DNA of 64,000 bases, taken from Synechococcaceae cyanobacterium. GTDB lineage: Bacteria > Cyanobacteriota > Cyanobacteriia > PCC-6307 > Cyanobiaceae. The notes under the pieces are model-generated. The model worked only from the letters and a program-made list of their open reading frames with translations. It was not told the origin of the DNA and did not search any database. Of this stretch, positions 1-64,000 are shown piece by piece (the stretch's first letter is position 1; each line of letters opens with the position of its first letter). The stretch is taken from assembly GCA_947378425.1 (NCBI GenBank), contig CANCJV010000020.1:1-64000 (forward strand). Reading direction: 5' to 3'. Made by a program: the position numbers and the translations under genes.

Positions 1-615
1 CGTGATCTTCAGGAACCACTGGCGCAGCTTGCGCTTTTCCACCAGGGCCCCGGAGCGCCAGGAGCGCCCTTCACCATCCACCTGCTCATTGGCCAGCACC
101 GTCTGGTCGATCGGATCCCAGTTGACCGTGGCCTCGCTGCGGTAGGCCAGGCCGGCATCGAGGAACTGCAGGAACAGCCACTGGGTCCAGCGGTAGTAGT
201 CGGCATGGCAGGTGGCCAGCTCCCGATCCCAGTCGATCGAGAGCCCGAGTCGCTGGAGCTGCTCCCGCATCTGGGCGATGTTCTGATCGGTCCAGGCGCC
301 GGGATCGACGCCCCGCTCGATCGCCGCGTTCTCCGCCGGCAGGCCGAAGGCATCCCAGCCCATCGGATGCAGCACGGCCCGCCCTCGCAGCCGTTGCACC
401 CGGGCGATCACGTCGGTGATCACGTAGTTGCGCACATGACCCATGTGCAGGCTCCCCGAGGGATAGGGGAACATCGACAGGGCGTAATAGGGCTCCGCTT
501 CTTCGCCAGCCTCCGTGGCAGCCGGCTCGGGGGTCTGGGCCAGTGCCTGGCTCTGCCAGCGCTGCTGCCAGAGTTCCTCGATCACCTGCGGCCGGTAGCG
601 GGAGGAATCGGTCAC
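1..615 (-). CDS. leuS: Leucyl-tRNA synthetase, N-terminal part (runs off window)
   Basis: Charges tRNA-Leu with leucine in the cytoplasm (class I synthetase). The 205 codons in the window begin with GTG, code for [20 protein letters not shown], and continue without a stop to the window edge. The class I HIGH signature appears as HMGH in the context [16 protein letters not shown], which is characteristic of bacterial LeuRS, followed by [13 protein letters not shown]. The remainder of the protein (editing domain, KMSKS loop, anticodon domain) lies outside the window. The next gene upstream, hfq, is on the same strand, 73 nt away. Identification is secure. The GTG start is the natural one because the family N-terminus aligns there. 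Confidence 0.95.
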
Positions 616-688
616 GGGGGTTCGCTCGAGGGCCTGCGCTCAGGCGTGATCGTGCCATAACCCCAGGGCCAGAGGGGTTGGCTGCGGT

Positions 689-928
689 TCAGAGGAAGGC
701 CCGCAGCATCGACATGGCGTCGCGGTTGATCAGAACCAGGGGCATGTTGGCGTCCTGGTGCAGGGCCAGAAAGTCACTGTCCTGCCACTTGATCGTGCCC
801 ACCAGTTCCTGGCCTCCCACCATCGTCACCTGCACCATGGTGCGGTTACGGATCAGCTCCTGGACGTGCCGAACACTGGGCAGGCTGGTGTCGAGCCTGG
901 GCACGCGCTTGTCGAAGAAGCTCTGCAT
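689..928 (-). CDS. hfq: Cyanobacterial-type Hfq (Sm-like protein)
   Basis: A 79-residue Sm-fold protein. The Sm1-like strand pattern is visible (VQELIRNRTMVQVTMVGGQELVGTIKW), followed by a hydrophobic Sm2-like tail (MPLVLINRDAMSML). Cyanobacterial Hfq proteins are divergent: in Synechocystis the homologue binds the pilus ATPase PilB1 and is needed for phototaxis, and its RNA-binding surface is poorly conserved (established for the family). The canonical YKHA motif of enterobacterial Hfq is not present here, consistent with that group. The gene is divergent from dapF with only about 30 nt between the two start codons; an hfq-dapF neighbourhood is known from other cyanobacteria. The function in pilus or RNA biology is inferred by homology. 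Confidence 0.88.
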   Translation of the reverse strand: MQSFFDKRVPRLDTSLPSVRHVQELIRNRTMVQVTMVGGQELVGTIKWQDSDFLALHQDANMPLVLINRDAMSMLRAFL

Positions 929-960
929 AGGATCGAGCTGTGCCGGCGCTTGCAGGGATT

Positions 961-2316
961 GTGCTTCAGTTCAGCAAATATCAGGGACTAGGCAACGACT
1001 TCCTGCTTCTCGATGGCCGCCACCTGAGTGCCGGCGCAGACGATGAGGCCTTCGCTCTGACACCGGAGGCGATCCGCCGCCTGTGTGATCGTCGCTTCGG
1101 CGTCGGTGGCGATGGGGTGATCCTGGCCCTGCCTCCCCGGGAAGGCGGCGAACTGCGGATGCGCATTTTCAATGCCGATGGCAGCGAGCCCGAGATGTGC
1201 GGCAACGGCATCCGCTGCCTGGCGCGTTTTCTGGCGGACAGCGAGGGCGATGATCCCGGCCGTACGTGGCAGATCGAGACCCTCGCCGGGCGGATCGTGC
1301 CGGAGCTGCAGGCCGATGGCCGCATCTGTGTCGACATGGGCCGGCCGTTTCTGGAGCCCGCTGCGATTCCGACCCTGCTGGAGAGCGGCCTGGCCGGCTT
1401 GCCTCAGGGGGATCTGGTCATCGCCGGAGAGGCTCTGACCGTCGCCGCCGTCGGCATGGGCAATCCCCATGTCGTGATTCCGGTCCTCGATGTCGAGGCG
1501 GTCGATCTCGAGCTGCTGGGGGCTGCCCTGGAGGTGCATCCCGTGTTCCCGGCCCGCACCAACGTCCACTTTGTCCAGGTGCTGCATCCAGGCCACCTGG
1601 TGATGCGGGTCTGGGAGCGTGGCGCCGGCCCAACCCTGGCCTGCGGCACGGGGGCCTGCGCCACGCTGGTGGCCTGCCATCTGCTGGGCCTGAGCGAGCG
1701 CGGCGCCCGCCTCGACCTGCCGGGGGGGGCACTGGAGATCCACTGGGATGCCGCCAGCGATCACCTGTTCATGACCGGGCCGGCCGAAGCGGTCTTCGAG
1801 GGCGTGGTGGTGCCGGGTCTGATCAGCGGCGAGGACCAGCTGCCCCTGGCCTGGGAACCTGAGCCGGCGTCCGGGCCGCCATCCTCGTCGCCATCCGAGC
1901 AGAACCCGGACGTCGATCGCGCTTCGGAGTTTCCGGCAGCAACGACGGAACGACCCCAGGTCCCATCGGCGCCAGCCGCCGCCGCTGCTGTGGTGGCCTC
2001 CGCCAGCAGCGTCCCGGCCCCGGAGAGCGGCCGCAGCGCCACCTTCGACTGCGCCACGGCCTGCGTCAACGGCTGCATCCGCCCTGAGGCCTGTGCCAGC
2101 CAGGAAGCCCGGGACCGGGTGGCGGCTCTGCTGGGGGGGCGCTCTCTCGATGAACTGGTGGCGATCGCTTCCAACTCGGCCGAATCCCGTTTCCGCTCCC
2201 GCCTGGCCGCCGAGGCAGGCCTCGACCAAGCGGCTGACCAGGCTGCCGAAAGCACTGAGCCGACCACGAGCCCCATGGCTCGAGATCCCTGGCAGGCCCC
2301 AGGCGCCGATGGCTGA
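961..2316 (+). CDS. dapF: Diaminopimelate epimerase with a C-terminal extension
   Basis: Converts LL- to meso-diaminopimelate for lysine and peptidoglycan synthesis. The start is taken as GTG at 961 because it gives the family N-terminus MLQFSKYQGLGNDF; another GTG at 940 is in frame. The two catalytic cysteines lie in MCGNGIRC and ACGTGACA. The epimerase fold is complete by about residue 290, the normal family length. The frame then continues for about 160 codons: a Pro/Ala/Ser-rich linker (about 300-370) and a terminal segment with the cysteine pattern CATACVNGC...EAC followed by a predicted helical stretch (SLDELVAIASNSAE). That tail resembles, from memory, small stand-alone cyanobacterial proteins with an NGC-x-GDxCP motif. 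The gene overlaps the next gene by 8 nt. Confidence 0.93.
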   Translation: MLQFSKYQGLGNDFLLLDGRHLSAGADDEAFALTPEAIRRLCDRRFGVGGDGVILALPPREGGELRMRIFNADGSEPEMCGNGIRCLARFLADSEGDDPGRTWQIETLAGRIVPELQADGRICVDMGRPFLEPAAIPTLLESGLAGLPQGDLVIAGEALTVAAVGMGNPHVVIPVLDVEAVDLELLGAALEVHPVFPARTNVHFVQVLHPGHLVMRVWERGAGPTLACGTGACATLVACHLLGLSERGARLDLPGGALEIHWDAASDHLFMTGPAEAVFEGVVVPGLISGEDQLPLAWEPEPASGPPSSSPSEQNPDVDRASEFPAATTERPQVPSAPAAAAAVVASASSVPAPESGRSATFDCATACVNGCIRPEACASQEARDRVAALLGGRSLDELVAIASNSAESRFRSRLAAEAGLDQAADQAAESTEPTTSPMARDPWQAPGADG

Positions 2317-3646
2317 GCGACGTCCTCCCCGCAGCGGCGATCCCGGTGACCTCACGTCGGATTCCTGCGCAGCCGGGCCAACCCGTTACGGCGCCGCGGG
2401 GCCAACCAGCCCAGATTGCGCCGCTGCTGCGGCTCCAGCCGCAGCCGATCTGGGCCGCTATCTCGACGCCTCGGCCAGCAGTCCGCCCGCGCCTGCGGTG
2501 CTGGCGGCCATGGCGGCCATGGCGCCGCTGGCCTGGGCCAATCCCTCCAGCCTCCACGGCCCGGGCCTGGCGGCGGCCGAGTTGCTGGAGCGCAGCCGCA
2601 TCCGGATCGCCACCAGCCTGGGGGCTGAGCCTGGCCAGGTGATCTTCTGCTCCGGCGGCAGCGAGGCCATCCATCTGGCCCTGCTTGGCAGCGCCGCCCT
2701 GATGCCGCCCGGCCGGCTGTTGATCTCGGCTGTCGAGCATCCCGCCACCCGGGCGGCGGCGGCCCAGCTGCAGCGGCAGGGCTGGCAGGTGGAGATCCTG
2801 CCGGTGGATCGCTGTGGTCTGGTCGATCCCAGGCAGTTGGCCGAGCGGCTGGCGCCGCCAACCCGGCTGGTGTCGCTGATCTGGGGCCAGAGCGAGGTGG
2901 GCAGCCTGCAGCCGATCGCCAGCCTCGGGGCCCTCTGCCGCCAGGCCGGCGTGCGGCTGCATGTCGACGCCGTCCAGGTGGTGGGTCATGTGCCGCTGAA
3001 CCTGGCCGAGCTGCCGGTGGATCTGCTCAGTTGCACCGCCCACAAACTGCAGGGGCCCCGGGGTGTGGGGGCTCTGGTGCTGGCCGAAGGCATCGAACTG
3101 GCTCCGCTGATCGGCGGTGGTTCCCAGGAGGGCGGACGGCGGGGGGGCACCGAACCGGTGCTGCTGGCCCATGGTTTTGCCGAGGCTCTCGATCGGGCCA
3201 TGGCCCGGCTGGCCGCTGCGGATGGCCAGGATCCTTTATTGCATTTGCGGGATGGCCTCTGGCAGCGGCTCAGCCGGTTGGAAGGTCTGCGGCTCAGTGG
3301 ACCCCCTCCAGCTGCAACCGCCCAGCGCCTGCCCCACCACCTCAGTCTGCTGGTCTCCAGTGACGACGGCCGGCCGCTGTCGGGTCGGGCCCTGGTGCGA
3401 GCCCTGGCTCGGCGCGGCTGGGCTGTAAGCAGTGGTTCCGCCTGCAGCAGCGCCGGTTCGGCCGCAGGCTCGGGCGTCTCTGGCCGTGCGGCCAGTCCGA
3501 TCCTGCTGGCCATGGGGTATGGCGAATCGGAAGCCGCCAGCGGGCTGCGCCTGAGTCTGGGGCCCTGGCTGAAGCCGGAGGATCTGGAGCTGTTTCCAGC
3601 GGAGCTGGACAGGGCCCGCCGCGAGCTGCAGGCGAGCCTGGATTAG
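2309..3646 (+). CDS. Cysteine desulfurase-like class V aminotransferase
   Basis: PLP-dependent enzyme of the NifS/IscS type, expected to release sulfur from cysteine for Fe-S clusters or thiocofactors. The start is ATG at 2309 (MAERRPPRSG), inside the end of dapF. The first 50 residues are low-complexity Ala/Pro and not part of the fold. The conserved core begins at RYLDASASSPP; further marks are the SGGSEAIH turn, HVDAVQ, the PLP lysine in SCTAHKLQGPRG, GGSQEGGRRGGTEP, and the catalytic-cysteine loop SSGSACSS. The cysteine is present, which argues for true desulfurase chemistry and not an aminotransferase paralogue. Translational coupling with dapF is suggested by the overlap. Which sulfur acceptor it serves cannot be told from the sequence. 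Confidence 0.87.
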   Translation: MAERRPPRSGDPGDLTSDSCAAGPTRYGAAGPTSPDCAAAAAPAAADLGRYLDASASSPPAPAVLAAMAAMAPLAWANPSSLHGPGLAAAELLERSRIRIATSLGAEPGQVIFCSGGSEAIHLALLGSAALMPPGRLLISAVEHPATRAAAAQLQRQGWQVEILPVDRCGLVDPRQLAERLAPPTRLVSLIWGQSEVGSLQPIASLGALCRQAGVRLHVDAVQVVGHVPLNLAELPVDLLSCTAHKLQGPRGVGALVLAEGIELAPLIGGGSQEGGRRGGTEPVLLAHGFAEALDRAMARLAAADGQDPLLHLRDGLWQRLSRLEGLRLSGPPPAATAQRLPHHLSLLVSSDDGRPLSGRALVRALARRGWAVSSGSACSSAGSAAGSGVSGRAASPILLAMGYGESEAASGLRLSLGPWLKPEDLELFPAELDRARRELQASLD

Positions 3647-3783
3647 GGCCGTCTGCGCAGCCTGCGGCGAAGCCGTCCTGCCAGACCACGGCTGGCCAGG
3701 CCCTGAGCTGGCTCGGTAGGGTCCGGGCGCTCCGGCTCTCTGCTCCGCCGGACCACTGCACCGCCCCCCAGCGGCTCCCCGCC

Positions 3784-4473
3784 ATGCTTCCTGCCGATCT
3801 GCTCACCGCCGAGGCCGAGGCCCGCGCTGCTCTCCACCAGGCCCTGGCCTCCACCCCAGCCGGCCGCTGGACCGTGGAGTTTCGCTTTCAGGGATTGCGC
3901 TTGCTGCCCGTGGTGCTGCGGCTGAACGGGGCCCTGCTGGCGGCGGGCATGCCGCTGCGACTGCTGTTTGCCGACATGGGCGCCACAGCCCTGGCGCGAC
4001 GCGACGCCGGCGAGGCAGGGGCGAACATCGCCAGTTTCGGCGATCAGGAACGGCTGCAGGCGCAAGGCCCCAGCGACGGTCTGCTGCTGCTGGTCGGGGC
4101 CAGCCAGGCGGAGTATGGGCAGGTGGAGCGAATCTGCACCGCCCATCAGGGGCCGGTGGTGTTGCTCAATCCCCAGCTCGAAGATGCCACCGTCGGCATC
4201 GGCAGCGTCGCCCGGCAACGGCGCCGCGGCTTTCTGGCCCAGTGGCAGGCCGCCTACGCCCTGATCCCCCAGACCACCAGCGCCCTGCGCCGCGCCTGGC
4301 CAGGCGACTGGGAGCTCTACCGGCTCGATGCCGATGGCTATCGCCAGGTCGCCGACTTTGAGCGCAAACCCGATGGTGAGCAGCAGGAGCTGGCCCTCAG
4401 CGGCGGCCAGAGCCAGGGGCTGGGGGGCAACCTCAAGGCCCTGGGCGACCTGATCGAGGGGCTGCAGAACTGA
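3784..4473 (+). CDS. DUF1995 family protein
   Basis: A 229-residue protein of the DUF1995 family, found in cyanobacteria and plastids; a plant member (LPA3) is implicated in photosystem II assembly. Features that fit: an N-terminal segment ADLLTAEAEARAALHQAL, an RWTVEFRFQGLRLLP strand, the central DGLLLLVGAS strand followed by VVLLNPQLEDATVGIG, and a C-terminal WELYRLDADGYRQV region. No signal peptide or membrane segment is visible, so it should be cytoplasmic or peripheral. It follows the desulfurase gene by 137 nt on the same strand. A role in photosynthetic complex biogenesis is only an inference from the plant homologue. Confidence 0.78.
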   Translation: MLPADLLTAEAEARAALHQALASTPAGRWTVEFRFQGLRLLPVVLRLNGALLAAGMPLRLLFADMGATALARRDAGEAGANIASFGDQERLQAQGPSDGLLLLVGASQAEYGQVERICTAHQGPVVLLNPQLEDATVGIGSVARQRRRGFLAQWQAAYALIPQTTSALRRAWPGDWELYRLDADGYRQVADFERKPDGEQQELALSGGQSQGLGGNLKALGDLIEGLQN

Positions 4474-4560
4474 ACCCGGGCGCGACAGGCTTTTGGTGAT
4501 CGTCCCTGACTGGTGCCGACCGGGAACCCTGCGTAAGCTTCGCAGGATTTGTCGGTTCCC

Positions 4561-5085
4561 ATGGCCAGCGATACCTCCACCTCCCGCTCCTGGAATGTGA
4601 TCGACCTCGGCGCCGCCGCGGCGGTGCTGCTGGCTGTGGCCGGTGTGGTCTGGAGCCCCAAGCTCAGCGGGGCCGTGGCCAGCGCCACCGGCTCCATGCA
4701 AGCGGTCATCGTCACTGTGGATGTGCGCGGCGTGCCCTCCGCTGATCCGGTTTCTCTGCTCAAGAGTGCCGAAGCCGAAGGCAAGGTCTCGATTGTGATC
4801 CGCAACCAACCCCACGGCAGCGTGGCGATCCAGCGGGTGATTCCCCTGGATCGACGCTTGACGATCCTCACTCCCGATGGCCGCCTCGTCAGCGCCCCGG
4901 ATCCCAATCAGAAGACCTTCGGCACCTTTGATGGCCGTTTCGTCCTGCAGGGGGAAGGCCGCAAGACCAGTGGTGGCGTCGTCTTCGGCAACCAGACGAT
5001 CAAGATCGGCGCTCCGGTCGAGTTGGAGGGCGCCAATTACCGCTTCAACGGCACCGTCACCGATCTGCGCGTGGGCAAATCCTGA
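4561..5085 (+). CDS. DUF4330 family membrane-anchored protein
   Basis: A protein of 174 residues if started at ATG 4561 (MASDTSTSRSW); a TTG at 4549 in frame is less attractive. The N-terminus has one transmembrane segment (VIDLGAAAAVLLAVAGVVW), and the rest is predicted to be outside the cytoplasm. The remaining sequence (VIVTVDVRGVPSADPVSLLKSAEAEGKVSIVIRN and the end GTVTDLRVG) matches the pattern of cyanobacterial DUF4330 proteins. Function is unknown. It is separated from dacB by a single nucleotide, so the two are almost certainly cotranscribed; this places it plausibly in the envelope, but no specific role can be assigned. Confidence 0.75.
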   Translation: MASDTSTSRSWNVIDLGAAAAVLLAVAGVVWSPKLSGAVASATGSMQAVIVTVDVRGVPSADPVSLLKSAEAEGKVSIVIRNQPHGSVAIQRVIPLDRRLTILTPDGRLVSAPDPNQKTFGTFDGRFVLQGEGRKTSGGVVFGNQTIKIGAPVELEGANYRFNGTVTDLRVGKS

Positions 5086-5086
5086 G

Positions 5087-6430
5087 ATGACAACCAAGCA
5101 CTCCGTTTCGCTGCTGCTGCTCGCCGCCGCCCTCACGGCCCCGGGTCTCACGACTCCGAGCCTGGCCCAGCAGGTGGGGTCGGTTGCATCCCCATGGTCG
5201 CCGGCACTGCCTCCCAGCCGGGGCCTACAGCGCGCCCCAATGGCGGCGCTGCCGCCTCTGCCGGCTCCGGTGGGTCTGCCCCAGCTGCAGAGCCAGGTCA
5301 GCTGCCCCAGCCTGCAGCAGCGACTGGCGGCGCTGATCGGTTCGGAAGCCCCGGTCTGGAGCGTCAGCGTGGCTGACCCCAGCGGTCGGCTGCTGGCGGA
5401 TGTGAACGGCACCAGGCCCCGGGTGCCGGCCTCGAATCAGAAACTGCTGAGCACCGCATTTGCTCTCGATCGCCTCGGCCCCGACTTCCGCCTCCACACC
5501 AGTCTCTGGCGACTCAGTGATGGCACCCTGCGGCTGACGGGCCAGGGGGATCCGGATCTGGCGGTGCCCCATCTGCAGCGGTTCGCCAAGCTGGCCCTGG
5601 CCTCTTCGGGTGGATCACCGGGGACGGCGGTCAAGGTGCAACTGGCGGAGGAGCCGGCCCAGGGCTGGTGGCCCCAGGGCTGGAGTTATGGCGATCGCAG
5701 CTATGCCTACGGTGCCCCGATCACCCGGCTGGCGATCACCAGCAATGCGATCGAGGATGCGGTCAGCAATCCCGCCTCCCGGTTCACCACCCTGTTCCAG
5801 CGCGCCATGGCCCAGGCGGGTGCCAAGGCCCAGCTGAGCCTGGTGTCCGCTGATGCGCCGATGCCCAGGGACGCGGTGCTGGTGCACGAAGAGCCCTCGA
5901 CCACCATGCACGGGCTGCTGAGCCTGGCCAACACCGAAAGCCACAACTTCACCGCCGAGGTCTTGCTGCGCAGCGGCGCCGGAACCTGGAATGTCGATGA
6001 GGCCGCCCGCATCGAAACGGCCTGGCTCACCCAGCAGGGTCTGCCGATGCAGGGGGTTCGCATTCACGATGGCAGTGGTCTCGATCGCGGCGATCGACTC
6101 ACCTCACGGCTGCTGGCCGCTTTGCTGATGCGGATGGACCAGCACCCCTATGGCCGGGACTACATCGCTTCGATGTCGATTGCCGGCCAGCGGGGCACGA
6201 TGCGCCACCTGTTCAACGGCACCTCCCTGGATGGCCGCCTGTTCGGCAAGACCGGCACCCTCACCGGAGTGCGGGCGATCAGCGGTGTTCTCCAGACCAG
6301 CGACGGCCCGCGCTACGTGAGCGCCATCTCGAATGGCGCCAGCATGCCCAACCAGACGATCGGTCAGATCATGCGTCAGGTCCAGAACATCTCGCTGTGC
6401 AGCCAGGTTGCGTTGAACCAGGCCTATTGA
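5087..6430 (+). CDS. dacB: D-alanyl-D-alanine carboxypeptidase/endopeptidase (PBP4 type, family S13)
   Basis: Periplasmic penicillin-binding protein that trims or cleaves peptidoglycan cross-links. ATG at 5087 starts a clear signal peptide (SVSLLLLAAALTAPGLTTPSLA). All three catalytic motifs are visible: SxxK as SNQK at about residue 118, SxN as SHN near 284, and KTG in GKTGTLTG near 387. The family-typical TGQGDPDL segment and the large inserted region between SxxK and SxN are also present. A Pro/Ala-rich stretch of about 60 residues separates the signal peptide from the catalytic domain. The gene ends at a convergent junction with the coiled-coil gene, where a long perfect hairpin lies. Confidence 0.92.
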   Translation: MTTKHSVSLLLLAAALTAPGLTTPSLAQQVGSVASPWSPALPPSRGLQRAPMAALPPLPAPVGLPQLQSQVSCPSLQQRLAALIGSEAPVWSVSVADPSGRLLADVNGTRPRVPASNQKLLSTAFALDRLGPDFRLHTSLWRLSDGTLRLTGQGDPDLAVPHLQRFAKLALASSGGSPGTAVKVQLAEEPAQGWWPQGWSYGDRSYAYGAPITRLAITSNAIEDAVSNPASRFTTLFQRAMAQAGAKAQLSLVSADAPMPRDAVLVHEEPSTTMHGLLSLANTESHNFTAEVLLRSGAGTWNVDEAARIETAWLTQQGLPMQGVRIHDGSGLDRGDRLTSRLLAALLMRMDQHPYGRDYIASMSIAGQRGTMRHLFNGTSLDGRLFGKTGTLTGVRAISGVLQTSDGPRYVSAISNGASMPNQTIGQIMRQVQNISLCSQVALNQAY

Positions 6431-6571
6431 TCGCCCCAAGACTTGATCTCGCCACGGCTTGAATCGCAGACCGGACTGCTGGTTGATCGCCTGGTTTGAA
6501 GCTGAGTCCCAATGTGCGGCGCCCAAGTCCGTGGCAGTGCCAGGTCTCAATCAGACGTTGCCGTGCAATCT

Positions 6572-6616
6572 GCCTCCAGCCTCCTGATCCTGATGATGGA
6601 TCAGGAGGCTGGAGGC
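6572..6616. terminator. Long perfect hairpin between convergent genes
   Basis: The arms 6572-6590 and 6598-6616 are perfectly complementary over 19 bp with a 7-nt loop (TGATGAT). The hairpin sits between dacB, ending at 6430, and the convergent coiled-coil gene, ending at 6684, so it could stop transcription from both sides. There is no T-tract on either flank, so it is not a textbook intrinsic terminator; an RNA-stability element or a small palindromic repeat are alternatives. The rest of the 253-nt gap shows no gene. Confidence 0.6.
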
Positions 6617-6683
6617 CAGCTTCTGCCCCTCTCCCCCGGCAGGTGTGATTCTGTCCGCCTGGCCCCCCCTCGCGGGGGCCAGC

Positions 6684-7628
6684 TCAGCTGGCGATCCCTC
6701 TGGTGGCGGCGCGACGCATCCGGCCGGCTGCCCGGCGGGCCCGGTTCACGGGTTCGTTGTCTGCCATGGGGACTATCTCGGCAGCCGAGGGGGCTGGCCT
6801 GTCCTGGCTCTGCAGGCGACCCAGTTCATGGCGACCGCTGCTGACCACCTGGCTGAGTTCCTTCAGACGCACTTCCAGTTCGCCCAGCACCTGTTCGGCG
6901 TAGCGATTGGCACCCTCCTGGATGGAGTTGGACTCCTGGCGGCTGCGGGCCATCAGGGCCTCGCACTGTTGCTGAGTCTGCTTGCCGAACTGCAGGGCAT
7001 CGGCGTGCAGACGCTCCGCCTCCGCCTGGCTGTCCCGCTGGACGCGCAGACCCTCCTGCCGCACCGCTTCAAGCTCCTGCATCGCCTGTTGCCGAGCCCG
7101 CTCGTGGTGCTCGAGCAGTTGGCGATTGCGATCATTGGCCTCCTGCTCCAGTTGCTGGCGCCGGGCCTGGGCTTCCTGCTCCAGTTGCTGGCGGCGGCTG
7201 GCGTGCTGCTGCTCCATCTGGGCCATGCGGGACTGATGCTCCTGTTCCGCCTGGGCCACCTGCTGGCGCGCCTGCAGCATCATCTGCTCGCACTGCTGTC
7301 GGGCCTGGTCCCGCAGTTCCCCCACCTGGCGCTCAGCTTCCTGGCGGATGGCGGCCTGGTTGATCAGCTGCTCCCGCTCCCGGCGGGCCTTGGCGACGAT
7401 CTCCTCGGCCTGTTGGCGAGCCTTTTCAATGAAGCCCTCCCGCTGACGGATCAGCTCCTCGGCCTGGACGATCTGGGACGGGAGCGACTCGCGCAGGGCA
7501 TCCATCGTTTCGATGGCGTCCTGCTCATTGACGAGGCGGCCACCGCTGAAGGGGATGCGGCTGCCGTCGAGAACAATCTCCTCGAGCTGATCGAGCTGAT
7601 CGAGGACGGTGATGCGGGCCTCAGACAT
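6684..7628 (-). CDS. Long coiled-coil protein, DivIVA-like in layout
   Basis: A protein of 314 residues from ATG 7628 (MSEARITVLDQLDQLEE); an in-frame GTG lies 7 codons upstream. The N-terminal 70 residues (LEEIVLDGSRIPFSGGRLVNEQD) resemble the conserved head of cyanobacterial coiled-coil proteins sometimes named Cdv3/DivIVA-like or mis-annotated as ATPase subunit H. The body, about residues 75-250, is an almost uninterrupted Glu/Gln/Arg/Ala heptad-rich coiled coil. The C-terminus is basic (NRARRAAGRMRRAATRG), suggesting membrane or nucleic-acid contact. It is one nucleotide downstream of coaD on the same strand. A role in division or cell polarity is an inference from the family layout only; I could not check the homology. 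Confidence 0.7.
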   Translation of the reverse strand: MSEARITVLDQLDQLEEIVLDGSRIPFSGGRLVNEQDAIETMDALRESLPSQIVQAEELIRQREGFIEKARQQAEEIVAKARREREQLINQAAIRQEAERQVGELRDQARQQCEQMMLQARQQVAQAEQEHQSRMAQMEQQHASRRQQLEQEAQARRQQLEQEANDRNRQLLEHHERARQQAMQELEAVRQEGLRVQRDSQAEAERLHADALQFGKQTQQQCEALMARSRQESNSIQEGANRYAEQVLGELEVRLKELSQVVSSGRHELGRLQSQDRPAPSAAEIVPMADNEPVNRARRAAGRMRRAATRGIAS

Positions 7629-7629
7629 G

Positions 7630-8121
7630 TCAACCGTGGGGGGTTGCACGATTAAAGAGCCTGGCGAGGTCGGCCGCCACTCCTCGGGGCACCATGTGTT
7701 CGACCGCTCCTCCGAAGCGGGCGACTTCCTTGACGACCGAACTGCTCAGAAAGCTGTGCTGGACAGCGGTTGCCAGGAACAGGGTTTCGATGGCGGGAGC
7801 CAGGGTCTTGTTGGTGTGGGCAATCTGCAATTCGAATTCAAAGTCGCTCAGGGCCCGCAGGCCCCGCAGGATCACGGCGGCGCCACAGGCGCGGGCGAAC
7901 TCGACGGTGAGCCCGTCAAAACTGGCCACCTGCACCGAGGGCAAATGGCCGGTGGCCTCCCGGATCTGGTCGAGTCGTTGCTCCAGCGGGAAGCTCGGCT
8001 GCTTGCCGGGGTTCTGCAGCACCGCCACGGTGAGCCCGTCAAACAGCCGGGCGCTGCGCTCGATCAGATCCAGATGGCCGAGGGTGAGGGGATCGAAACT
8101 GCCTGGGTAGAGGGCGTGCAT
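7630..8121 (-). CDS. coaD: Phosphopantetheine adenylyltransferase
   Basis: Catalyses the penultimate step of coenzyme A synthesis, transferring AMP to 4'-phosphopantetheine. The start is ATG 8121 ([16 protein letters not shown]). The nucleotidyltransferase signature appears as [10 protein letters not shown] near the N-terminus, with the TLGH form of the (T/H)xGH motif; [12 protein letters not shown] and the C-terminal [16 protein letters not shown] (ISSS-type motif) are also typical. The length of 163 residues is normal. It is followed immediately by the coiled-coil gene, one nucleotide away, and is divergent from the flavin reductase gene. Confidence 0.95.
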
Positions 8122-8214
8122 CACGGCAATCCAGCGAGCGCAAGCCTATGGAGCGGCCTGCCCGGGGCAGGCCGGACTCCTTCCTAGAGTTGCCCCAACC
8201 CAGCGGCAAGGACC

Positions 8215-8706
8215 ATGAGCGAAACCGGTTTCGACCTGGCAGCCAAGAAGACCCTGCTGCGCAAGATCCCCCACGGTGTGTTCATCTGCGGGGTGGCCGA
8301 GGGAGAGGAGATCAATGGCTTCACGGCCAGCTGGGTCACCCAGGGCTCGTTTGAGCCGCCCCTGGTGGTGATGGCGGTGCGGGCCGACTCCACCAGCAAC
8401 GGCATCATTCAGCGCACCGGCCGCTTTTCGCTCAATGTGCTGGCCGCTGATCAGAAGGATCTGGCGGCAGTCTTTTTCAAACCCCAGAAGGGGATGGGCG
8501 GCCGCTTCGACGCTGCTCCCTTCCAGCTCGGGGCCCTAGGCCTGCCGATCCTGGATGAGGCCCTCGGCGCCGTCGAGTGTGAGCTGGTGGGGCAGGTGGC
8601 GGCGGGTGACCACACGGTGTTCGTGGGTGCGGTGAAGAACGCCGTGCTGCATCGGGACGGGGCGGCCCTGGAGCTCTCGGCCACCGGCTGGCAGTACGGG
8701 GGTTGA
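8215..8706 (+). CDS. Flavin reductase-like FMN-binding protein
   Basis: A 163-residue split-barrel flavoprotein of the flavin reductase-like domain family. Family marks: the N-terminal [23 protein letters not shown] strand pair, the [14 protein letters not shown] loop and [14 protein letters not shown], which together make the FMN pocket. Small stand-alone members can supply reduced flavin or act as diflavin-related electron carriers; the in vivo partner cannot be inferred here. In cyanobacteria the same domain is also fused at the C-terminus of flavodiiron proteins, but here it is alone. Its stop codon overlaps the TTG start proposed for uvrC. Confidence 0.8.
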
Positions 8707-10958
8707 CGCTGGCGGTGCAGAAGAGCCCCGAACAGGTTTCCGGCACGGCGCTGGGGACGCCCCTGATGCTGCAGCCCCAGCGGCTCAAGGCGCGGCTGGG
8801 TGAGATTCCGAGCGAACCGGGCTGCTATCTGATGCGCGATGGCGAGGACCGCATCCTCTACATCGGCAAGGCGAAGGTGTTGCGCAACCGGGTGCGCAGC
8901 TATTTCCAGAGCGGCGGCGGTCACGGCCACAGCCCGCGCATCTCGCTGATGGTGCGTCAGGTCTGCGACATCGAGGTGATCGTCACCGACAGCGAAGCCG
9001 AGGCGCTGGCGCTGGAGGCGAACCTGATCAAGCAGAACCAGCCGCACTTCAATGTGCTGCTCAAGGACGACAAGAAATATCCCTACCTCTGCATCACCTG
9101 GAGCGAGGCCTATCCGCGCATCTTCATCACCCGGCGCCGCCGCTTCCGCAGTCCCCTGGATCGCTTCTACGGGCCCTACGTCGATGTGGGTCTGCTGCGC
9201 CGCACCCTCAGCCTGGTCAAGCGGGTCTTCCCATTGCGGCAGCGGCCCCTGCCCCTGCATCGCGATCGCACCTGCCTGAACTACGACATCGGCCGCTGTC
9301 CCGGCGTCTGCCAGGAGCAGATCACCTCCGACGACTATCACCAGACCCTGCGCAAGGTGGCGATGGTGTTCCAGGGGCGCAGCGATGAGCTGATCGAGCT
9401 GCTCGCCGGCCAGATGGAGCGCTACGCCGAGCGGCTCGACTTTGAGGCGGCCGCCAGGGTGCGCGACCAGCTGCAGGGACTCGACACGCTCACCGCGGAC
9501 CAGAAGATGAGCGTCGGCGACAGTTCGATCAGCCGTGATGTGATCGCCCTGGCGGCCGATGGCCGGGTGGCAGCGGTGCAACTCTTCCAGATGCGGGCCG
9601 GCCGGCTGGTGGGCCGTCTGGGCTTCACGGCCGATGCGATGCCGAGCCTGGCGGTCAGCCCAGGAGCTGAAACCAGCGCCGGAGCAGACGGCCTCGTCGA
9701 GACGCTCAGCGCTGGAGCGGCTCCGGAGGAGAGGACGGCGTCTTCGGAGACGGCCGCTTCGGAGTCGAGCCCTGCGAAGGCCGCCGCTGGAACGGGCTCT
9801 GAGACCGGGACCCTTGCCGCAAGCGGTACCCCGGACCAAGGCCTGCCCGCAGCCCTTGCAGCCGCCGTCAGCTTCGAGCATGGCCGCATCCTGCAGCGGG
9901 TGGTGGAGGAGCACTACAGCCAGGTGGAGCCGGTGGAGATACCCCCGCTGTTGCTGCTGCAACACCCCTTGCCCCAGCAATCCCTGATCGAGGAGTGGCT
10001 TTCGGAACGGCGCGGGCGGCGGGTGCGGCTGGCCGTGCCCCAGCGACAACAGAAAGCGGAGCTGATCGAGCTGGTGGTGCGCAATGCCACCTACGAACTG
10101 GAGCGGGCCCAGCGGGGTGCCGAGCAGCAGCTGCTGGCGACCGAGGATCTTGCCCAGCTGCTGGATCTGGTCACGCCGCCGCGGCGCATCGAGGGGTTCG
10201 ACATCAGCCACATCCAGGGCAGCGACGCCGTCGCCTCCCAGGTGGTGTTCATCGATGGCCTGCCGGCCAAACAGCACTACCGCAAATACAAGATCCAGAG
10301 CAGCAGCATCGTCGCCGGCCACTCCGATGACTTCATGGCCATGGCCGAAATCATGCGCCGCCGCTTTCGCCGCTGGTCCCAGGCCAAGGCCGAGGGGGCG
10401 GATCTGGCCGAACTGCGGCGATCGGCCGGGACGGCCCTGCACACCGGCGGCCTCAACGACTGGCCGGATGTGGTGATGATCGACGGCGGCAAGGGCCAGC
10501 TCTCGGCGGTGATGGAGGCGCTGCGGGAGCTGGATCTGCACGAAGACCTGGTGGTCTGCTCCCTGGCCAAGCAGCGCGAGGAGGTGTTCGTGCCGGGGGC
10601 GAAGCAGCCGCTCGAGAGTGAGCCTGACCAGCTCGGCGTCTCACTGCTGCGGCGCCTGCGCGATGAGGCGCACCGCTTCGCCGTCAGCTTCCACCGTCAG
10701 CAGCGCGGCGAGCGCATGAAGCGCTCGCGGCTGAGTGACATCCCCGGCCTGGGACCGAAGCGGGTGCGGGATCTGCTGGCCCATTTCCGCTCGATCGACG
10801 CCATCCAGCTGGCCAGCCCGGAGGCGATCGCCCAGGCCCCAGGTGTGGGGCCGGCCCTGGCCGCGCAGGTGTGGCAGTACTTCCATCCCGAGGCCGAGGA
10901 GGCTCTGCAGGACACTGCTGCAGCGGAACTGGAACCGATGCAGCCACGAACGGCATGA
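8703..10958 (+). CDS. uvrC: UvrABC system protein C
   Basis: Makes both incisions in nucleotide excision repair. Domains in order: GIY-YIG endonuclease (about residues 38-68, [17 protein letters not shown]), UVR motif ([14 protein letters not shown], about 244), C-terminal RNase H-like endonuclease ([19 protein letters not shown], about 498) and a tandem helix-hairpin-helix end ([13 protein letters not shown] and [10 protein letters not shown]). A roughly 65-residue Ala/Ser/Glu/Gly-rich insert at about 319-383 interrupts the central region. The start is uncertain: TTG 8703 overlaps the previous stop, and ATG 8766 ([15 protein letters not shown]) begins just ahead of the conserved region. The next small gene starts inside the uvrC stop (ATGA). 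Confidence 0.95.
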
Positions 10959-11263
10959 ACCTTCGTCCCCTGCTGCTGAGGGCTCTGCTGCTGGTGAGCT
11001 TGATCTTCGGCACCGTGGCCGGGCCCGTCCTGGCCTCGCCCGGCCTGTGCGTCGGGCCGGTCTGCGGCGATGAGTTCAGCCGCAGCGCTCAGCACGCCTT
11101 CCAGTTGCGCCTGCGTCTGCGCGATCAGAGCGGCCACCAGGAGCGGATCACGGTCGATTGCCGCGACGGTCGCATCAGCCCCGCCCAGGGGTCGGTGGAA
11201 CGGGGCTATGGCGCCGCCGTCGCCCGACGGGCCTGCCGCCTGGTGGGCGAGACTCCCGCCTGA
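10955..11263 (+). CDS. Small secreted protein with four cysteines
   Basis: A protein of 102 residues from ATG 10955, which overlaps the uvrC stop. The N-terminus is a good signal peptide ([22 protein letters not shown], cut before SPG). The mature part is about 75 residues with four cysteines: a CVGPVC pair near its start, then DCRDG and ACRLVG. The even number and spacing would permit two disulfides in the periplasm or lumen. I do not recognise a named family; it looks like a conserved picocyanobacterial hypothetical protein. It is followed 22 nt later by hemJ on the same strand, so it probably belongs to that operon. Confidence 0.65.
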
Positions 11264-11285
11264 GCATCGCCAAGCTCCCTCCACC

Positions 11286-11894
11286 ATGTCCTTTGCTCTT
11301 GCCTGGCCCCCCGAGGCCTACCTCTGGTTCAAGACCCTGCACATCGTCGGCGTCGTGGTCTGGTTTGCCGGCCTCTTCTATCTGGTGCGGCTGTTCATCT
11401 ATCACCGCGAGGCCGAGGAGCTCGAGGCGGGTCTGGTGGAGCCGTTCCAGCAGCAGTACGCCCTGATGGAGCGGCGCCTGGCCAACATCATCACCACGCC
11501 GGGCATGGCGGTGGCGGTGGTCTGCGCGGTCGGCCTGCTGAGTGTCAATCCAGCCTGGCTGCAGCAGGGCTGGATGCACGCCAAGCTGGCCTTCGTGGCG
11601 GCCCTGCTCGCGTATCACGCCTTCTGTTACCGGCTGATGGGCCAGTTGCAGCGGGGGGTCTGCCGCTGGAGCCCGAAACAGCTGCGCGCCCTCAATGAAC
11701 TGCCCACCCTGCTGCTGGTGATCGTGGTGATGCTGGTGGTGTTCAAGAACCAGTTCCCCACCGGCGCCGCCACCTGGTTGATCGTGGCGCTGGTGCTGTT
11801 CATGGCCGCCTCGATTCAGTTCTATGCCCGCTGGCGCCGACTGAGGGAGGAGCGGCTGGCCGCGGCGGCTGGAGGCGGCGGTGCTGCGGCCTGA
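11286..11894 (+). CDS. hemJ: Protoporphyrinogen IX oxidase, HemJ type
   Basis: Membrane enzyme that oxidises protoporphyrinogen IX, the last common step before heme and chlorophyll; HemJ is the form used by most cyanobacteria. The start is ATG 11286 (MSFALAWPPEAYLWFK). The conserved histidine in FKTLHIVGVVVWFAGLFYLVRLFIYH, the WMHAKLAF segment and the four to five hydrophobic helices fit the family. The length, 202 residues, is normal, with an Ala/Gly-rich C-terminal tail. The end of the gene overlaps the start of the PHP gene by 14 nt. Confidence 0.92.
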   Translation: MSFALAWPPEAYLWFKTLHIVGVVVWFAGLFYLVRLFIYHREAEELEAGLVEPFQQQYALMERRLANIITTPGMAVAVVCAVGLLSVNPAWLQQGWMHAKLAFVAALLAYHAFCYRLMGQLQRGVCRWSPKQLRALNELPTLLLVIVVMLVVFKNQFPTGAATWLIVALVLFMAASIQFYARWRRLREERLAAAAGGGGAAA

Positions 11895-12546
11895 GGCCAG
11901 GGATCACCCCCTGGCGGCGGTGCTGTGCCAGGTCGAGCCGGACAGCTGCCCCGGGCGATACAACTTCCACTGCCACACCCTCTGCAGTGACGGCAGCCTG
12001 GCGCCGGCGCAGCTGGCGGCCCAGGCGATCGAGCTCGGCCTCGAACACCTGGCGATCACCGATCACCACACGATCGGCGCCCATGACGCCGTGGCGGCGG
12101 CACTGCAGGATGCGACAGCCCTGGGAGTTCCTGTGCCCACCCTCTGGCGCGGGGTGGAGATCAGCGCCCTGCTGGAGGGCTGCCTGGTGCATGTGCTGGC
12201 CCTGGGCTTCGGTGACGAGATCACTTCACTGAAGCCGTATCTGCAGGGCATGGCCTGCGTCGGCCCCGCCCTGCGCAGCGAGGCGCTGCTGAGCGCCATC
12301 CAGCAGGCGGGGGGGCTGGCCCTGCTGGCTCACCCCGCCCGCTATCGCCTGCCCCACGGCCGCCTGATCGCCGCCGCCGCCGAGCTCGGCTTCGATGGCG
12401 CCGAGGCCTGGTACGACTACGAGCAGCGGCAGCCCTGGTCGGCGACGCCCCTGATCTGTGAGGCGATCGCCGCCGATCTGGCTGAACGTGGCCTTTTGCA
12501 GAGTTGTGGCACCGATACCCACGGGCTGGCGCTCAACGGCCGCTAG
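11881..12546 (+). CDS. PHP-domain metal-dependent phosphoesterase
   Basis: A 221-residue PHP-domain protein. Metal-binding motifs are visible in order: NFHCHTLCSDGSL (motif I, HxH), AITDHHTI (motif II), the GVEI strand, LAHPARY (motif III) and GTDTHG near the C-terminus (motif IV). Relatives hydrolyse nucleoside 3',5'-bisphosphates or other small phosphoesters (the YciV/RNase AM group), but the substrate cannot be assigned from the sequence alone. The GTG start at 11881 lies inside the hemJ 3' end, indicating translational coupling. The protein ends right after motif IV (LALNGR), which is short but typical for the compact form. Confidence 0.82.
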   Translation: MLRPEARDHPLAAVLCQVEPDSCPGRYNFHCHTLCSDGSLAPAQLAAQAIELGLEHLAITDHHTIGAHDAVAAALQDATALGVPVPTLWRGVEISALLEGCLVHVLALGFGDEITSLKPYLQGMACVGPALRSEALLSAIQQAGGLALLAHPARYRLPHGRLIAAAAELGFDGAEAWYDYEQRQPWSATPLICEAIAADLAERGLLQSCGTDTHGLALNGR

Positions 12547-12573
12547 GGTTTGCTGACGCATTCCTTGCTGCCG

Positions 12574-13110
12574 ATGGGTCTTTTCGATCGCCTGCTGGGT
12601 TCCAGTTCCCCCTCCGTGAAGATCTCCGCACAATCTGAGGCTCCAAAGCCGAAGAAGGACGAGGAGACCTTCTTCCTCGACGCCGACGCCTCCAGCAGCC
12701 TCGGCAACGTCAACTTCATGCGGCGCTCGAACACGATCCGCCACACCTTCCCTGGCACGGCTGACAGCCCGGGCAACAAGGAAATGATCGCCGAAGTCGC
12801 CTCGATGGAGGCCAAGCTCGAGAAAATGACCCCCGGACTGGCCGGCATCAATCCCGAAACCGATGTCAAGGTGGATCTCACCGGTGGCGTGCCCAAGCCG
12901 GTGAAGAAGACCTTCGCCCAGACGATGTCCAAGGCGGAGCTGGAGCAGCGCAAGCGAGGCGCCGCCGTGGCCGTCAATGCTCCCGGCAGCGCCCCCCGCA
13001 AAGGCGAGACGGGCGATCAGAGCAACGACCAGCCCAGGATCACCCAGCAGGCGGGCAAGGCTGGCGACATCGATCCCTTCAAGTCGATGGCCAGGGATCT
13101 GAACATCTGA
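12574..13110 (+). CDS. Conserved hypothetical protein, hydrophilic
   Basis: A protein of 178 residues from ATG 12574 (MGLFDRLLGSSSP). No signal peptide, membrane span or known catalytic motif is present. The composition is hydrophilic and probably largely disordered (KPKKDEETFF, GETGDQSNDQPR), with a more conserved-looking centre (FMRRSNTIRHTFPGTADSPGNKEMIAEVAS). The amphipathic N-terminal MGLFDRLLG could touch a membrane surface. From memory similar sequences occur across marine Synechococcus, but I cannot name a function. It is on the same strand as the PHP gene, 27 nt downstream, and converges with cobN with one nucleotide between the stop codons. Confidence 0.72.
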   Translation: MGLFDRLLGSSSPSVKISAQSEAPKPKKDEETFFLDADASSSLGNVNFMRRSNTIRHTFPGTADSPGNKEMIAEVASMEAKLEKMTPGLAGINPETDVKVDLTGGVPKPVKKTFAQTMSKAELEQRKRGAAVAVNAPGSAPRKGETGDQSNDQPRITQQAGKAGDIDPFKSMARDLNI

Positions 13111-13111
13111 G

Positions 13112-16100
13112 TCAGGTCTCGATCAGGGCCTCGCTGTCGAGCACCAGCTGGCCGAGCCGCTCAATCTCCGCGGCCTCGGCCCCTTCCCAGAGGCCCCGGT
13201 GGTGAGCTTCAAGCAGCCTTTCGGCCATATCGCGCAGGGCCCAGGGGTTGCTCTGGCGTAGAAAAGCCAGCACCTCCGCTGAAGCCAGCCAGGTCTGGCT
13301 GATGGCGCCATAACTCCAGTCCGGCACCCGACCGGTGCTGGCGTCGTAGGCGAACAGATAATCCAGGCTGGCCGCCATTTCAAAGCCGCCCTTGTAGCCG
13401 TGGCCCTGCATGCCGCTGATCCAGCGGGGGTTCAGCAGCCGCGAGCGCAGCACCTTGTCCAGTTCCCGCTCCAGCCGGTGCAGGCGCGGCCGCTGGCTGC
13501 GGGAATGGTCGCCGAACCACAGGGCCGGCCGCTGGCCGGAGACGCGTTCCACCGCGGCGCTCAGGCCCCCCTGGAACTGGTAATAGTCGTCGGAGTCGAG
13601 CAGGTCATGCTCGCGATTGTCCTGGTTGTGCAGCACCACCTGAACCTGCTGCAGGCGCTGCTCGAGGCCGGAGCGATCCAGCTGGGCCCCAATCTCCGGG
13701 GCGGCCATCGCCGCCGGGCCCATCTCGCCGTCGTAGCGCCACTGGCTCCAGTTCAGGAAAGCGTCGCCCAGATCGCCACGCTCCTCCCAGCTGCCGCTGT
13801 CGATCAGGCCCTGCAGGCCGGCGCCATAGGCCCCTGGCGCCGAGCCGTAGACCCGGCCCCAGTGGCCCTCGCGCCGGGTGGCCTCTGCCAGGGGATTGTC
13901 CAGGGCCTTCTCCGCCAGGGCTGCCACCAGCCGGGTGGCCCGGTTGAACCAGCCCACCAGCTGGGGAAAGGCATCGCGGAACAGGCCGGAGATGCGCAGG
14001 GTGACGTCCACCCGCGGCCGGCCCAGCAGGGTCAGGGGGATCACCTCCAGATCCACGAGGCGCCGGGTCGGCCCATCCCAGATCGGCCGCACCCCCATCA
14101 GGGCCAGGGCCTGGGCCATATCCTCGCCGCCGTTTCGCATCGTCGCCGTCCCCCACACCGAGAGCGCCAGCTGACGCAGATCGTCCCCCTGCTCCTGCAG
14201 ATGCAGCTCCAGCAGCAGCTCGGCACTGCGGCGACCCAGATCCCAGGCGGCCTCCGTCGGCAGGCCGCGCAGATCGACGCTGTAGAAGTTGCGGCCGGTC
14301 GGCAGCAGATCAGGCCGCCCCCGGGTGGGGGCTCCGGAAGGTCCAGCGGCGATCCTGCCCCCCGCCAGGCCCCGCAACAGAGCCACGCGCTCGGCTTCGC
14401 CACAGGCCAGCAGCGCCGGCTGCAGGTGCTGGCGCAGGTGTTGCAGCACCGCCGTGGTGGCGGGGCCCGGGGTCTGCAGATCGATGGCACCCACCGGCAT
14501 CGACCTGGGCTGAGCAGGAAGGGACTCAGCCGGAAGCGAGCCAGCCACCACAGCTTCGATCGCAGGGGGCTGGCTGGCTGCCGCCTTGTGTCCGACAGGG
14601 CTGGGTGACAGTCCATCAGATGGCCCAGGCCTGATGCCGCTCAACTCCTGGGGGACGGCGTCACGGGGTGCCGGGCAGGGAGCGACGCTGCTCGGCTCAG
14701 TCGCACGTTGCTCCTGTTCCAGCAGCTCCCGCTGCACCAGCTGCAGAGCCCACTGCTCCAGCAGGGCCACCCCATCGCCGCCGAGTCGTGCCGCGGCAGG
14801 GCGGCCTGGCTGCTGCTGCTTGGATGGGTGCAGCTCCTGGCCCAGGACCGAAAACCGCTGCCGGTCGGACGGGCTCAGCGGCTGGTCTTCGCCATCGGCC
14901 CAGGGATCCAGCTCCATGCCCAGGTCCCGGGCCAGGGCCTGGGTGAAGCCGGGCAGGCCGGCCTGGGGCGCCCGGGCCAGACAGAGCAGCAATTCGGCCA
15001 GCAGGGGCGGCGCCGGCAGGGTGCCGTAGGTGTGCAGGCCCAGCCGGATCTGGGCTTCTTTGAGCTCGCAGAGATAGCCATCGGCCTGCTCCAGCTGCTG
15101 ATCGAGATCCCTGGCCAGGCCTGGCAATTGAAGCTGCTGCAACTGCTGCGCCAGCTGCTCGCGCAGCAGCGGCGCCCGTTCGGCACCCAGCTGGCTGGCC
15201 TCCCAGTACTCATCGAGCAGGGTCTCCAGCGTCTGCATCGGGCCGTGGAGTCCGGCCCGGCCCAAAGGTGGCGTCAGGTGATCGAGAATCACCGCCTGGG
15301 CCCGCCGCTTGGCCTGGCTGCCCTCGCCGGGGTCATTGACGATGAAGGGATAGAGATGCGGCAATGGCCCGAGGGCCCATTCCGGGAAACAGTCGGGCGA
15401 GAGGCCCAGGCCCTTGCCGGGCAGCCATTCGAGGTTGCCGTGTTTGCCCACATGCACCACCACCTGGGCGGCGAACTCCTGCCGCAGCCACAGGTACTGG
15501 GCCAGGTAGGCGTGGGTGGGGGGCAGGTCGGGGCTGTGATAACTGAGGGAAGGGTTGCGGTCGTAGCCACGCTGCGGCTGGATCAGCAGCAGCACCCGCC
15601 CGAAGAGCAGGCCCTTGATCGGAAACGCCGCGCCGCCCTCGCCGTTCACCAGGTCACGGTCCGCCTCGGGCCGCCCCCAGACGGCCTCCAGCCGCTGGCG
15701 ACCGGCCGCCGGCAACCCCCCATACCAGCGCTGATACTCGGCCAGGGGCAGATGGCCCAGGGGTGTCCGGTGACTGCTTTCCGGATCGTTGCTGCGGCCG
15801 GCCAGCAGGGCGTGGATCAGGGCGTCTCCATCGGCGGGCAGGGGCTTGCCGCCGAGGCTGTAACCGGCCTGGGCCAGCCAGTCCAGCATCAGGGCGACGC
15901 TGGCCGGAGTGTCGAGCCCCACCCCATTGGCCAGTCGGCTGTTGCGCGTGGGGTAGTTGGCGAGCACCAGGGCGACCCGCCGTTCGCTGCTGGGGGTGCG
16001 TCGCAACGTGATCCAGTGGCGGGTGAGGGTCACGATCCAGGCCAGCCGCTCCGGATCGGGCTGCAACCGCTGCAGCGCGGTGCCGAGGCGATCGCTTGCC

Positions 16101-17104
16101 CCTGCCAATTCCTTGAAGGCCCCGACCCGGGTGGTGATCCGGCCATCCAGTTCCGGCAGGGCGATCTGCAGGCTGAGATCGAGGGGCCCCAGGCCGATCG
16201 TGCTCTCCTGCCAGCTGCGCCGGGACCTGCCGCTGCAGAGCAACTGCAGCACGGGCACCTGCAGCCGCTCCCAGAGGGGGGCGCCGAGGCCGGCGTCGTT
16301 GAATTGCACAGAAGCGAAACCAGTGGCGCAGAGCACCGCCTCGGCGGCTTCACGCTCCAGCAGATCCCCCACCCCCTGCTGGACGGCAGGATCCCGCAGA
16401 CTGCTGACCCACAGCGCCCTGGGCGCCAGCCCCTGCTGGCGCAGCTCCTGCTGGCAGGCCTCCACCAGAGCCAGATCGCCGGCCTGCAGCAGGGCGCGAT
16501 AGAGAATCAAGCCCACCCGGGGGCCGGGCTCGTCCCGCCAGTCGTGGGGCAGGGGATCGGCACCGGGCTGCAGCTCCGGGGGCTCGGGGAGCTCACCGTT
16601 GAGCAGGCTGGCCACACACCCGAGCAGAGCCTCGAGGTTGGCGGCGCCCCCCTCGCGCAGGGCCGCGGCCAGGGCGCGAGCCAGGGGGGCGGGCACGCTG
16701 CCGAGCGATCCGAGGCTGGCGTCCTCGTCGGCCGTGCCGGCCAGCACCAGCAGCTGCCTCGGGCGGCCATCGGCGGCAGGCCGGCTGGCCCAGTGGCGCA
16801 GTTGTTCGAGGCCATAACTCCAGTGCCCCCGGCCCCCCAGCAGGCGCACGATCACCACCCGGGCCGAGCCCAGAGAGGTGCGGATGTAGTGATCGATCAC
16901 GGCCGGATGGCTGAGGGCCGCCAGGTTCAGAGCCCGCAGCTCCACCGGCAGCAGTTGGGGCCTCGTCTGCAGCAGCGTTTCGATCGCCACCAGATCGGTG
17001 TCGGCACTGCTGAGCAGCACCACCGGAGCCGGAGCCTGCTCCACGAACAGCTGCCCTGGCGTCTCGCCATCGTCCTGACCTGGAACAGCCGCCAATCTGT
17101 GCAT
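13112..17104 (-). CDS. cobN: Cobaltochelatase subunit CobN
   Basis: The large subunit of the ATP-dependent chelatase that inserts cobalt into hydrogenobyrinate a,c-diamide, related to the Mg-chelatase subunit ChlH. The protein has 1330 residues. Typical sequences include VVHVGKHGNLEWLPGKGLGLS (central histidine-containing site), IYPFIVNDPGEGSQAKRR-like LYPFIVNDPGEGSQAKRR, VDVTLRISGLFRDAFPQL, and the C-terminal WISGMQGHGYKGGFEMAASLDYLFAYDA. A roughly 75-residue Pro/Ser/Ala-rich stretch sits in the middle third, between 14500 and 14700, and is likely a linker. The partner subunits are not in the window; cyanobacteria often lack dedicated CobS/CobT and may use ChlI/ChlD (inference). It is divergent from ilvE with a 53-nt gap. 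Confidence 0.94.
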   Translation of the reverse strand: MHRLAAVPGQDDGETPGQLFVEQAPAPVVLLSSADTDLVAIETLLQTRPQLLPVELRALNLAALSHPAVIDHYIRTSLGSARVVIVRLLGGRGHWSYGLEQLRHWASRPAADGRPRQLLVLAGTADEDASLGSLGSVPAPLARALAAALREGGAANLEALLGCVASLLNGELPEPPELQPGADPLPHDWRDEPGPRVGLILYRALLQAGDLALVEACQQELRQQGLAPRALWVSSLRDPAVQQGVGDLLEREAAEAVLCATGFASVQFNDAGLGAPLWERLQVPVLQLLCSGRSRRSWQESTIGLGPLDLSLQIALPELDGRITTRVGAFKELAGASDRLGTALQRLQPDPERLAWIVTLTRHWITLRRTPSSERRVALVLANYPTRNSRLANGVGLDTPASVALMLDWLAQAGYSLGGKPLPADGDALIHALLAGRSNDPESSHRTPLGHLPLAEYQRWYGGLPAAGRQRLEAVWGRPEADRDLVNGEGGAAFPIKGLLFGRVLLLIQPQRGYDRNPSLSYHSPDLPPTHAYLAQYLWLRQEFAAQVVVHVGKHGNLEWLPGKGLGLSPDCFPEWALGPLPHLYPFIVNDPGEGSQAKRRAQAVILDHLTPPLGRAGLHGPMQTLETLLDEYWEASQLGAERAPLLREQLAQQLQQLQLPGLARDLDQQLEQADGYLCELKEAQIRLGLHTYGTLPAPPLLAELLLCLARAPQAGLPGFTQALARDLGMELDPWADGEDQPLSPSDRQRFSVLGQELHPSKQQQPGRPAAARLGGDGVALLEQWALQLVQRELLEQEQRATEPSSVAPCPAPRDAVPQELSGIRPGPSDGLSPSPVGHKAAASQPPAIEAVVAGSLPAESLPAQPRSMPVGAIDLQTPGPATTAVLQHLRQHLQPALLACGEAERVALLRGLAGGRIAAGPSGAPTRGRPDLLPTGRNFYSVDLRGLPTEAAWDLGRRSAELLLELHLQEQGDDLRQLALSVWGTATMRNGGEDMAQALALMGVRPIWDGPTRRLVDLEVIPLTLLGRPRVDVTLRISGLFRDAFPQLVGWFNRATRLVAALAEKALDNPLAEATRREGHWGRVYGSAPGAYGAGLQGLIDSGSWEERGDLGDAFLNWSQWRYDGEMGPAAMAAPEIGAQLDRSGLEQRLQQVQVVLHNQDNREHDLLDSDDYYQFQGGLSAAVERVSGQRPALWFGDHSRSQRPRLHRLERELDKVLRSRLLNPRWISGMQGHGYKGGFEMAASLDYLFAYDASTGRVPDWSYGAISQTWLASAEVLAFLRQSNPWALRDMAERLLEAHHRGLWEGAEAAEIERLGQLVLDSEALIET

Positions 17105-17157
17105 GGGCCCATCCTGCAGGGTGCGGTGAGAAGATCGGTCGAACGTTTCCGCCGCTC

Positions 17158-18075
17158 ATGCATCAGTTCCTTCCCTATGCCTGGTTCGGCGGGACCTGTG
17201 TGCCCTTTGCCGAGGCCACCCTGTCGGTGGCCACCCATGCCCTCCATTACGGCACCGGTGCCTTCGGCGGCATGCGCGGTCTGCCCAATCCGGCCGATGC
17301 GAACGAGATCCTGCTGTTCCGGGCCGATCGCCACGCCCGCCGGCTCAGTCAGAGCGCCCGGCTGTTGCTGACCGAACTGGCTGAGGAGACGATCCATACA
17401 GCAATCGACGCCTTCCTGAAGGCGAATCGTCCCACCTGTCCGATATACCTGCGGCCGTTCGTCTACACCAGCGACCTCGGCATCGCACCGCGACTGCACA
17501 ACATCCAGACCGACTTCCTGATCTACGGCATCGAGATGGGGGATTACCTCTCCCCCGATGGCGTCAGCTGCCGCATCAGCAGTTGGACCCGCCAGGAGGA
17601 CCGCTCCCTGCCGCTGCGGGGCAAGATCAGCGGTGCCTACATCACCAGCTCCCTGGCCAAGACCGAAGCCGTCAAGAGCGGCTTTGATGAAGCGCTGCTG
17701 CTCAACAGCCGCGGCAAGGTGAGCGAGGCCAGCGGCATGAATCTGTTCCTCGTGCGCGACGGCGTGCTGATCACCCCGAGCGTGGATCAGGACATCCTCG
17801 AGGGGATCACCAGAGCCAGCATCCTTGAACTGGCGAAGGCGATGGACATCCCTGTGCTCGAACGCCCGGTCGACAAAACCGAACTGATGATCGCCGACGA
17901 GGTGTTCCTCAGTGGCACGGCCGCCCGCGTCACGCCGGTGCGCCGGATTGAAAACACCGAACTGGCCACGAAACGACCGATCATGGAGCGGCTGCGGGAG
18001 CGACTGACGGCGATCACGGAAGGCCGCGATCCTGACTATGACCACTGGGTGACACGTATTCGCCTCGACACCTGA
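17158..18075 (+). CDS. ilvE: Branched-chain amino acid aminotransferase
   Basis: Transaminates the 2-keto acids of valine, leucine and isoleucine; a fold-type IV PLP enzyme. Marks: the N-terminal [24 protein letters not shown], the PLP lysine in [35 protein letters not shown], and [16 protein letters not shown]. The length of 305 residues is normal. The start ATG 17158 gives [12 protein letters not shown], the expected N-terminus. The stop overlaps the metH start (TGATG), so the two genes are likely translationally coupled. Acts in the cytoplasm together with ilvD, which is also in the window at about 60-62 kb. Confidence 0.94.
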
Positions 18076-21000
18076 TGCTGGCCACCGCAGAATCCCCCAT
18101 GGGCACCCAGCGCATCGGTTTTCTGGAGCGGCTGCACAGTCCAGAGCTGCCGGTGCTGGTTTTCGATGGTGCCACCGGCACTTCGCTCCAGGAGATGAAT
18201 CTGACCGCCGAGGATTTCGGCGGCCCGGCCCTGGAGGGCTGCAACGAAAATCTGGTGTTCACGCGCCCCGATGCGGTGCAGGCTGTCCATCGCCAGTTTC
18301 TGGAGGTGGGCGCCGACGTGATCGAAACCGACACCTTTGGTGCGGCCTCGATTGTGCTGGCCGAATACGGCCTCGAGGAGCAGGCTTTTGAAATCAACCG
18401 GCGAGCCGCCCAACTGGCTCGCCAGATGGCGGATCAATACAGCACCGCTGCCAAGCCCAGGTTCGTGGCCGGTTCGATCGGGCCCACCACCAAGTTGCCC
18501 ACCCTGGGCCACATCGATTTCGACACGATGAAGGCCTCGTTCCGCCAGCAGGCCGAAGGGCTGTTGGCAGGTGATATCGACCTCTTCATTGTCGAAACCT
18601 GCCAGGACGTGCTGCAGATCAAGGCCGCTTTGCAAGGAATTGAGGAGGCGATGGCCAGCGCCGCCAGCCGGCGCCCGGTGATGGTCTCGGTGACGATGGA
18701 AACCACCGGCACGATGTTGGTGGGCTCCGATATGGCAGCGGTGGTGGCGATCCTGGAGCCGTTCCGCATCGATGTGCTCGGACTCAATTGCGCCACTGGG
18801 CCCGAGCAGATGAAGGAGCACATCCGCTATCTGAGTGACCACAGCCCCTTTGTGGTGAGCTGCATTCCCAATGCCGGTCTGCCGGAAAACGTCGGTGGTG
18901 TGGCCCACTACCGGCTGACGCCCCTGGAGATGAAGATGCAGTTGTTGCACTTCGTTGAAGATCTGGGGGTGCAGGTGATCGGCGGTTGCTGCGGCACCAC
19001 CCCGGCCCACATCGCCAGCCTGGTGGACCTGGCCGCCGAGCTCAAGCCGGCGCCACGAGCGGTGCGAGGACGGGCCCAGGCCAGCGGCTCAACGGAAGCG
19101 GCAGGGGTAGAAGCGGCTGCAGTAAAAGCGGCAGGAGTGCGGCCAGCCCTGGGCTATGAGCCTTCGGCCGCCTCGATCTACGGCGTCACGCCCTACCACC
19201 AGGACAACTCGTTTTTGATCATCGGCGAGCGCCTCAACGCCAGCGGTTCCAAAAAGGTTCGTGAACTGCTCAATGCCGAGGACTGGGATGGCCTGGTGGC
19301 CGTGGCGCGGAGCCAGGTGAAGGAAAATGCCCACATCCTCGATGTCAATGTCGACTATGTCGGCCGCGATGGGGAGCGCGACATGCACGAGTTGGTGTCG
19401 CGGCTGGTCACCAATGTCAATCTGCCGCTGATGCTCGATTCCACCGAGTGGCAGAAGATGGAGGCGGGTCTCAAGGTGGCTGGCGGCAAGTGCATCCTCA
19501 ACTCCACCAACTACGAAGATGGCGATGAACGCTTCTTCAAGGTGTTGGAGCTGGCCCGTGATTATGGCGCCGCTGTGGTGGTGGGCACCATCGATGAAGA
19601 CGGGATGGCCCGCACGGCGGAGCGCAAGTTTGCGATCGCCCAGCGGGCCTACCGCGATGCCCTCGAGTTCGGCATTCCAGCCCGGGAGATCTTTTACGAT
19701 CCTCTGGCGTTACCGATCTCGACCGGCATTGAAGAAGATCGCGCCAATGCCGCCGCCACCCTGGAAGCCATTGCCCGGATCCGCCAGCAGTTGCCCGGCG
19801 TTCATGTGGTGCTCGGTGTCAGCAATGTCAGCTTCGGCCTGTCGCCCGCGGCCCGCATCGTGCTCAATTCCGTCTTCCTGCACGACTGTTGCCAGGCAGG
19901 CCTGGATGCGGCGATTGTCAGTCCGGCCAAGATCCTTCCCCTGGCCAAGATCAGTGAGGCGGATCAGCAAGTCTGCCGTGATCTGATCTACGACCGCCGC
20001 CGCTTCGAGAGCGATGCTCCCGGTGCGATCTGCACCTACGACCCCCTCACCGAACTCACCACCCTGTTTGAGGGAGTTTCGGCCAGGGAGGCCAGGGCCT
20101 CCGGGCCTTCGCTGGCTGATCTGCCCGTGGAGGAGCGGCTCAAGCAGCACATCATCGATGGCGAACGGATCGGGCTGGAAGCCTCGTTGCAGGAAGCCCT
20201 GCTCCACTATCCGCCGTTGCAGATCATCAACACTTTCCTGCTCGATGGCATGAAGGTGGTGGGAGATCTGTTCGGTTCCGGCCAGATGCAGCTTCCGTTT
20301 GTGCTGCAGAGCGCCGAAACGATGAAGGCGGCGGTGGCCTTTCTTGAGCCACATATGGACAAGCAGGTCGGGCCCGATGGCCAGCCGGCCTCCAGTGGCA
20401 AAGGCAAGTTCCTGATTGCCACGGTCAAGGGCGATGTCCATGATATCGGTAAGAATCTCGTTGATATCATTCTCACCAACAATGGCTATCAGGTGATCAA
20501 TCTCGGCATCAAGCAGAGCCTTGAGGCCATCGTCGAAGCCCAGCACCGGCATCAGGCTGATTGCATCGCCATGAGTGGTCTGCTCGTCAAGTCCACCGCC
20601 TTCATGAAGGACAACCTCGAAGCCTTCAACGATGTCGGCATTCAGGTGCCGGTGATTCTCGGTGGCGCCGCCCTGACGCCTCGCTTTGTTCACGGTGATT
20701 GCAAGGCCGTCTACGGCGGGCAGGTGATCTATGGCCGCGATGCCTTCGCCGATCTGCGTTTCATGGATGCCCTGATGGAGGCCAAGGCCGCCGGCCGCTG
20801 GGATGACCAGGTCGGCTTCCTCGATGGCATTCCGGCGGGCATCGCCATGGCCGCTGCCGCAACCGACGCCGAGGAGCAGGCCGGGCAGCCGACGAGGACG
20901 GAACCCGCCGCAGCGGTTGCTGCCGATCCCCCTATCCCTGGCGCCGCGCTGGCCACCGCCAGCACCACTGCCGAGAACCAGGAGCCGGCCGCCGCTGATG

Positions 21001-21881
21001 ACAGCCGCTCCGCCAGCGTGCCGGAGGAACCGGCCCTGTCCCCTCCCTTCTGGGGATCCCGGGTGTTGCTGGACGACGAGATTGATCTGGCCGAGGTGTT
21101 CGCCTACCTCGATCGTCAGGCCCTGTTCGCCGGTCAGTGGCAACTGCGCAAGACGCAGCAGCAGAGCCGGCCGGAGTACGAGGCGATGCTGGCCGACAAG
21201 GCCGAGCCGGTGCTCGCCCACTGGATCGAGCGCTGTCTCAGCGATAGCCTGCTCACCCCCAGAGTGGCCTACGGCTATTTTCCCTGCGGCCGCCAGGGCA
21301 ACGCTGTCGTGGTCTTCGATCCGCTGGCCATGGCCGCTGGGGTGGAACCGGCCGGGGCCGGTGCTGAGCTCGGCCGCTTCCTGCTGCCACGGCAGAAGGG
21401 CGGCAACCGCTACTGCATCGCCGACTTCTATCGCGACCTCGCACCCCGGGAAGGGGGGATGAACCGCCCCACCGATGTGCTGCCGATGCAGGCGGTGACC
21501 ATGGGCGAGCGGGCGACGCAGTTCGCCCAGCACCTGTTCAAGGCCGATCAATACAGTGATTATCTCTATTTTCATGGCCTCGCCGTGCAGATGGCCGAGG
21601 CCCTGGCGGAGTGGGTCCATGCCCGCATTCGCCGCGAGCTGGGTTTCGCCGAGCAGGAACCGCGGGAGCTGCGCGAGGTGCTCGCCCAGCGCTATCGGGG
21701 CAGCCGTTACTCCTTCGGCTACCCCGCCTGTCCCAACGTCGCTGATTCCAGGCCGCAGCTCCAGTGGCTGGGCGCCGATCGCATCGGCCTGACGATGGAT
21801 GACAGCGACCAACTGGAGCCCGAGCAGAGCACAACCGCCCTGGTGACCCTGCACAGCCGTGCTCGCTACTTCAGCGCCTGA
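18075..21881 (+). CDS. metH: Cobalamin-dependent methionine synthase
   Basis: Transfers a methyl group from methyltetrahydrofolate to homocysteine through cobalamin. All four modules are visible in 1268 residues: homocysteine domain (zinc ligands in LNCATGP at about 238 and GGCCGTT at about 303), pterin domain ([12 protein letters not shown] from about 386; [11 protein letters not shown]), B12-binding domain with GDVHDIGKN at about 787, whose histidine is the lower cobalt ligand, and the AdoMet-binding reactivation domain (about 990 onward, [27 protein letters not shown]). Two Ala/Glu/Pro-rich linkers are seen, at about 333-360 and 930-990; the second joins the B12 and reactivation domains. 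The end of ilvE overlaps the start codon. No B12 riboswitch was seen at this gene. Confidence 0.96.
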
Positions 21882-21943
21882 GGAGGCGCCGGATCGCCTC
21901 TGGGGGCCGTGGCAGGCTTTCCAGGCTCATCTGCGTGAACGCC

Positions 21944-22216
21944 ATGGCCATTGCCGGACCCGACGGTGTCGATGCCGCCATCGCCTCGGGAGTCGATCTC
22001 GATGGCAGCCCGATTCCTGAAGCGATGCTCGCCCTCTACGGGGAGGTGATGGAGCTCGAAAGTCGCCGCGCTCGCAGTGGTGTCAAAAAATCGATGCGCA
22101 ACCGGATCGTCAAGACCGGCTCCAAGCATCTCGATCAGGCCAGCCTCGATCGTCGCCTGCAGGAGGCCGGCTGGGAGGGACTCAAGGCCAGGGAGATCGC
22201 CTTCTTCTACGGCTGA
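21944..22216 (+). CDS. Small conserved hypothetical protein
   Basis: About 90 residues from ATG 21944 (MAIAGPDGVDAAI); a GTG three codons upstream is also possible. The middle carries a conspicuous basic segment (ESRRARSGVKKSMRNRIVKTGSK) followed by a helix-rich end that closes with the distinctive GLKAREIAFFYG. No membrane span or known catalytic motif is visible. The charge pattern would fit a nucleic-acid-binding or regulatory small protein, but that is speculation. It lies 62 nt after metH on the same strand. Coding appearance and composition match the neighbours. Nothing recognisable follows between 22217 and 22505. Confidence 0.65.
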   Translation: MAIAGPDGVDAAIASGVDLDGSPIPEAMLALYGEVMELESRRARSGVKKSMRNRIVKTGSKHLDQASLDRRLQEAGWEGLKAREIAFFYG

Positions 22217-22505
22217 CCGGCCAGCAGCCGTGGGGAATCAGCCAGCGATCCTGTCGGTGTCGGCGACGTACGGCGCTGCCAGGGTCAGCCGGAATCGCAG
22301 GGATGTCGGCCCCACCGCTTCAGATCTGCCGCTGGTGATCGCGACGGAACCGATCGCTGGCTCGGCTTTGGACAGCCGGATGCTGACTCGGCAGCGCCGA
22401 CCCACGTGGGCGTGATCGCGGCAGGTGCGGCGTCTCTGGCCCAGGAGCCGCTGACCGGGAATCGCTGCGGCTGCAACGCGGTTGCCAACCGCGGGATCGG
22501 CTGCC

Positions 22506-22733
22506 TCAGCCGCAGAGCTCCTCGAGGGTGTCGATCACCTCCTGCTGAAATTCCTCCAGGTCATCGGAGTCGCTGAGGTCGATGCCCTCGCCGGCGGCGT
22601 TCTGGGAGAGCTCCTGAAAATGGAAGGCCCCCTCGCCATGGGCGAGGAACTCCATGGCGGAAGGCTCACCGCTTTCTTTGTAGGCGTCGCAGAGGGCCAG
22701 GAAGGCCGCATCCTCGGTGAAGTCCCAGCTCAT
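22506..22733 (-). CDS. Small acidic hypothetical protein
   Basis: A 75-residue protein starting at ATG 22733 (MSWDFTEDAAFLAL) with a strongly acidic composition (GIDLSDSDDLEEFQQEVIDTLEELCG at the C-terminus). No signal peptide, membrane span or known motif. The sequence is helical throughout and could be a small cytoplasmic partner protein. I do not recognise a family. It lies on the minus strand, divergent from the DUF2237 gene, with 135 nt between the two start codons containing a small CTGGCA/TGCCAG inverted repeat around 22809-22828. Confidence that it is real rests on its amino-acid composition and clean position. Confidence 0.5.
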   Translation of the reverse strand: MSWDFTEDAAFLALCDAYKESGEPSAMEFLAHGEGAFHFQELSQNAAGEGIDLSDSDDLEEFQQEVIDTLEELCG

Positions 22734-22868
22734 GTAGGGGGTCGTGCCGAAAATCGGGATTGGTTCTGAATGACCTTTAACGCCTACCCCCCGGAATTCG
22801 TCAACCTCCTGGCAGCACTTTGTGCCAGTCCCCCGTCAGACTGAGCCTCCGCTGAACCCGTCCAGGCC

Positions 22869-23267
22869 ATGGTCCAGGCCCCCTTTGAGGCTGCTGATTC
22901 CAGTCCTGCCGAAGCCGTGAACGTGCTCGGTGAACCTCTGGTGATCTGCGGTTGCGAGCCGATGACCGGCTGGTTTCGCGATGGCACCTGCCGCACCGAT
23001 CCCGCCGATCTCGGTCGTCACACCGTCTGCTGCGTGGTGGATGAGGCTTTCCTCAGCTACACCCGGGCCCAGGGCAACGATCTGAGCAGCCCAGCGCCGG
23101 CCTTCGGTTTTCCCGGCCTGCAGGCCGGCGATCACTGGTGCATCTGTGCCGCACGCTGGCTGGAGGCCTATGAGGACGGCATGGCGCCACCGGTCCATCT
23201 GGAGTCCTGCGAGCAGAGTTGCCTGGAGTTGATCCCGCTGGAGCTGCTCAGCCGCCACGCGGCCTGA
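22869..23267 (+). CDS. DUF2237 family protein
   Basis: A 132-residue member of DUF2237, a small conserved family of unknown function found in bacteria and eukaryotes. The family signature is easy to see: NVLGEPLVICGCEPMTGWFRDGTC near residue 18, DLGRHTVCCVVDEAFLSYTRAQGNDLS, FGFPGLQAGDHWCICAARWLEA, and the C-terminal APPVHLESC. Several cysteines are conserved, suggesting structural or redox importance. The length is usual. It converges with the SDR gene, whose stop codon is 4 nt away. No function is assigned. Confidence 0.85.
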   Translation: MVQAPFEAADSSPAEAVNVLGEPLVICGCEPMTGWFRDGTCRTDPADLGRHTVCCVVDEAFLSYTRAQGNDLSSPAPAFGFPGLQAGDHWCICAARWLEAYEDGMAPPVHLESCEQSCLELIPLELLSRHAA

Positions 23268-23270
23268 AGG

Positions 23271-24035
23271 TCACCAGGGAATCGCGCTGCCATCCCAGGC
23301 CAGGAAATTTCCGCTTTCAGCGGGTGTCTGCTGTTCCAGCAGGTCCAGAAGCTGGCCGGCGGCGCGCGCAGGGCTGAACAGCTGCTCGGGGGGCACTCCG
23401 GAGCGGAAGGGTGCCGACAAGGCTGTGGCCGTGGTGCCTGGGTGCAGCAGGGTGACGCAGACCTGGGGCAGGCGCCGCCGCCATTCGATCGCCAGGGTGG
23501 TCAGCAGCTGGTTCTGGGCCGCCTTGGCGGCGCGATACCCATACCAGCCCCCCAGGCGGTTGTCGCCGATGCTGCCCACCCGGGCCGAAAGGCTGGCAAA
23601 CAGCGCCGGTTGTTGGCGGGGCAGGGCGGCTTCGATCGCCTGGGCCACCAGCAAAGGCCCCCAGGCATTGACGCTGAAGCTGCGCTCGAGATCGCGGCGA
23701 TTCACCTGGGAGAGCCGTTTCTCCGGGGCCAGGGCCCCCTCGTGCAGCAGGCCGGCGGTGTAGATCACCAGACGCAGGGGGGAGAGCCGCTCCAGGGCCA
23801 GCTGGTGCAGCTGCCGCACGCTCTCGTCATCGCTCACATCCAGATGGAGCTGTCGCAGGCCGCTGGCGATCAGGGGATCATCAGCTTCGGCAGATCGCCG
23901 CTGGGCGCACCACAGCTGCAGGCGCGGCGCCCTGGCACCGAGGTCCTGCAGCAGGGCCCGGCCGATGCCGCCGCCACCGACGACCAGGGCATGGCCGCTC
24001 CAGGCGCTCCAGGGGGACAGGGGCTCGACAGACAT
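23271..24035 (-). CDS. Short-chain dehydrogenase/reductase family protein
   Basis: About 254 residues from ATG 24035 (MSVEPLSPWSAW); other ATGs at 24044 and 24059 are in frame. Rossmann-fold signs are clear: the dinucleotide loop in ALVVGGGGIGRALL, the LDVSDDESV acidic segment, the NAG-like IYTAGLL, the catalytic SLSARVGSIGDNRLGGWYGYRAAKAAQN with the serine and the YxxxK pair, and LHPGTTATALS. The glycine-rich loop is GGGGIGRAL where TGxxxGIG is usual. It resembles the CsgA-like SDR subgroup. The substrate is unknown. It is divergent from gpsA with very little space, so the two promoters overlap. Confidence 0.82.
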   Translation of the reverse strand: MSVEPLSPWSAWSGHALVVGGGGIGRALLQDLGARAPRLQLWCAQRRSAEADDPLIASGLRQLHLDVSDDESVRQLHQLALERLSPLRLVIYTAGLLHEGALAPEKRLSQVNRRDLERSFSVNAWGPLLVAQAIEAALPRQQPALFASLSARVGSIGDNRLGGWYGYRAAKAAQNQLLTTLAIEWRRRLPQVCVTLLHPGTTATALSAPFRSGVPPEQLFSPARAAGQLLDLLEQQTPAESGNFLAWDGSAIPW

Positions 24036-24057
24036 GGCGGCCATGACTTGATGTCGC

Positions 24058-25002
24058 ATGATGACCGGGCTGCAAAGGGAGATGGGACTGCGGATTTCGG
24101 TGCTGGGACGGGGGGCCTGGGGCAGCACGCTGGCTCGTCTGTGGCAGGAGGATGGCCATGCCGTGCGCAGCTGGTCCCGCCGGGATGGCGGCGATGCGGT
24201 GCCCCTGCTCCAGGACAGCGAGCTGGTGGTGTCGGCCGTCTCGATGGCAGCCGTCGCCGGCCTGGCCCGAACCCTGGCGCCCCACTGGCCCGAGGCCGTG
24301 CCCCTGCTCAGCTGCAGCAAGGGGATCGATCTCGATGGTCTCTGCAGTGCGAGTCAGCTTTGGGGCCAGCAGCTGCCGGCGGCCCCCCTGGCCGTGCTCA
24401 GCGGGCCGAATCTGGCCGATGAACTGGATCGCGGTCTGCCGGCGGCCAGCGTCATCGCCGCCAGCGACAGGGAGCTGGCACTGCGACTGCAGCGAGCCCT
24501 GCGCGTCCCCCATCTGCGGCTCTACACCAACGCCGATCCGATCGGTACCGAAGCGGCTGGTGCGCTCAAGAATGTGATGGCCGTGGCGGCGGGCATCAGT
24601 GACGGCCTCGGGCTCGGGGCCAATGCCAAGGCCTCCCTGCTCACCCGTGGGCTGGCGGAAATCGGCGCGGTGCTGGTGGCCCTCGGCGGCCAGAGCTCGA
24701 CCCTCTACGGACTGGCCGGCCTCGGCGATCTGCTGGCAACGGCCAACAGCCCTCTGAGCCGCAACTACCGCTTCGGCCTGGCCATGGCGGACGGCCTGAG
24801 CGAAGCCCTGGCCCTGGAGGCCATCGGCGCCACCGTCGAAGGGCCCCGCACGGCCCGGGCCGTCCTGCTGCTGGCCTCTCGTCAGGGCTGGAGTCTGCCG
24901 ATCTGCGAGCAGGTGGTGCGACTCCTCGATGGCCTGATCGATGCCCCCCAGGCTGTCCAGAGCCTGATGCAGCGGGATCTCAAGGCCGAGGTCGGGCGTT
25001 GA
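24058..25002 (+). CDS. gpsA: Glycerol-3-phosphate dehydrogenase [NAD(P)+]
   Basis: Reduces dihydroxyacetone phosphate to sn-glycerol-3-phosphate for membrane lipid synthesis. The nucleotide loop appears as VLGRGAWGSTLA close to the N-terminus; other family marks are LLSCSKGID, AVLSGPNLADEL, the catalytic-lysine segment GALKNVMAVAAGISDGLGLGANAKA, GLAGLGDLLAT and SRNYRFG. The start is uncertain among ATG 24058, 24061 and 24082 (MGLRISVLGRG); the last one is closest to the fold. It heads a run of overlapping genes: its stop overlaps the start of the PhzF gene, which overlaps the SpoIID gene, which overlaps the Ap4A phosphorylase gene. Confidence 0.93.
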   Translation: MMTGLQREMGLRISVLGRGAWGSTLARLWQEDGHAVRSWSRRDGGDAVPLLQDSELVVSAVSMAAVAGLARTLAPHWPEAVPLLSCSKGIDLDGLCSASQLWGQQLPAAPLAVLSGPNLADELDRGLPAASVIAASDRELALRLQRALRVPHLRLYTNADPIGTEAAGALKNVMAVAAGISDGLGLGANAKASLLTRGLAEIGAVLVALGGQSSTLYGLAGLGDLLATANSPLSRNYRFGLAMADGLSEALALEAIGATVEGPRTARAVLLLASRQGWSLPICEQVVRLLDGLIDAPQAVQSLMQRDLKAEVGR

Positions 25003-25949
25003 ACCGGGCCGTGCTGATCGAGGCCTTCAGTGAAGGCCCCGGCGGCGGCAATGGAGCGGCAGTGGTGCTGCTGGACCATCCGCTCCCGACGGCGTGGATG
25101 CAGCGGCTGGCAGGCAGCCTCAAGCAGTCGGAGACAGCCTTCCTGCTCCGGATTCAGAATCACTGGCTGCTGCGCTGGTTCACGCCGAGCTGTGAAGTGC
25201 CCCTCTGCGGTCACGCCACCCTGGCCAGCCTGCTGGCCCTGGCCCACTGGAACCAGGTGCAACTGGGCGAATCCCTCGACCTCTGGACCCGCAGCGGACC
25301 GCTGACCGTGAGCCTCGATCCCGCCGATCGCCGCCGCGGCAGCATGGTGCTCCCCAGCGGCGTCCTGAAGGAGGCGCCGGTTCCCGCGGCGTTGCAGACC
25401 CTGTTGGCCCAGCGGCTGGGCAGCGGCGCCGAGGCGTTCTGGACCTCCTCCCTCGGCTATGGGGTGGCCTTGCTGGAGCCAGGCGCTGACCTGGTCGCCC
25501 TGGACGGTCTTGCCGCTGACTTGCCCGAGGCGCTGCGTCCTGGGCTGGTACTGATGCAGCCCCTCAGTGAAGCGACCCCGGCCTCCCCCTCCAGGCCCGG
25601 CCAGCTGGAAGGGTTACCGCTGGATTTTCAGCTGCGTTTCTTCGCACCGGGCCTGGGGATCGACGAAGATCCCGTCACCGGATCCGCCCATGCCCTGGTG
25701 GCTCCGTGGTGGCATCAGCGACTGGGTCGCGACTGGGTGGCGGGCTGGCAATGTTCCGACCGTCCGGGGGGGATGGTCAGCAGGGCCACATCATCAGGCA
25801 TGATCCGCCTGTTCGGATCGGGACATCTCCTGTGGGACGGCACCCTGCTGACGGAACCCCAGGCAAGAGCGGCCGCTGGCGAGCACGGCTGCGCCTCGAC
25901 CGGTTGCAGCGACGACGTCAGTTGGCTGTCGCTGCTGCCGGCCGGGTGA
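24999..25949 (+). CDS. PhzF family isomerase/epimerase-like protein
   Basis: A protein of up to 316 residues of the PhzF fold, which is related to diaminopimelate epimerase. Marks: the N-terminal GGNGAAVVLLD, the catalytic-glutamate region KQSETAFLL, RWFTPSCEVPLCGHATLAS, and GIDEDPVTGSAHALVAPWW. The PhzF-type glutamate is present. Family members isomerise diverse small molecules; the substrate here is unknown, and no phenazine genes are present, so a phenazine role is unlikely. The start is either TTG 24999, which overlaps the gpsA stop, or GTG 25011. The stop overlaps the GTG of the next gene. Confidence 0.85.
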   Translation: MNRAVLIEAFSEGPGGGNGAAVVLLDHPLPTAWMQRLAGSLKQSETAFLLRIQNHWLLRWFTPSCEVPLCGHATLASLLALAHWNQVQLGESLDLWTRSGPLTVSLDPADRRRGSMVLPSGVLKEAPVPAALQTLLAQRLGSGAEAFWTSSLGYGVALLEPGADLVALDGLAADLPEALRPGLVLMQPLSEATPASPSRPGQLEGLPLDFQLRFFAPGLGIDEDPVTGSAHALVAPWWHQRLGRDWVAGWQCSDRPGGMVSRATSSGMIRLFGSGHLLWDGTLLTEPQARAAAGEHGCASTGCSDDVSWLSLLPAG

Positions 25950-26938
25950 TCCGCGGGGTTCGTCACCATCCGATTCTGATCTCGGCCCCCCTGGCGCTTG
26001 TGGCCCTGGGTGCGGGCTTTGCGGCCCAGGCCCTGTTGCGACCCGCCGCTCCGGATCAGGATCTGCTCGATGCCCTGATCGCCCAGCCCGGTGAGCCCGC
26101 GCGCAGCGCACCCCGGGCTCCTCGCCCCGATCGTGAGGCGGTTCTGGCAGCCAGCTCGATCCAGGCCGAACGCGCCACCTCAGTCCCGGCGGATGGACGC
26201 ACCCTGGCAGAACCAGAAGCGGGGCCAGCGCTGGCGCTGGAGATCCGCGTGGCGCTGCTGAAGTTGTCAGCCAATCCCAGGCTCGGAGCCAGCGGCCCCT
26301 GGAGCCTCAGTGATCGATCCGGCAGGGTGCTGCAACGGGGTGGTGCCGAGCAGTCGCCCACCCTCGATTCCCTGCTGGCCAGCGAACCGGAACTCTGGCT
26401 GCAGACCGGCCCCGCAGATCACTTGCTGGCCGATGGCCGTGCTTACGACGGCCGCTTCCGCCTGCTCCGCGGTGGCGCCGGTGTGCAGGTGGTGAACCAT
26501 CTTTCACTCGAGAGCTACATCAGTTCGGTGGTCGGTGGCGAGATGCCCAGCTCCTGGAACATGGAGGCCCTCAGGGCCCAGGCGGTGGCGGCCCGTTCCT
26601 ACGCGATGGCCCACATGGCCCGTCCCGCCGATGCCCAATGGCATCTGGGGGACACGACCCGCTGGCAGAACTATGAGGGCCTCAGCAGCGTCAGCGGGCC
26701 AACCCGACAGGCCACCGCCAGCACCGCCGGGGTGATTCTCAGTTATCAGGGCGGCATCGTCGAAAGCCTGTACGCCGCCACCCAGCAGATCGTCGATGAA
26801 GCCCATGGCCACCTTGGCGCCAGCATGAGCCAGAACGGCGCCCAGGAGCTGGCGCTGCAGGGCCTCCGCTACAACCAGATCCTGGGTCATTACTACCAGG
26901 GGGCCTCCCTGGCTCGCCTCCAGGCTGGTGCGCGCTGA
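25946..26938 (+). CDS. SpoIID/LytB domain protein
   Basis: About 330 residues from GTG 25946 (VIRGVRHHPILIS), which overlaps the preceding stop codon. One N-terminal hydrophobic segment (LISAPLALVALGAGFAAQALL) should anchor or export it. After a Pro/Ala-rich spacer, the C-terminal half carries the SpoIID signature YISSVVGGEMPSSWNMEALRAQAVAARSYAM with the catalytic glutamate, then TRQATASTAGVILSYQGGIVES. In Bacillus SpoIID is a lytic transglycosylase needed for engulfment; in cyanobacteria related proteins are common and are taken to act on peptidoglycan (inference). No amidase domain is attached. Confidence 0.85.
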   Translation: MIRGVRHHPILISAPLALVALGAGFAAQALLRPAAPDQDLLDALIAQPGEPARSAPRAPRPDREAVLAASSIQAERATSVPADGRTLAEPEAGPALALEIRVALLKLSANPRLGASGPWSLSDRSGRVLQRGGAEQSPTLDSLLASEPELWLQTGPADHLLADGRAYDGRFRLLRGGAGVQVVNHLSLESYISSVVGGEMPSSWNMEALRAQAVAARSYAMAHMARPADAQWHLGDTTRWQNYEGLSSVSGPTRQATASTAGVILSYQGGIVESLYAATQQIVDEAHGHLGASMSQNGAQELALQGLRYNQILGHYYQGASLARLQAGAR

Positions 26939-27788
26939 GCACTACTGGCAGGAGGCCCTGGCCGTCTCCGAGCGGGCCCGCGCCAGCGGCGCCCTGATAC
27001 CGCTCGAGACCGAACTGCTGCAGCCCCCAGGGATCGAACCCTTTGTGCTGCGTCAGCTGCTCTCCCTTCCACCGCGCCACCTGAGCGCCGCTGGGCCCAG
27101 GCCCAACCCATTTCTGCCCTGGGATCGCCCCCTGCAGGTGGCGCTGTTACCCAGCGGCCATGTGTTGCTGCTCAACAAGTTTCCGGTGCAGTGCGCCCAT
27201 CTGCTGGTGATCACCCAGCAGTGGCAGCCCCAGAGTGGCTGGTTGGTCCAGCAGGACTGGGATGCCGTGGCGGCGGTGGCAGCCGATACGGGGGGGCTTT
27301 GGTTCTTCAACAGCAGCGCCACAGCCGGAGCCAGTCAGCCCCACCGCCATCTGCAGTTGCTGCCCCGGCGTCAGGGGGAAGCCAGCTGTCCGATCGCCAC
27401 CACTCTCGAGGCCCAGCTGGCCGGGGAGGCGCCGCCCTGGCCCTGGGCCTATCGCCTCAGTCGTCGACGAGCCCCCGACGGCGGCGATGAACTGGCCGAG
27501 CTGTATCAGCGCCATTGCCAGGATCTCGGTCTGGGGCAGCCGGGCGAGACCCTGTCCCCGGCCCACGCCTACAACCTGGTGTTCAGCGACCGGTGGTTCC
27601 TGACGGTGAGGCGGGTGCGGGAGCACCAAGCGGGCTTCAGCATCAATGGGCTCGGCTTTGCCGGTTATCTGCTGAGCACCGCCAGGTCGGATCGAACCTG
27701 GCTGGCCGGCCATGGGCCCTGGGCCCTGCTCCAGGCCGTGGCAGCGGACCATTCCGTGGTTCCACGGTTGCGTTGCGTCGACGAGTAG
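26928..27788 (+). CDS. Ap4A phosphorylase / ATP adenylyltransferase
   Basis: A 286-residue HIT-superfamily enzyme that cleaves diadenosine tetraphosphate by phosphorolysis. The catalytic histidine triad variant is visible in ASQPHRHLQLLP (HxHxQ), at about residue 138; other family sequences are NPFLPWDRPL, HVLLLNKFPV, and the C-terminal HAYNLVFSDRWFLTVRR. The GTG start at 26928 lies within the 3' end of the SpoIID gene (11-nt overlap), giving MRAEHYWQEAL. Ap4A accumulates under stress, and phosphorylase control of it is established in cyanobacteria and yeast. The sigma factor gene begins 66 nt downstream on the same strand. Confidence 0.88.
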   Translation: MRAEHYWQEALAVSERARASGALIPLETELLQPPGIEPFVLRQLLSLPPRHLSAAGPRPNPFLPWDRPLQVALLPSGHVLLLNKFPVQCAHLLVITQQWQPQSGWLVQQDWDAVAAVAADTGGLWFFNSSATAGASQPHRHLQLLPRRQGEASCPIATTLEAQLAGEAPPWPWAYRLSRRRAPDGGDELAELYQRHCQDLGLGQPGETLSPAHAYNLVFSDRWFLTVRRVREHQAGFSINGLGFAGYLLSTARSDRTWLAGHGPWALLQAVAADHSVVPRLRCVDE

Positions 27789-27854
27789 GGGCTCTCTGGA
27801 AGGAGGGGTGATGCACACCAGCGCCCCTGCCTTACACCGATTCTTCTGTTCATC

Positions 27855-28604
27855 GTGTCCAAGTCCTCAGGTCGTCAGGCGACCGCCCTCGATCAGCGCA
27901 ATCGCCGGGTCGAGCTCTATCGCAATCTCGTGCGTCCGATTGCCCTGCACTACGCCAACTGCAGCCCTGAATCCAGCGACGATCTCCTGCAGGTGGGCCT
28001 GCTGGGGCTGATCCGGGCCGCCGAGCTCTACCGCCAGGAGCTGGAGACACCGTTCTCCGCCTTTGCCAGGCCTCACATCCGCGGCGCCATCCTTCACTAT
28101 CTGCGGGATTGCGCCCCGGCGGTGCGCTTGCCAAGGCGTCAGGCCGAGCTGCAGGAGCGCATCCAGAAACTCCTGCAGGCTGCTGCCCCAGGCCTTGATC
28201 AAGGATCCCGGGAGACCCTGGTGCGCCAGCGGCTGGGCTTGAGCGAACAGCGCTGGCAGATGCTGGCCCAGCAGCGCCAGCTGAATCGAACCGTGCCGCT
28301 GGAGGGAGACCTGCTGGAGGCGATCGTCGACCCCGCCAGGGTCGTGTGCCCGCAGGAGGTCGCGATTCCGCCGGTCGAGGTGCTGCTGGCGCAGCTGGAG
28401 CCTCGTCAGCGTCAGGTCGTGCGCCAGGTGGTGCTGGCGGGCTGGAGCTACAGGCGCCTGGCTCAGCAGATGCAGGTCAGTCCGATGACAGTGCAGCGCC
28501 TGCTGCACCGGGGATTGGCCCAGCTGCGCAGCCAGCTGGGCCAATCGGCGCTCAAGCCTGGGATTCTGGCTTGTTCCGCTGGATCTGTTGCTCCAGGGTG
28601 CTGA
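27855..28604 (+). CDS. RNA polymerase sigma factor, group 3 (SigF-like)
   Basis: An alternative sigma-70 family factor of 249 residues. Region 2 is visible as DDLLQVGLLGLIRAAELYRQELETPFSAFARPHIRGAILHYLRD, and region 4 as LEPRQRQVVRQVVLAGWSYRRLAQQMQVSPMTVQRLLHRGLAQLRSQL with a clear helix-turn-helix. A degenerate region 3 lies between. The length and the type of region 2 fit group 3 factors (SigF/SigB style), which in cyanobacteria control motility and stress genes. No anti-sigma gene is adjacent. GTG 27855 is the start (MSKSSGRQATALDQRNRR). The 3' end is overlapped by a small gene on the other strand. Confidence 0.88.
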   Translation: MSKSSGRQATALDQRNRRVELYRNLVRPIALHYANCSPESSDDLLQVGLLGLIRAAELYRQELETPFSAFARPHIRGAILHYLRDCAPAVRLPRRQAELQERIQKLLQAAAPGLDQGSRETLVRQRLGLSEQRWQMLAQQRQLNRTVPLEGDLLEAIVDPARVVCPQEVAIPPVEVLLAQLEPRQRQVVRQVVLAGWSYRRLAQQMQVSPMTVQRLLHRGLAQLRSQLGQSALKPGILACSAGSVAPGC

Positions 28605-28743
28605 TGGCCGCATTCAGGGCGGCCAGTTGCCTCTCGGCGCCATCGCGCCAGAAGGTGAGCATCTGAAGCTTGCGGTGCTGATGACGGCGGCGGTACCCAT
28701 CGCCGTCGTCGGGGCTGCCGCAGCAGCCGATCGGGGGGAACAT
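28552..28743 (-). CDS. Small coiled-coil protein antisense to the sigma gene end
   Basis: A 63-residue protein from ATG 28743 (MFPPIGCCGSPDDGDG) with a basic middle (YRRRHQHRKLQML) and a helical C-terminus (AERQLAALNAAISTLEQQI) of coiled-coil type. The sequence has the look of a conserved picocyanobacterial small protein, as I recall similar WRDG...LEAQI tails, but I cannot name the family. It overlaps the sigma factor gene tail-to-tail by 53 nt, so the two could affect each other's mRNA. An unused open frame extends upstream to 28845; I prefer the internal ATG because the sequence ahead of it looks non-coding. Confidence 0.55.
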   Translation of the reverse strand: MFPPIGCCGSPDDGDGYRRRHQHRKLQMLTFWRDGAERQLAALNAAISTLEQQIQRNKPESQA

Positions 28744-28929
28744 CGCAGTCAGGAACGGGTCCCTACTTCTAGCCACCCGGGTGGTCCGATTGGGAGTCGT
28801 CCTCCCGGCAGCCCCGGTGAGAGGGGGAGCAGGCATGATCAGCATCGCTATCGGCCGGTACCACCACCTCCGGCAGGATGGAGCGGATCAACGCCCCTCC
28901 CCCGTCCCGTCGCCTTTTTCGGTTTGCGT

Positions 28930-30606
28930 GTGGTCCGCCCCACTCGGTTGCTTGCGTCCCTCCTAGGGGTGCTGATGGGTGGACCCATGGTTCTCAGCCT
29001 TTCCAGCGCCCACGCCTACGTCGCCCTGATGGCCGGCCAGAGTGCCCGCCCGCTGAACGGACAGTTCAACAGCGTTCCTGTGTTGCATTCCAACCAACCG
29101 GAGGAGGTGGAGGGGCCTGGCATCTTGATCAACACCGCGCCAGGAATGAGCTACGCGGCCGAGACAGGAGCAGGACTGCGCAATGCCGTGTACACCTTCA
29201 ATGGTGAATTCGGGATGCACCTGCATCACAAGTTCATCCCATCAGATCGGCAATCCATCTCCGCTTCGCAGCGCCGCAGCGAGCTCACCCTGGCGGCGAT
29301 TCTGATCAATCCGGGGTTGATGCCCGTTCATATCCGCTTCAGCAGTGGAGCCGTGCGCAACAGCTTTGAAGCGCCTTACCTGGCCAACAATCTGATGGGC
29401 GTCAAACCGCTGGGCCCCAGACCCTGGAATACGGGCCCCGGTGATGCCACAGCCGTCCAGATGTTGCGGGGCAAACTGGATTCGCGCCTCAGTGGTGAAA
29501 TCACCATCCCAGCCCGATCGCGGATCGTACTGTTCCAGACTCAGTTGCCGGCTCTCGGCATCGCCAATGCCCTGCTGAAGGGCAAGAGTGATGGTCCCTT
29601 TTCTATCGCGGTCGTAGCAGTCAGTAAAAATACTGGAAGCGATAATGAGATTCTTTCAGTGCTGGATCAAGGGCGACTGGCGCCGGGTCGTGTATATCTC
29701 AATCGCATCAATGAGATCAATAGTCGGTCTGTATTCTCCCGGGTCGGTGGCGTCGCCATCGGCGATTCGTACCACGCCAGCATCAGTCACGATCTTGACA
29801 GTCAAGGGGCACTGCATGTTCCCTTCACCAGCACGGATCGGCATGAATTCGGCACCCGAGACATTCAGGTCAACCCCCTTGTCAGCCGCATGGTGGATTC
29901 ATCCCTCGACAACATCGGCACCTATGGCGTTCGCTTCGACATCGATATGAACCTGCGCGGCCATGGTCCCTATGAGCTGGTGATGAGCCATCCCTCTCCC
30001 CTGGGGGGCAGAACCTTCACCGCATTCCGGGGCTCCATCCAGATCCGCTCCGAGGAAGGTCAGCGGGAGGTGCATGTCGGTCTCCGCTCTGGTGAAAGCC
30101 TTTCGCTCGGCCAGATCAACCTGCGCGCCGGAGTTGTCTATCCCCTCCGGGTCAGCATGGTGTACCCAGCCGATGCCACCCCTGGCCATCTGCTCAGCAT
30201 TGTGCCCGCCAGCCAGCTCGCCCTGGTGCAGGAGCAACAACGCCAGCAGGATCTGGCCCGACTCAACGCCAGCCGTCCGGCCAAGCCCGGTGGTGGCCCA
30301 CCCCCCTTACCGGGTGAGGCCCCCGCCGCTGGCCAGCCGGCTGCGGCCGAACCAGTCCGGGAAGCGACGCTGCCGCCCATCGATACCCCACCTGTCAGGC
30401 ACTTTCGCCCCCCCTCGATGCCCCTGGTGCCGCCACCTGAAATCCTTGGCCCCGCTCCGGTTCCGTCCTGGCTGTCACCACCACCTCAGGTGATCACGCC
30501 CAGCGGCCTGAATCGTCCCGAGGGGGCTGACGGAAACCTGGTCGACCGTTACCGTCAGGCAGTGGAGGCTCAGCAACGGGTGATGCAGGGTTGGCAGCAG
30601 CCATGA
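28930..30606 (+). CDS. DUF3370 family secreted protein
   Basis: About 558 residues. The proposed start GTG 28930 gives a signal peptide (VVRPTRLLASLLGVLMGGPMVLSLSSAHA); TTG 28924 is an alternative, and no ATG is suitably placed. The mature protein begins YVALMAGQSARPLNGQFNSVPVLHSNQPEEVEGPGILI, a pattern I recognise from cyanobacterial DUF3370 proteins. The body is a beta-rich soluble domain; the last 110 residues are Pro/Ala-rich (PPPLPGEAPAAGQPAAAEP and similar), probably disordered and possibly wall-associated. Function is unknown. The long upstream gap from the sigma gene contains the small antisense gene and no other feature I can support. Confidence 0.75.
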   Translation: MVRPTRLLASLLGVLMGGPMVLSLSSAHAYVALMAGQSARPLNGQFNSVPVLHSNQPEEVEGPGILINTAPGMSYAAETGAGLRNAVYTFNGEFGMHLHHKFIPSDRQSISASQRRSELTLAAILINPGLMPVHIRFSSGAVRNSFEAPYLANNLMGVKPLGPRPWNTGPGDATAVQMLRGKLDSRLSGEITIPARSRIVLFQTQLPALGIANALLKGKSDGPFSIAVVAVSKNTGSDNEILSVLDQGRLAPGRVYLNRINEINSRSVFSRVGGVAIGDSYHASISHDLDSQGALHVPFTSTDRHEFGTRDIQVNPLVSRMVDSSLDNIGTYGVRFDIDMNLRGHGPYELVMSHPSPLGGRTFTAFRGSIQIRSEEGQREVHVGLRSGESLSLGQINLRAGVVYPLRVSMVYPADATPGHLLSIVPASQLALVQEQQRQQDLARLNASRPAKPGGGPPPLPGEAPAAGQPAAAEPVREATLPPIDTPPVRHFRPPSMPLVPPPEILGPAPVPSWLSPPPQVITPSGLNRPEGADGNLVDRYRQAVEAQQRVMQGWQQP

Positions 30607-30629
30607 ACCGAGCCTGAGCGAGGAACTGC

Positions 30630-31658
30630 GTGGTGGTGGATGAAGCCCCCGAGGCATGGAGACGCACCAGCATCTCGCTGCCTCAACAGACCGTGGACAA
30701 TCTGGAGCGGTTGCGCCGGGAGTGGGGGCTCAGGCACCGTGGGGCCGTGCTTGAGCGCCTGCTGCTCCAGGTTTTTGGCGAGGGCGATGGGGAGGCTGGC
30801 TCCGATGTGCTTCCCGACGACCTGGCGGGGGTGGGTCATCGCCGCGACACCGATGGCGAGCTTGATGAACAGGTCGCCCTGGTTCTGGTGAACCGTGGGG
30901 GCCTGGAGGCGGTTTCGACGGAGAGCGATCCCGACGACAGCCGCAGCGATCGCCTACGCAGCCGAGGAGCTGGCGGTGGCGGCATTGATCTGCCTGGCTT
31001 TGTGCGCAGCCGCACCAGCAAACTCAAGCGTGATCTGGGCTCCGGCAAAACTTCAGCTCCTAAGCTGAATGTGGTGCACCTGCACGTGCCGGCGGAGCAG
31101 ATCCAACAGGCGCTGCTGGAAGCCCGGGCTCACTGGATCACCGTCTATGGCCATGCACCCAATGCCACGGTGCTGGAGAACGCCATGATCTGGTTGGCCC
31201 ACGACATCTGGCCCCAGTGCGATCACAGCGAAGGCAGATTGTTCACCTGGACGGCGGCCTGTGAGGTGATGGCTGACATTGTCAGTGGCTGGAGTGATGA
31301 GGCGCCGAGCTTTGAGCGCGTGATGGTCACCGCCGGGGTGCTGGAGGATCCGTTCAGCCCCGCCACCTTGACCCTGCGATTGCCCACATTGATCCGCCGT
31401 TTTGTACATCGCTTGCGGCGTCGCGGTCGGGGGGGATCGTTCCAGACTCTCGAACACACCATGACACTGCAGGGAGCGCTGAAGTTGCTCAAACTGCCCA
31501 CTGACCCCGGCAATCGCCTGGCCCTGTCCCAGATCCGCGAGTCCTACCGCGAGCTAGCCCTCAGCCACCATCCGGATGCCGGTGGTTCAGTGGAGGCGAT
31601 GCGCCGGATCAACGAGGCCTATCAGTTGCTCAAGGAGCTCTACCGCAACCGTGGCTGA
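30630..31658 (+). CDS. J-domain protein with an N-terminal RHH-like segment
   Basis: A 342-residue protein. The C-terminus is a J-domain: TLQGALKLLKLPTD, RESYRELALSHHPDAGGSVEAMRRINEAYQLL with the diagnostic HPD at about residue 313, which stimulates Hsp70 (DnaK) ATPase. The N-terminus (RRTSISLPQQTVDNLERLRREWGLRHRGAVLERLLLQVF) looks like a ribbon-helix-helix DNA-binding unit. Between them is a disordered acidic/basic stretch and a middle region (VVHLHVPAEQIQQALLEARAHWITVYGHAPNATVLENAMIWLAHD) of unknown type. GTG starts at 30630, 30633 and 30636 are all possible. Together this would be a chaperone co-factor recruited by DNA or by a partner (inference). It borders the gene-poor island. Confidence 0.72.
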   Translation: MVVDEAPEAWRRTSISLPQQTVDNLERLRREWGLRHRGAVLERLLLQVFGEGDGEAGSDVLPDDLAGVGHRRDTDGELDEQVALVLVNRGGLEAVSTESDPDDSRSDRLRSRGAGGGGIDLPGFVRSRTSKLKRDLGSGKTSAPKLNVVHLHVPAEQIQQALLEARAHWITVYGHAPNATVLENAMIWLAHDIWPQCDHSEGRLFTWTAACEVMADIVSGWSDEAPSFERVMVTAGVLEDPFSPATLTLRLPTLIRRFVHRLRRRGRGGSFQTLEHTMTLQGALKLLKLPTDPGNRLALSQIRESYRELALSHHPDAGGSVEAMRRINEAYQLLKELYRNRG

Positions 31659-32050
31659 TCGAAGTGGCTCTCAGTAGTCTCAATCAAGACGAACAGCAAG
31701 TCCCATCTTGGTTTTCATAGGAGACTATCGATTCAAAATGTTTTGAACCCTGAAGCCGCCGGCGCCCATTCGCCACGCTTCCCCGGCTCAGGGCCAAGGC
31801 GCTGCGGCCGCCTTCAAGCAGCCAACCTCGTGCCATGGAGTTTGCGACTGGCGAATCCCGTCCATTGGCAACCCCCATTCGGCCCTATGGGCCTCGACGC
31901 CGCCGACACCAAAAGTTCGACAATGACTTTCAGCCTCCCTCAAGCGACCGTAACCGCTGATTCGGTTACAGATCCGTGAGCCAAGCATGCGTCCCAGAAG
32001 CGTCCCAAGCCGTTTCAGGGTAACAATCGGATTTTGACGTTGCTGCGATG

Positions 32051-32100
32051 ACTCACCTGAGACACAATAGTAGTCCAGACAAGCGTCTCAGGCTGGATAA
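32051..32100. repeat. Imperfect repeat copy A (partner at 34801-34834)
   Basis: This segment and 34801-34834 share, in the same order, ACTCAC, AATAGT, CCAGA, CAAGC, TCAGG and ATAA, with small gaps between the shared blocks. Copy A also contains its own 8-bp inverted repeat (CCTGAGAC at 32056-32063 and GTCTCAGG at 32085-32092). A weaker relative (AGTAGTC...ATCAAGAC) is found at 31668-31690, just after the J-domain gene. The two better copies are about 2.75 kb apart and lie near the edges of the gene-poor island. Confidence 0.4.
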
Positions 32101-32163
32101 AAGATCATGGTTCTCTCGCGTACAGCTTTCCCTTGCGAAGGTGATAGATCGATGAAGAATTGA

Positions 32164-32391
32164 ATCTATCAAAGTGGAGAACTGATTTTCTGGTTTGAAC
32201 TCGCTCATCACGTGACTGCCGGCTATGTCGGTGCGCAGATTAACTTTCCGCTCGCCATAGGAGCAAGAATAGGAACTGTTTGGCACAGTATTGCTGGAGG
32301 AATATTTGTGGGCGCATTCGCTGTGATATGCCTTACGGGCTATATCCTTGATTGGGATGAGATATTGAACCTGAATCTTATTCGCTCATGA
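32164..32391 (+). pseudogene. Open frame for a hydrophobic peptide, no good start
   Basis: The frame is open for 75 codons to TGA 32389-32391 and reads like a membrane protein: GYVGAQINFPLAIGARIGTV followed by HSIAGGIFVGAFAVICLTGY as a probable transmembrane helix. No ATG is present; the only plausible start is the GTG in the sequence HHVTAGY. It may be the end of a lost membrane protein gene, cut off upstream by a stop at 32161. Family not recognised. Real coding is doubtful. Confidence 0.25.
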
Positions 32392-32421
32392 GCAGTGCCC
32401 AATCTTGTGAACTCCGAGTCT

Positions 32422-32625
32422 ATGAATGATGATACTTTGCAGATGAGGGAGCTCATCGTTTTGGGAACAGCGGCTATTACTACTTCGCGCGTTATCTTGC
32501 AATTTCGGGATGGAGGGCGTGGGCGCGATGCCACTGCCAGCAAGAAAAGCCAACGGCTAGACCAGTTTTTAGCCGTCAGCGAGCTCGTTGCCTGCTTAAT
32601 TTTCGTAGTCGCTTTTAGCATCTGA
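32422..32625 (+). CDS. Possible small membrane protein in the AT-rich island
   Basis: A 67-residue open frame from ATG 32422 (MNDDTLQMRELIVLG) ending in a hydrophobic helix (QFLAVSELVACLIFVVAFSI); a second, shorter hydrophobic stretch precedes a basic segment (FRDGGRGRDATASKKSQR). No family is recognised, and there is no clear ribosome-binding site ahead of the ATG. The composition differs from the flanking genes. It directly follows the hydrophobic frame ending at 32391, so both may derive from one acquired membrane-protein locus. Treated as uncertain. Confidence 0.22.
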   Translation: MNDDTLQMRELIVLGTAAITTSRVILQFRDGGRGRDATASKKSQRLDQFLAVSELVACLIFVVAFSI

Positions 32626-33639
32626 TACCCGACATGGGAAAGAGCAAATTTTTTGGTTTCAATCCCCTTCATTGCGTCAGTACCTACCTTGGACGCTGCG
32701 AACGACTTGTTGCAATCATCGTGTGGCCTGGCTCTAAAGCATTGGTGGGCTCAACATATCGGAAGCTAGCCATGGCAGAGGCGGGCTTGATTGCGGCGAT
32801 AGCCCCGCGTTGCACTCCTGAACCGTATATCATGATAACCATGGTAGCCTCTATGTTGCTGATCGCAATTCCCACAATCCCAATCGTAAGATAGCAGCTC
32901 AAATTATAACGAGCCCAAGCCTGTCAGCGGAGCCAAAAAGCAACTTGGCCCCCATCGGAAATAATTAGCAACGAATTTACGCAAATAATTCTCGAGACCT
33001 GCACTATTTTTCAGCAAGTCTTGATCCTGAATTCAACTTTAGATTGCTGTCATGATGCTGCACTAATTGCTTAATGAACAAAAAGTACGCAGCTCAAAGG
33101 AGCTGCAACCTATTGGATCACAAATTTGAATTTGGTGGCTGCTGAAAGCTCACGACAGAAATGCTGATCAAGGACCTTTGGACCTCACGACCAGGGGAGC
33201 GGCCAGCACGCCAAGAATCGCCGACAGATCTGGCGATGACTGCCGACCTTCGTCGCTTGAAGGCTTCTGGAGGCTTCTTCATCTCCTGAGCAACACACCG
33301 TTCCAAACAGGTCGGCTCGTCCAGCGCTCTGCGCGGTTGTCTTGATCAGGACACTTTTCAAGACCAGTTCTGGTACCCATCTACGACAAGCGAGAACTTA
33401 AAAAACAGACGATTCTGCGTGCGTGGAGGAGGAACCACACAGCCAGTGTTCAAGTTCCATGCGCCAGCATCCGCCTTCGGCGCTGGGGCGGCTCAGGCTG
33501 GAATCCTGCCCCATCTCCTCCTGGCCCTGACCTCCTGATGCCAGGAGCGGGCCAAGTCATGTCCAGTTCCGTGTCCAAAAACCTAAAACCCTGTCCATGG
33601 CTTCTCAAAGACGTTGCAGCAACTGATCTGAAGTGAGTT

Positions 33640-33666
33640 GCGTATCTGCTTTTAAGGCAGATACGC
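33640..33666. repeat. Perfect 10-bp hairpin in the gene-poor island
   Basis: GCGTATCTGC at 33640-33649 and its exact complement at 33657-33666 enclose a 7-nt TTTTAAG loop. It has no downstream T-run on the plus strand, and no gene ends next to it. It could be an element terminus, an old terminator or chance. Confidence 0.35.
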
Positions 33667-34800
33667 ACGGCGTTGGTGCCGCCGCAACGGTTGCCTCTAT
33701 GGGGCGTGGACACAGCTGGGCTCGGTGGGTTTGCCAGGTTGGTTCCCTCGGGCCAGGTGTGGCCTTGGGCTGCGACCGGGAGGCATCGATGGTGGATGAC
33801 TACATGTCCGCCGGCGAGACGCACGCCCCCAGGGCGAATAGCCATTGCCAGTCGATGTATTCCAAAAGTGGTCTTGAGCTTGGACTCTTGATGTGTCTTG
33901 GCTGAACCCGTTGAGCCTGTTTAAGGCATGGAAATTCCCTTGCGGCCTGGGGCAGTTGCGCCAGGATCATCGCTGTTCATCTGGCCGGTGACAGGCCGGT
34001 TGGAGCCAGCAGGCCTTGCATTTGTCTCTGGACGATCTCCCAGCCAGGGAAGTTCGGGTCTCAGTGTCATTCCCAGGACCACTGAGCTGCACTCTGCTGG
34101 ATCGGGCGCCACTGGCTGTCCTTTTCAAGGCGCAGGGTCTCATCCAACACCGGGAACCCCAGGCCACCCCGGACCCTGATCTTGTAATCTCACAAGTTCA
34201 GCAAGAGAACCTATCTTGGTCCGATAATGGGTCTCATCTGCAACTCGTAGATCACCGGCCGATTGAGGCGGGCGAAGTCGCCATCGTGCAGTTGAGGCCA
34301 TTCTGGTGACCGGCATTGGTCTGAACTGTCCAACTGATCAGTACCTTTGTTGGCGCGGCCTGGGGAGCCGCTTGTCTGGCATCGGGCTAATCAGGAATTG
34401 GTGCATTGCTGGCCGGAGGAGAAAGCCGCCGCCCCAGGGAACCTTTCGTCCTTGACAGTGCCGTGAGCAAGGCCAGAAGCGTGTTGTGCATCACCCGCTC
34501 GGAACGCAAAGTCCAGACTCGACCCAAGCCAACGTCCAAAGCGTCTCATGCTGATCTCGCCTGGGCCACCCTTCGGGTACGTCAAGCATTCGAGATCGCA
34601 GTGCCATGGATCTGGGCAAGACGCCATCTCGGGATCCGCCCACCGCTATCTCAGTTCGATTCCGGATTGAATCTCGTCTGCGGCGGCAATGTCCCCAGGA
34701 TCTGTTCGGGGATCCAGGTACAACACGCTCCTGGTGCTATTCCCACGAAGGGCTGGCAGCCATGGTGGGCCGAACTGGCATCTACCACATCTCTCTCGAG

Positions 34801-34834
34801 ACTCACTAATAGTCCAGAATCAAGCTCAGGATAA
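34801..34834. repeat. Imperfect repeat copy B (partner at 32051-32100)
   Basis: This shorter copy contains the ordered blocks ACTCAC, AATAGT, CCAGA, CAAGC, TCAGG and ATAA shared with copy A, but lacks the internal inverted repeat. It lies about 200 nt before the end of apcD, close to the right edge of the gene-poor stretch. Confidence 0.4.
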
Positions 34835-35041
34835 GACGGCTGATCCTGGGGAGGAGGTTCTCTGAAGGGCTACTCCTTCTCGCCGATGCTCAGCGCTGCG
34901 CACGTGCCCATCAGTTCCTCGAACCGTTCAAAAAACAAGCCAGGTGTCGCTTCAGGACTCCTGGCTCACCGTTTCAAGGGCCTCAACAAGCCGAACGAAT
35001 TTGCGAAATCTCGGGCTGATGGGGCAGGGGAGCGTTGCCGA

Positions 35042-35536
35042 TCAGGTGGTGGTCTGCATGCCCTGGATCAGGAAGTCGAAATAGGGGCCTGCCAATGCCG
35101 CATCATCGCCATTCAGCAGCGCCAGGGCCGCCTCCTTGAGGGTGCGCATCGCCTCCACCATGCCGGGCAAGGGCACCCCCAGGCTGTTGTACATCTCGCG
35201 GGCACCCACCAGGCCGATCTCCTGGATCATCTCGGTGCTGCCGGCCAGCACCCCATAGGTGACCAACCGCAGATACCAGCTGTAGTCCCTCAGGCACTGG
35301 GTCCGTTGTTTCTGGCCGAAGGCATTGCCACCCGGTGCCACGTACTCGGGCTTGCGGCTGAACAATTGGCGGGCGGCCTCATCAACGATTTTTTTCTCGT
35401 TATCGGTCAGAACCCGGACAACCCCCAGGCGCCTGGATCCTCCCGAGAGGAAATCCACCATCGAGCGCAACTCGCCGCCGGTGGGATACCGCAGCTGATC
35501 ATCGGCCTGGAGGATCAGATCGCGAACGACGCTCAT
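35042..35536 (-). CDS. apcD: Allophycocyanin-B alpha chain (phycobilisome terminal emitter)
   Basis: A 164-residue phycobiliprotein of the phycobilisome core; ApcD carries phycocyanobilin and passes energy to the photosystems, particularly photosystem I. The start is ATG 35536 (MSVVRDLILQADDQLRYP), the conserved ApcD N-terminus. The chromophore cysteine is at residue 81 in QKQRTQCLRDYSWYLRL, preceded by APGGNAFGQ, and the family end VPLPGMVEAMRTLKEAAL is present. The length is normal. It stands alone, away from the apcAB operon, as is usual for apcD. It is divergent from rlmD; an inverted repeat lies between the two starts. Confidence 0.95.
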   Translation of the reverse strand: MSVVRDLILQADDQLRYPTGGELRSMVDFLSGGSRRLGVVRVLTDNEKKIVDEAARQLFSRKPEYVAPGGNAFGQKQRTQCLRDYSWYLRLVTYGVLAGSTEMIQEIGLVGAREMYNSLGVPLPGMVEAMRTLKEAALALLNGDDAALAGPYFDFLIQGMQTTT

Positions 35537-35592
35537 TGCAGCGACCACAGACTGGGCCATCGTATCGACTCGTTCCGGCGGATCGGCCATCT

Positions 35593-35622
35593 CCGTGCAA
35601 GGTGTAACGCCCCTTTGCACGG
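35593..35622. promoter_or_regulatory. Inverted repeat in the apcD-rlmD divergent promoter region
   Basis: CCGTGCAA at 35593-35600 and its exact complement TTGCACGG at 35615-35622 are separated by 14 nt, so the half-sites are centred about two helical turns apart, as for a dimeric repressor. The position, 57 nt upstream of the apcD start and 34 nt upstream of rlmD, would suit an operator. It could also be a leader hairpin. No regulator is assigned. Confidence 0.4.
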
Positions 35623-35655
35623 CTGCCGATAGGGTCGGGCCAGGTGGATGACGAC

Positions 35656-37053
35656 ATGAACGAGCCCAACCCTTCTGCAACCGAGGCCGAACTCGAGATC
35701 CAGGACCTCTCCCACGATGGCCGGGGGATCGGCCGACTGGATGGGCGGGTCGTGTTCGTCGATGGGGCCCTGCCTGGCGATCGCGTCCTGATCAGGCTTC
35801 TGCCCCAACGCCGCCGCCAGCTTCACGCCGATCTGCGCCGCATCCTGCAGCCCTCGCCCCAGCGGCGCCGGCCCCCCTGCATCCTGGCGGACCACTGTGG
35901 CGGCTGCAGTCTCCAGCCCCTCAGTGACGAGGGGCAACAGCAATGGAAACAACGATCGCTGGAGCAGGCGCTGCAGCGCATCGCCGGACTGGAGCTGGCC
36001 CCGCAGCCGCTGCTGGTTTCCGATCGGCCCCTGGGGTATCGCAATCGGGCTGTGATCCCCCTGCAGCGCAGCGAAGACGGCCATCTCAAGGCCGGCTACT
36101 ACCGCCGCGGCAGTCACCGGATCGTCAACATGAATCGCTGTCCGGTCCTCGATCCGCGCATCGACAGCCTGATCGCGCCGCTCAAGCGGGACCTGGAGAC
36201 CAGTGACTGGCCCGTGGATCGCCATGGCGTCAGCGAGGGTGGACTCAAGCACCTGGCCCTGCGGGTGGGCCATCACACCGGCGAGGTGCTGATCACCCTG
36301 ATCGCCAGCCATCAGGAGCTCGAAGGGCTCGAGGCGATGGCAGAATCCTGGCTGGAGCGTTGGCCCGAGGTGGTCGGCGTCAGCCTCAACCTTCAGCCCC
36401 GTCCCACCAATCAGCTGTTCGGCCCCAGCACCTACACCGTGGCCGGCCGGGGCTGGCTGTCGGAATCCTTTGCCGGGCTTAGTTACCGCATCGGCGCCGA
36501 CACCTTTTTCCAGGTTCATACGACCCAGGCGGAACGGCTGGTGCCCCTGCTTCTTCAGGGCCTGGCTCACGGCGGCTCGGATCAGGGCAACGTTCCTGAT
36601 CCGGCAACCGCTCCTGGCCTCGTGCTGGATGCCTTCTGTGGCATCGGCACCTTTTCGTTGCCCCTGGCCGCTGCCGGCTGGCGCGTGCATGGCATCGAGC
36701 TCCATGCTCCGGCGGTGGAGCTGGCCCGGCTCAACGCGGCTGGCAACGACCTCAGTGATCGGGCCACCTTTGAAGTCGCCGCCGTTGCCGCAGCGTTACC
36801 GGCGCTGCTCGATTCGGCCGACGCCCTGCTGCTCGATCCGCCGCGCAAGGGGCTCGAAGCCCCTGTGCTGGCGGCGATCCTGGCCTGTCCGCCGCGCCGG
36901 CTGCTCTATCTCAGCTGTGATCCGGCCACTCTCAGCCGGGATCTGGCGCTGCTCTGCGCTGAGGCCTACCGGCCGGTGTCGGTGCAGCCGATCGACTTCT
37001 TCCCCAACACCAGCCACATCGAGACCCTGGCTGTGCTGGAGCGAAAGGCCTAA
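35656..37053 (+). CDS. rlmD: 23S rRNA (uracil-5-)-methyltransferase, RlmD/RumA type
   Basis: AdoMet-dependent enzyme that makes 5-methyluridine in 23S rRNA (or tRNA, for some relatives). An N-terminal TRAM-like segment (EIQDLSHDGRGIGRLDGRVVFVDGALPGDRV) precedes the Fe-S-type cysteines (PPCILADHCGGCSLQPL), then the methyltransferase domain with DAFCGIGTFSLPLA, LLLDPPRKGLE and the catalytic-cysteine loop LYLSCDPATLSRD, with TSHIETLAVLE at the end. The start is ATG 35656 (MNEPNPSATEAELEI); GTG 35644 is also in frame. It overlaps the pheT stop by 4 nt, tail-to-tail. Confidence 0.9.
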   Translation: MNEPNPSATEAELEIQDLSHDGRGIGRLDGRVVFVDGALPGDRVLIRLLPQRRRQLHADLRRILQPSPQRRRPPCILADHCGGCSLQPLSDEGQQQWKQRSLEQALQRIAGLELAPQPLLVSDRPLGYRNRAVIPLQRSEDGHLKAGYYRRGSHRIVNMNRCPVLDPRIDSLIAPLKRDLETSDWPVDRHGVSEGGLKHLALRVGHHTGEVLITLIASHQELEGLEAMAESWLERWPEVVGVSLNLQPRPTNQLFGPSTYTVAGRGWLSESFAGLSYRIGADTFFQVHTTQAERLVPLLLQGLAHGGSDQGNVPDPATAPGLVLDAFCGIGTFSLPLAAAGWRVHGIELHAPAVELARLNAAGNDLSDRATFEVAAVAAALPALLDSADALLLDPPRKGLEAPVLAAILACPPRRLLYLSCDPATLSRDLALLCAEAYRPVSVQPIDFFPNTSHIETLAVLERKA

Positions 37054-39506
37054 CTGCGCAGTCGGGCGCTGAACTGCTTCTCCACGGCGGCTCTCACCGT
37101 CTGGTGAGCCCGTTCCACCTCCTCGTCGGTGAGGGTGCGGCTGGCCTCCCGGTAGCGGAGCCGGAAGGCCTGGCTGCAGCAGCCGGCCTCCACCTGGGAA
37201 CCTTCGTAGCGATCCACCAGCACCACGTGCTCCAGCAGCGGTTTGCCGGCCTTGCGGATGGCGCCGAGCACGGCCGTGGTGGCCACGTCCCGCCCGACCA
37301 CCAGGGCCAGATCCCGTTCGGAGGCGGGCACCGTGGCAAAGGGGGTGAAGGCCGGTTGCCAGCGATTGCGACGGGTCGCCGCTGCCAGCAGGGCCTCCAG
37401 GCCGAGCTGGAACAGATAGGTGGCCTCCGGGAGGTCGAGGGCCTCGGCCTGGGCTGGATGGAGCTGTCCGAACCAGCCTCCCGCCCGGCCTTCGATCACC
37501 AGGCTGCTGGATCGCCCCGGATGCAGCAGCTCGCCTGCTCCGGCGCCATCCAACGGTCGATCCTCCACCGGGATATGCAGAGAATCCAGCGGCCCCTGCA
37601 GGACCCCTCTGGCCTGGAAGTAGTCGAGGGGTCGGGGCTTACCGCTGCTGCTCCAGAGCTCGGAGCTGCGCTCACCGCTGATCACCCCGACCAGCAGCGA
37701 CGTCTGCTGGGCCTCGCCCTTGCCCGGATGGAACACCTGGCCCAGTTCAAAGGCCCAGAAGCCGGGCTGGGAAGCCTGCAGGTTGCGGCGGGCGGCCTGG
37801 AGCAACTCCGTGTGCAGGTTGTCGCGCAGATGGCCGTAGTCCGCCAGCAGCGGGTTGGCCAGGGGCACCCTTCCGGGGGCCGTCGCCACCAGGCTGAGGC
37901 TGCAGGTTTCCTGCAGGCCTGCGCCGCACAGGGCCCGGCGCAGGCGCCGCTCCACCTGCTGCTCCGGGGTGAGGCCACCCGGCTCCAGTGGATCGCAAAG
38001 ATGGCTGGCGAACTGGTCGTAGCCCACCAGGCGAGCGACTTCCTCGATCAGATCCACGGGGCGGCGCAGATCCATCCCCCGCTCCGGCGGCACCTCGACG
38101 AGCCAGCCAGCCTCGTTGGCTTTCAGGCGGCAACCGAGTGCCTCGAGCGTGCGTTCAATCCGCTGATCCGCCAGGTCCACTTCTTCACCGTCCTCGATCA
38201 CCGGCCCCAGCAGGTTGTGCAGGGCATCGCGCTCAAGGATCAAGGCGTCCACCGGGGCTTCCTCCCGGCGATGCAGCCAGCGCCCGGCCACACTGGCTGC
38301 CGCCAGTTCACGCAGCAGCTGCACGGCCCGATCGGCCGCCGTCAGGGTGACCTCCGTCGGCAGGCCCTTTTCGAAGCGGCTGCTGGCCTCACTGCGCAGA
38401 CCGACGCTGCGGGCTGAACGCCGTACGGCCTGGGAAGGGAAGACGGCGGCCTCCAGCCAGATGGTGGAGGTGGCTGCCGTCACCGATTCCCCCAATCCAC
38501 CCATGACCCCGGCCAGGGCAATCGGCTGGTCGGCGTAGGTGACCACCAGGGCTTCCGCATCAAGGCCACGGCTCTCACCATCGAGGGTGATCAGCTCCTC
38601 GCCGCCACGCGCCTGCCGCAGACCGATGAGGGCAGGATCGGGGGCGGAACCGCCGGCCAGGCGTGCCAGGGCAGCAGCGTCGAAGGCGTGCAGGGGCTGG
38701 CCGGTCTCCAGCATCACGAGGTTGGTGATGTCGACCACGTTGTTGATCGGACGCAGGCCGGAACGCTCCAGCCGTTGCCGCAGCCAGGTGGGGGAAGGGC
38801 CCACCTGCAAGCCCGTCAGAGCGGTGACGCTGAACAGGCCGCCGGCCTCCATGGCCGTCTGGGCTTCGGCGCTGGCCTTTAGCGCCTGGGCCGCCACGGT
38901 TTCAGCAGCGGCGGGGAAGGTGGTGTGGCCGCCACAGATGGCCGCCACCTCCCGGGCGATGCCCCGGATCGAGAGGCCATCGGGGCGGTTGGCGGTGATC
39001 GCCAGCTCCAGCACCTGATCATCGAGGCCCAGGGCCGGCCCGACCGGCGTGCCCGGTGCTGGAACCGTGCTCAGCAGGTCGTCCAGAATCAGGATGCCCT
39101 CGGAGCTTTCGGCCAGTCCCAGCTCCTGGAGGGAGCAGATCATGCCGCTGCTGGCCACACCCCGCAGTTCAGCCGGTTTGATCGTCAGGCCGACGGCCGG
39201 CAGGGTGCTTCCCACCAGCGCCACGGGCACGTGAATGCCGGCGCGCACGTTGGCAGCCCCACAGACGATCTGCAGTCGTTCGCCGCCGGCCACCTCCACC
39301 TGGCAGACACTGAGTTTGTCGGCATCGGGATGGGGCTCCCGGGCGGTGACGTGACCGACCACCACCCCCCGGGCCCGTGCGGCGAGATCCTCGATCTCCT
39401 CCACCTCAAAGCCGGCGATTGAGAGCCGCTCAGCCAGCTGCTGCGGTTCCAGCTGCTCCGGCTCCACCTGCACGAGCTCCTTGAGCCACTGGAGCGAAAC
39501 CCTCAT
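37050..39506 (-). CDS. pheT: Phenylalanyl-tRNA synthetase beta subunit
   Basis: Partner of PheS in the alpha2-beta2 PheRS that charges tRNA-Phe. The protein has 818 residues. Visible domains: N-terminal MRVSLQWLKELVQVE, an EMAP-type tRNA-binding domain (VVVGHVTAREPHPDADKLSVCQV), the B3/4 editing domain (ITANRPDGLSIRGIAREVAA), the B5 region (DLIEEVARLVGYDQF), and the C-terminal anticodon-binding domain (FTPFATVPASERDLALVVGRDV ... VEAGCCSQAFRLRYREASRTLTDEEV). Start ATG 39506 fits the family. It overlaps rlmD by 4 nt. It is divergent from rpmG, as in other picocyanobacteria. Confidence 0.95.
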   Translation of the reverse strand: MRVSLQWLKELVQVEPEQLEPQQLAERLSIAGFEVEEIEDLAARARGVVVGHVTAREPHPDADKLSVCQVEVAGGERLQIVCGAANVRAGIHVPVALVGSTLPAVGLTIKPAELRGVASSGMICSLQELGLAESSEGILILDDLLSTVPAPGTPVGPALGLDDQVLELAITANRPDGLSIRGIAREVAAICGGHTTFPAAAETVAAQALKASAEAQTAMEAGGLFSVTALTGLQVGPSPTWLRQRLERSGLRPINNVVDITNLVMLETGQPLHAFDAAALARLAGGSAPDPALIGLRQARGGEELITLDGESRGLDAEALVVTYADQPIALAGVMGGLGESVTAATSTIWLEAAVFPSQAVRRSARSVGLRSEASSRFEKGLPTEVTLTAADRAVQLLRELAAASVAGRWLHRREEAPVDALILERDALHNLLGPVIEDGEEVDLADQRIERTLEALGCRLKANEAGWLVEVPPERGMDLRRPVDLIEEVARLVGYDQFASHLCDPLEPGGLTPEQQVERRLRRALCGAGLQETCSLSLVATAPGRVPLANPLLADYGHLRDNLHTELLQAARRNLQASQPGFWAFELGQVFHPGKGEAQQTSLLVGVISGERSSELWSSSGKPRPLDYFQARGVLQGPLDSLHIPVEDRPLDGAGAGELLHPGRSSSLVIEGRAGGWFGQLHPAQAEALDLPEATYLFQLGLEALLAAATRRNRWQPAFTPFATVPASERDLALVVGRDVATTAVLGAIRKAGKPLLEHVVLVDRYEGSQVEAGCCSQAFRLRYREASRTLTDEEVERAHQTVRAAVEKQFSARLRS

Positions 39507-39679
39507 TCAACTGACTACAACAGGATTGAGACTCTAGGGATCGGCTGCACGGCACTTGTTGTCGCCAGGGTTGTCAGCAAGGGTGTGCGCGCGGCTGATT
39601 TGTCGTCGGTGGAGGGGTCCGGTCGGGAGCTAATGTGCACGATCAACTTCGTTTCGCGCACGCGGCGCAACGTCCTTCC

Positions 39680-39874
39680 ATGGCCAAAAACAAGGGCGTC
39701 CGGCTCGTTGTCACTCTTGAGTGCACTGAATGCCGGTCCAACCCCGCCAAGCGTTCTCCTGGGGTGTCTCGTTACACCACCCAGAAGAATCGCCGCAACA
39801 CCACCGAACGGCTGGAGCTCAAGAAGTTCTGCCGCCATTGCAACAGCGCCACGGTTCACAAGGAGATCAAGTGA
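39680..39874 (+). CDS. rpmG: 50S ribosomal protein L33
   Basis: The 64-residue L33 of the large subunit, in the four-cysteine zinc-ribbon form: two CxxC pairs, in [10 protein letters not shown] and [14 protein letters not shown] 39680 starts [15 protein letters not shown]. Other marks are [19 protein letters not shown]. It begins the rpmG-rpsR-RNase II series on the plus strand, common in cyanobacteria. The 173-nt gap to the divergent pheT start contains its promoter; I could not single out elements. 190 nt separate it from rpsR. Confidence 0.96.
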
Positions 39875-40064
39875 TCCCCGGGCCCTGAGCTCAGGTCGCT
39901 GAAACCCTCTCTCGCTTTCTGAACCACTGTCTGCAGTCGGCGCCGAGCCCAGGCCAGTGCATCGCTCCGTAGCCACGGCCTCCATACCGGGCCGCGACGG
40001 CGTTTCTGCCCCTGCCTGAGCTCCCTGGCTGAACTCTTCAACCTCCGAGCCTTTCCTTCCCAGC

Positions 40065-40286
40065 ATGTCCAGTTCCTTCTTCAAGAAGCGTCTGTCGCCG
40101 ATCAAGCCCGGCGATCCGATTGATTACAAAGACGTTGATCTGCTCAAGAAGTTCATCACAGAGCGCGGCAAAATTCTGCCTCGCCGGCTGACGGGACTCA
40201 CCGCCAGGCAGCAACGGGATCTCACCAACGCCGTCAAGCGCGCTCGCATCGTCGCCCTGCTGCCCTTCGTGAACCCCGAAGGCTGA
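40065..40286 (+). CDS. rpsR: 30S ribosomal protein S18
   Basis: The 73-residue S18 of the small subunit platform. Recognised from [63 protein letters not shown], shown here only as the general pattern: an IDYKDVDLL segment, then the basic [11 protein letters not shown] helix and a [11 protein letters not shown] end. The start ATG 40065 yields [11 protein letters not shown]. The stop is one nucleotide ahead of the proposed start of the RNase gene. Confidence 0.96.
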
Positions 40287-40287
40287 G

Positions 40288-42366
40288 TTGCCCCAGCCAG
40301 GTTCTCGTCAAGCGGTGCCTGCGGCCCTCCATCCCGGCGATCTGGTTGGGTTGATCGAGGACCGCGGCCCCCAGCTGGCCGTCGTTCAGGAGATCCGCGG
40401 CAGCCGCGCCTCGCTTCGGGTCGGAGCTTCCGCCCGGCCTGTGGCCCTGCCGCTGCGTCAGCTGGATCTGATTGCTTCAGGCGATCGGTTTTCACCCCCA
40501 GCCTCTGGCCCTGTGCAGGCGCCTTGGGGTCTGCAGAGCACAGTTCTCGCGGCCGCCCTCCCTGCGGCCAGGGAATTTTCATCCGCCTGGCTGTTGCTGG
40601 GCACTGACCCAGCCGCTGATGGCGGCCCAGAAGCCGTCGGCCTCGACGATTTCGCCGATCTGCTGGGTTCAGCCAGTGATGCGACCCTGCGCGCCGCCCT
40701 GTGGTTGTGGCTGCAGGGCGATCAGACTTTCTTCCGCTGGCGCCACGGGCAGGTGCTGCCCAGAGGATTGGAGGAGCTCAGGCGCCTGCGCCTGCAACGG
40801 CGGCGCGACCAGTTGGTGCTGGATCGCCGCAACGCCTGGCATCAGCAGCTGCGCCTGCGTCGCCCGATCGCAATCACCGACCTCAGCGGGGCTGAAGCCG
40901 AAGAGCTGGCCCTGTTGCGGCGCTGGGCCCGCGGCGATGCGGACACCCCCCTGCCGCCTGCGTTGCGCCAGGCACTGCAGTTGGCTCACTGCGCCGCCGA
41001 GGCCGGAGCGATCCGGCACCTGCTGGCCGATCTGGGGCAATGGCCCCGTCACCATCTGCCTTCGCTCGAATCCACCACCTGGGAGCAGGGCTTCACCGCT
41101 GAGCTCGAAGCCGAGGCCGAGCGCCTGCTGTCCCTGGCCGAGGCACCCTGCCCGGGCGATGAACACCGGCGCGATCTCAGCCAGCTGCACCTGTTCACGA
41201 TCGACGATGACGACACCGTTGACATCGACGACGGTCTCAGCCTGGAGGTGGATCCATCGGGTGCTCGTCCCAGGCTCTGGATCCACATTGCCGATCCCGG
41301 TCGCCTGATCGCCGCAGACAGCCCCCTGGATCTGGAGGCCCGGCGCCGCGGCAGCAGCCTCTATCTCGCCCGGGGCACCTTGCCGATGTTCCCGGAGACG
41401 CTGGTGACCGGCGCCTTCAGCCTGCGCCAAGGCCAGCGCTGTCCTGCCTGGAGCCTGGCGGTGGAGCTGGATGACGCGGGAGCTGTGCAGTCCTATGAGT
41501 TGCTGCGCAGCTGGGTGAAGCCCGCCTACCGCCTTTCCTACAGCGATGCCGATGAGTTGATTGAGCTGGCGCCGCCCGAGGAGCCGGCTCCGGCCATGAT
41601 CCAGGCCCTGATGAAGCAACGGCGGGCCTGGCGCCTGCAGCGTGGCGCCCTGGAGATGGACCAGGCGGAAGGCAGGATCCGTTGCCGGCAGGAGCTGGCG
41701 CAGTTGGACGTGACCGAACCCTCGGCCTCCCGCACCATGGTGGCTGAGGCGATGATTCTGGCCGGTGCCGTGATCGCGGCCCATGGCATCGCTGGCTCCC
41801 TCCCCCTTCCCTATCGCAGTCAGCAGAGTGCCAACCTGCCTTCGGAGCAGGAACTGGCCGAACTGCCGCCCGGACCGGTGCGGCACGCCGCGCTCCGGCG
41901 CTGCCTGGGACGCGGCCATGTCGGTGTCCAACCCGCTCCACACTTCAGCCTCGCTCTGGAGTCCTATGTGCAGGCCACCTCGCCGATCCGGCGCTACGGC
42001 GACCTGCTCACCCAGCGGCAGTTGGCGCTGCAGCTGGAGGGTCAGGCTCTGTTGGATGAAGCCCAGATGGCGGCGCTGCTGAGCAGCCTGGAGGGAGCCG
42101 TGCGGGAAGGCATCACGATCAGCCGTGAAGATCAGCGCCATTGGCAGCAGGTCTGGTTTGAACAGAATCCACGCCCCAACTGGCGCGGCCTGATGTTGCG
42201 CTGGCTGCGCCCCCAGGACGATCTCGCCCTGGTGCACCTCGAGGAGCTCTGCCTGGATTTCCCCTGCCTCTGCCCCAGTCCGGCCAAGCCCGGTGATCCA
42301 CTGCTGGTGCGGGTGGAGCTGGTGGATTCGTTACGGGATCAGCTGCGGCTACGGGCCAGCACCTAG
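40288..42366 (+). CDS. Ribonuclease II/R family exoribonuclease (RNB domain)
   Basis: A processive 3'-5' exoribonuclease for RNA turnover. The catalytic RNB domain has the acidic signature TIDDDDTVDIDDGLSLE (about residues 307-323), followed by LWIHIADPGRLI, SLYLARGTLPMFPETL, YVQATSPIRRYGDLLTQRQL, and EGAVREGITISREDQRHW. A small OB/SH3-like N-terminal part (LHPGDLVGLIEDRGPQLAVVQEI) replaces the double cold-shock domains of RNase R, and an S1-like C-terminal domain is short. This type is usual for cyanobacteria and plastids. The start is TTG 40288 or GTG 40315. It overlaps the FAD oxidoreductase stop by 4 nt. Confidence 0.92.
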   Translation: MPQPGSRQAVPAALHPGDLVGLIEDRGPQLAVVQEIRGSRASLRVGASARPVALPLRQLDLIASGDRFSPPASGPVQAPWGLQSTVLAAALPAAREFSSAWLLLGTDPAADGGPEAVGLDDFADLLGSASDATLRAALWLWLQGDQTFFRWRHGQVLPRGLEELRRLRLQRRRDQLVLDRRNAWHQQLRLRRPIAITDLSGAEAEELALLRRWARGDADTPLPPALRQALQLAHCAAEAGAIRHLLADLGQWPRHHLPSLESTTWEQGFTAELEAEAERLLSLAEAPCPGDEHRRDLSQLHLFTIDDDDTVDIDDGLSLEVDPSGARPRLWIHIADPGRLIAADSPLDLEARRRGSSLYLARGTLPMFPETLVTGAFSLRQGQRCPAWSLAVELDDAGAVQSYELLRSWVKPAYRLSYSDADELIELAPPEEPAPAMIQALMKQRRAWRLQRGALEMDQAEGRIRCRQELAQLDVTEPSASRTMVAEAMILAGAVIAAHGIAGSLPLPYRSQQSANLPSEQELAELPPGPVRHAALRRCLGRGHVGVQPAPHFSLALESYVQATSPIRRYGDLLTQRQLALQLEGQALLDEAQMAALLSSLEGAVREGITISREDQRHWQQVWFEQNPRPNWRGLMLRWLRPQDDLALVHLEELCLDFPCLCPSPAKPGDPLLVRVELVDSLRDQLRLRAST

Positions 42367-44234
42367 CCCCCGGCTTCGGCCAGCCGTGAGACCCGCAGCC
42401 AGGGCCCCCAGGGATTGGCGCAGCCGATCAGAGCAACGCTGCGCCGCCGCTCCTGGGCCAGCAGCCAGTGATGCAGCGCCGGCTCCAGAGTGATCAGGGG
42501 CCATGAACGACCAGCCACCAGCAGGGCAAATCCCCCCGAACCGTCCGGTTGCAGCTCGCCCTGCCAGAGCTGTTCACCCCGCTGGGGCGGGGCCTGCCAG
42601 GGCTCCAGGTCGGTGCCTCCCGGCAACTCACCGCTGGGATGGAGCAGGCTGGGATCCTCGATCGCCTGCCGTTGCCGCTGGCGCCATTTGGGATGGTGCC
42701 AGGGGGTATCCCAGAGGGGAAGGGGAGCGGCAGGAGCCTTGGCATCGCTGATCAGCGCCTCCTGGAGCCGCAGGGGCGCCAGGTCAGCCGGCAGCAGATT
42801 GCTGCGACAGCAGAGGGCGGCGGCCAGGCCTGCCGCCTGGCCGATGTTCAACACCAGCGGTTGCAGGCGCGTGGCGCCATTGGCCATGTGACTGACGCTG
42901 AGGCACTTATCGGCAGCCAGCAGATTGTGGATGTCGCGGCTGACGATCGCGCCATAGGGAATCGTGAACGGCGTGCCGCTCCAACGGCCGCCCCAACGAC
43001 AGCTTTTGGGAGCCAGGGGCCAATCGCCGCCGGGATAGTGGTGATCATTGGCGTAGTTGCCCACGGCGATGGCCGTGCTGTGACCAGCCGGATCGCGTGG
43101 CAGCGGCGCGATGCTGGCGCCCGCCGCCTGAGGCAACAGGTGCTGCTCCAGCACCACGGTCTGGCCCACCAGCCGCCTGCCCTCGCGCCAGTAGGGCATC
43201 AGCGCCAGGGCCTGATTCCCCTCCAGAGCCCCGCGCCGGGCCTCCAGGGCCGAAGGGAACACCCGTCCCGGCTGCAGCCAGCCGCCACTGAGCTGGGCCA
43301 GCACCTCGGCGAACCGGAGGCTGTGGCGCTGCATGTCGGCGTCGAGCTCCGCCTGGTCCACCGTTTGTCGCCGCCGGTTCAGCGGCGTGGCAAAGGCGCG
43401 CTCAAGGCCGTCATGCCAGTCGTTGCCCTGCAACGGCCAGTTCAGCATCACCAAGCCGCCGGGAAGGCGGCCATAGGTGAGGGTCTTCTCCAGACCAAAG
43501 GACTCGGTGGCCCCTTCAAAGGGTGGCGGCGGTGCAGCGGCGACCAGATCGGGCGGCGGCGCGGCGGCCGCCAATTGGCCCATCACCACCCAGGTGGGCG
43601 ATTGCACCGGCTGGCGGCGGAAGAACGGCTCCTGGTCCAGTCGCTGCTGGCTTGGTGCACTGGGCTCCTGCCATTGCTCCCGGGATTCCCAGCCCAGACG
43701 AAAACCGCTGCCGCTGCAACCGATCAGATCACCGCGATCGCTGCCGTCGATCACGATCCTGGGATGGAGGGTGGCGATGGGTTCCTCAGGGCCCTCAGCG
43801 CCGCCAGCGGAGCTGCTCCTAGGCCGGGCCACGCGCAGGCTTGTGATGATGTCCTGGTGCGTCACCACCTCCAGCAGGCTGCACTGGGGCCACCACTGAA
43901 TCAAGGCTTCGGCGGCCAGCCAGCGCCTCAGGATCCGCTCCGCCGTGGCCGGGCGATAGCCGAAACAGCTGACCCAGTTCTGATCCAGTCCTTCGGACTC
44001 CTCCTGTTCAAGGGCCCGCAGCAGGGCCCCCCAGAGGCCGCTCTGCCAGGGGGTCAGTTCATTGCCATCGGGGGCGCAGACCCCGGCGGCGCTCACCATG
44101 CCGCCCAGCCAGGGCCCCGGTGTCAGCAGCAGGGTGCTGGCTCCGGCCCGGCCCGCCTGCAGGGCCGCCGCAACGCCGCCGCTGCCACCTCCCCAGACCA
44201 CCACGTCCACGCTCAGCTCGATGTGCTCGCCCAT
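42363..44234 (-). CDS. FAD-dependent oxidoreductase (FAD_oxidored type)
   Basis: A 623-residue flavoprotein. The dinucleotide-binding fold is at the very N-terminus, VDVVVWGGGSGGVAAALQAGRAGASTLLL, followed by PWLGGMVSAAGV, ARIVIDGSDRGDLIG (second FAD contact), and the C-terminal FTIPYGAIVSRDIHNLLAADKCLSVSHMANGATRLQPLVLNIGQAAGLAAAL. Members of this family are often annotated as xanthan lyase-like or as dependent oxidoreductases of unknown substrate. The C-terminal 100 residues (after LLLPADLAPL) form an extra domain of unclear role. No signal peptide. The start ATG 44234 (MGEHIELSVDVVV) is firm. Confidence 0.87.
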   Translation of the reverse strand: MGEHIELSVDVVVWGGGSGGVAAALQAGRAGASTLLLTPGPWLGGMVSAAGVCAPDGNELTPWQSGLWGALLRALEQEESEGLDQNWVSCFGYRPATAERILRRWLAAEALIQWWPQCSLLEVVTHQDIITSLRVARPRSSSAGGAEGPEEPIATLHPRIVIDGSDRGDLIGCSGSGFRLGWESREQWQEPSAPSQQRLDQEPFFRRQPVQSPTWVVMGQLAAAAPPPDLVAAAPPPPFEGATESFGLEKTLTYGRLPGGLVMLNWPLQGNDWHDGLERAFATPLNRRRQTVDQAELDADMQRHSLRFAEVLAQLSGGWLQPGRVFPSALEARRGALEGNQALALMPYWREGRRLVGQTVVLEQHLLPQAAGASIAPLPRDPAGHSTAIAVGNYANDHHYPGGDWPLAPKSCRWGGRWSGTPFTIPYGAIVSRDIHNLLAADKCLSVSHMANGATRLQPLVLNIGQAAGLAAALCCRSNLLPADLAPLRLQEALISDAKAPAAPLPLWDTPWHHPKWRQRQRQAIEDPSLLHPSGELPGGTDLEPWQAPPQRGEQLWQGELQPDGSGGFALLVAGRSWPLITLEPALHHWLLAQERRRSVALIGCANPWGPWLRVSRLAEAGG

Positions 44235-44386
44235 GGCCTCCGGCCGTTGTCCAGGCAGATCCTGAACCCTGCCGCGTCCGGCGGCATCAGCGAGGGGTCG
44301 GGCAGCCTGGGGCAGCAGCCCTGGGTAGGATCCGCGCGACTGGGCAGGGCCGTAGCGGCGGTGCCGCGAGCCCCCTGAACCTGCCG

Positions 44387-45958
44387 ATGCCTTACACCCT
44401 CACCACTCCCCTCTACTACGTCAACGATCGGCCGCACCTAGGCAGCACCTACACGACCCTGGCCTGCGACGCGATCGCCCGCTTCCAGCGCCTGAATGGC
44501 GAGCGGGTGATCTTCATCACCGGCTGCGATGAACACGGCCTCAAGATCATGCGCACCGCTGAGGCGGCGGGCCTGACTCCCCAGGACCATTGCGATGCCA
44601 TCAGCGAGCGCTACCGCGATCTCTGGCAACGCTGGCAGATCAGCAATGACCGCTTCATCCGCACCAGCGATCCTCGCCATCACCAGGTGGTCGAGCAGTT
44701 CTTTGCCCGTGTTGAAGCCAGCGGTGATGTGGTGGAAGGTCGCCAGCAGGGTTGGTATTGCGTGGCTTGCGAGGAGTTCAAGGATGACCCCCATGAGAGC
44801 GACGATCCCGAATGTGCCATCCACCGTCGACCGCTGGAATGGCGCGACGAGGTCAATCTTTTCTTCCGTCTCTCCCGCTATCAGAAGCAGATTGAGGAGC
44901 TTGTGTCCCGGGAGGGCTTCATTGCCCCGGCTTCGCGTCGCCGTGAGGTGGAGAATTTCGTGGCGGGCGGTCTGAAGGATTTTTCAATTTCACGGGTGGA
45001 TCTGCCCTGGGGCATCCCGGTGCCAGGTCACAGCGGCCATACGTTCTATGTGTGGTTTGACGCGTTGCTGGGCTATCTTTCCGCCCTGCTGGAACCGGGC
45101 GCGCCCGTGGATCTTGATGCCCTGGTGCGCCAGGGCTGGCCCGCCCAGCTGCATGTGATCGGCAAGGACATCCTGCGCTTCCACGCCGTCTTCTGGCCGG
45201 CCATGCTGCTCTCGGCGGGACTGGAGTTGCCGAGCACGGTGTTCGGCCACGGCTTCCTCACCCGCGAGGGCCAGAAGATGTGCAAATCGCTGGGCAATGT
45301 GCTGGATCCTGAGCTCTTGCTCGAGCGCTGTGGTCGCGATGCGGTGCGTTGGTATCTGCTGCGGGATATTCCCTTCGGTGACGACGGCGACTTCCAGCAG
45401 CAGCGTTTCAGTGATCTGGTCAACAATGATCTTGCCAATACCATCGGCAACCTCTTGAATCGCACCTCCTCGATGGCGCGCAAGTGGTTTGACGGCGCCG
45501 TACCCCCCGCCGGAGAGGCGACCAGCAGCAGCCACGCCCTGGCGCAGGCGGCAGCTGCGGCGGCCGAGACCTTTGAGGCCGCCATGGCACGACTCGATTT
45601 CCGTACAGCGGCCGAAAGCGTCTTGCATCTGGCGATCGGCGCCAACGGTTATCTCAATGAGAATGCCCCCTGGAAACGGATGAAAACTCCTGGCGAAGAG
45701 ATCCGGGTCGGCGAAGATCTTTATGCCGTGCTCGAAACCAGCCGTTGGGTGGGATTGCTGCTGGCGCCTCTGCTGCCCGAACTGTCCTCCAGGCTGCTGG
45801 AGCAACTCGCCCAGGAGCCGATCGAAAGCGCTACAGACGCGCTGATCACTCCCTCCCCTTGGCGGCAAGCCCTGCACTGGGGTGGACTGTGCCCAGGCCA
45901 GGCCCTGCCCGAACCGGTTCCGGTGATGCAGCGCCTCGAATTGGACGGGCCCCTGTGA
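44387..45958 (+). CDS. metG: Methionyl-tRNA synthetase
   Basis: Charges tRNA-Met and initiator tRNA. The start is ATG 44387 (MPYTLTTPLYYVNDRPHLGSTY). The HIGH-type sequence is HLGS, as in the MetG group lacking the C-terminal dimerisation domain. A zinc-type cysteine set is present (CVACEEF, ECAIHRRPL), and DEHGLKI, the WFDALLGYLSAL strand and the KMSKS equivalent GQKMCKSLGN. The third residue of that loop is cysteine here. The length of 523 residues is normal for the short form. metG is followed by lptC, starting 8 nt after the stop. Confidence 0.95.
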   Translation: MPYTLTTPLYYVNDRPHLGSTYTTLACDAIARFQRLNGERVIFITGCDEHGLKIMRTAEAAGLTPQDHCDAISERYRDLWQRWQISNDRFIRTSDPRHHQVVEQFFARVEASGDVVEGRQQGWYCVACEEFKDDPHESDDPECAIHRRPLEWRDEVNLFFRLSRYQKQIEELVSREGFIAPASRRREVENFVAGGLKDFSISRVDLPWGIPVPGHSGHTFYVWFDALLGYLSALLEPGAPVDLDALVRQGWPAQLHVIGKDILRFHAVFWPAMLLSAGLELPSTVFGHGFLTREGQKMCKSLGNVLDPELLLERCGRDAVRWYLLRDIPFGDDGDFQQQRFSDLVNNDLANTIGNLLNRTSSMARKWFDGAVPPAGEATSSSHALAQAAAAAAETFEAAMARLDFRTAAESVLHLAIGANGYLNENAPWKRMKTPGEEIRVGEDLYAVLETSRWVGLLLAPLLPELSSRLLEQLAQEPIESATDALITPSPWRQALHWGGLCPGQALPEPVPVMQRLELDGPL

Positions 45959-45966
45959 GCTGGACC

Positions 45967-47196
45967 ATGCAATCGCCGGCGTCCCTGCGAGCTGGGCTGC
46001 TCATGGCCGCGTTGACGCCGCTGCTGGCGGCAACGCTGACGGCCTGCTCCAGCGGCAAACCGATCAGCCAGGACGAGAACGCGCCCCCGTTTGTGTTTCG
46101 ATCCCTCGATCTGCGCCAGCAGGACCAGAAGGGTCGCCCCTCCTGGAGTCTCACCAGTCCTGAGGCCCGCTACGACCTGCGGCGCCAGGTGGCCCAGGCG
46201 GTGACGCCGAAGGGGATGATCTACCGCGCTGGCCAGCCCGCCTACCGCCTGCAGGCCACCAGTGGCACGGTGATCAACGACGGCGAAGTGGTGCTGCTGG
46301 AGGGCCGGATCCGGGTCGAACAGGTGGGCCGCCAGCCGGTGTTGATCGAGGCCTCGCGGGTGCGCTGGTTTCCCTCCCGCCAGCGCATGGAGATTGACCG
46401 CAATCCCCGGGCGAGTGACCCCCAGTACCGCCTGAGTTCCGAGCGGGCCACCTTCCTGTTCGATCAGAATCTGCTCAAACTTCGCGGCAAGCCGCTGATG
46501 GAGCGCTGGAGCGCTCGGTTTGATCCGTTCAAGGATCCGGCTCGCGCTGATCCGGACACGGTCCTGCATGTCAGCGAGGCGGACTGGAATCCAACCAGCG
46601 GTGCCCTTCAGACCCGCGGCCCCGTGCTGGCGAGCCGCTGGGCTCCTGGCCGCTCCCATCGCCAGCCGCCCCAGACGCTCACGGCCTCAGCCCTCGATGG
46701 CAACACGCTGCAGCAACAGCTGCGGCTGCTGGCTCCGGTGCTCTACAGCGACAGCGTCGATCAGTCCCGGCTTGCAGCCCGGGAGGTGCGTCTCGATCTG
46801 CGTCAGCACACAGCCAACTCCAGCGAGCCCTTCCAGGGCAGCAGAGCCGCCCTGGCGGTTCGTGGGCAGGGCTTTTCTCTCCACGAGCTTCAGACCAGTG
46901 TGGAGATCCCGTCCGGCTGTGTGATCACCCAGAACAACGATGTCCTCACCGCCAGGCGTTGCCGCTGGAACTGGATCAGCCAGGAGGTGGAAGCCGATGG
47001 CGATCTGGAGCTGCAGCGGCAGCAGAACCACCAGATCACGCGGGGGCAGCGGCTCCGTGGCCGTCTGGGTTCTGAAGGTTCGCTGCTGGTTTCCAACCCT
47101 TCAGGGCGCGTCTTCAGCCAGTTCCAGGTGCCGAATCGCCCAAGGCCGCCACGGTTGCAACGACCCCGTCCAGTTCCGGAGCCCATTCGGCTGTAA
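45967..47196 (+). CDS. lptC: LPS export protein LptC-like lipoprotein
   Basis: About 409 residues from ATG 45967 (MQSPASLRAGLL); GTG 45955 is also in frame and overlaps the metG stop. The N-terminus is a lipoprotein signal peptide with an LTACSS lipobox. The body has beta-jellyroll character (ARYDLRRQVAQAVTPKGMIYRAGQPAYRLQATSGTVINDGEVVLLEG), the pattern of LptC/LptA proteins that carry lipopolysaccharide across the periplasm. The C-terminus is long, Pro/Arg-rich. The last 83 nt of the gene overlap the complex C assembly gene tail-to-tail, because lptC reads far to the right. The LptC assignment is by pattern and not by detailed alignment. Confidence 0.8.
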   Translation: MQSPASLRAGLLMAALTPLLAATLTACSSGKPISQDENAPPFVFRSLDLRQQDQKGRPSWSLTSPEARYDLRRQVAQAVTPKGMIYRAGQPAYRLQATSGTVINDGEVVLLEGRIRVEQVGRQPVLIEASRVRWFPSRQRMEIDRNPRASDPQYRLSSERATFLFDQNLLKLRGKPLMERWSARFDPFKDPARADPDTVLHVSEADWNPTSGALQTRGPVLASRWAPGRSHRQPPQTLTASALDGNTLQQQLRLLAPVLYSDSVDQSRLAAREVRLDLRQHTANSSEPFQGSRAALAVRGQGFSLHELQTSVEIPSGCVITQNNDVLTARRCRWNWISQEVEADGDLELQRQQNHQITRGQRLRGRLGSEGSLLVSNPSGRVFSQFQVPNRPRPPRLQRPRPVPEPIRL

Positions 47197-47797
47197 GCCG
47201 CTGCGCCCAACCCTCCAGCCAGGTCAGGTCACTGCGGCTGAAGCAGCGCACGGACCATCCTCCGACCACCAGCAAACCGCGGCTGGCGAACGGTTGCACC
47301 ACCACCGCTGGCAGACCAGGCAGGAGCCCCTCGAATTCCTCTCGGCCTGGGTAGAGCCTGAGATCCACCAGAGAGATGACCTTGCCGCTCTCCAGACAAC
47401 GCCGGCAGATGGCTCCTGGGACAAAGCGGCTGTCAGCCAGCAGGCCGCGCTGCACCAGAACCGTCTGATTCCACATCACCAGCAGGGTGGCTGCCGGGGT
47501 GGCGGTCAACACCAGGGCGCTGCCCCAGCCGAGCTCGCGCCGCAGCGGCTCGGGCAGCCCCTCTTCCCACAGCAGTCCCTCCGTCCCGCTGAGGTCGGCC
47601 CGCTCGGCGACGACGGGGGTGATGCGGCTCCACAACAGCCCCACCAGCATCAGCACCACCGAGAGGATGGCTGCCACCACTCCGGCACGCTGCAGGGCCG
47701 GATCGACAGCTTCGGCGCTGAACTGGTTGATCACCGTCAGCAGCAGACCCACGGCCCCGGCGACCACCGGGATGCGGGCTGGGCCGGGCATGTCCAT
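47114..47797 (-). CDS. Cofactor assembly of complex C subunit B (CCB2/CCB4 type)
   Basis: A protein of about 227 residues that in chloroplasts and cyanobacteria takes part in attaching the c'-type heme on the stromal side of cytochrome b6. From ATG 47797 (MDMPGPARIPVV); alternatives are GTG 47803 and ATG 47791. Two hydrophobic N-terminal segments (VVAGAVGLLLTVINQF and GVVAAILSVVLMLVGLLW) fit the family, followed by RADLSGTEGLLWEEGLPEPL and a soluble C-terminal domain (GLLPGLPAVVVQPFASRGLLVVGGWSVRCFSRSDLTWLEGWA). Its last 83 nt lie on lptC. Confidence 0.78.
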   Translation of the reverse strand: MDMPGPARIPVVAGAVGLLLTVINQFSAEAVDPALQRAGVVAAILSVVLMLVGLLWSRITPVVAERADLSGTEGLLWEEGLPEPLRRELGWGSALVLTATPAATLLVMWNQTVLVQRGLLADSRFVPGAICRRCLESGKVISLVDLRLYPGREEFEGLLPGLPAVVVQPFASRGLLVVGGWSVRCFSRSDLTWLEGWAQRLTAEWAPELDGVVATVAALGDSAPGTG

Positions 47798-47881
47798 GAC
47801 CACGAATCAAAGACAGTCGTTGCACTCAGGATGCAGGATCGCCCATGCCCTGCTGCAATGGGTGCAGCCATTCCCACTTCC

Positions 47882-48289
47882 ATGACTCCCAGTGAGGCCT
47901 TCGCCGCCATTGCTCTTGCCGCCGTGGCCTGTGATGGCTCCTTAGATCGCGAAGAGGCCCATGCACTGAGGCAACAACTCGAGAAGCGCACCCCCTATCG
48001 GGACCTGGGCGAGGTGGCCATGGGCCAGATGTTCGATGGCCTGCTGGCCACCCTGCGCCGTGATGGTTGGGAGGCCCTCGTCAGCGAGGCGATCCCGCTG
48101 CTGACGTCACTGCAACAGGAAACCGCCCTGGCGATGGCCGCCGAACTCGTTCATGCCGACCGCGTCGTTACTGACACCGAACGGGAGATGCTGCAACGCA
48201 TGGCCGCTCAGATGCAGGTTGCCGCCGAACGCTCCCAGCAGATTCTTGAGGTGATCGCCCTGCTGCACCGCGACAGCCTGGCCAGCTGA
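47882..48289 (+). CDS. TerB-like (tellurite resistance TerB fold) protein
   Basis: A 135-residue helical protein from ATG 47882 (MTPSEAFAAIALAAVACDG); ATG 47858 is also in frame. The sequence SEAFAAIALAAVACDGSLDREEAHALRQQL and VHADRVVTDTEREMLQRMAAQM is the repeated acidic helix pattern of the TerB fold, with aspartates at each turn that may hold metal. Although named for tellurite resistance, TerB-fold proteins act in many membrane and stress processes; no tellurite operon is present. Function unassigned. The gene is on the plus strand, divergent from the complex C assembly gene. Confidence 0.8.
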   Translation: MTPSEAFAAIALAAVACDGSLDREEAHALRQQLEKRTPYRDLGEVAMGQMFDGLLATLRRDGWEALVSEAIPLLTSLQQETALAMAAELVHADRVVTDTEREMLQRMAAQMQVAAERSQQILEVIALLHRDSLAS

Positions 48290-48365
48290 GAGCAGACTGA
48301 TCCCATTCGCACGCCCTCCCGTGGTCCCTGTCGTGCCCCTGACACGTTTTCCCGCTCCCGCCAGG

Positions 48366-49046
48366 ATGGGGCGATTCGTCACCCGGCTGGCCTTGGCCCT
48401 GGCTCTCCTGCTGGGTCTCAGCCTCGGCGTTGCCCCGGTTCAGGCCCTCTCCGCCGACAACTTCCCTACGGCTGCGCCCAGCAGCCAGCTGCTGGATGAG
48501 GCCGACGTCTTCAGCCGGGCCAGCCGCGCCGAAGTGGAGAAACAGCTGGAGTCGCTGTCGTCTGAGCGGGTTGATGCCCGGTTGGTGACGATCAATCGCC
48601 TGGATTACGGCCTGACCCTGGATCAGCTTGGCCAACAGCTACTGGAGCGCTGGGCTAACAGTTCCAGTGAGGCACCAGAGCCAAACCGGTTGCTGTTGTT
48701 GATCGACACCAAGACCAAGTCCGCGGCTGTGGTGGCATCACCACAGTTGAAGCGTCAACTGTCACCGGATCTGTTGCGCAGTACGGCGCGAACCACCATG
48801 GCCCAGCCCCTGCGGGATGGCGACCGTTACCGTCAGGCCACGGTGGATGCCCTGGATCGTCTCGCCACGGTGTTACGGGGCGGCGACGATCCCGGCGAAG
48901 CCGTGATCGAGGAAGCACCTGTGCTGGCCAGCAACATTCCGACCAAGGAAGAAACCGAGAGCAGCAATGCCTTCACCTGGGTCGTGGTGCTGTTGGTGGT
49001 GGGTTCGGTGGTGCCGATGTTGACTTGGTGGGTTTTCTCGCGCTGA
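48366..49046 (+). CDS. TPM-domain membrane protein, Psb32-like
   Basis: About 226 residues from ATG 48366 (MGRFVTRLALALALLL), with a signal peptide ending PVQALS, a TPM domain (SQLLDEADVFSRASRAEVEKQLESL, RLLLLIDTKTKSAAVVASPQLKRQLSPDL) and a C-terminal transmembrane helix (FTWVVVLLVVGSVVPMLTWWV). Psb32 of Synechocystis, a TPM protein of the thylakoid lumen side, protects photosystem II from photodamage and speeds repair; this protein has the same order of domains. The role is inferred from this layout. It is followed 22 nt later by pcxA. Confidence 0.8.
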   Translation: MGRFVTRLALALALLLGLSLGVAPVQALSADNFPTAAPSSQLLDEADVFSRASRAEVEKQLESLSSERVDARLVTINRLDYGLTLDQLGQQLLERWANSSSEAPEPNRLLLLIDTKTKSAAVVASPQLKRQLSPDLLRSTARTTMAQPLRDGDRYRQATVDALDRLATVLRGGDDPGEAVIEEAPVLASNIPTKEETESSNAFTWVVVLLVVGSVVPMLTWWVFSR

Positions 49047-49068
49047 TTGATCCATAAGGACACACACC

Positions 49069-50214
49069 ATGGGGCTGACCGATTGGCTCGGGACGTTTGG
49101 CAGGGCGCAATCCCTCGATCTCAGCAGCGACCTAGAGCGCGGCTATGAAGCAGGGTTATTGATCCAGAGCCTGGAGCTGGAGCACTACAACGACCGGCCA
49201 GTGAGACCGGAACTGGAATTGCGCCTGCCGAAGGGGATGCAGGCCCAGGTGTTGCGACGCTTCAGGGCCGCCCTCCAGGTCTGCCGCCAGTCCCTGGATC
49301 AACTGGAGCCCTATCGCCAGGAGCTGTCGGGACAGGAGCTGCGGCAGATCCAGCTGATTGAATCGGTGGTCGCTCGCTACGACGACAAACGCAAGGCCTT
49401 GCCCAGCCTCAGCCGTTCACCGGAGATCCTGCCGCGCAGCTTGATCGGCGTGGTCGATCAGGTCAGGCGCCAACTGGATCCGGAGGCGGAAGCCACCGTG
49501 GTCGCTGGTTTTCGCCGCCGCCGGGATTCCACCCTGGTGTCGCTGAGAATTCTGCTGCTGTTGATCCTGGTGCCGATCCTGTTGCAACAGGTCAGCAGGG
49601 TGTATGTGGTTTCACCGCTGGTCGATCGGTTTTCGCCAGAGACGCCGTTCCTCAACTATCCCAAGCCGAGGCTGGAACAATCGGCGATCAAAAAGCTGCG
49701 TGAGTTCCAATCGGAAATTGAATTCAGCGCCTTGCTCGATGAGAAGCCGCTGCCTTCAAGGGAGGAATTGCAACAGCAATTGGCTGAACGGGCGAAGGAA
49801 CTGAAGGAGGAAGCAGATCAAGAAAGCACGCATGCGGTCAAAAACGTTCTCTCTGACCTGTTCGGTTTGGTCGGCTTTTTATTGGTTTGCTTCTTTGGTC
49901 AAAGGGACATTCAGGTTCTGCGCGGTTTTATTGATGAAATGGTCTATGGCCTGAGCGACAGCGCCAAAGCTTTTGCGATTATATTGTTTACCGATATTTT
50001 CGTGGGCTTTCACAGCCCTGAAGGCTGGACAGTCCTGCTGGATGGCGTAGCCCATCACCTGGGTCTACCGCCTCAGGAAAACTTTATCATGCTCTTCATT
50101 GCCACCTTCCCGGTGGTTTTGGCGACAATCTTCAAGTATTGGATCTTCCGTTATCTCAACCGTGTCTCGCCATCCTCAGTGGCGACCCTGCGCAACATGA
50201 ACGGTGGCGGCTGA
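49069..50214 (+). CDS. pcxA: Proton extrusion protein PcxA (CemA/YcF10 family)
   Basis: Membrane protein of the CemA family that is needed for light-induced proton extrusion and inorganic carbon use in cyanobacteria and chloroplasts. It has 381 residues: a charged helical N-terminal 150 residues, then hydrophobic helices (STLVSLRILLLLILVPILLQQV, LFGLVGFLLVCFF, and the last IMLFIATFPVVLATIFKYWIFRYLNRVSPSSVATLRNMN). The C-terminal KYWIFRYLNRVSPSSVATLRNMN is the family's most conserved part. The ATG at 49069 is preceded by AAGGA. The cobU start lies inside the pcxA end (11-nt overlap). Confidence 0.9.
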   Translation: MGLTDWLGTFGRAQSLDLSSDLERGYEAGLLIQSLELEHYNDRPVRPELELRLPKGMQAQVLRRFRAALQVCRQSLDQLEPYRQELSGQELRQIQLIESVVARYDDKRKALPSLSRSPEILPRSLIGVVDQVRRQLDPEAEATVVAGFRRRRDSTLVSLRILLLLILVPILLQQVSRVYVVSPLVDRFSPETPFLNYPKPRLEQSAIKKLREFQSEIEFSALLDEKPLPSREELQQQLAERAKELKEEADQESTHAVKNVLSDLFGLVGFLLVCFFGQRDIQVLRGFIDEMVYGLSDSAKAFAIILFTDIFVGFHSPEGWTVLLDGVAHHLGLPPQENFIMLFIATFPVVLATIFKYWIFRYLNRVSPSSVATLRNMNGGG

Positions 50215-50803
50215 TTCCTTCCCCCCGCTCTCAGGGTCTGGACTCGGCCGGGGCCCAGAGTCGCGCCTGACCCTGATCAGCGGTCCCGCCGGCGGGGGCA
50301 AGAGCCGCTGGGCCGAGCATCTGGCCATGGTCAGCGGTCGGTCCGTGGTCTATCTGGCCACCGGTCCCCTTTTGCCCCTCGATGACAGCTGGCAGCAACG
50401 CCTGGAGCGTCATCGCCTGCGCCGCCCGGCCCACTGGCAGTGCCGGGAGGTGCAAGGTCATCTGGCCCAGGAGCTGCCGCTGCTGGATGGGGCGCAGATC
50501 GCCCTGGTGGATTCCCTCGGCACCTGGGCTGCCGCCTGGCTGGAAGCAACTCCGGAGGTCTGGGAGCAGGCCTGCGGCGAATTGCTGGCGGCCATCGCGG
50601 CTTCTCCAGCGCCGCTTCTCATCGTCTGCGAAGAGGTGAGCTGGGGTGTGGTGCCCTCCACGGCTGCTGGAGGTCGCTTTCGGGACAGGCTCACCAGGCT
50701 GCAACAGGCCATCGGACAGTGCTGTGATCGCTCCTGGCTGGTGTTGCAGGGGCGGGCCCTCGACCTTCATGCCCTGGGCCTTGCGGTCCCCGCTGAACCC
50801 TGA
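50204..50803 (+). CDS. cobU: Adenosylcobinamide kinase/guanylyltransferase
   Basis: Phosphorylates adenosylcobinamide and then adds GMP, preparing the nucleotide loop of cobalamin. The Walker A loop is GPAGGGKS at about residues 27-34, with SRWAEHLA behind it; other marks are YLATGPLL, RRPAHWQ, and LVDSLGTWAA, the equivalent of the LVDCLTLW motif. CEEVSWGVVP is also conserved. The length is 199 residues. A GTG at 50204 starts in the end of pcxA. This is the second cobalamin gene of the window besides cobN, and supports pseudocobalamin or cobalamin synthesis by the organism (inference). Confidence 0.87.
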   Translation: MAADSFPPLSGSGLGRGPESRLTLISGPAGGGKSRWAEHLAMVSGRSVVYLATGPLLPLDDSWQQRLERHRLRRPAHWQCREVQGHLAQELPLLDGAQIALVDSLGTWAAAWLEATPEVWEQACGELLAAIAASPAPLLIVCEEVSWGVVPSTAAGGRFRDRLTRLQQAIGQCCDRSWLVLQGRALDLHALGLAVPAEP

Positions 50804-51291
50804 TGCCACGCGTCGTCCTGTATCAGCCGCAGATCCCTCCCAACACCGGCAATGTCGCTCGCACCTGCGCGGCCACGGCCAGTCCCCTCCACCTGATCGA
50901 GCCGCTCGGATTTGCCATCGATGATCGCCAGCTGCGGCGGGCAGGCCTGGACTACTGGCCCTGGGTCGATCTGCAGCGTCACCGGGATCTGGAGACTTTT
51001 GAACGCCACCGTGCTGCTCTGGGCGGCCGTCTGGTGGCCCTCAGCGCCCATGCCGAGCAGCCCTACACCCGTTTCGGCTTTGCCCCCGGCGACTGGCTCC
51101 TGTTCGGCCGGGAGACCGAGGGCTTGCCGCCGGAGCTGCTCTGCCATGCCGATGCCCGCCTGGGCATCCCCATGCCCGGCGGTCTGGAGCGTGGCGGCGG
51201 CGTGCGCAGCCTGAATCTCTCAGTCGCTGTGGCCGTCGTGCTCTTCGAGGCGCTTCGCCAGCTGGAACCCACTGGCCCCCAGGGCTTCTGA
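50803..51291 (+). CDS. trmL: tRNA (cytidine(34)-2'-O)-methyltransferase, TrmL
   Basis: SPOUT-fold methyltransferase that modifies the wobble base of certain tRNA-Leu species. The protein has 162 residues with a characteristic trefoil-knot C-terminus: LLFGRETEGLPPELL and IPMPGGLERGGGVRSLNLSVAVAVVLFEALRQ, plus the N-terminal VVLYQPQIPPNTGNVARTCAATASPLHLIEPLGF. The ATG at 50803 overlaps the cobU stop (TGATG). Confidence 0.92.
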   Translation: MPRVVLYQPQIPPNTGNVARTCAATASPLHLIEPLGFAIDDRQLRRAGLDYWPWVDLQRHRDLETFERHRAALGGRLVALSAHAEQPYTRFGFAPGDWLLFGRETEGLPPELLCHADARLGIPMPGGLERGGGVRSLNLSVAVAVVLFEALRQLEPTGPQGF

Positions 51292-51448
51292 GCGATCAGC
51301 GTCGATCATTACCAGCTTGAATTCGCCCGGAAAGCTTCGCTGATGTGGCCGACGTGACTTGATCGATGCGCCTCTACGGGTTACTGTCTGCGCGACCCGG
51401 AGATGTCGGCTTCTCTACCGGGTTCTGTCCGAATGGGTGAAAATTTGC

Positions 51449-52486
51449 ATGAAGCCTTTCCGTTGGATCCTGCCTGTACTTCTCACTACGCCTGCGATTG
51501 CACCACTTGTCGCCGCTGTAGCCGATGATGCCCGGGGCTCAAACCCAACAGATCTGTTGATCGCCTCCCTGCCTGCCATCAAGCCCTCCACGGTGTGGGT
51601 GAAAGTCAAGGAGTCCACCACCATTGAGGAGCTCTCTTCCCAGCTCGGCCTCGACGAAACCCAGTTGGCCAAGCTGAACCGGGTGGATGAGGACCACCGC
51701 TTCAACCCCGGCGACCTGCTGAACGTGCCCTCGGCCCAGGGACAGAAACTGAATCGCATCGCCTCCCTTGATGCCTCCGGCGCTCACCTCGCCCATCCCC
51801 TGCCGGCCTCGCCACCACCGTCGGTCGGTGCCGGTGTCGTCCGTCTCGGCGACAACTTGATGATGATTGCCCAGCGCTACGGCCTCAGCCTGGCTGAGCT
51901 GCTGCGGCTCAACCCCGGTCTGGAGACAGCCCGCCTCGTGGTCGGAAGCCAGGTACGACTGGCTCAGTCAGCTCCCAACATCCGCTCCCACATGCTGCTG
52001 GCGATGAATCCGGTCGGCAGTGGCGGCGTCAGTTGGCCCGAATTGCCCGGTTTCGGACCACAGCAACGATCGTTCGACGGCAACGGCAGTGGCGGCGCCA
52101 CCATGACGTCGTTCATCTGGCCGACCAAGGGGGTCTTCACCTCCGGCTACGGCTGGCGCTGGGGCCGCATGCACAAGGGAATTGATGTGGCCAACAATGT
52201 CGGCACAGCGGTCGTGGCGGCCCAGGATGGACAGGTTTCCTTCGCGGGCTGGGATGACGGTGGCTACGGCTATCTGGTCAAGATCACCCACGCCGATGGC
52301 ACCATCACGGTCTACGGCCACAACAGCAGGATTCTGGTCTCCGTTGGGCAGCTGGTTCAGCAGGGGCAACCGATCAGCCAGATGGGCAGCACCGGCCGCA
52401 GCACCGGTCCGCACCTTCACTTCGAGATCCGCCCCGCCGGCCAGGGAGCCATGAATCCGCTCAATTTCCTGCCAGCACGGGTCTGA
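51449..52486 (+). CDS. M23 metallopeptidase with two LysM-like domains
   Basis: Envelope peptidase of 345 residues, probably a peptidoglycan endopeptidase or an EnvC/NlpD-like activator. It starts at ATG 51449 with a signal peptide (MKPFRWILPVLLTTPAIAPLVAAVADD). Two LysM-type modules follow: one at about 50-95 (KESTTIEELSSQLGLDETQLAKLNRVDEDH) and one at about 131-172 (RLGDNLMMIAQRYGLSLAELLRLNPG). The C-terminus is M23: SGYGWRWGRMHKGIDVANNVGTAVVAA with HxxxD, VYGHNSRI and the catalytic HLHFEIRPAGQG. All catalytic and zinc residues appear intact, suggesting active endopeptidase. The 157-nt gap to trmL holds its promoter. Confidence 0.9.
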   Translation: MKPFRWILPVLLTTPAIAPLVAAVADDARGSNPTDLLIASLPAIKPSTVWVKVKESTTIEELSSQLGLDETQLAKLNRVDEDHRFNPGDLLNVPSAQGQKLNRIASLDASGAHLAHPLPASPPPSVGAGVVRLGDNLMMIAQRYGLSLAELLRLNPGLETARLVVGSQVRLAQSAPNIRSHMLLAMNPVGSGGVSWPELPGFGPQQRSFDGNGSGGATMTSFIWPTKGVFTSGYGWRWGRMHKGIDVANNVGTAVVAAQDGQVSFAGWDDGGYGYLVKITHADGTITVYGHNSRILVSVGQLVQQGQPISQMGSTGRSTGPHLHFEIRPAGQGAMNPLNFLPARV

Positions 52487-52554
52487 GATCAGACAGGCAG
52501 CCGGAGCAGGTCGGCTGCAAGCCGCGCACCCCGATCGTTTAAGCTGATGTCTCC

Positions 52555-52628
52555 GGCTCGGTAGCTCAGCTGGTTAGAGCGTGGGATTCATAACCCCAAG
52601 GTCGGGAGTTCAAGTCTCCCCCGAGCCA
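52555..52628 (+). tRNA. tRNA-Met (anticodon CAU), elongator type
   Basis: A 74-nt cloverleaf: acceptor stem GGCTCGG (52555-52561) pairs with CCGAGCC (52621-52627), followed by the discriminator A; D arm contains TAGCTCAGCTGGTTAGAGC; anticodon loop TTCATAA with CAU; T arm GGGAGTTCAAGTCTCCC. CCA is not encoded. The acceptor begins with G-C paired to C, so it is not an initiator. CAU also occurs in the isoleucine tRNA modified to lysidine; I prefer elongator Met. A terminator follows. Confidence 0.93.
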
Positions 52629-52643
52629 TCCATCTTTCACAGG

Positions 52644-52665
52644 CCCTGCATCAGCAGGGTTTTTT
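52644..52665 (+). terminator. Intrinsic terminator of tRNA-Met
   Basis: A 6-bp GC-rich stem (CCCTGC at 52644-52649, GCAGGG at 52654-52659) with a four-base loop, followed by a run of six T. It lies 16 nt after the tRNA. Confidence 0.85.
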
Positions 52666-53339
52666 AATGCTGTTGTTCGGCCCTGTTGCCGCCCTCTCGG
52701 TGTGATGGGATCAGTCCCGGCTGGACAGAGCATTCCGTGGTCAGAGTGCAGCCAGCTCAGGCCATCTGGCTGGATGAAACCCACTGGTTGGTAATGCCGA
52801 CCCCGGCGAGGATGTTGTCCTGTCATTCACCATCAGCGACTTGATCGGTTTCATCCCGTTGCGTCGCTGATCCGGATCGGCAGGCAGCTCTCCCGGTTCT
52901 TCAGCATCACCGGGATGGCGCGGCTCTTCAGATGCCTGGCCCCGATCGCGTCAGCGGGATCGCGGCCAGGATCTCAATCGCGAGGCTTCTCGACTCGAGC
53001 AAAGGTGGTCCGCCAGGATCGAGCACAGGTCTGGTTGCCGGCGAGGTCGATGCCATGGCGATCCTGGCGACCGACATAGTCGGCAATGTCATCCATCAGC
53101 CCATGGGCCAGGGTGGCGGCGGGCATGGAGGGAAGGGGTGCCATACCTTCCGTGATTGCTTGGGCTCATGCCTTGGCGAACGAACACCATGAATACTGAT
53201 CCTTCATCCTGAGGGCTGCAAGCACCGGCAAGTTGCTATTCCCCTGGACCAGCAGGCGTATCAACTGCTTTACAGCTCAGGCCTGATCGAGGCGGTCTCT
53301 ACCGGTCCAGCAACGTTGGCGCCAACACCTACGGCAACC
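52666..53339. other. Gene-poor stretch between tRNA-Met and a conserved small gene
   Basis: No confident gene. The best candidate is a minus-strand open frame at 52974-53144 (56 codons, MAPLPSMPAATLAHGLMDDIADYVGRQD and beyond), which has coding-like composition. Further minus-strand fragments (MLKNRESCLPIRIS) lie in other frames upstream of it, giving the appearance of a decayed gene. No domain is recognised. Confidence 0.4.
52974..53144 (-). pseudogene. Short open frame, possibly a decayed gene
   Basis: A 56-residue open frame from ATG 53144 (MAPLPSMPAATLAH) with a helical, acidic stretch (GLMDDIADYVGRQDRHGIDLAG). Coding-like but not recognised; neighbouring frames on the same strand carry further short coding-like pieces, so a frameshifted older gene is as likely as a real small gene. 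Confidence 0.2.
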
Positions 53340-53711
53340 TCAACGCATGTCGACGGCGTTGAGACGTTCACGGAAGGTGGTGCCATTAGCGGCCTCGGAT
53401 TCGGCGAACTCGCTGTAGCTCGGCTGGGGGAAGGCGCTGAAGGACTTTCGCGGCTCCATGGGAGGCAGGGATGTGGCCTCCATCACGGTGACTTCGGACG
53501 CCTGAGCAGCGCGGCGGCTGCGACCGGGGCCGGCCTGGGAGCGGGCTTCAATCGCCCGGATCAGGCTGCGGCTGCGATTGACTTCTCCAACCGTCTCCCC
53601 CAGCTTGGGACGCAACAGGGGGTTTCCCTTGAGTTCGCTGCGCAACTGGTTGAGCAGCCGAAAGTGGCCGGTGGTGTTGTATTTGCGCAGCACGCTCGGA
53701 TCCCAGCCCAT
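53340..53711 (-). CDS. Conserved small hypothetical protein (MGWDPSVLRKY family)
   Basis: A 123-residue protein from ATG 53711: MGWDPSVLRKYNTTGHFRLLNQ with a basic, helical head, then SRSLIRAIEARS, a variable disordered middle, and an end that closes TTFRERLNAVDMR. From memory, this head and tail are seen in small proteins conserved in Prochlorococcus and Synechococcus; the function is unknown to me. It is divergent from the peroxiredoxin gene with 264 nt between the starts. The high Arg/Ser content and lack of hydrophobic segment suggest a soluble regulatory or nucleic-acid-associated protein (speculative). Confidence 0.75.
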   Translation of the reverse strand: MGWDPSVLRKYNTTGHFRLLNQLRSELKGNPLLRPKLGETVGEVNRSRSLIRAIEARSQAGPGRSRRAAQASEVTVMEATSLPPMEPRKSFSAFPQPSYSEFAESEAANGTTFRERLNAVDMR

Positions 53712-53975
53712 CAATCTAGAGAATGTGGATGAGTGGAGCCTAGGCGAGCCGGATACCGTGGCTGGCAACCGATCCGTGATAGCTTGTAAAGGTTGCAGCT
53801 TGAAGTCGGACCGACTTCGCTTTGGGCCGTCCACTGCCAGTGCTGTCCAGTTCTGACTTACAGGCCAGGGCAGCTGATTCGAACGCCGTTTCAAGGCAGT
53901 GAAGCGCCCCTTGGCAGATCGTCTCGGCCCTTCCAACTCCAAGCTTGCCTGCTCCTTTTCGCCCAACCTTTCCCC

Positions 53976-54566
53976 ATGACCAGGCTCGTCGGTCTCCAGG
54001 CCCCCGACTTCAGCGCCACCGCGGTGGTGGATCAGGAATTCAAGGAGATCAAACTCTCCGACTACCGCGGCAAATACGTGGTGTTGTTTTTCTATCCGCT
54101 CGACTTCACCTTCGTCTGCCCGACTGAAATCACCGCCTTCAGTGATCGCTACAGCGATTTTTCCAGCAAGAACACCGAAGTTCTCGGTATTTCTGTCGAC
54201 AGCCAGTTCAGCCATCTGGCCTGGATTCAGACCGAGCGTAAGAGCGGCGGCATCGGCGATATCGCCTATCCCCTTGTGGCTGATTTGAAAAAAGAGATCG
54301 CCCGCGCCTATGCCGTTCTTGACGAAGAAGCTGGTGTCGCCCTGCGTGGTCTGTTCATCATCGATCCCGACGGCGTGATCATGCACAGCACGATCAACAA
54401 CCTGCCGGTTGGTCGCAGTGTTGACGAAACCCTGCGCGTCCTGCAGGCCTTCCAGTATGTGCAATCCCACCCTGATGAGGTTTGCCCAGCCAACTGGCAG
54501 CCCGGCGAGAAGACCATGAATCCCGATCCGGTCAAGTCCAAGGATTTCTTCGCCGCCGTCAACTGA
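53976..54566 (+). CDS. 2-Cys peroxiredoxin
   Basis: Thiol peroxidase that removes hydrogen peroxide and organic peroxides with electrons from thioredoxin. The protein has 196 residues from ATG 53976 ([13 protein letters not shown]). The peroxidatic cysteine is C48 in DFTFVCPTE and the resolving cysteine C170 in [13 protein letters not shown] near residue 91 is the sensitivity-motif position seen in typical 2-Cys enzymes. Other family marks are [14 protein letters not shown] and [26 protein letters not shown]. In photosynthetic cells it is a main defence against light-driven peroxide. It ends in a good intrinsic terminator. Confidence 0.95.
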
Positions 54567-54600
54567 TCGGTTGCGACTCATTCTCATTAATTAATCACAA

Positions 54601-54623
54601 GGGGCCTTCAAGGCCCCTTTTTT
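54601..54623 (+). terminator. Intrinsic terminator of the peroxiredoxin gene
   Basis: GGGGCC at 54601-54606 pairs with GGCCCC at 54612-54617 around a five-base loop and is followed by six T. It is 35 nt after the peroxiredoxin stop. The remaining gap to purQ (54624-54802) has no gene. Confidence 0.88.
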
Positions 54624-54802
54624 GTGGTGTAACCCCTTCAATCCTGCGAACGCTCCATGGGTGAGAAGCAAGCGATGGGACCAGAGGTCGGATCATCACG
54701 CCATCGGCCTTCGGGTCAACAGCCGCCCAAAAGCTCAGGCGTGGATCAACGCCGCAGGCTGCAGCATCACACCGACGCCTGGCCTGGCTGACGCAACGCG
54801 AC

Positions 54803-55456
54803 TCAGGAGCAGGCCATCTCGAGCAGCCGCCGTCCGTCGATGCCTCCAGTAGTGGGGTCACAGGCCCGTTCAGGATGGGGCATCAGCCCCAGCACATTGC
54901 CGCGCTGATTGCTCAGGCCAGCCACATCGCCAAGGGAACCATTGGGATTGGCGACATAACGGAGCACAACCTGACCCCGCTCCTCCAGCCGCTGCAATTC
55001 TTCGGGGTCCACCTGGTAACGCCCTTCGCCATGGGCAATCGGCAGACTGATCTGTTCGCCACTGGTGTAGTGGTGCAACCACTGGCAGGCCCCAGGCTCG
55101 ACCTGCAAGCGTGTGCTTTCACAGAGGAAATGCAGGCTGCGATTGCGGGTCAGGGCTCCAGGCAGCAGGCCCATCTCGGTGAGCACCTGAAAGCCGTTGC
55201 AGATGCCCAGCACCGGGCCACCGCGCCCGGCAAAGGCGCTGACCTCTTCCAGGACTGGGGCGAATCGGGCAATGGCGCCACAGCGCAGATAGTCGCCGTA
55301 GCTGAATCCACCAGGAATGACGATGGCTTCAAGGCCTGTGAGATCCCGCTCTTCGTGCCACAGAAAACGAGTTGGCTGGCCCAGGCAACCCTCCAGGGCC
55401 CAGCGAACGTCCCGATCGCAATTGGATCCGGGAAACACCACGATGCCGATGGTCAT
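54803..55456 (-). CDS. purQ: Phosphoribosylformylglycinamidine synthase subunit PurQ
   Basis: Glutamine amidotransferase subunit of FGAM synthase (step 4 of purine synthesis), giving ammonia to PurL. The protein has 217 residues. The catalytic cysteine is in [10 protein letters not shown], and the class I His/Glu pair in [12 protein letters not shown]; the N-terminus [16 protein letters not shown] is typical. Start ATG 55456. It follows purS on the same strand with 51 nt between, as in the three-subunit PurS-PurL-PurQ system; purL is not in the window. Confidence 0.95.
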
Positions 55457-55507
55457 GCTGACGTTCCTCTGCTCATGCTGATGGAGTTCTGATCGCGTCT
55501 GGATCGC

Positions 55508-55765
55508 TCATTCCGCCTCGGCCAGTTCCAAGGTCCAATCCTCAATTACGGGGTTGGCCAGCAGGCGGTCGCTCAACAGCCCCAGTTGAGCTTCGGCCGC
55601 TGCGAGGTCGGGGGCCTCCAAAGCCACTTCCACCGATTTGCCGATGCGAAGCCGCTGCACCCCCTGGACGCCGAGACGGGCGGCCGCAGCCCGGGTGGCT
55701 TCGCCCGCCGGATCGAGGACCGACGGCCGCAGGGTCACCTGAACACGGGCATGGAAAAGAGGCAC
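55508..55765 (-). CDS. purS: Phosphoribosylformylglycinamidine synthase subunit PurS
   Basis: Small subunit (85 residues) that joins PurL and PurQ. The GTG start at 55765 gives MPLFHARVQVTLRPSVLDPAGEA; marks are VQRLRIGKSVEVAL and DRLLANPVIEDWTLEL. It is cotranscribed with purQ, which follows 51 nt downstream. Confidence 0.92.
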   Translation of the reverse strand: MPLFHARVQVTLRPSVLDPAGEATRAAAARLGVQGVQRLRIGKSVEVALEAPDLAAAEAQLGLLSDRLLANPVIEDWTLELAEAE

Positions 55766-55860
55766 CGGCAGTCCTGGCGTTTGTTAAATCTTGCCAGCCC
55801 GTGCCCCGCTGTTGGAAGGGGCAGACCAGCTTGTAGGCATGAACCCGAGCGTCAAGGGCC

Positions 55861-56196
55861 GTGGCTGCGCCCCGCTGGCTGAAGCTTTTCACCTGCTGCG
55901 TGGTGGGCTGCGGGCTGCCATGGGCTGCCCAGGCTGGAGAGCACTCCTTTGTCGTGCCCTTGCAGTGTCGCCTGGTGGGGACCCCCTGGCGCAGCTGCCG
56001 GATGGTGGTTCAGGAGCTGGGGCGGCAATGGTCTCTGGAGCTGGAGGGGCAGCGGATTGAATTTCGCCATGACGGCGATGGCAGGATTCGGATGCTGCGC
56101 GATGCAACTGGCTGGCGGGAGGTTGACAGCCACTGGGAAGGGGAGGACCTCTGCTGGGGGCAGGTCTGTGCCAAAGGAGAGATTCCCCTGGATTGA
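55861..56196 (+). CDS. Small secreted hypothetical protein
   Basis: A 111-residue protein from GTG 55861 with a signal peptide (MAAPRWLKLFTCCVVGCGLPWAAQA). The mature part has four cysteines: CRLVG and WRSCRM near its start and a CWGQVC pair near its end (GEDLCWGQVCAKGEIPLD). Between them is a beta-rich stretch (LEGQRIEFRHDGDGRIRML). No family is recognised. It is divergent from purS by 95 nt and converges with cobW. The CxGxVC arrangement recalls the small secreted protein at 10955-11263. Confidence 0.6.
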   Translation: MAAPRWLKLFTCCVVGCGLPWAAQAGEHSFVVPLQCRLVGTPWRSCRMVVQELGRQWSLELEGQRIEFRHDGDGRIRMLRDATGWREVDSHWEGEDLCWGQVCAKGEIPLD

Positions 56197-56282
56197 CTGA
56201 GGCCCCGGATCCGGTGGTTCGTGGCCCCGAGCCCTCGCTCCGCCGTCTCCCCGGCTCGGATGCCATGCAGACGGGGACTGGT

Positions 56283-57470
56283 TCAGATGCGGGATGGGCT
56301 GAGACGGTCAAGGGCCTTGGTCACCTGGTCCCTGTGGCTGGCGGCGGTGAGAACCACCAGTTCCAGCCCCGGTTCGTCCTCTGATCGCTTCCCGCTGGCC
56401 CCTGGGGCGGTGCCGTTGTCATACCAGCACTCCAGCCTTGGTCCCACCGCCTGGATCTGCAGGGGCAGGCGACGATCGAGCTGCCGCAAGCGACCCTTGA
56501 GCCGCAACACGGGCTGAGCTGCGATCAGTTCCGCGATCTGCTGCTCGAGATCGCTGCGTTCCCAGGGCCCCGGATGGCGGTGCACGATCGACTCAAGTGC
56601 GACGTGGGTGTGGTCGTGATGGGGATGATCATCGGTGTGGCCATGACGATGAGCACGGGCGTGCTCGTGGACCTCGACCGTCTCATGATCGTGATCATGG
56701 TCATGGCTGCCGGCGTGGTCGTGATCAGGCTCCGCTGCATCGTCGTGGCCGTGACGATGGTGGTGCTCTGGCAGCTCGCCGACGTCAAGGATCAGAGCCG
56801 GATCGATCAGGCCCCTGGCCATCGGCAACAGGGCCGTGCCCTGGCGCAAACGACCTTGCAAGCCCTCATGGACCTTGGCCAGGGCCTCAGGGCTGATGCG
56901 ATCGGCCCTGCTGATCAGCACCAGGTCGGCAGCCTGCAATTGATCGTCAAAGAGGTCCTCGATGGCACTGAGGTGCTCCAGGCTGGGATCGGCCAGGCGC
57001 TGGGCTTCCAGCGAGTTCAGATCCCCCACCACATGGCCCGCGGCCAGGGCCTCGCCATCGACGACCGTGACCACGGCGCTGACGCGGGTTCGGGTGCGGA
57101 TCTCGGGCCAGTTGAAGGCGGCAACCAGAGGCTCGGGCAAAGCCAGGCCACTGGTTTCAACGACGATGCCATCGAGCCGGTCCGCCTGCTCCAGCAAGCG
57201 CGTCATCGTCGGCAGGAATTCGTCCTGCACGGTGCAACAGAGGCAGCCATTGGCCAATTCCACCAGCCGGCCATCGAGCTCCTCGTCGGGGCAGAAGCCG
57301 CAGCTGGCGATCAGGTCACCATCGATGCCGACTTCACCGAATTCATTGACCAGAACAGCCAGGCGCTGGCCGCTGTGCAGCAACAGGTGACGCAAGAGGG
57401 TTGTCTTACCGGCGCCGAGGAAGCCCGTCACCACAGTGACAGGCAGGCGCGCTCCAATCGGTGAAGCCAT
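56283..57470 (-). CDS. cobW: CobW-type G3E GTPase with a His-rich segment
   Basis: Metal-chaperone GTPase of the COG0523/CobW group. The start is ATG 57470 (MASPIGARLPVTVVTGFLGAGKTTLL), with the Walker A loop GFLGAGKT, the metal-binding GCLCC motif in NGCLCCTVQ, ETSGLALPEP and the NKxD-position variant SRAD. A run of His/Asp-rich sequence (EHHHRHGHDDAAEPDHDH and similar, about residues 230-290) would bind divalent metals. The C-terminal CobW domain is present. It is 1 nt downstream of hupE, behind the cobalamin riboswitch; cobalt is therefore the likely metal (inference). In Pseudomonas, CobW is a cobalamin-synthesis gene of this family. Confidence 0.9.
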   Translation of the reverse strand: MASPIGARLPVTVVTGFLGAGKTTLLRHLLLHSGQRLAVLVNEFGEVGIDGDLIASCGFCPDEELDGRLVELANGCLCCTVQDEFLPTMTRLLEQADRLDGIVVETSGLALPEPLVAAFNWPEIRTRTRVSAVVTVVDGEALAAGHVVGDLNSLEAQRLADPSLEHLSAIEDLFDDQLQAADLVLISRADRISPEALAKVHEGLQGRLRQGTALLPMARGLIDPALILDVGELPEHHHRHGHDDAAEPDHDHAGSHDHDHDHETVEVHEHARAHRHGHTDDHPHHDHTHVALESIVHRHPGPWERSDLEQQIAELIAAQPVLRLKGRLRQLDRRLPLQIQAVGPRLECWYDNGTAPGASGKRSEDEPGLELVVLTAASHRDQVTKALDRLSPSRI

Positions 57471-57471
57471 C

Positions 57472-58104
57472 TCAGCCGACCAACGCCGACCAGGTCCAGG
57501 CGCCACCGCAACCGATCAGGGCGGCGGCCAGCAGCTGCTGTGCCGGGGCCGTGAGCCTGGCGCCCAGGCGACGCAGCACCGTCAGTGACAGCAGCAGCAG
57601 CGCCCCCTGGCTCAGCATCAGACCGATCAGGTAGAAGGCGATCGGCATGGTGGTCCAGCCGAGCACCGACGCGCTCAGGACGTAGCCATGCAAAGCAAAG
57701 GCAGGAACCAGCACCAGCAAGGGCAGGCGGCCCATCAGGACCAGGGCCATCACCACCAGGGTGAAGGAGACCAGCGCTTCGGCGCCGGGTAGTCCGGGAA
57801 TCACCAGGCCCAGGGCACTGCCAGCGAGACCGGTGGCCAGCAGCCCCAGCATCCAGGGGGCGCGATGCCGCAGACCCACCAGCGAGAGAGCCAGCAGAAA
57901 CAGCAGATGGTCGGGTCCGAGCACCGGATGGGCCAGGCCACTGAAGAAGCCCGCCAGCGGCGATGGTTTCAGATGGAGCAGGCTCAGGAGATGGTGGGCC
58001 TGGGCGGTTGGTGAAAGCAGCAGCAGCAGCAGCGGAATCAGCAACAGGGACGTCATCCAGGCAGCGGCTGCTGGCCTGAAACCCTGGGGGGGGGAATTCT
58101 TCAT
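57472..58104 (-). CDS. hupE: HupE/UreJ family metal transporter, probably for cobalt
   Basis: A 210-residue membrane protein from ATG 58104 (MKNSPPQGFRPAAAAW), with an N-terminal hydrophobic signal-like segment and about six further transmembrane helices. The family signature HPVLGPDHLLFLLALSL is present, with histidine and aspartate for metal. HupE/UreJ proteins carry nickel or cobalt. Comparative genomics by Rodionov and co-workers assigned cobalt to cyanobacterial members that lie behind B12 riboswitches; the same arrangement holds here. It is cotranscribed with cobW. An upstream open frame in the same frame reaches 58209, but runs through the riboswitch, so the ATG at 58104 is preferred. 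Confidence 0.85.
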   Translation of the reverse strand: MKNSPPQGFRPAAAAWMTSLLLIPLLLLLLSPTAQAHHLLSLLHLKPSPLAGFFSGLAHPVLGPDHLLFLLALSLVGLRHRAPWMLGLLATGLAGSALGLVIPGLPGAEALVSFTLVVMALVLMGRLPLLVLVPAFALHGYVLSASVLGWTTMPIAFYLIGLMLSQGALLLLSLTVLRRLGARLTAPAQQLLAAALIGCGGAWTWSALVG

Positions 58105-58120
58105 GGGGTTACCGGTCCTC

Positions 58121-58170
58121 GCCGGGTTGGTTGGATGCAGACATCGCCGGGTTGGTTGGATGCAGACATC
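58121..58170. repeat. Perfect tandem duplication of 25 nt in the hupE leader
   Basis: Two identical 25-nt units lie directly next to each other (58121-58145 and 58146-58170). They sit between the B12 box of the cobalamin riboswitch and the hupE start. The unit begins GCCGGGTTGGTTGGATGCAG on the plus strand. Confidence 0.95.
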
Positions 58171-58312
58171 GGCGGGCGTTCTGACTCGGTCACCGGCGGT
58201 GACCATCACAGCTGCGGGACAGTGCCGGACTGGTCATCCCGAAGGACAACGCACCGAACTTTCCCCGTTACCTCCGTGGGCTGATCCCCCACGGAACCGA
58301 CTGGATGCAACG
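58168..58312 (-). ncRNA. Cobalamin riboswitch ahead of hupE-cobW
   Basis: On the minus strand the segment contains the aptamer landmarks in the right order: a GGTTCC element and its hairpin (CCGTGGG...CCCACGG), AACGGGGAAAGTTCGGTG, CCGGCACTGTCCCGCAGCTGTGATGG, and the B12 box AGTCAGAACGCCCGCC (58171-58186). Adenosylcobalamin binding should turn off hupE-cobW. The expression platform is not obvious, because no clear terminator follows; translational control by hiding the ribosome-binding site is more likely. The exact 5' limit is approximate. Confidence 0.88.
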
Positions 58313-58556
58313 TAATCGGACCTGAAGCCTCCGGCCGGGATTGCAACACCCAACAGCACACCTTCGGACAGGCGCGAGGGTGTGTTGCTGACGGGTCGGG
58401 CCGTTCTGCCCAGGTCGGATCTCAGCCGTGGGTCGTTGAACGATCGCCGCCAGGGGCGCTCATCCCTGCCGATCCGGATGATGTCTGTGCAACGGTTTCA
58501 AGGCCAGTGGACGCCAGGCCATCGTGTCGATGCCAACTTCACTGCGCTTGCTGTCT

Positions 58557-59081
58557 TCAACGACAAGCCAGGCTGTCTCGGGTGTTGACACCGGTACGGG
58601 GATTGGTGCCGCTGGCTCTGGCACAGAGCGCTTTCTGCTCTCTCAGGTCCAGCACCGCGTCACTGAAGTCGGCGCCATCAATGCGAGCATCGCGGAAATG
58701 GCTCTGCATCAACATGGCGTTGCTGAACACAGCGTCGTGGAGATCCGTCGACTCAAAACGGCTGGCAAAGGCCACGACATTCTCAAGATCGGCACCGCTG
58801 AGATCACTGGAGCGCAGATCGCTGCCGTTGAACACCGCACCGCGCAGATCGGCTCCGGAAAAGTTGAAACCCTGGAGGTCGGCCTTCAGAAACTCCTTCT
58901 GCTGCAGATTGCGGCCCCGCATGTCCTGTTGCAGGTCCTGCATTGAAGCCTGGGACCGCAGCTCCGGAGCGGTGATCGCCCAGCTGGGCATGGCGGCCAG
59001 GGACAGGGGCAGCAGCAGCGCTGTCACGGCCAGTACGGCAGCCCACAGCCAGCTCAGGCGGATGCTGGGTTGAGTCGCCAT
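58557..59081 (-). CDS. Pentapeptide-repeat protein, secreted or lumenal
   Basis: A 174-residue protein from ATG 59081 (MATQPSIRLSWLWAAVLAV) with a signal peptide ending PSWA, then about 16 pentapeptide repeats of A(D/N)LxX type (ADLQGFNFSGADLRGAVFNGSDLRSSDLSGADLENVVAF; in total two short blocks), forming a right-handed beta-helix. Two cysteines near the C-terminus (LCARASG and LACR) may form a disulfide. Lumenal pentapeptide proteins are common in cyanobacteria, with mostly unknown function; this one fits that class. It is divergent from upp. Confidence 0.85.
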   Translation of the reverse strand: MATQPSIRLSWLWAAVLAVTALLLPLSLAAMPSWAITAPELRSQASMQDLQQDMRGRNLQQKEFLKADLQGFNFSGADLRGAVFNGSDLRSSDLSGADLENVVAFASRFESTDLHDAVFSNAMLMQSHFRDARIDGADFSDAVLDLREQKALCARASGTNPRTGVNTRDSLACR

Positions 59082-59111
59082 GGTCACACCGTTACGCTGC
59101 AGCCCCAAGTT

Positions 59112-59810
59112 ATGGCAGGCATGAGCATGTCCATGCGGGTGGTGGTTCCCCCCCATCCCTTGATTGCCCATTGGCTCACCGTGCTGCGGGATCGCGAGAC
59201 GCCGGCACCGTTGTTTGCCACAGCGATGGCCGAACTCGGTCGCTGGCTCACCTACGAAGCCCTGCGGGATTGGTTGCCGGAGCGTTCCGTGGCGCTGCAG
59301 ACGCCGCTGGCGCCCTGCGAAGGCAGGGTTGTGGATGCTTCGGTTCCCGTGCTGGTGATACCGGTGCTGCGAGGAGGCCTGGGCTTGTGGCAAGGGGCTC
59401 AGACCGTCTTGCCCGCCTGCCACGTGGCCCATGTGGGTCTGGAGGTGATCGGCGGCCTGCCAGCACCGGAGGCGGCTCTCAGCTGCCATTGGTATCTGGA
59501 CGATCTGCCCGAAGCGGTGGGTGAACGGGTGGGGGTCCTGGTGTTTCTGCCACTCCTGGCCCGTGGAGCCACCCTGCTGGCCCTGCTGGAGCGGCTGTCC
59601 CGCATGGGCATCCAGGGACGGCGTCTGCGGGTGATCACCAGCCTGGCCTCCGCTCCCGGCCTCAAGGCTGTGGGGGAGCGCTTCGAGGACGTGACCATCT
59701 ATTGCGCCTGCATCGATCCGGAGCTGGATGAGCAGGGTCTGGTCATCCCCGGTTTCGGGGACGCTGCCCAACGTCTCTATGGAACCGGGACGCCGGGATG
59801 CCTAGGCTGA
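59112..59810 (+). CDS. upp: Uracil phosphoribosyltransferase family protein
   Basis: Joins uracil and PRPP to form UMP (pyrimidine salvage). The start is uncertain: ATG 59112 (MAGMSMSMRVVVPPHPLIAHWL) or ATG 59121. Family marks are the N-terminal HPLIAHWLTVLRDRETP, the PVLRGGLGLW strand and the C-terminal IYCACIDPELDEQGLVIPGFGDAAQRLYGT, which corresponds to the uracil-binding loop of UPRT. The region where the PRPP loop is expected (ARGATLLALLERL) is somewhat divergent, so a reduced or altered activity cannot be excluded. Confidence 0.83.
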   Translation: MAGMSMSMRVVVPPHPLIAHWLTVLRDRETPAPLFATAMAELGRWLTYEALRDWLPERSVALQTPLAPCEGRVVDASVPVLVIPVLRGGLGLWQGAQTVLPACHVAHVGLEVIGGLPAPEAALSCHWYLDDLPEAVGERVGVLVFLPLLARGATLLALLERLSRMGIQGRRLRVITSLASAPGLKAVGERFEDVTIYCACIDPELDEQGLVIPGFGDAAQRLYGTGTPGCLG

Positions 59811-59845
59811 AGCTCAGTTCTGACTCCGCTGAAGGCTCCGTTGTG

Positions 59846-60163
59846 ATGGCCGATTCCAGGGATCGATCCTCCGTTCAAGGCGGTGGCAGCACCGTGCTGG
59901 TCAGTGCCATGGCGGGGGCCGTACTCGGTGCCGCCGGCCTGGCATGGTGGCTGTTTTCGGAGGCGGATCGGCGTCGACAGGCCCAGCGACATCTGCGGTT
60001 GTTGCGGCAATCGGGGCTGCAGGGGCTCCAATCCGGCTTCCAAGGCTTGCAGGGAGGACAGGCCAAGCCGCTGGAAGACCCTCTGCACGATCGGGTGCAG
60101 CAGCTCAACCAGGCCATCGATGATGTGCGCCGTCAACTGGAGCAGATGCAGACCCAGCCCTGA
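59846..60163 (+). CDS. Small membrane-anchored hypothetical protein
   Basis: About 105 residues from ATG 59846 (MADSRDRSSVQGGG); ATG 59798 is in frame and overlaps upp. A transmembrane helix near the start (VLVSAMAGAVLGAAGLAWWLF) is followed by a long helical, Gln-rich soluble tail (LQGLQSGFQGLQGGQ) ending in a coiled-coil-like DDVRRQLEQMQTQP. No known domain. It lies between upp and ilvD on the same strand. It probably sits in the membrane with the tail in the cytoplasm. Confidence 0.6.
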   Translation: MADSRDRSSVQGGGSTVLVSAMAGAVLGAAGLAWWLFSEADRRRQAQRHLRLLRQSGLQGLQSGFQGLQGGQAKPLEDPLHDRVQQLNQAIDDVRRQLEQMQTQP

Positions 60164-60277
60164 GGGCCCCTCGATCGGTGCTCGGATGCTGGCACTGGTC
60201 CGCCGACCGGATCTCTCGGCCGATGGTCTGCCAGAGCAGGCTCCTCGGTAGGTTGCACAGCAATCTCATCCTTGGCC

Positions 60278-61948
60278 ATGCTTCGCTCCGCCGCCATCAC
60301 CCAGGGCATCCAGCGCTCGCCGAATCGGGCCATGTTGCGGGCTGTCGGGTTTGGAGACGGCGATTTCAACAAGCCGATCATCGGCATCGCCAACGGCTAC
60401 AGCACGATCACCCCCTGCAACATCGGTCTTGACGACCTGGCCCGCCGCGCCGAGCAGGCGGCCCGCCAGGCCGGCGCGATGCCCCAGATCTTCGGCACGA
60501 TCACGGTCAGTGATGGCATCTCGATGGGCACCGAGGGGATGAAGTACTCCCTGGTGAGCCGCGAGGTGATCGCCGACGCAATTGAAACCGCCTGCAATGG
60601 CGAATCGATGGATGGGGTGCTGGCAGTCGGGGGCTGCGACAAGAACATGCCTGGCGCGATGATCGCCATGGCTCGCATGAACATACCGGCTATTTTCGTT
60701 TATGGCGGCACGATCAAACCGGGCAAACTGGGAGGCTGTGATTTAACAGTCGTCAGTGCCTTCGAAGCGGTGGGCCAGTTCACCGCGGGCAAGATTGACG
60801 AGGCCCAACTCAGCGCTGTTGAAAAGAATGCCTGTCCCGGCGCCGGCAGCTGTGGCGGCATGTTCACCGCCAACACCATGAGCTCCGCGATCGAGGCCAT
60901 GGGCCTGAGCCTGCCCTACAGCTCCACCATGGCGGCTGAGGATGCCGAGAAGGCTGACAGCGCCGCCCGCTCGGCTGAAGTGTTGGTCGAGGCGATTGCC
61001 AGGAACATTCGTCCCCTCGATCTGCTCACCCGCGAAGCCTTCGAGAATGCCATCGCCGTGATCATGGCGGTGGGGGGCTCCACCAATGCGGTGCTGCACC
61101 TGCTGGCCATCGCCCGCACTGCCGGGGTGCCCCTGAGCATCGATGACTTCGAGACGATTCGCCAGAAGGTGCCGGTGATCTGTGACCTCAAGCCCAGCGG
61201 TCGCTATGTGGCCACCGATCTGCACCGGGCCGGCGGCATTCCCCAGGTGATGAAGCTGCTGCTGGATGCCGGTCTGCTGCACGGCGACTGCCGCACTATC
61301 GAAGACAGGAGCCTGCGCGAGGTACTTGCCGATGTGCCGTCCGTTCCGCCGGCAGACCAGGACGTGATCCATCCCCTCAGCAATCCCCTCTACGCCAAAG
61401 GACATCTGGCAATTCTCAAGGGCAATCTGGCCGAAGAAGGTGCGGTCGCCAAGATCAGCGGCGTCAAGACGCCGGTGATCACCGGTCCGGCACGGGTGTT
61501 CGAAAGTGAGGAAACCTGCCTGACAGCCATCCTCGCCAACCAGATCCAGGCCGGGGATGTGGTGGTGGTGCGCAATGAAGGTCCCGTCGGTGGCCCCGGC
61601 ATGCGTGAGATGCTCTCCCCCACCTCCGCCATCGTCGGCCAGGGACTGCTGGACAAGGTGGCCCTGATCACCGACGGCCGCTTCTCCGGTGGCTCCTACG
61701 GCCTGGTGGTGGGCCATGTGGCCCCGGAAGCGGCCGTGGGCGGCACCATCGGCCTGGTCCACGAAGGCGACAGCATTACGGTGGATGCCCACCAGCTGCT
61801 GGTCCAGCTCAATGTGGAGGAGGATGAACTGGCGCGGCGCCGGGCCGCCTGGGTGAAGCCCGAGCCGCGCTACCGCACCGGTGTTCTGGGCAAATATGCC
61901 CGCTTGGTGAGCAGCAGCAGCCTGGGGGCCGTGACCGATCAGGCCTGA
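60278..61948 (+). CDS. ilvD: Dihydroxy-acid dehydratase
   Basis: Iron-sulfur dehydratase making the 2-keto acids of branched-chain amino acids. 556 residues from ATG 60278 ([20 protein letters not shown]). The conserved cysteines for the cluster are seen in [16 protein letters not shown] and [19 protein letters not shown]. Other marks: [13 protein letters not shown], the C-terminal [20 protein letters not shown]. Together with ilvE in this window it serves valine, isoleucine and leucine synthesis. A strong hairpin without a T-run follows at 61959-61990. Its end overlaps the broken lactonase gene by 10 nt. Confidence 0.96.
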
Positions 61949-63078
61949 GCAGAACGCCGACCTGCCCGGGTCCTTGGGACCGGGCAGGTCAACCGCGTAA
62001 CGCTTGGCTCAAAGAGGGCTGCAGACGATGCAGCCGGAGTTGGAACGGCCTGACGATTGAGTTCAGTCAGCAGACCTGATTCAGGATCCAGCTTGAAGAC
62101 CACAACCTGATCCGAGTCCTGATTGCCCTCGAGCAGCAGTTCCCCCGACGCTGTCAGCGCAAAGTTCCGTGGTGTAACCCCCAGACCCGGCTGAAAGCCC
62201 ACCAGGCTCAACAGCCCACGGATCAGATCAATTCCGAAAATGACCAGACTGTTGTGGCCGCGATTCGAGGCGTAGATCAATCGCCCATTGGGGTGCACCT
62301 GAATCTCAGAGGCCGCAGGGTCTGCCTTGAAATCGGCAGGCACGGTGGCAACCGTCTGGAGTTCACTCAACAGGCCCAGCTCATCGTCCCAGCCGAAAGC
62401 CGTGATCGTACCGGCATACTGGTGAATCAGATAGACAAACTTGCCAGAAGGGTGGAAGGAGACATGCCGTGGGCTTGATCCCTTGGACGCCGAGAAATCG
62501 CCATGCGGCATCAGTTTGCCAACCTGACGATCCAGTCGATGGATGATGATTTTGTCCAGGCCTAGATCGCAGGCCAGCAGATACCGACCAGAAGGCGAAG
62601 CTGTGATCGAATGGGCGTGCGCCGTGGCTTGACCAGCGTCCGTCTTATCTAAACTGACATTGTCGCTGCCAGTTCCAAGCGCACCCTTATTGCCGATGGG
62701 ATAAACAACAACATTGCCGCCATTGAAGTTGGCCACAAAGTCAAATTAGCCTTGAGGCTCAACACTGACAGAACAGGGAGCCGCACCATGGGATGGCTGC
62801 TGATTGATCAGGCTAAGGCTGCCGTCCTCAGCGATCGCGAAGGCACTGACGCTTTCATCGCTTGCAACCTCTTGATGGCTGGCCTCGTTGTTGGCATAGA
62901 GAAAACCCGCCGAGGGATGCAGGGCGAGGAAAGACGGGTTGTCGGTTTCGATCGACGATAAGAGCGCTAGGGCTCCTGTCCCGGTGTCGAGGTGATAGGA
63001 GCCAATGCCCTGGCCTTTGCCCTGAACCCAGCCAAGGTCAGTGGTGTAGAAGCCAATGAAAACCTTGATCTGGGCCAT
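61939..63078 (-). pseudogene. Lactonase/6-phosphogluconolactonase-type beta-propeller gene with an in-frame stop
   Basis: A seven-bladed beta-propeller protein of the YbhE/Pgl type (MAQIKVFIGFYTTDLGWVQGKGQGI at the start), broken by TAA at 62746-62748 within an otherwise continuous frame. The N-terminal part ends VSVEPQG and the sequence resumes FDFVANFNGG immediately after the stop, where the family reads ...PQGRFxFVANFNGG or similar. The C-terminal half has family blades (SPSGRYLLACDLGLDKI, PRHVSFHPSGKFVYLIH, VHPNGRLIYASNRGHNSLVIF). The end is unusual too ([18 protein letters not shown]), reading into a hairpin and over the ilvD end. The gene is probably non-functional unless the stop is read through. 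Confidence 0.8.
61959..61990. terminator. Hairpin downstream of ilvD
   Basis: GACCTGCCCG at 61959-61968 and its exact complement at 61981-61990, with a further GTCC/GGAC pair inside, make a near-perfect 14-bp stem with a short loop. No T-run follows on either side. It lies inside the extended tail of the broken lactonase frame. Candidate bidirectional terminator. Confidence 0.55.
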
Positions 63079-63157
63079 GGTCCTAGGGGTTGAGACCATC
63101 CATCAAAGCTAGTGCTATGGGCTTGATGAGAGATCAGCTCGACAACTATCAGGAACG

Positions 63158-63610
63158 TCAAGAATTGGCAGACCCGCCCAGCAGGGCCCTCAGCCGTCTG
63201 GCCAGGGCTTCCAGCGGCAGCCCATCGAGAGGCCTGGCACAGCGCTCACCCGTCACACCATCCATCCAGACGGGATGATTGCCATGCCAAAGCAATGGCC
63301 GCTGGTCATCGGTCCAGCCCAGGTTGATATTGAGATCTCGACCACTGCGATAGATCTCCAACTCCAGATCCTCTTCAAGCAGCCTTTCACCGCCTGGGTT
63401 GCGGACTTCCAGGCGGAAGCTGCAGTCGAGATCCTCCAGGCCGGCGCCCAATTCGAGCTCCGGGGTCGAAGTGACATGGATCACCGCATGGCGCCAGGGT
63501 TTGCGACAAAGATCAGCCGCCGCCGCCACCAGTTGGCTCAGATCGGTGTTGGCACTGACGTCCCGCATCATCCAAGCGGGATCAGGCGAATCGCCATCAG
63601 GCAACGGCAT
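63158..63610 (-). CDS. Conserved hypothetical protein
   Basis: A 150-residue soluble protein from ATG 63610 (MPLPDGDSPDPAWMMRD). No signal peptide or membrane segment. The sequence has an N-terminal helix (LSQLVAAAADLCRKPWRHAVIHV) and a beta-rich centre with alternating charged strands (FRLEVRNPGGERLLEEDLELEIYRSGRDLNINLGW), then a helical end (LEALARRLRALLGG). I do not recognise a family. Its start overlaps the CIA30 gene by 14 nt, so it is probably translated together with it. It ends 80 nt ahead of the broken lactonase gene. Confidence 0.65.
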   Translation of the reverse strand: MPLPDGDSPDPAWMMRDVSANTDLSQLVAAAADLCRKPWRHAVIHVTSTPELELGAGLEDLDCSFRLEVRNPGGERLLEEDLELEIYRSGRDLNINLGWTDDQRPLLWHGNHPVWMDGVTGERCARPLDGLPLEALARRLRALLGGSANS

Positions 63611-64000
63611 GGATCGCGTGCAGTTCAAGATGCAGAGGACCAGCTCGAAAGCCGGGATTGAGGCCACCGTCATCGCCGAACCTGGAATGCAGCAGCTGCA
63701 ACCTGGTGATGCGGCTGGGATCAAATCGCAGTGGCAAGCCCAGAGGCAAGCCCTGAATCGGTTTGGCACGCACCGAGGGGCTGAGCTGCTCAAAGCCGAT
63801 TCGGACCCTGGTGATGCCCCCATCTTCGGTGCCAAATTCATGCACCCAGCGCAGCCCGCCGGGGATCAGTTCAGTGAGGCCTGCAACGCCATCGGCGCAG
63901 GCCACAGCCAGCTTGAAACGCCTGCCTTCGCCGACCACATCCAGCTCAAGGGCTGTGGAATCGGCAAGATCCAGCGGTGGCGAGAACAGAGGCGAGCGCA
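63597..64000 (-). CDS. CIA30 family protein, C-terminal part (runs off window)
   Basis: The visible part, 133 codons, has the pattern of the complex I intermediate-associated protein 30 (CIA30) domain, a carbohydrate-binding-like beta-sandwich: STALELDVVGEGRRFKLAV, LRWVHEFGTEDGGITRVRIGFEQLSPSVRAKPIQG, and ITRLQLLHSRFGDDGGLNPGFRAG. In cyanobacteria this domain occurs in stand-alone proteins or after a short-chain dehydrogenase domain (as in plant HCF173-like proteins); which type this is cannot be told because the N-terminus is outside the window. The stop lies within the start of the downstream gene. Confidence 0.8.
   Translation of the reverse strand, partial: RSPLFSPPLDLADSTALELDVVGEGRRFKLAVACADGVAGLTELIPGGLRWVHEFGTEDGGITRVRIGFEQLSPSVRAKPIQGLPLGLPLRFDPSRITRLQLLHSRFGDDGGLNPGFRAGPLHLELHAIHAVA

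Follow-up and report, generated by a model that had tools for sequence, protein, structure and literature searches.

In the window analysed here, a stretch of 64,000 nucleotides from a Synechococcaceae cyanobacterium, the intergenic spacer between two convergent genes is enlarged to 3.4 kb (positions 31659 to 35041, no strand assigned). The question that it raises is whether such a stretch is the remains of a mobile element or genomic island, whether it hides RNA genes, both of which the first-pass annotation had considered, or whether it holds a site of another kind.

The enlarged spacer and its neighbours

A purpose-written gene finder based on codon usage returned the empty stretch at exactly 31659 to 35041 (3383 nt) and as the largest in the window. 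The claim that all other gaps are below about 700 nt was not confirmed, seven others of 703 to 1467 nt being left by the gene finder, which is crude and may overlook real genes in them. The island was rightly said to hold no recognisable gene: Pfam and PHROGs searches with ten of its ORFs gave nothing convincing, and the best PHROG match spanned 14 residues at E 0.0057. By codon usage, 28 of the 29 ORFs of at least 50 aa lying wholly within these bounds scored below zero when compared with the genes of the window, and the other scored about zero, the median score of the accepted genes being +0.39 per codon. Unrecognised RNA genes were not found in the island by Rfam, tRNA, promoter or terminator scans. 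There was no Rfam match at the gathering score and one chance match in permissive mode (11.9 bits against a cut-off of 70), no tRNA, no promoter, and a single terminator-like match at 33088–33107, for which the mean of shuffled sequences was higher, at 3.3.

Part of the length of the spacer is due to other DNA. A decayed MITE-like element lies at 34471–34738 (no strand assigned), with inverted ends at 34473–34487 and 34720–34734; it is multi-copy in relatives and has a second copy in its own genome (G000:C40:9-236). The AT-rich part that had been described is also present: the 1-kb stretch of lowest GC starts at 32101 (32101–33100, no strand assigned; GC 0.471 against 0.654 for the window). 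This kilobase had no relative in 60 genomes including its own, when scoring took in the first five candidates from each genome, and the island DNA, the AT-rich kilobase included, showed no similarity to phages or plasmids, a pattern compatible with foreign or decaying DNA. The MITE remnant and the AT-rich kilobase lengthen the spacer.

The flanking genes are widely conserved. To the left is the gene of a ribbon-helix-helix and J-domain protein (30630–31658, forward strand; Pfam DnaJ and RHH_1), with orthologues in all of the 42 genus genomes except G036, which had only J-domain paralogues, and in all 30 further family genomes; in G028 the gene is truncated by the contig end. At E<=0.01, 27 of 28 orthologues matched DnaJ and ten matched RHH_1. 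To the right is an apcD-like phycobilisome gene (35042–35608, reverse strand; Pfam Phycobilisome, 1.1e-56), with orthologues in 39/42 genus genomes and nothing but paralogues in the other three (G016, G036 and G064). The convergent order is kept in all 32 genus relatives with both genes on one contig, where the spacers measure 907–2134 nt between the flanking protein matches and align to that of the window at one element only, a 29-bp dyad. Comparison of the locus in relatives, as the first-pass annotation had proposed, thus yields a syntenic convergent spacer and a conserved dyad, both of which that annotation had missed, and conserved sequence in sister strains, which it had named as evidence against its own reading, exists for this one element in 32/32 relatives. 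Because the dyad is found in all 32 and diverged forms of it occur in 30/30 further family loci, decay alone does not account for the locus, in which a conserved site lies within a spacer that also took up other DNA. The suggestion of a decayed mobile element is partly right, holding for the MITE remnant and not for the conserved dyad.

A conserved dyad with one-sided boxes

The dyad, TGCGTATCTG-CTTTTAAGG-CAGATACGCA, is at 33639–33667 on the forward strand and is a candidate dif-like recombination core. It was present in 35 of the 36 stretches examined from relatives, the 36th, from G028, not including the spacer. Exactly one copy was found in 37/42 genus genomes and more than one in none, and a reversed-sequence control gave no match in the 42. 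The genomes without an exact match are G015, where a variant differing by one base occupies that position; G028, G030 and G033, in which the flanking genes lie on separate contigs; and G036, with only paralogues of both flanking genes. At up to one mismatch the dyad occurs in 27 of 64 family genomes against 1 of 324 other class members. The 30 further family genomes consist of G281 and of 29 from the 37 in the family that had no dyad match at this tolerance; diverged dyads with the same 9-nt centre and a fixed geometry were seen in 20/20 family loci outside the group g25 and in 10/10 g25 loci. In g25, which by its genome size and AT-richness appears to be Prochlorococcus-like, the outer dyad positions have been lost and, as we read the alignment, the palindrome appears to touch the stop codon of the neighbour. 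Related genomes in all of these counts are not independent of each other. In a sample of at least 118 genome-contig stretches, 47 of the 55 non-cyanobacterial loci among the matches listed had another spacing and eight had the 27-nt one, with no J or apcD gene beside any.

The core consists of inverted half-sites round a short centre and can be read as 11-7-11 or 10-9-10. The half-sites are unequal in several lineages, one being GCGTCACTG and the other GCGTACCTG. In an ungapped comparison of 73 distinct cores the variable pair 6/22 was still matched in 62, and the stem was broken at one pair or more in 14 and at two in six.

Left of the core are three accessory TGTCCA boxes on the forward strand, at 33560–33565, 33572–33577 and 33592–33597, which start 79, 67 and 47 nt from it. 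A box start at 47 nt is rare among hosts and present in some viral copies. Across 96 distinct sites these boxes are one-sided and phased at about 11 bp, with 161 in the 150 nt on the J-gene side against 8 on the other; the left 150 nt has no box in 15 sites. Among the matches listed, 27 of 30 cyanobacterial loci had boxes, as did 4 of the other 88. The 30 in this comparison were selected manually according to record titles (L183 was included by its J gene, and L212, titled cyanobacterium, was counted with the 88), and slicing produced artefacts in a few rows close to contig ends. The left core flank (33606–33638, forward strand) is weakly conserved across the family; by information content over the 96 sites its conserved points are an A-run at about -30, a T-tract at about -9 and an A at -5, and the right flank is hardly conserved.

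Terminus position, a candidate enzyme and viral copies

Of 15 chromosomes assembled as one contig, 14 have the site 45.5–52.4% of the circle from dnaN, and the exception, G281, has it at 33.3%. As origin marker dnaA was dropped for dnaN, because oriC is reported to adjoin dnaN in 55 of 68 cyanobacteria (PMC4674748) and in S. elongatus (PMC3480399). The distance from dnaA to dnaN is 31.4% in G019 and 30.8% in G022. In G288 (2.11 Mb) the two arms have GC skews of +0.024 and -0.027 (p 7e-7), and the cumulative skew peaks, taken as maxima inside a 400-kb stretch round the site, fall from -32 to +32 kb of it, placing the switch within about 33 kb. No switch was visible in G022 with 40 samples, the signal being too weak.

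A divergent tyrosine recombinase was found in all 11 genomes scanned, next to a gene that we take to be cobO. All 11 sequences match Pfam Phage_integrase and seven match Arm-DNA-bind_2 at E<=0.1; the arm-domain match is weak, with a best E of 9.8e-4 among the 11, and for the protein of the window's own genome it scores 14.9 bits, below the cut-off of 22. Residues R279, K306, Y368, R371, H394 and Y403, which presumably fill the catalytic roles R, K, H/Y, R, H and Y, are invariant in 11/11. The best NCBIfam matches are XerS and XerA, both weak (18–21 bits against cut-offs of 267 and 220, for two of the 11 sequences), and the only PDB profile match is archaeal XerA, 4a8e (E 0.0028). In the window's genome the candidate gene is on another contig (G000:C16), the neighbours of the site being the J-domain and apcD-like genes. 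The structure models were of too low quality to serve as evidence: the AlphaFold model of the recombinase had a pLDDT of 69 and a best Foldseek E of 1.2e-3 with low TM, and that of the J protein gave mainly J-domain matches, none below E 0.1.

The core also occurs on viral contigs, where it was sought with a looser pattern (N at the variable base). The viral matches are a sample of at least 120 stretches that are parts of loci and may contain near-duplicates. Among the matches listed, two or more boxes accompany the core in 71 of 114 testable viral contigs, against 1 of 120 for a control stretch, counting the better of two orientations in both; 23 testable contigs have no box, some perhaps being chance matches. 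Three viral contigs examined match T7-like cyanophages. One complete annotated phage with the site, AP013539, has the core, with boxes at the level of GTCCA/TGGAC; its 49 annotated features, often hypothetical, include no integrase. With four of the 11 recombinase sequences as queries, no homologue was found in the 120 viral loci among the matches listed, which are parts only. The site was found in none of six named podoviruses, S-SBP1, S-RIP2, S-CBP1, S-CBP3, Syn5 and S-SRP01, of whose records parts were searched, and short queries with three sites against named phages returned the source phage only, a chance Gordonia match (E 5) and nothing.

Proposed function, alternatives and known systems

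These sequence comparisons suggest that the spacer site is probably a dif-like site for chromosome dimer resolution, with accessory arm boxes, that has been copied by phages; we put the probability of this at about 0.8. Tyrosine recombinase molecules would bind the 29-bp core as a pair, one on each of its inverted half-sites, and two sister sites would be joined and exchanged, returning a chromosome dimer to monomers at the terminus. The enzyme is presumably the divergent recombinase found in the 11 genomes, and the TGTCCA boxes may be bound by its arm domain or by the ribbon-helix-helix domain of the J-domain protein, a possible accessory DNA-binding protein judging from its domains. A one-sided arm would give the reaction its direction, and the site may serve phages for integration at dif or for resolving phage concatemers through the host enzyme. 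The full combination, a compound dif in which a phased one-sided arm array sets direction, an arm-domain host recombinase acts with possible help of the RHH/J protein and integrase-less T7-like cyanophages use the host enzyme, is more tentative, and we hold it somewhat short of even odds.

A dyad between convergent genes could also be a bidirectional transcription terminator or an RNA hairpin, and the strength of the dyad, the compatibility of its symmetry alone with a hairpin and the paired changes CG, TA and AT at pair 6/22 all suit such a function. The cores with broken stem pairs do not, nor does the lack of a T-tract: the 8 nt that follow the stem contain 2.3 T on average, and at least five T in only 6 of 96 sites. 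Flank positions outside the core pair about as often as expected (58 seen against 48 expected at the first position), the core is at least 325 nt from either flanking protein match in 32/32 relatives, and a terminator would hardly be present once per genome at the terminus or travel with boxes on viral contigs, so that we regard this explanation as highly improbable. That the dyad is a chance palindrome in a decayed island, for which the MITE remnant and the AT-rich kilobase might speak, is refuted by its presence, once per genome, in all 32 relatives with a whole spacer, and we give it practically no weight.

The viral copies of core and boxes raise the possibility of an ordinary attB used by a phage's own integrase with no role for the host, and the arm-domain match of the candidate recombinase resembles phage integrases. 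In a published classification an arm domain is reported as a predictor of phage or ICE integrases (PMC8138268), which counts against the dif-like reading. Against an attB are the lack of a homologue of the candidate in the parts of viral loci searched, the absence of an integrase from the annotation of AP013539 and the location of known T7-like cyanophage att sites in tRNA-Leu (PMC8776855). Core, boxes and terminus position are also conserved family-wide, which indicates selection on the host, and an attB appears very unlikely, if a little less so than a terminator. Least unlikely among the alternatives, and still improbable, is a site that organises the terminus (like MatP/matS) or arrests forks (like Ter) by binding the RHH/J protein, whose gene adjoins the site wherever both are visible; the terminus position agrees with this. 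matS and Ter sites are multiple, unlike the present single site, and the viral copies and the two-half-site core fit recombination better.

If the dif-like reading is correct, a defined terminus site in relatives of Synechococcus, Cyanobium and Prochlorococcus, small and abundant phototrophs of marine and fresh waters, would make dimer resolution, terminus mapping and segregation directly testable. The site also suggests a host-enzyme route by which integrase-less cyanophages could integrate or resolve concatemers. It would be of a kind that an earlier survey missed, with dif predicted in none of the five cyanobacteria examined (PMC3025954).

Like XerCD/dif of the E. coli type, the site is a short dyad of two half-sites that occurs once in a chromosome, lies at the terminus and is copied by mobile elements, and in one finely mapped genome it is close to the strand-skew switch. 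It differs from the 11-6-11 layout with XerC and XerD arms in its 29 bp, its 7- or 9-nt centre and its different arms, is only loosely similar in sequence to E. coli dif, and has a one-sided TGTCCA array and no identified XerC/XerD pair. The nearly symmetric core and the one recombinase that recurs in each genome scanned resemble XerS/difSL, XerH/difH and XerA/dif, whereas the arm-domain signal and the accessory boxes do not; xerS and xerH genes adjoin their own sites, unlike the present candidate gene. Accessory sequences are known from the cer and psi Xer sites and from TnpI-IRS of Tn4430, which belong to plasmids or a transposon. A core with a one-sided accessory array, as in those systems, could impose resolution selectivity, but the present site is chromosomal, unique and family-wide. 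The cyanobacterial Cyan subgroup of simple tyrosine recombinases has been proposed as a Xer replacement, and its members are described as having no arm domain and as coming from Oscillatoriophycideae (PMC8138268), whereas the present candidate is picocyanobacterial and has a weak arm-domain match. Like IMEX such as CTXphi and others using Xer/dif, the phages described here carry a site resembling the putative host dif, in one complete example without an annotated integrase; unlike them, the carriers identified are T7-like (Autographiviridae) cyanophages, with both core and boxes, for which integration at the site would be a prediction.

The spacer and its conserved dyad

The largest gap in the window lies between a J-domain gene (30630-31658, + strand), whose J domain forms the C-terminal part of the product, and a convergent apcD-like phycobilisome gene (35042-35608, - strand). 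The first-pass annotation described this gap as a gene-poor island with an AT-rich part, and a gene finder based on the window's codon usage agrees: the gap spans exactly 3383 nt (31659-35041), the codon-usage score is negative in 28 of its 29 ORFs of at least 50 aa and about 0 in the other, and the kilobase from about 32101 has a GC content of 0.471 (whole window, 0.654). An upper limit of 700 nt for every other gap was not reproduced: this finder, a crude one, leaves seven more of 703-1467 nt. The suggestion of a decayed mobile element holds for 34471-34738, a MITE-like element whose inverted arms are retained in the window copy; for the AT-rich kilobase (32101-33100) no relatives were found. 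The MITE has multi-copy relatives in three genomes, G020, G007 and G028; those in G020 are about 220-275 bp long and end in inverted repeats of about 40 bp. The family includes loci L003-L020 and a further copy at G000:C40:9-236 in the window's own genome. Within the AT-rich kilobase, three short + strand ORFs directly follow one another (32212-32391, 32395-32625 and 32634-32894), with no relatives found and no coding signal. Elsewhere the window carries a tRNA-Met gene (52555-52628) and a cobalamin riboswitch (58154-58317; Rfam RF00174, 49.3 bits).

The annotation had proposed comparing the J-domain/apcD locus in relatives, and this comparison shows that the spacers share one short conserved dyad. 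Among the 42 genomes of the genus, the J gene has an orthologue in 41 (G036 has J-domain paralogues only) and the apcD-like gene in 39 (paralogues only in G016, G036 and G064); the two protein matches lie 907-2134 nt apart in the 32 relatives with both genes on one contig. When the window spacer was compared with 36 stretches fetched from relatives (blastn, E<=0.01), the aligned parts were both gene ends and a single short stretch, at its widest 33634-33675 except for one 57-column match from 33612. This stretch contains the core dyad TGCGTATCTG-CTTTTAAGG-CAGATACGCA (33639-33667, as in the window), found in 35 of the 36 stretches, including each of the 32 that span the whole spacer; the remaining one (G028) does not include the spacer. 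In 37 of the 42 genomes there is exactly one match to the pattern GCGYAYCTG-N6-9-CAGRTRCGC, always with 9 nt between the arms, and a reversed control pattern gave no match in the 42. The genomes without a match are G015, with a variant dyad at the same place, G028, G030 and G033, with the flanking genes split between contigs, and G036, where the flanking genes were seen as paralogues only.

Across 388 class members, the core at one mismatch or fewer was found in 27 of 64 family genomes versus 1 of 324 others. Of the 37 family genomes that lack such a match, 29 were examined together with G281; all 30 have the J gene, and the dyad was found at all 30 loci. Outside g25, one genus of the family, it lies downstream of the J gene in 20/20 loci (including G281), with 15-19 of 20 consensus letters and a centre of exactly 9 nt; the g25 loci, from apparently Prochlorococcus-like genomes (1.6-1.7 Mb, AT-rich), have GTACTG-N9-CAGTAC in 10/10. 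Among the matches listed, named core matches include Synechococcus, Cyanobium, Vulcanococcus and one Prochlorococcus record, and all 25 loci with a J or apcD neighbour, of 80 genome-contig loci measured, have the 27-nt form. One locus, L183 (CALPNT020000153.1), is titled Bifidobacterium breve and carries a picocyanobacterial J gene (75% identity) with the site; we regard it as a mislabelled or contaminated MAG. Hairpins of the form GCGTAYCTG-N8-CAGRTACGC, whose centre is 8 nt instead of 9, occur in many Clostridia/Oscillospiraceae MAG contigs (L129, L135, L136, L140, L146, L149, L154 and others), and one genome (JAFTNI) has them on two contigs or more; they may form a separate repeat family.

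Probable half-sites and flanking boxes

Symmetry alone is insufficient to tell two protein half-sites from an RNA hairpin, and most cores do keep their stem pairs. However, at least one stem pair is broken in 14 of 73 distinct cores and two are broken in 6, the halves are unequal in several lineages, one reading GCGTCACTG and the other GCGTACCTG, and no T-tract follows the stem. The sequence therefore favours two protein half-sites.

The dyad is accompanied by motifs mainly on one side. When the flanks of 96 distinct sites, out of 104, are aligned so that the J gene lies to the left, conserved positions on that side fall at about -55 to -51, -31 to -26, -17/-16 and -10 to -5, and the right flank shows almost no conservation past its first base. 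The outer left-flank signal is due to TGTCCA boxes: within 150 nt to the left, TGTCCA/TGGACA occurs 161 times, at least once at 81 sites and not at all at 15, compared with 8 occurrences within 150 nt to the right of 95 sites and, for 92 sites, 2 in a stretch farther to the left. Direct boxes (GTCCA) begin at about -77, -66 and -55 and inverted ones (TGGAC) at about -45; the window boxes begin at -79, -67 and -47. In g25, 9 of the 10 loci have TGTCC beginning at both -70 and -59 relative to GTACTG, and the tenth has the -59 copy alone; corrected for the shorter arm, this register is the same as in other family sites.

Chromosomal position and candidate proteins

The origin adjoins dnaN in 55 of 68 cyanobacteria in one study (PMC4674748), and in S. 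elongatus oriC also lies beside dnaN (PMC3480399). We measured the dnaN-to-site distance as a percentage of the circle in 15 one-contig chromosomes with the site: 50.1% (G419), 50.2% (G234), 46.9% (G353), 51.7% (G365), 48.9% (G301), 51.0% (G288), 50.1% (G186), 47.9% (G261), 52.4% (G398), 50.6% (G401), 48.8% (G166), 48.4% (G369), 52.3% (G022), 45.5% (G019) and, as the outlier, 33.3% (G281; loci L263 and L351), for which rearrangement, assembly error or unequal arms are candidate causes. An additional one-mismatch match in G369 is taken as chance. For comparison, dnaA and dnaN lie about 31% of the circle apart in G019 and G022. In G288, 40 samples divided at the site give GC skews of opposite sign for the two arms, +0.024 and -0.027 (Mann-Whitney p 7e-7). 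Its cumulative peaks, taken over 400 kb round the site in a 2.11-Mb chromosome, fall at +32 kb for GC, -18 kb for TA and +17 kb for the combined measure, and octamers picked from samples outside that 400 kb peak at -32 kb; no usable skew was seen in G022.

One divergent Phage_integrase member is present in all 11 genomes scanned and is the sole such match in G427. Its sequences have 67% mean column identity; at E<=0.1, 11/11 match Phage_integrase and 7/11 Arm-DNA-bind_2, the latter with a best E of 9.8e-4 and, for the window genome's own protein, a score of 14.9 bits where the cut-off is 22. R279, K306, Y368, R371, H394 and Y403 are invariant in the 11 and fit the tyrosine-recombinase catalytic set with Y replacing H. 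NCBIfam XerS and XerA matches, in two sequences, are far under cut-off, and archaeal XerA 4a8e is both the only PDB profile match (E 0.0028) and the top Foldseek match (E 1.2e-3, from a poor structure model). In 10 of 11 stretches the next gene reads, from translations, as a cob(I)alamin adenosyltransferase, which we take to be cobO; G427 has a different gene. From its ubiquity and domain content we infer that this recombinase may act at the dyad. Another candidate reader of the boxes is the J-domain protein, putatively DNA-binding, whose gene adjoins the site. Its N-terminus resembles a ribbon-helix-helix motif: RHH_1 is matched by 10 of 28 orthologues at E<=0.01, with a best E of 1.3e-5, and the window's protein scores 17.2 bits, the cut-off being 20.5. 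Residues 10-58 also give a weak profile match to the ribbon-helix-helix regulator NikR (E 0.099); the DnaJ domain is found in 27 of 28.

Viral copies and known dif sites

The core also occurs in at least 120 IMG/VR stretches. Among the matches listed, in the better orientation, 71 of 114 testable stretches have at least two boxes and 91 at least one, compared with 1/120 and 33/120 for a control stretch treated alike; in the part examined, 0 of 120 have a homologue of apcD, of the J protein or of the recombinase, for which 4 of the 11 sequences served as queries. A scan of ten proteins from eight viral contigs assigned a terminase large subunit or ThyX to five of the contigs and a tail fibre to another, the remaining two giving unknowns. 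Seven of the eight showed boxes; the exception, L491, is one of the terminase/ThyX five. Contigs L477, L453 and L450 give part-length matches to T7-like Synechococcus podoviruses, and L491 and L462 gave no named-phage match. In the annotated phage AP013539 (Autographiviridae), the core lies about 550 nt from the terminase gene, with boxes at the GTCCA/TGGAC level; none of the phage's 49 annotated features, many of which are hypothetical, is named as an integrase. Since integrase-bearing T7-like cyanophages are described as integrating at tRNA-Leu (PMC8776855), the core in phages would be a second, candidate integration route.

By its position, uniqueness and form, the spacer dyad reads as dif-like, dif being the chromosome-dimer resolution site on which Xer recombinases act. 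One survey predicted dif in 0 of 5 cyanobacteria (PMC3025954), and a second paper reports that predicted sites were absent from the species studied and other cyanobacteria (PMC6416890). Among the papers listed in searches of the open-access literature, which mostly lacks subscription papers, none presents a cyanobacterial dif site in its title or the opening of its abstract. A third source notes that a Cyan recombinase subgroup may replace Xer and that an arm domain is the usual mark of mobile-element integrases (PMC8138268). The dyad is not a member of the XerCD-type dif, from which its own core sets it apart, and what is new about it relative to known kinds of dif is the compound architecture of core and boxes, together with the viral copies.
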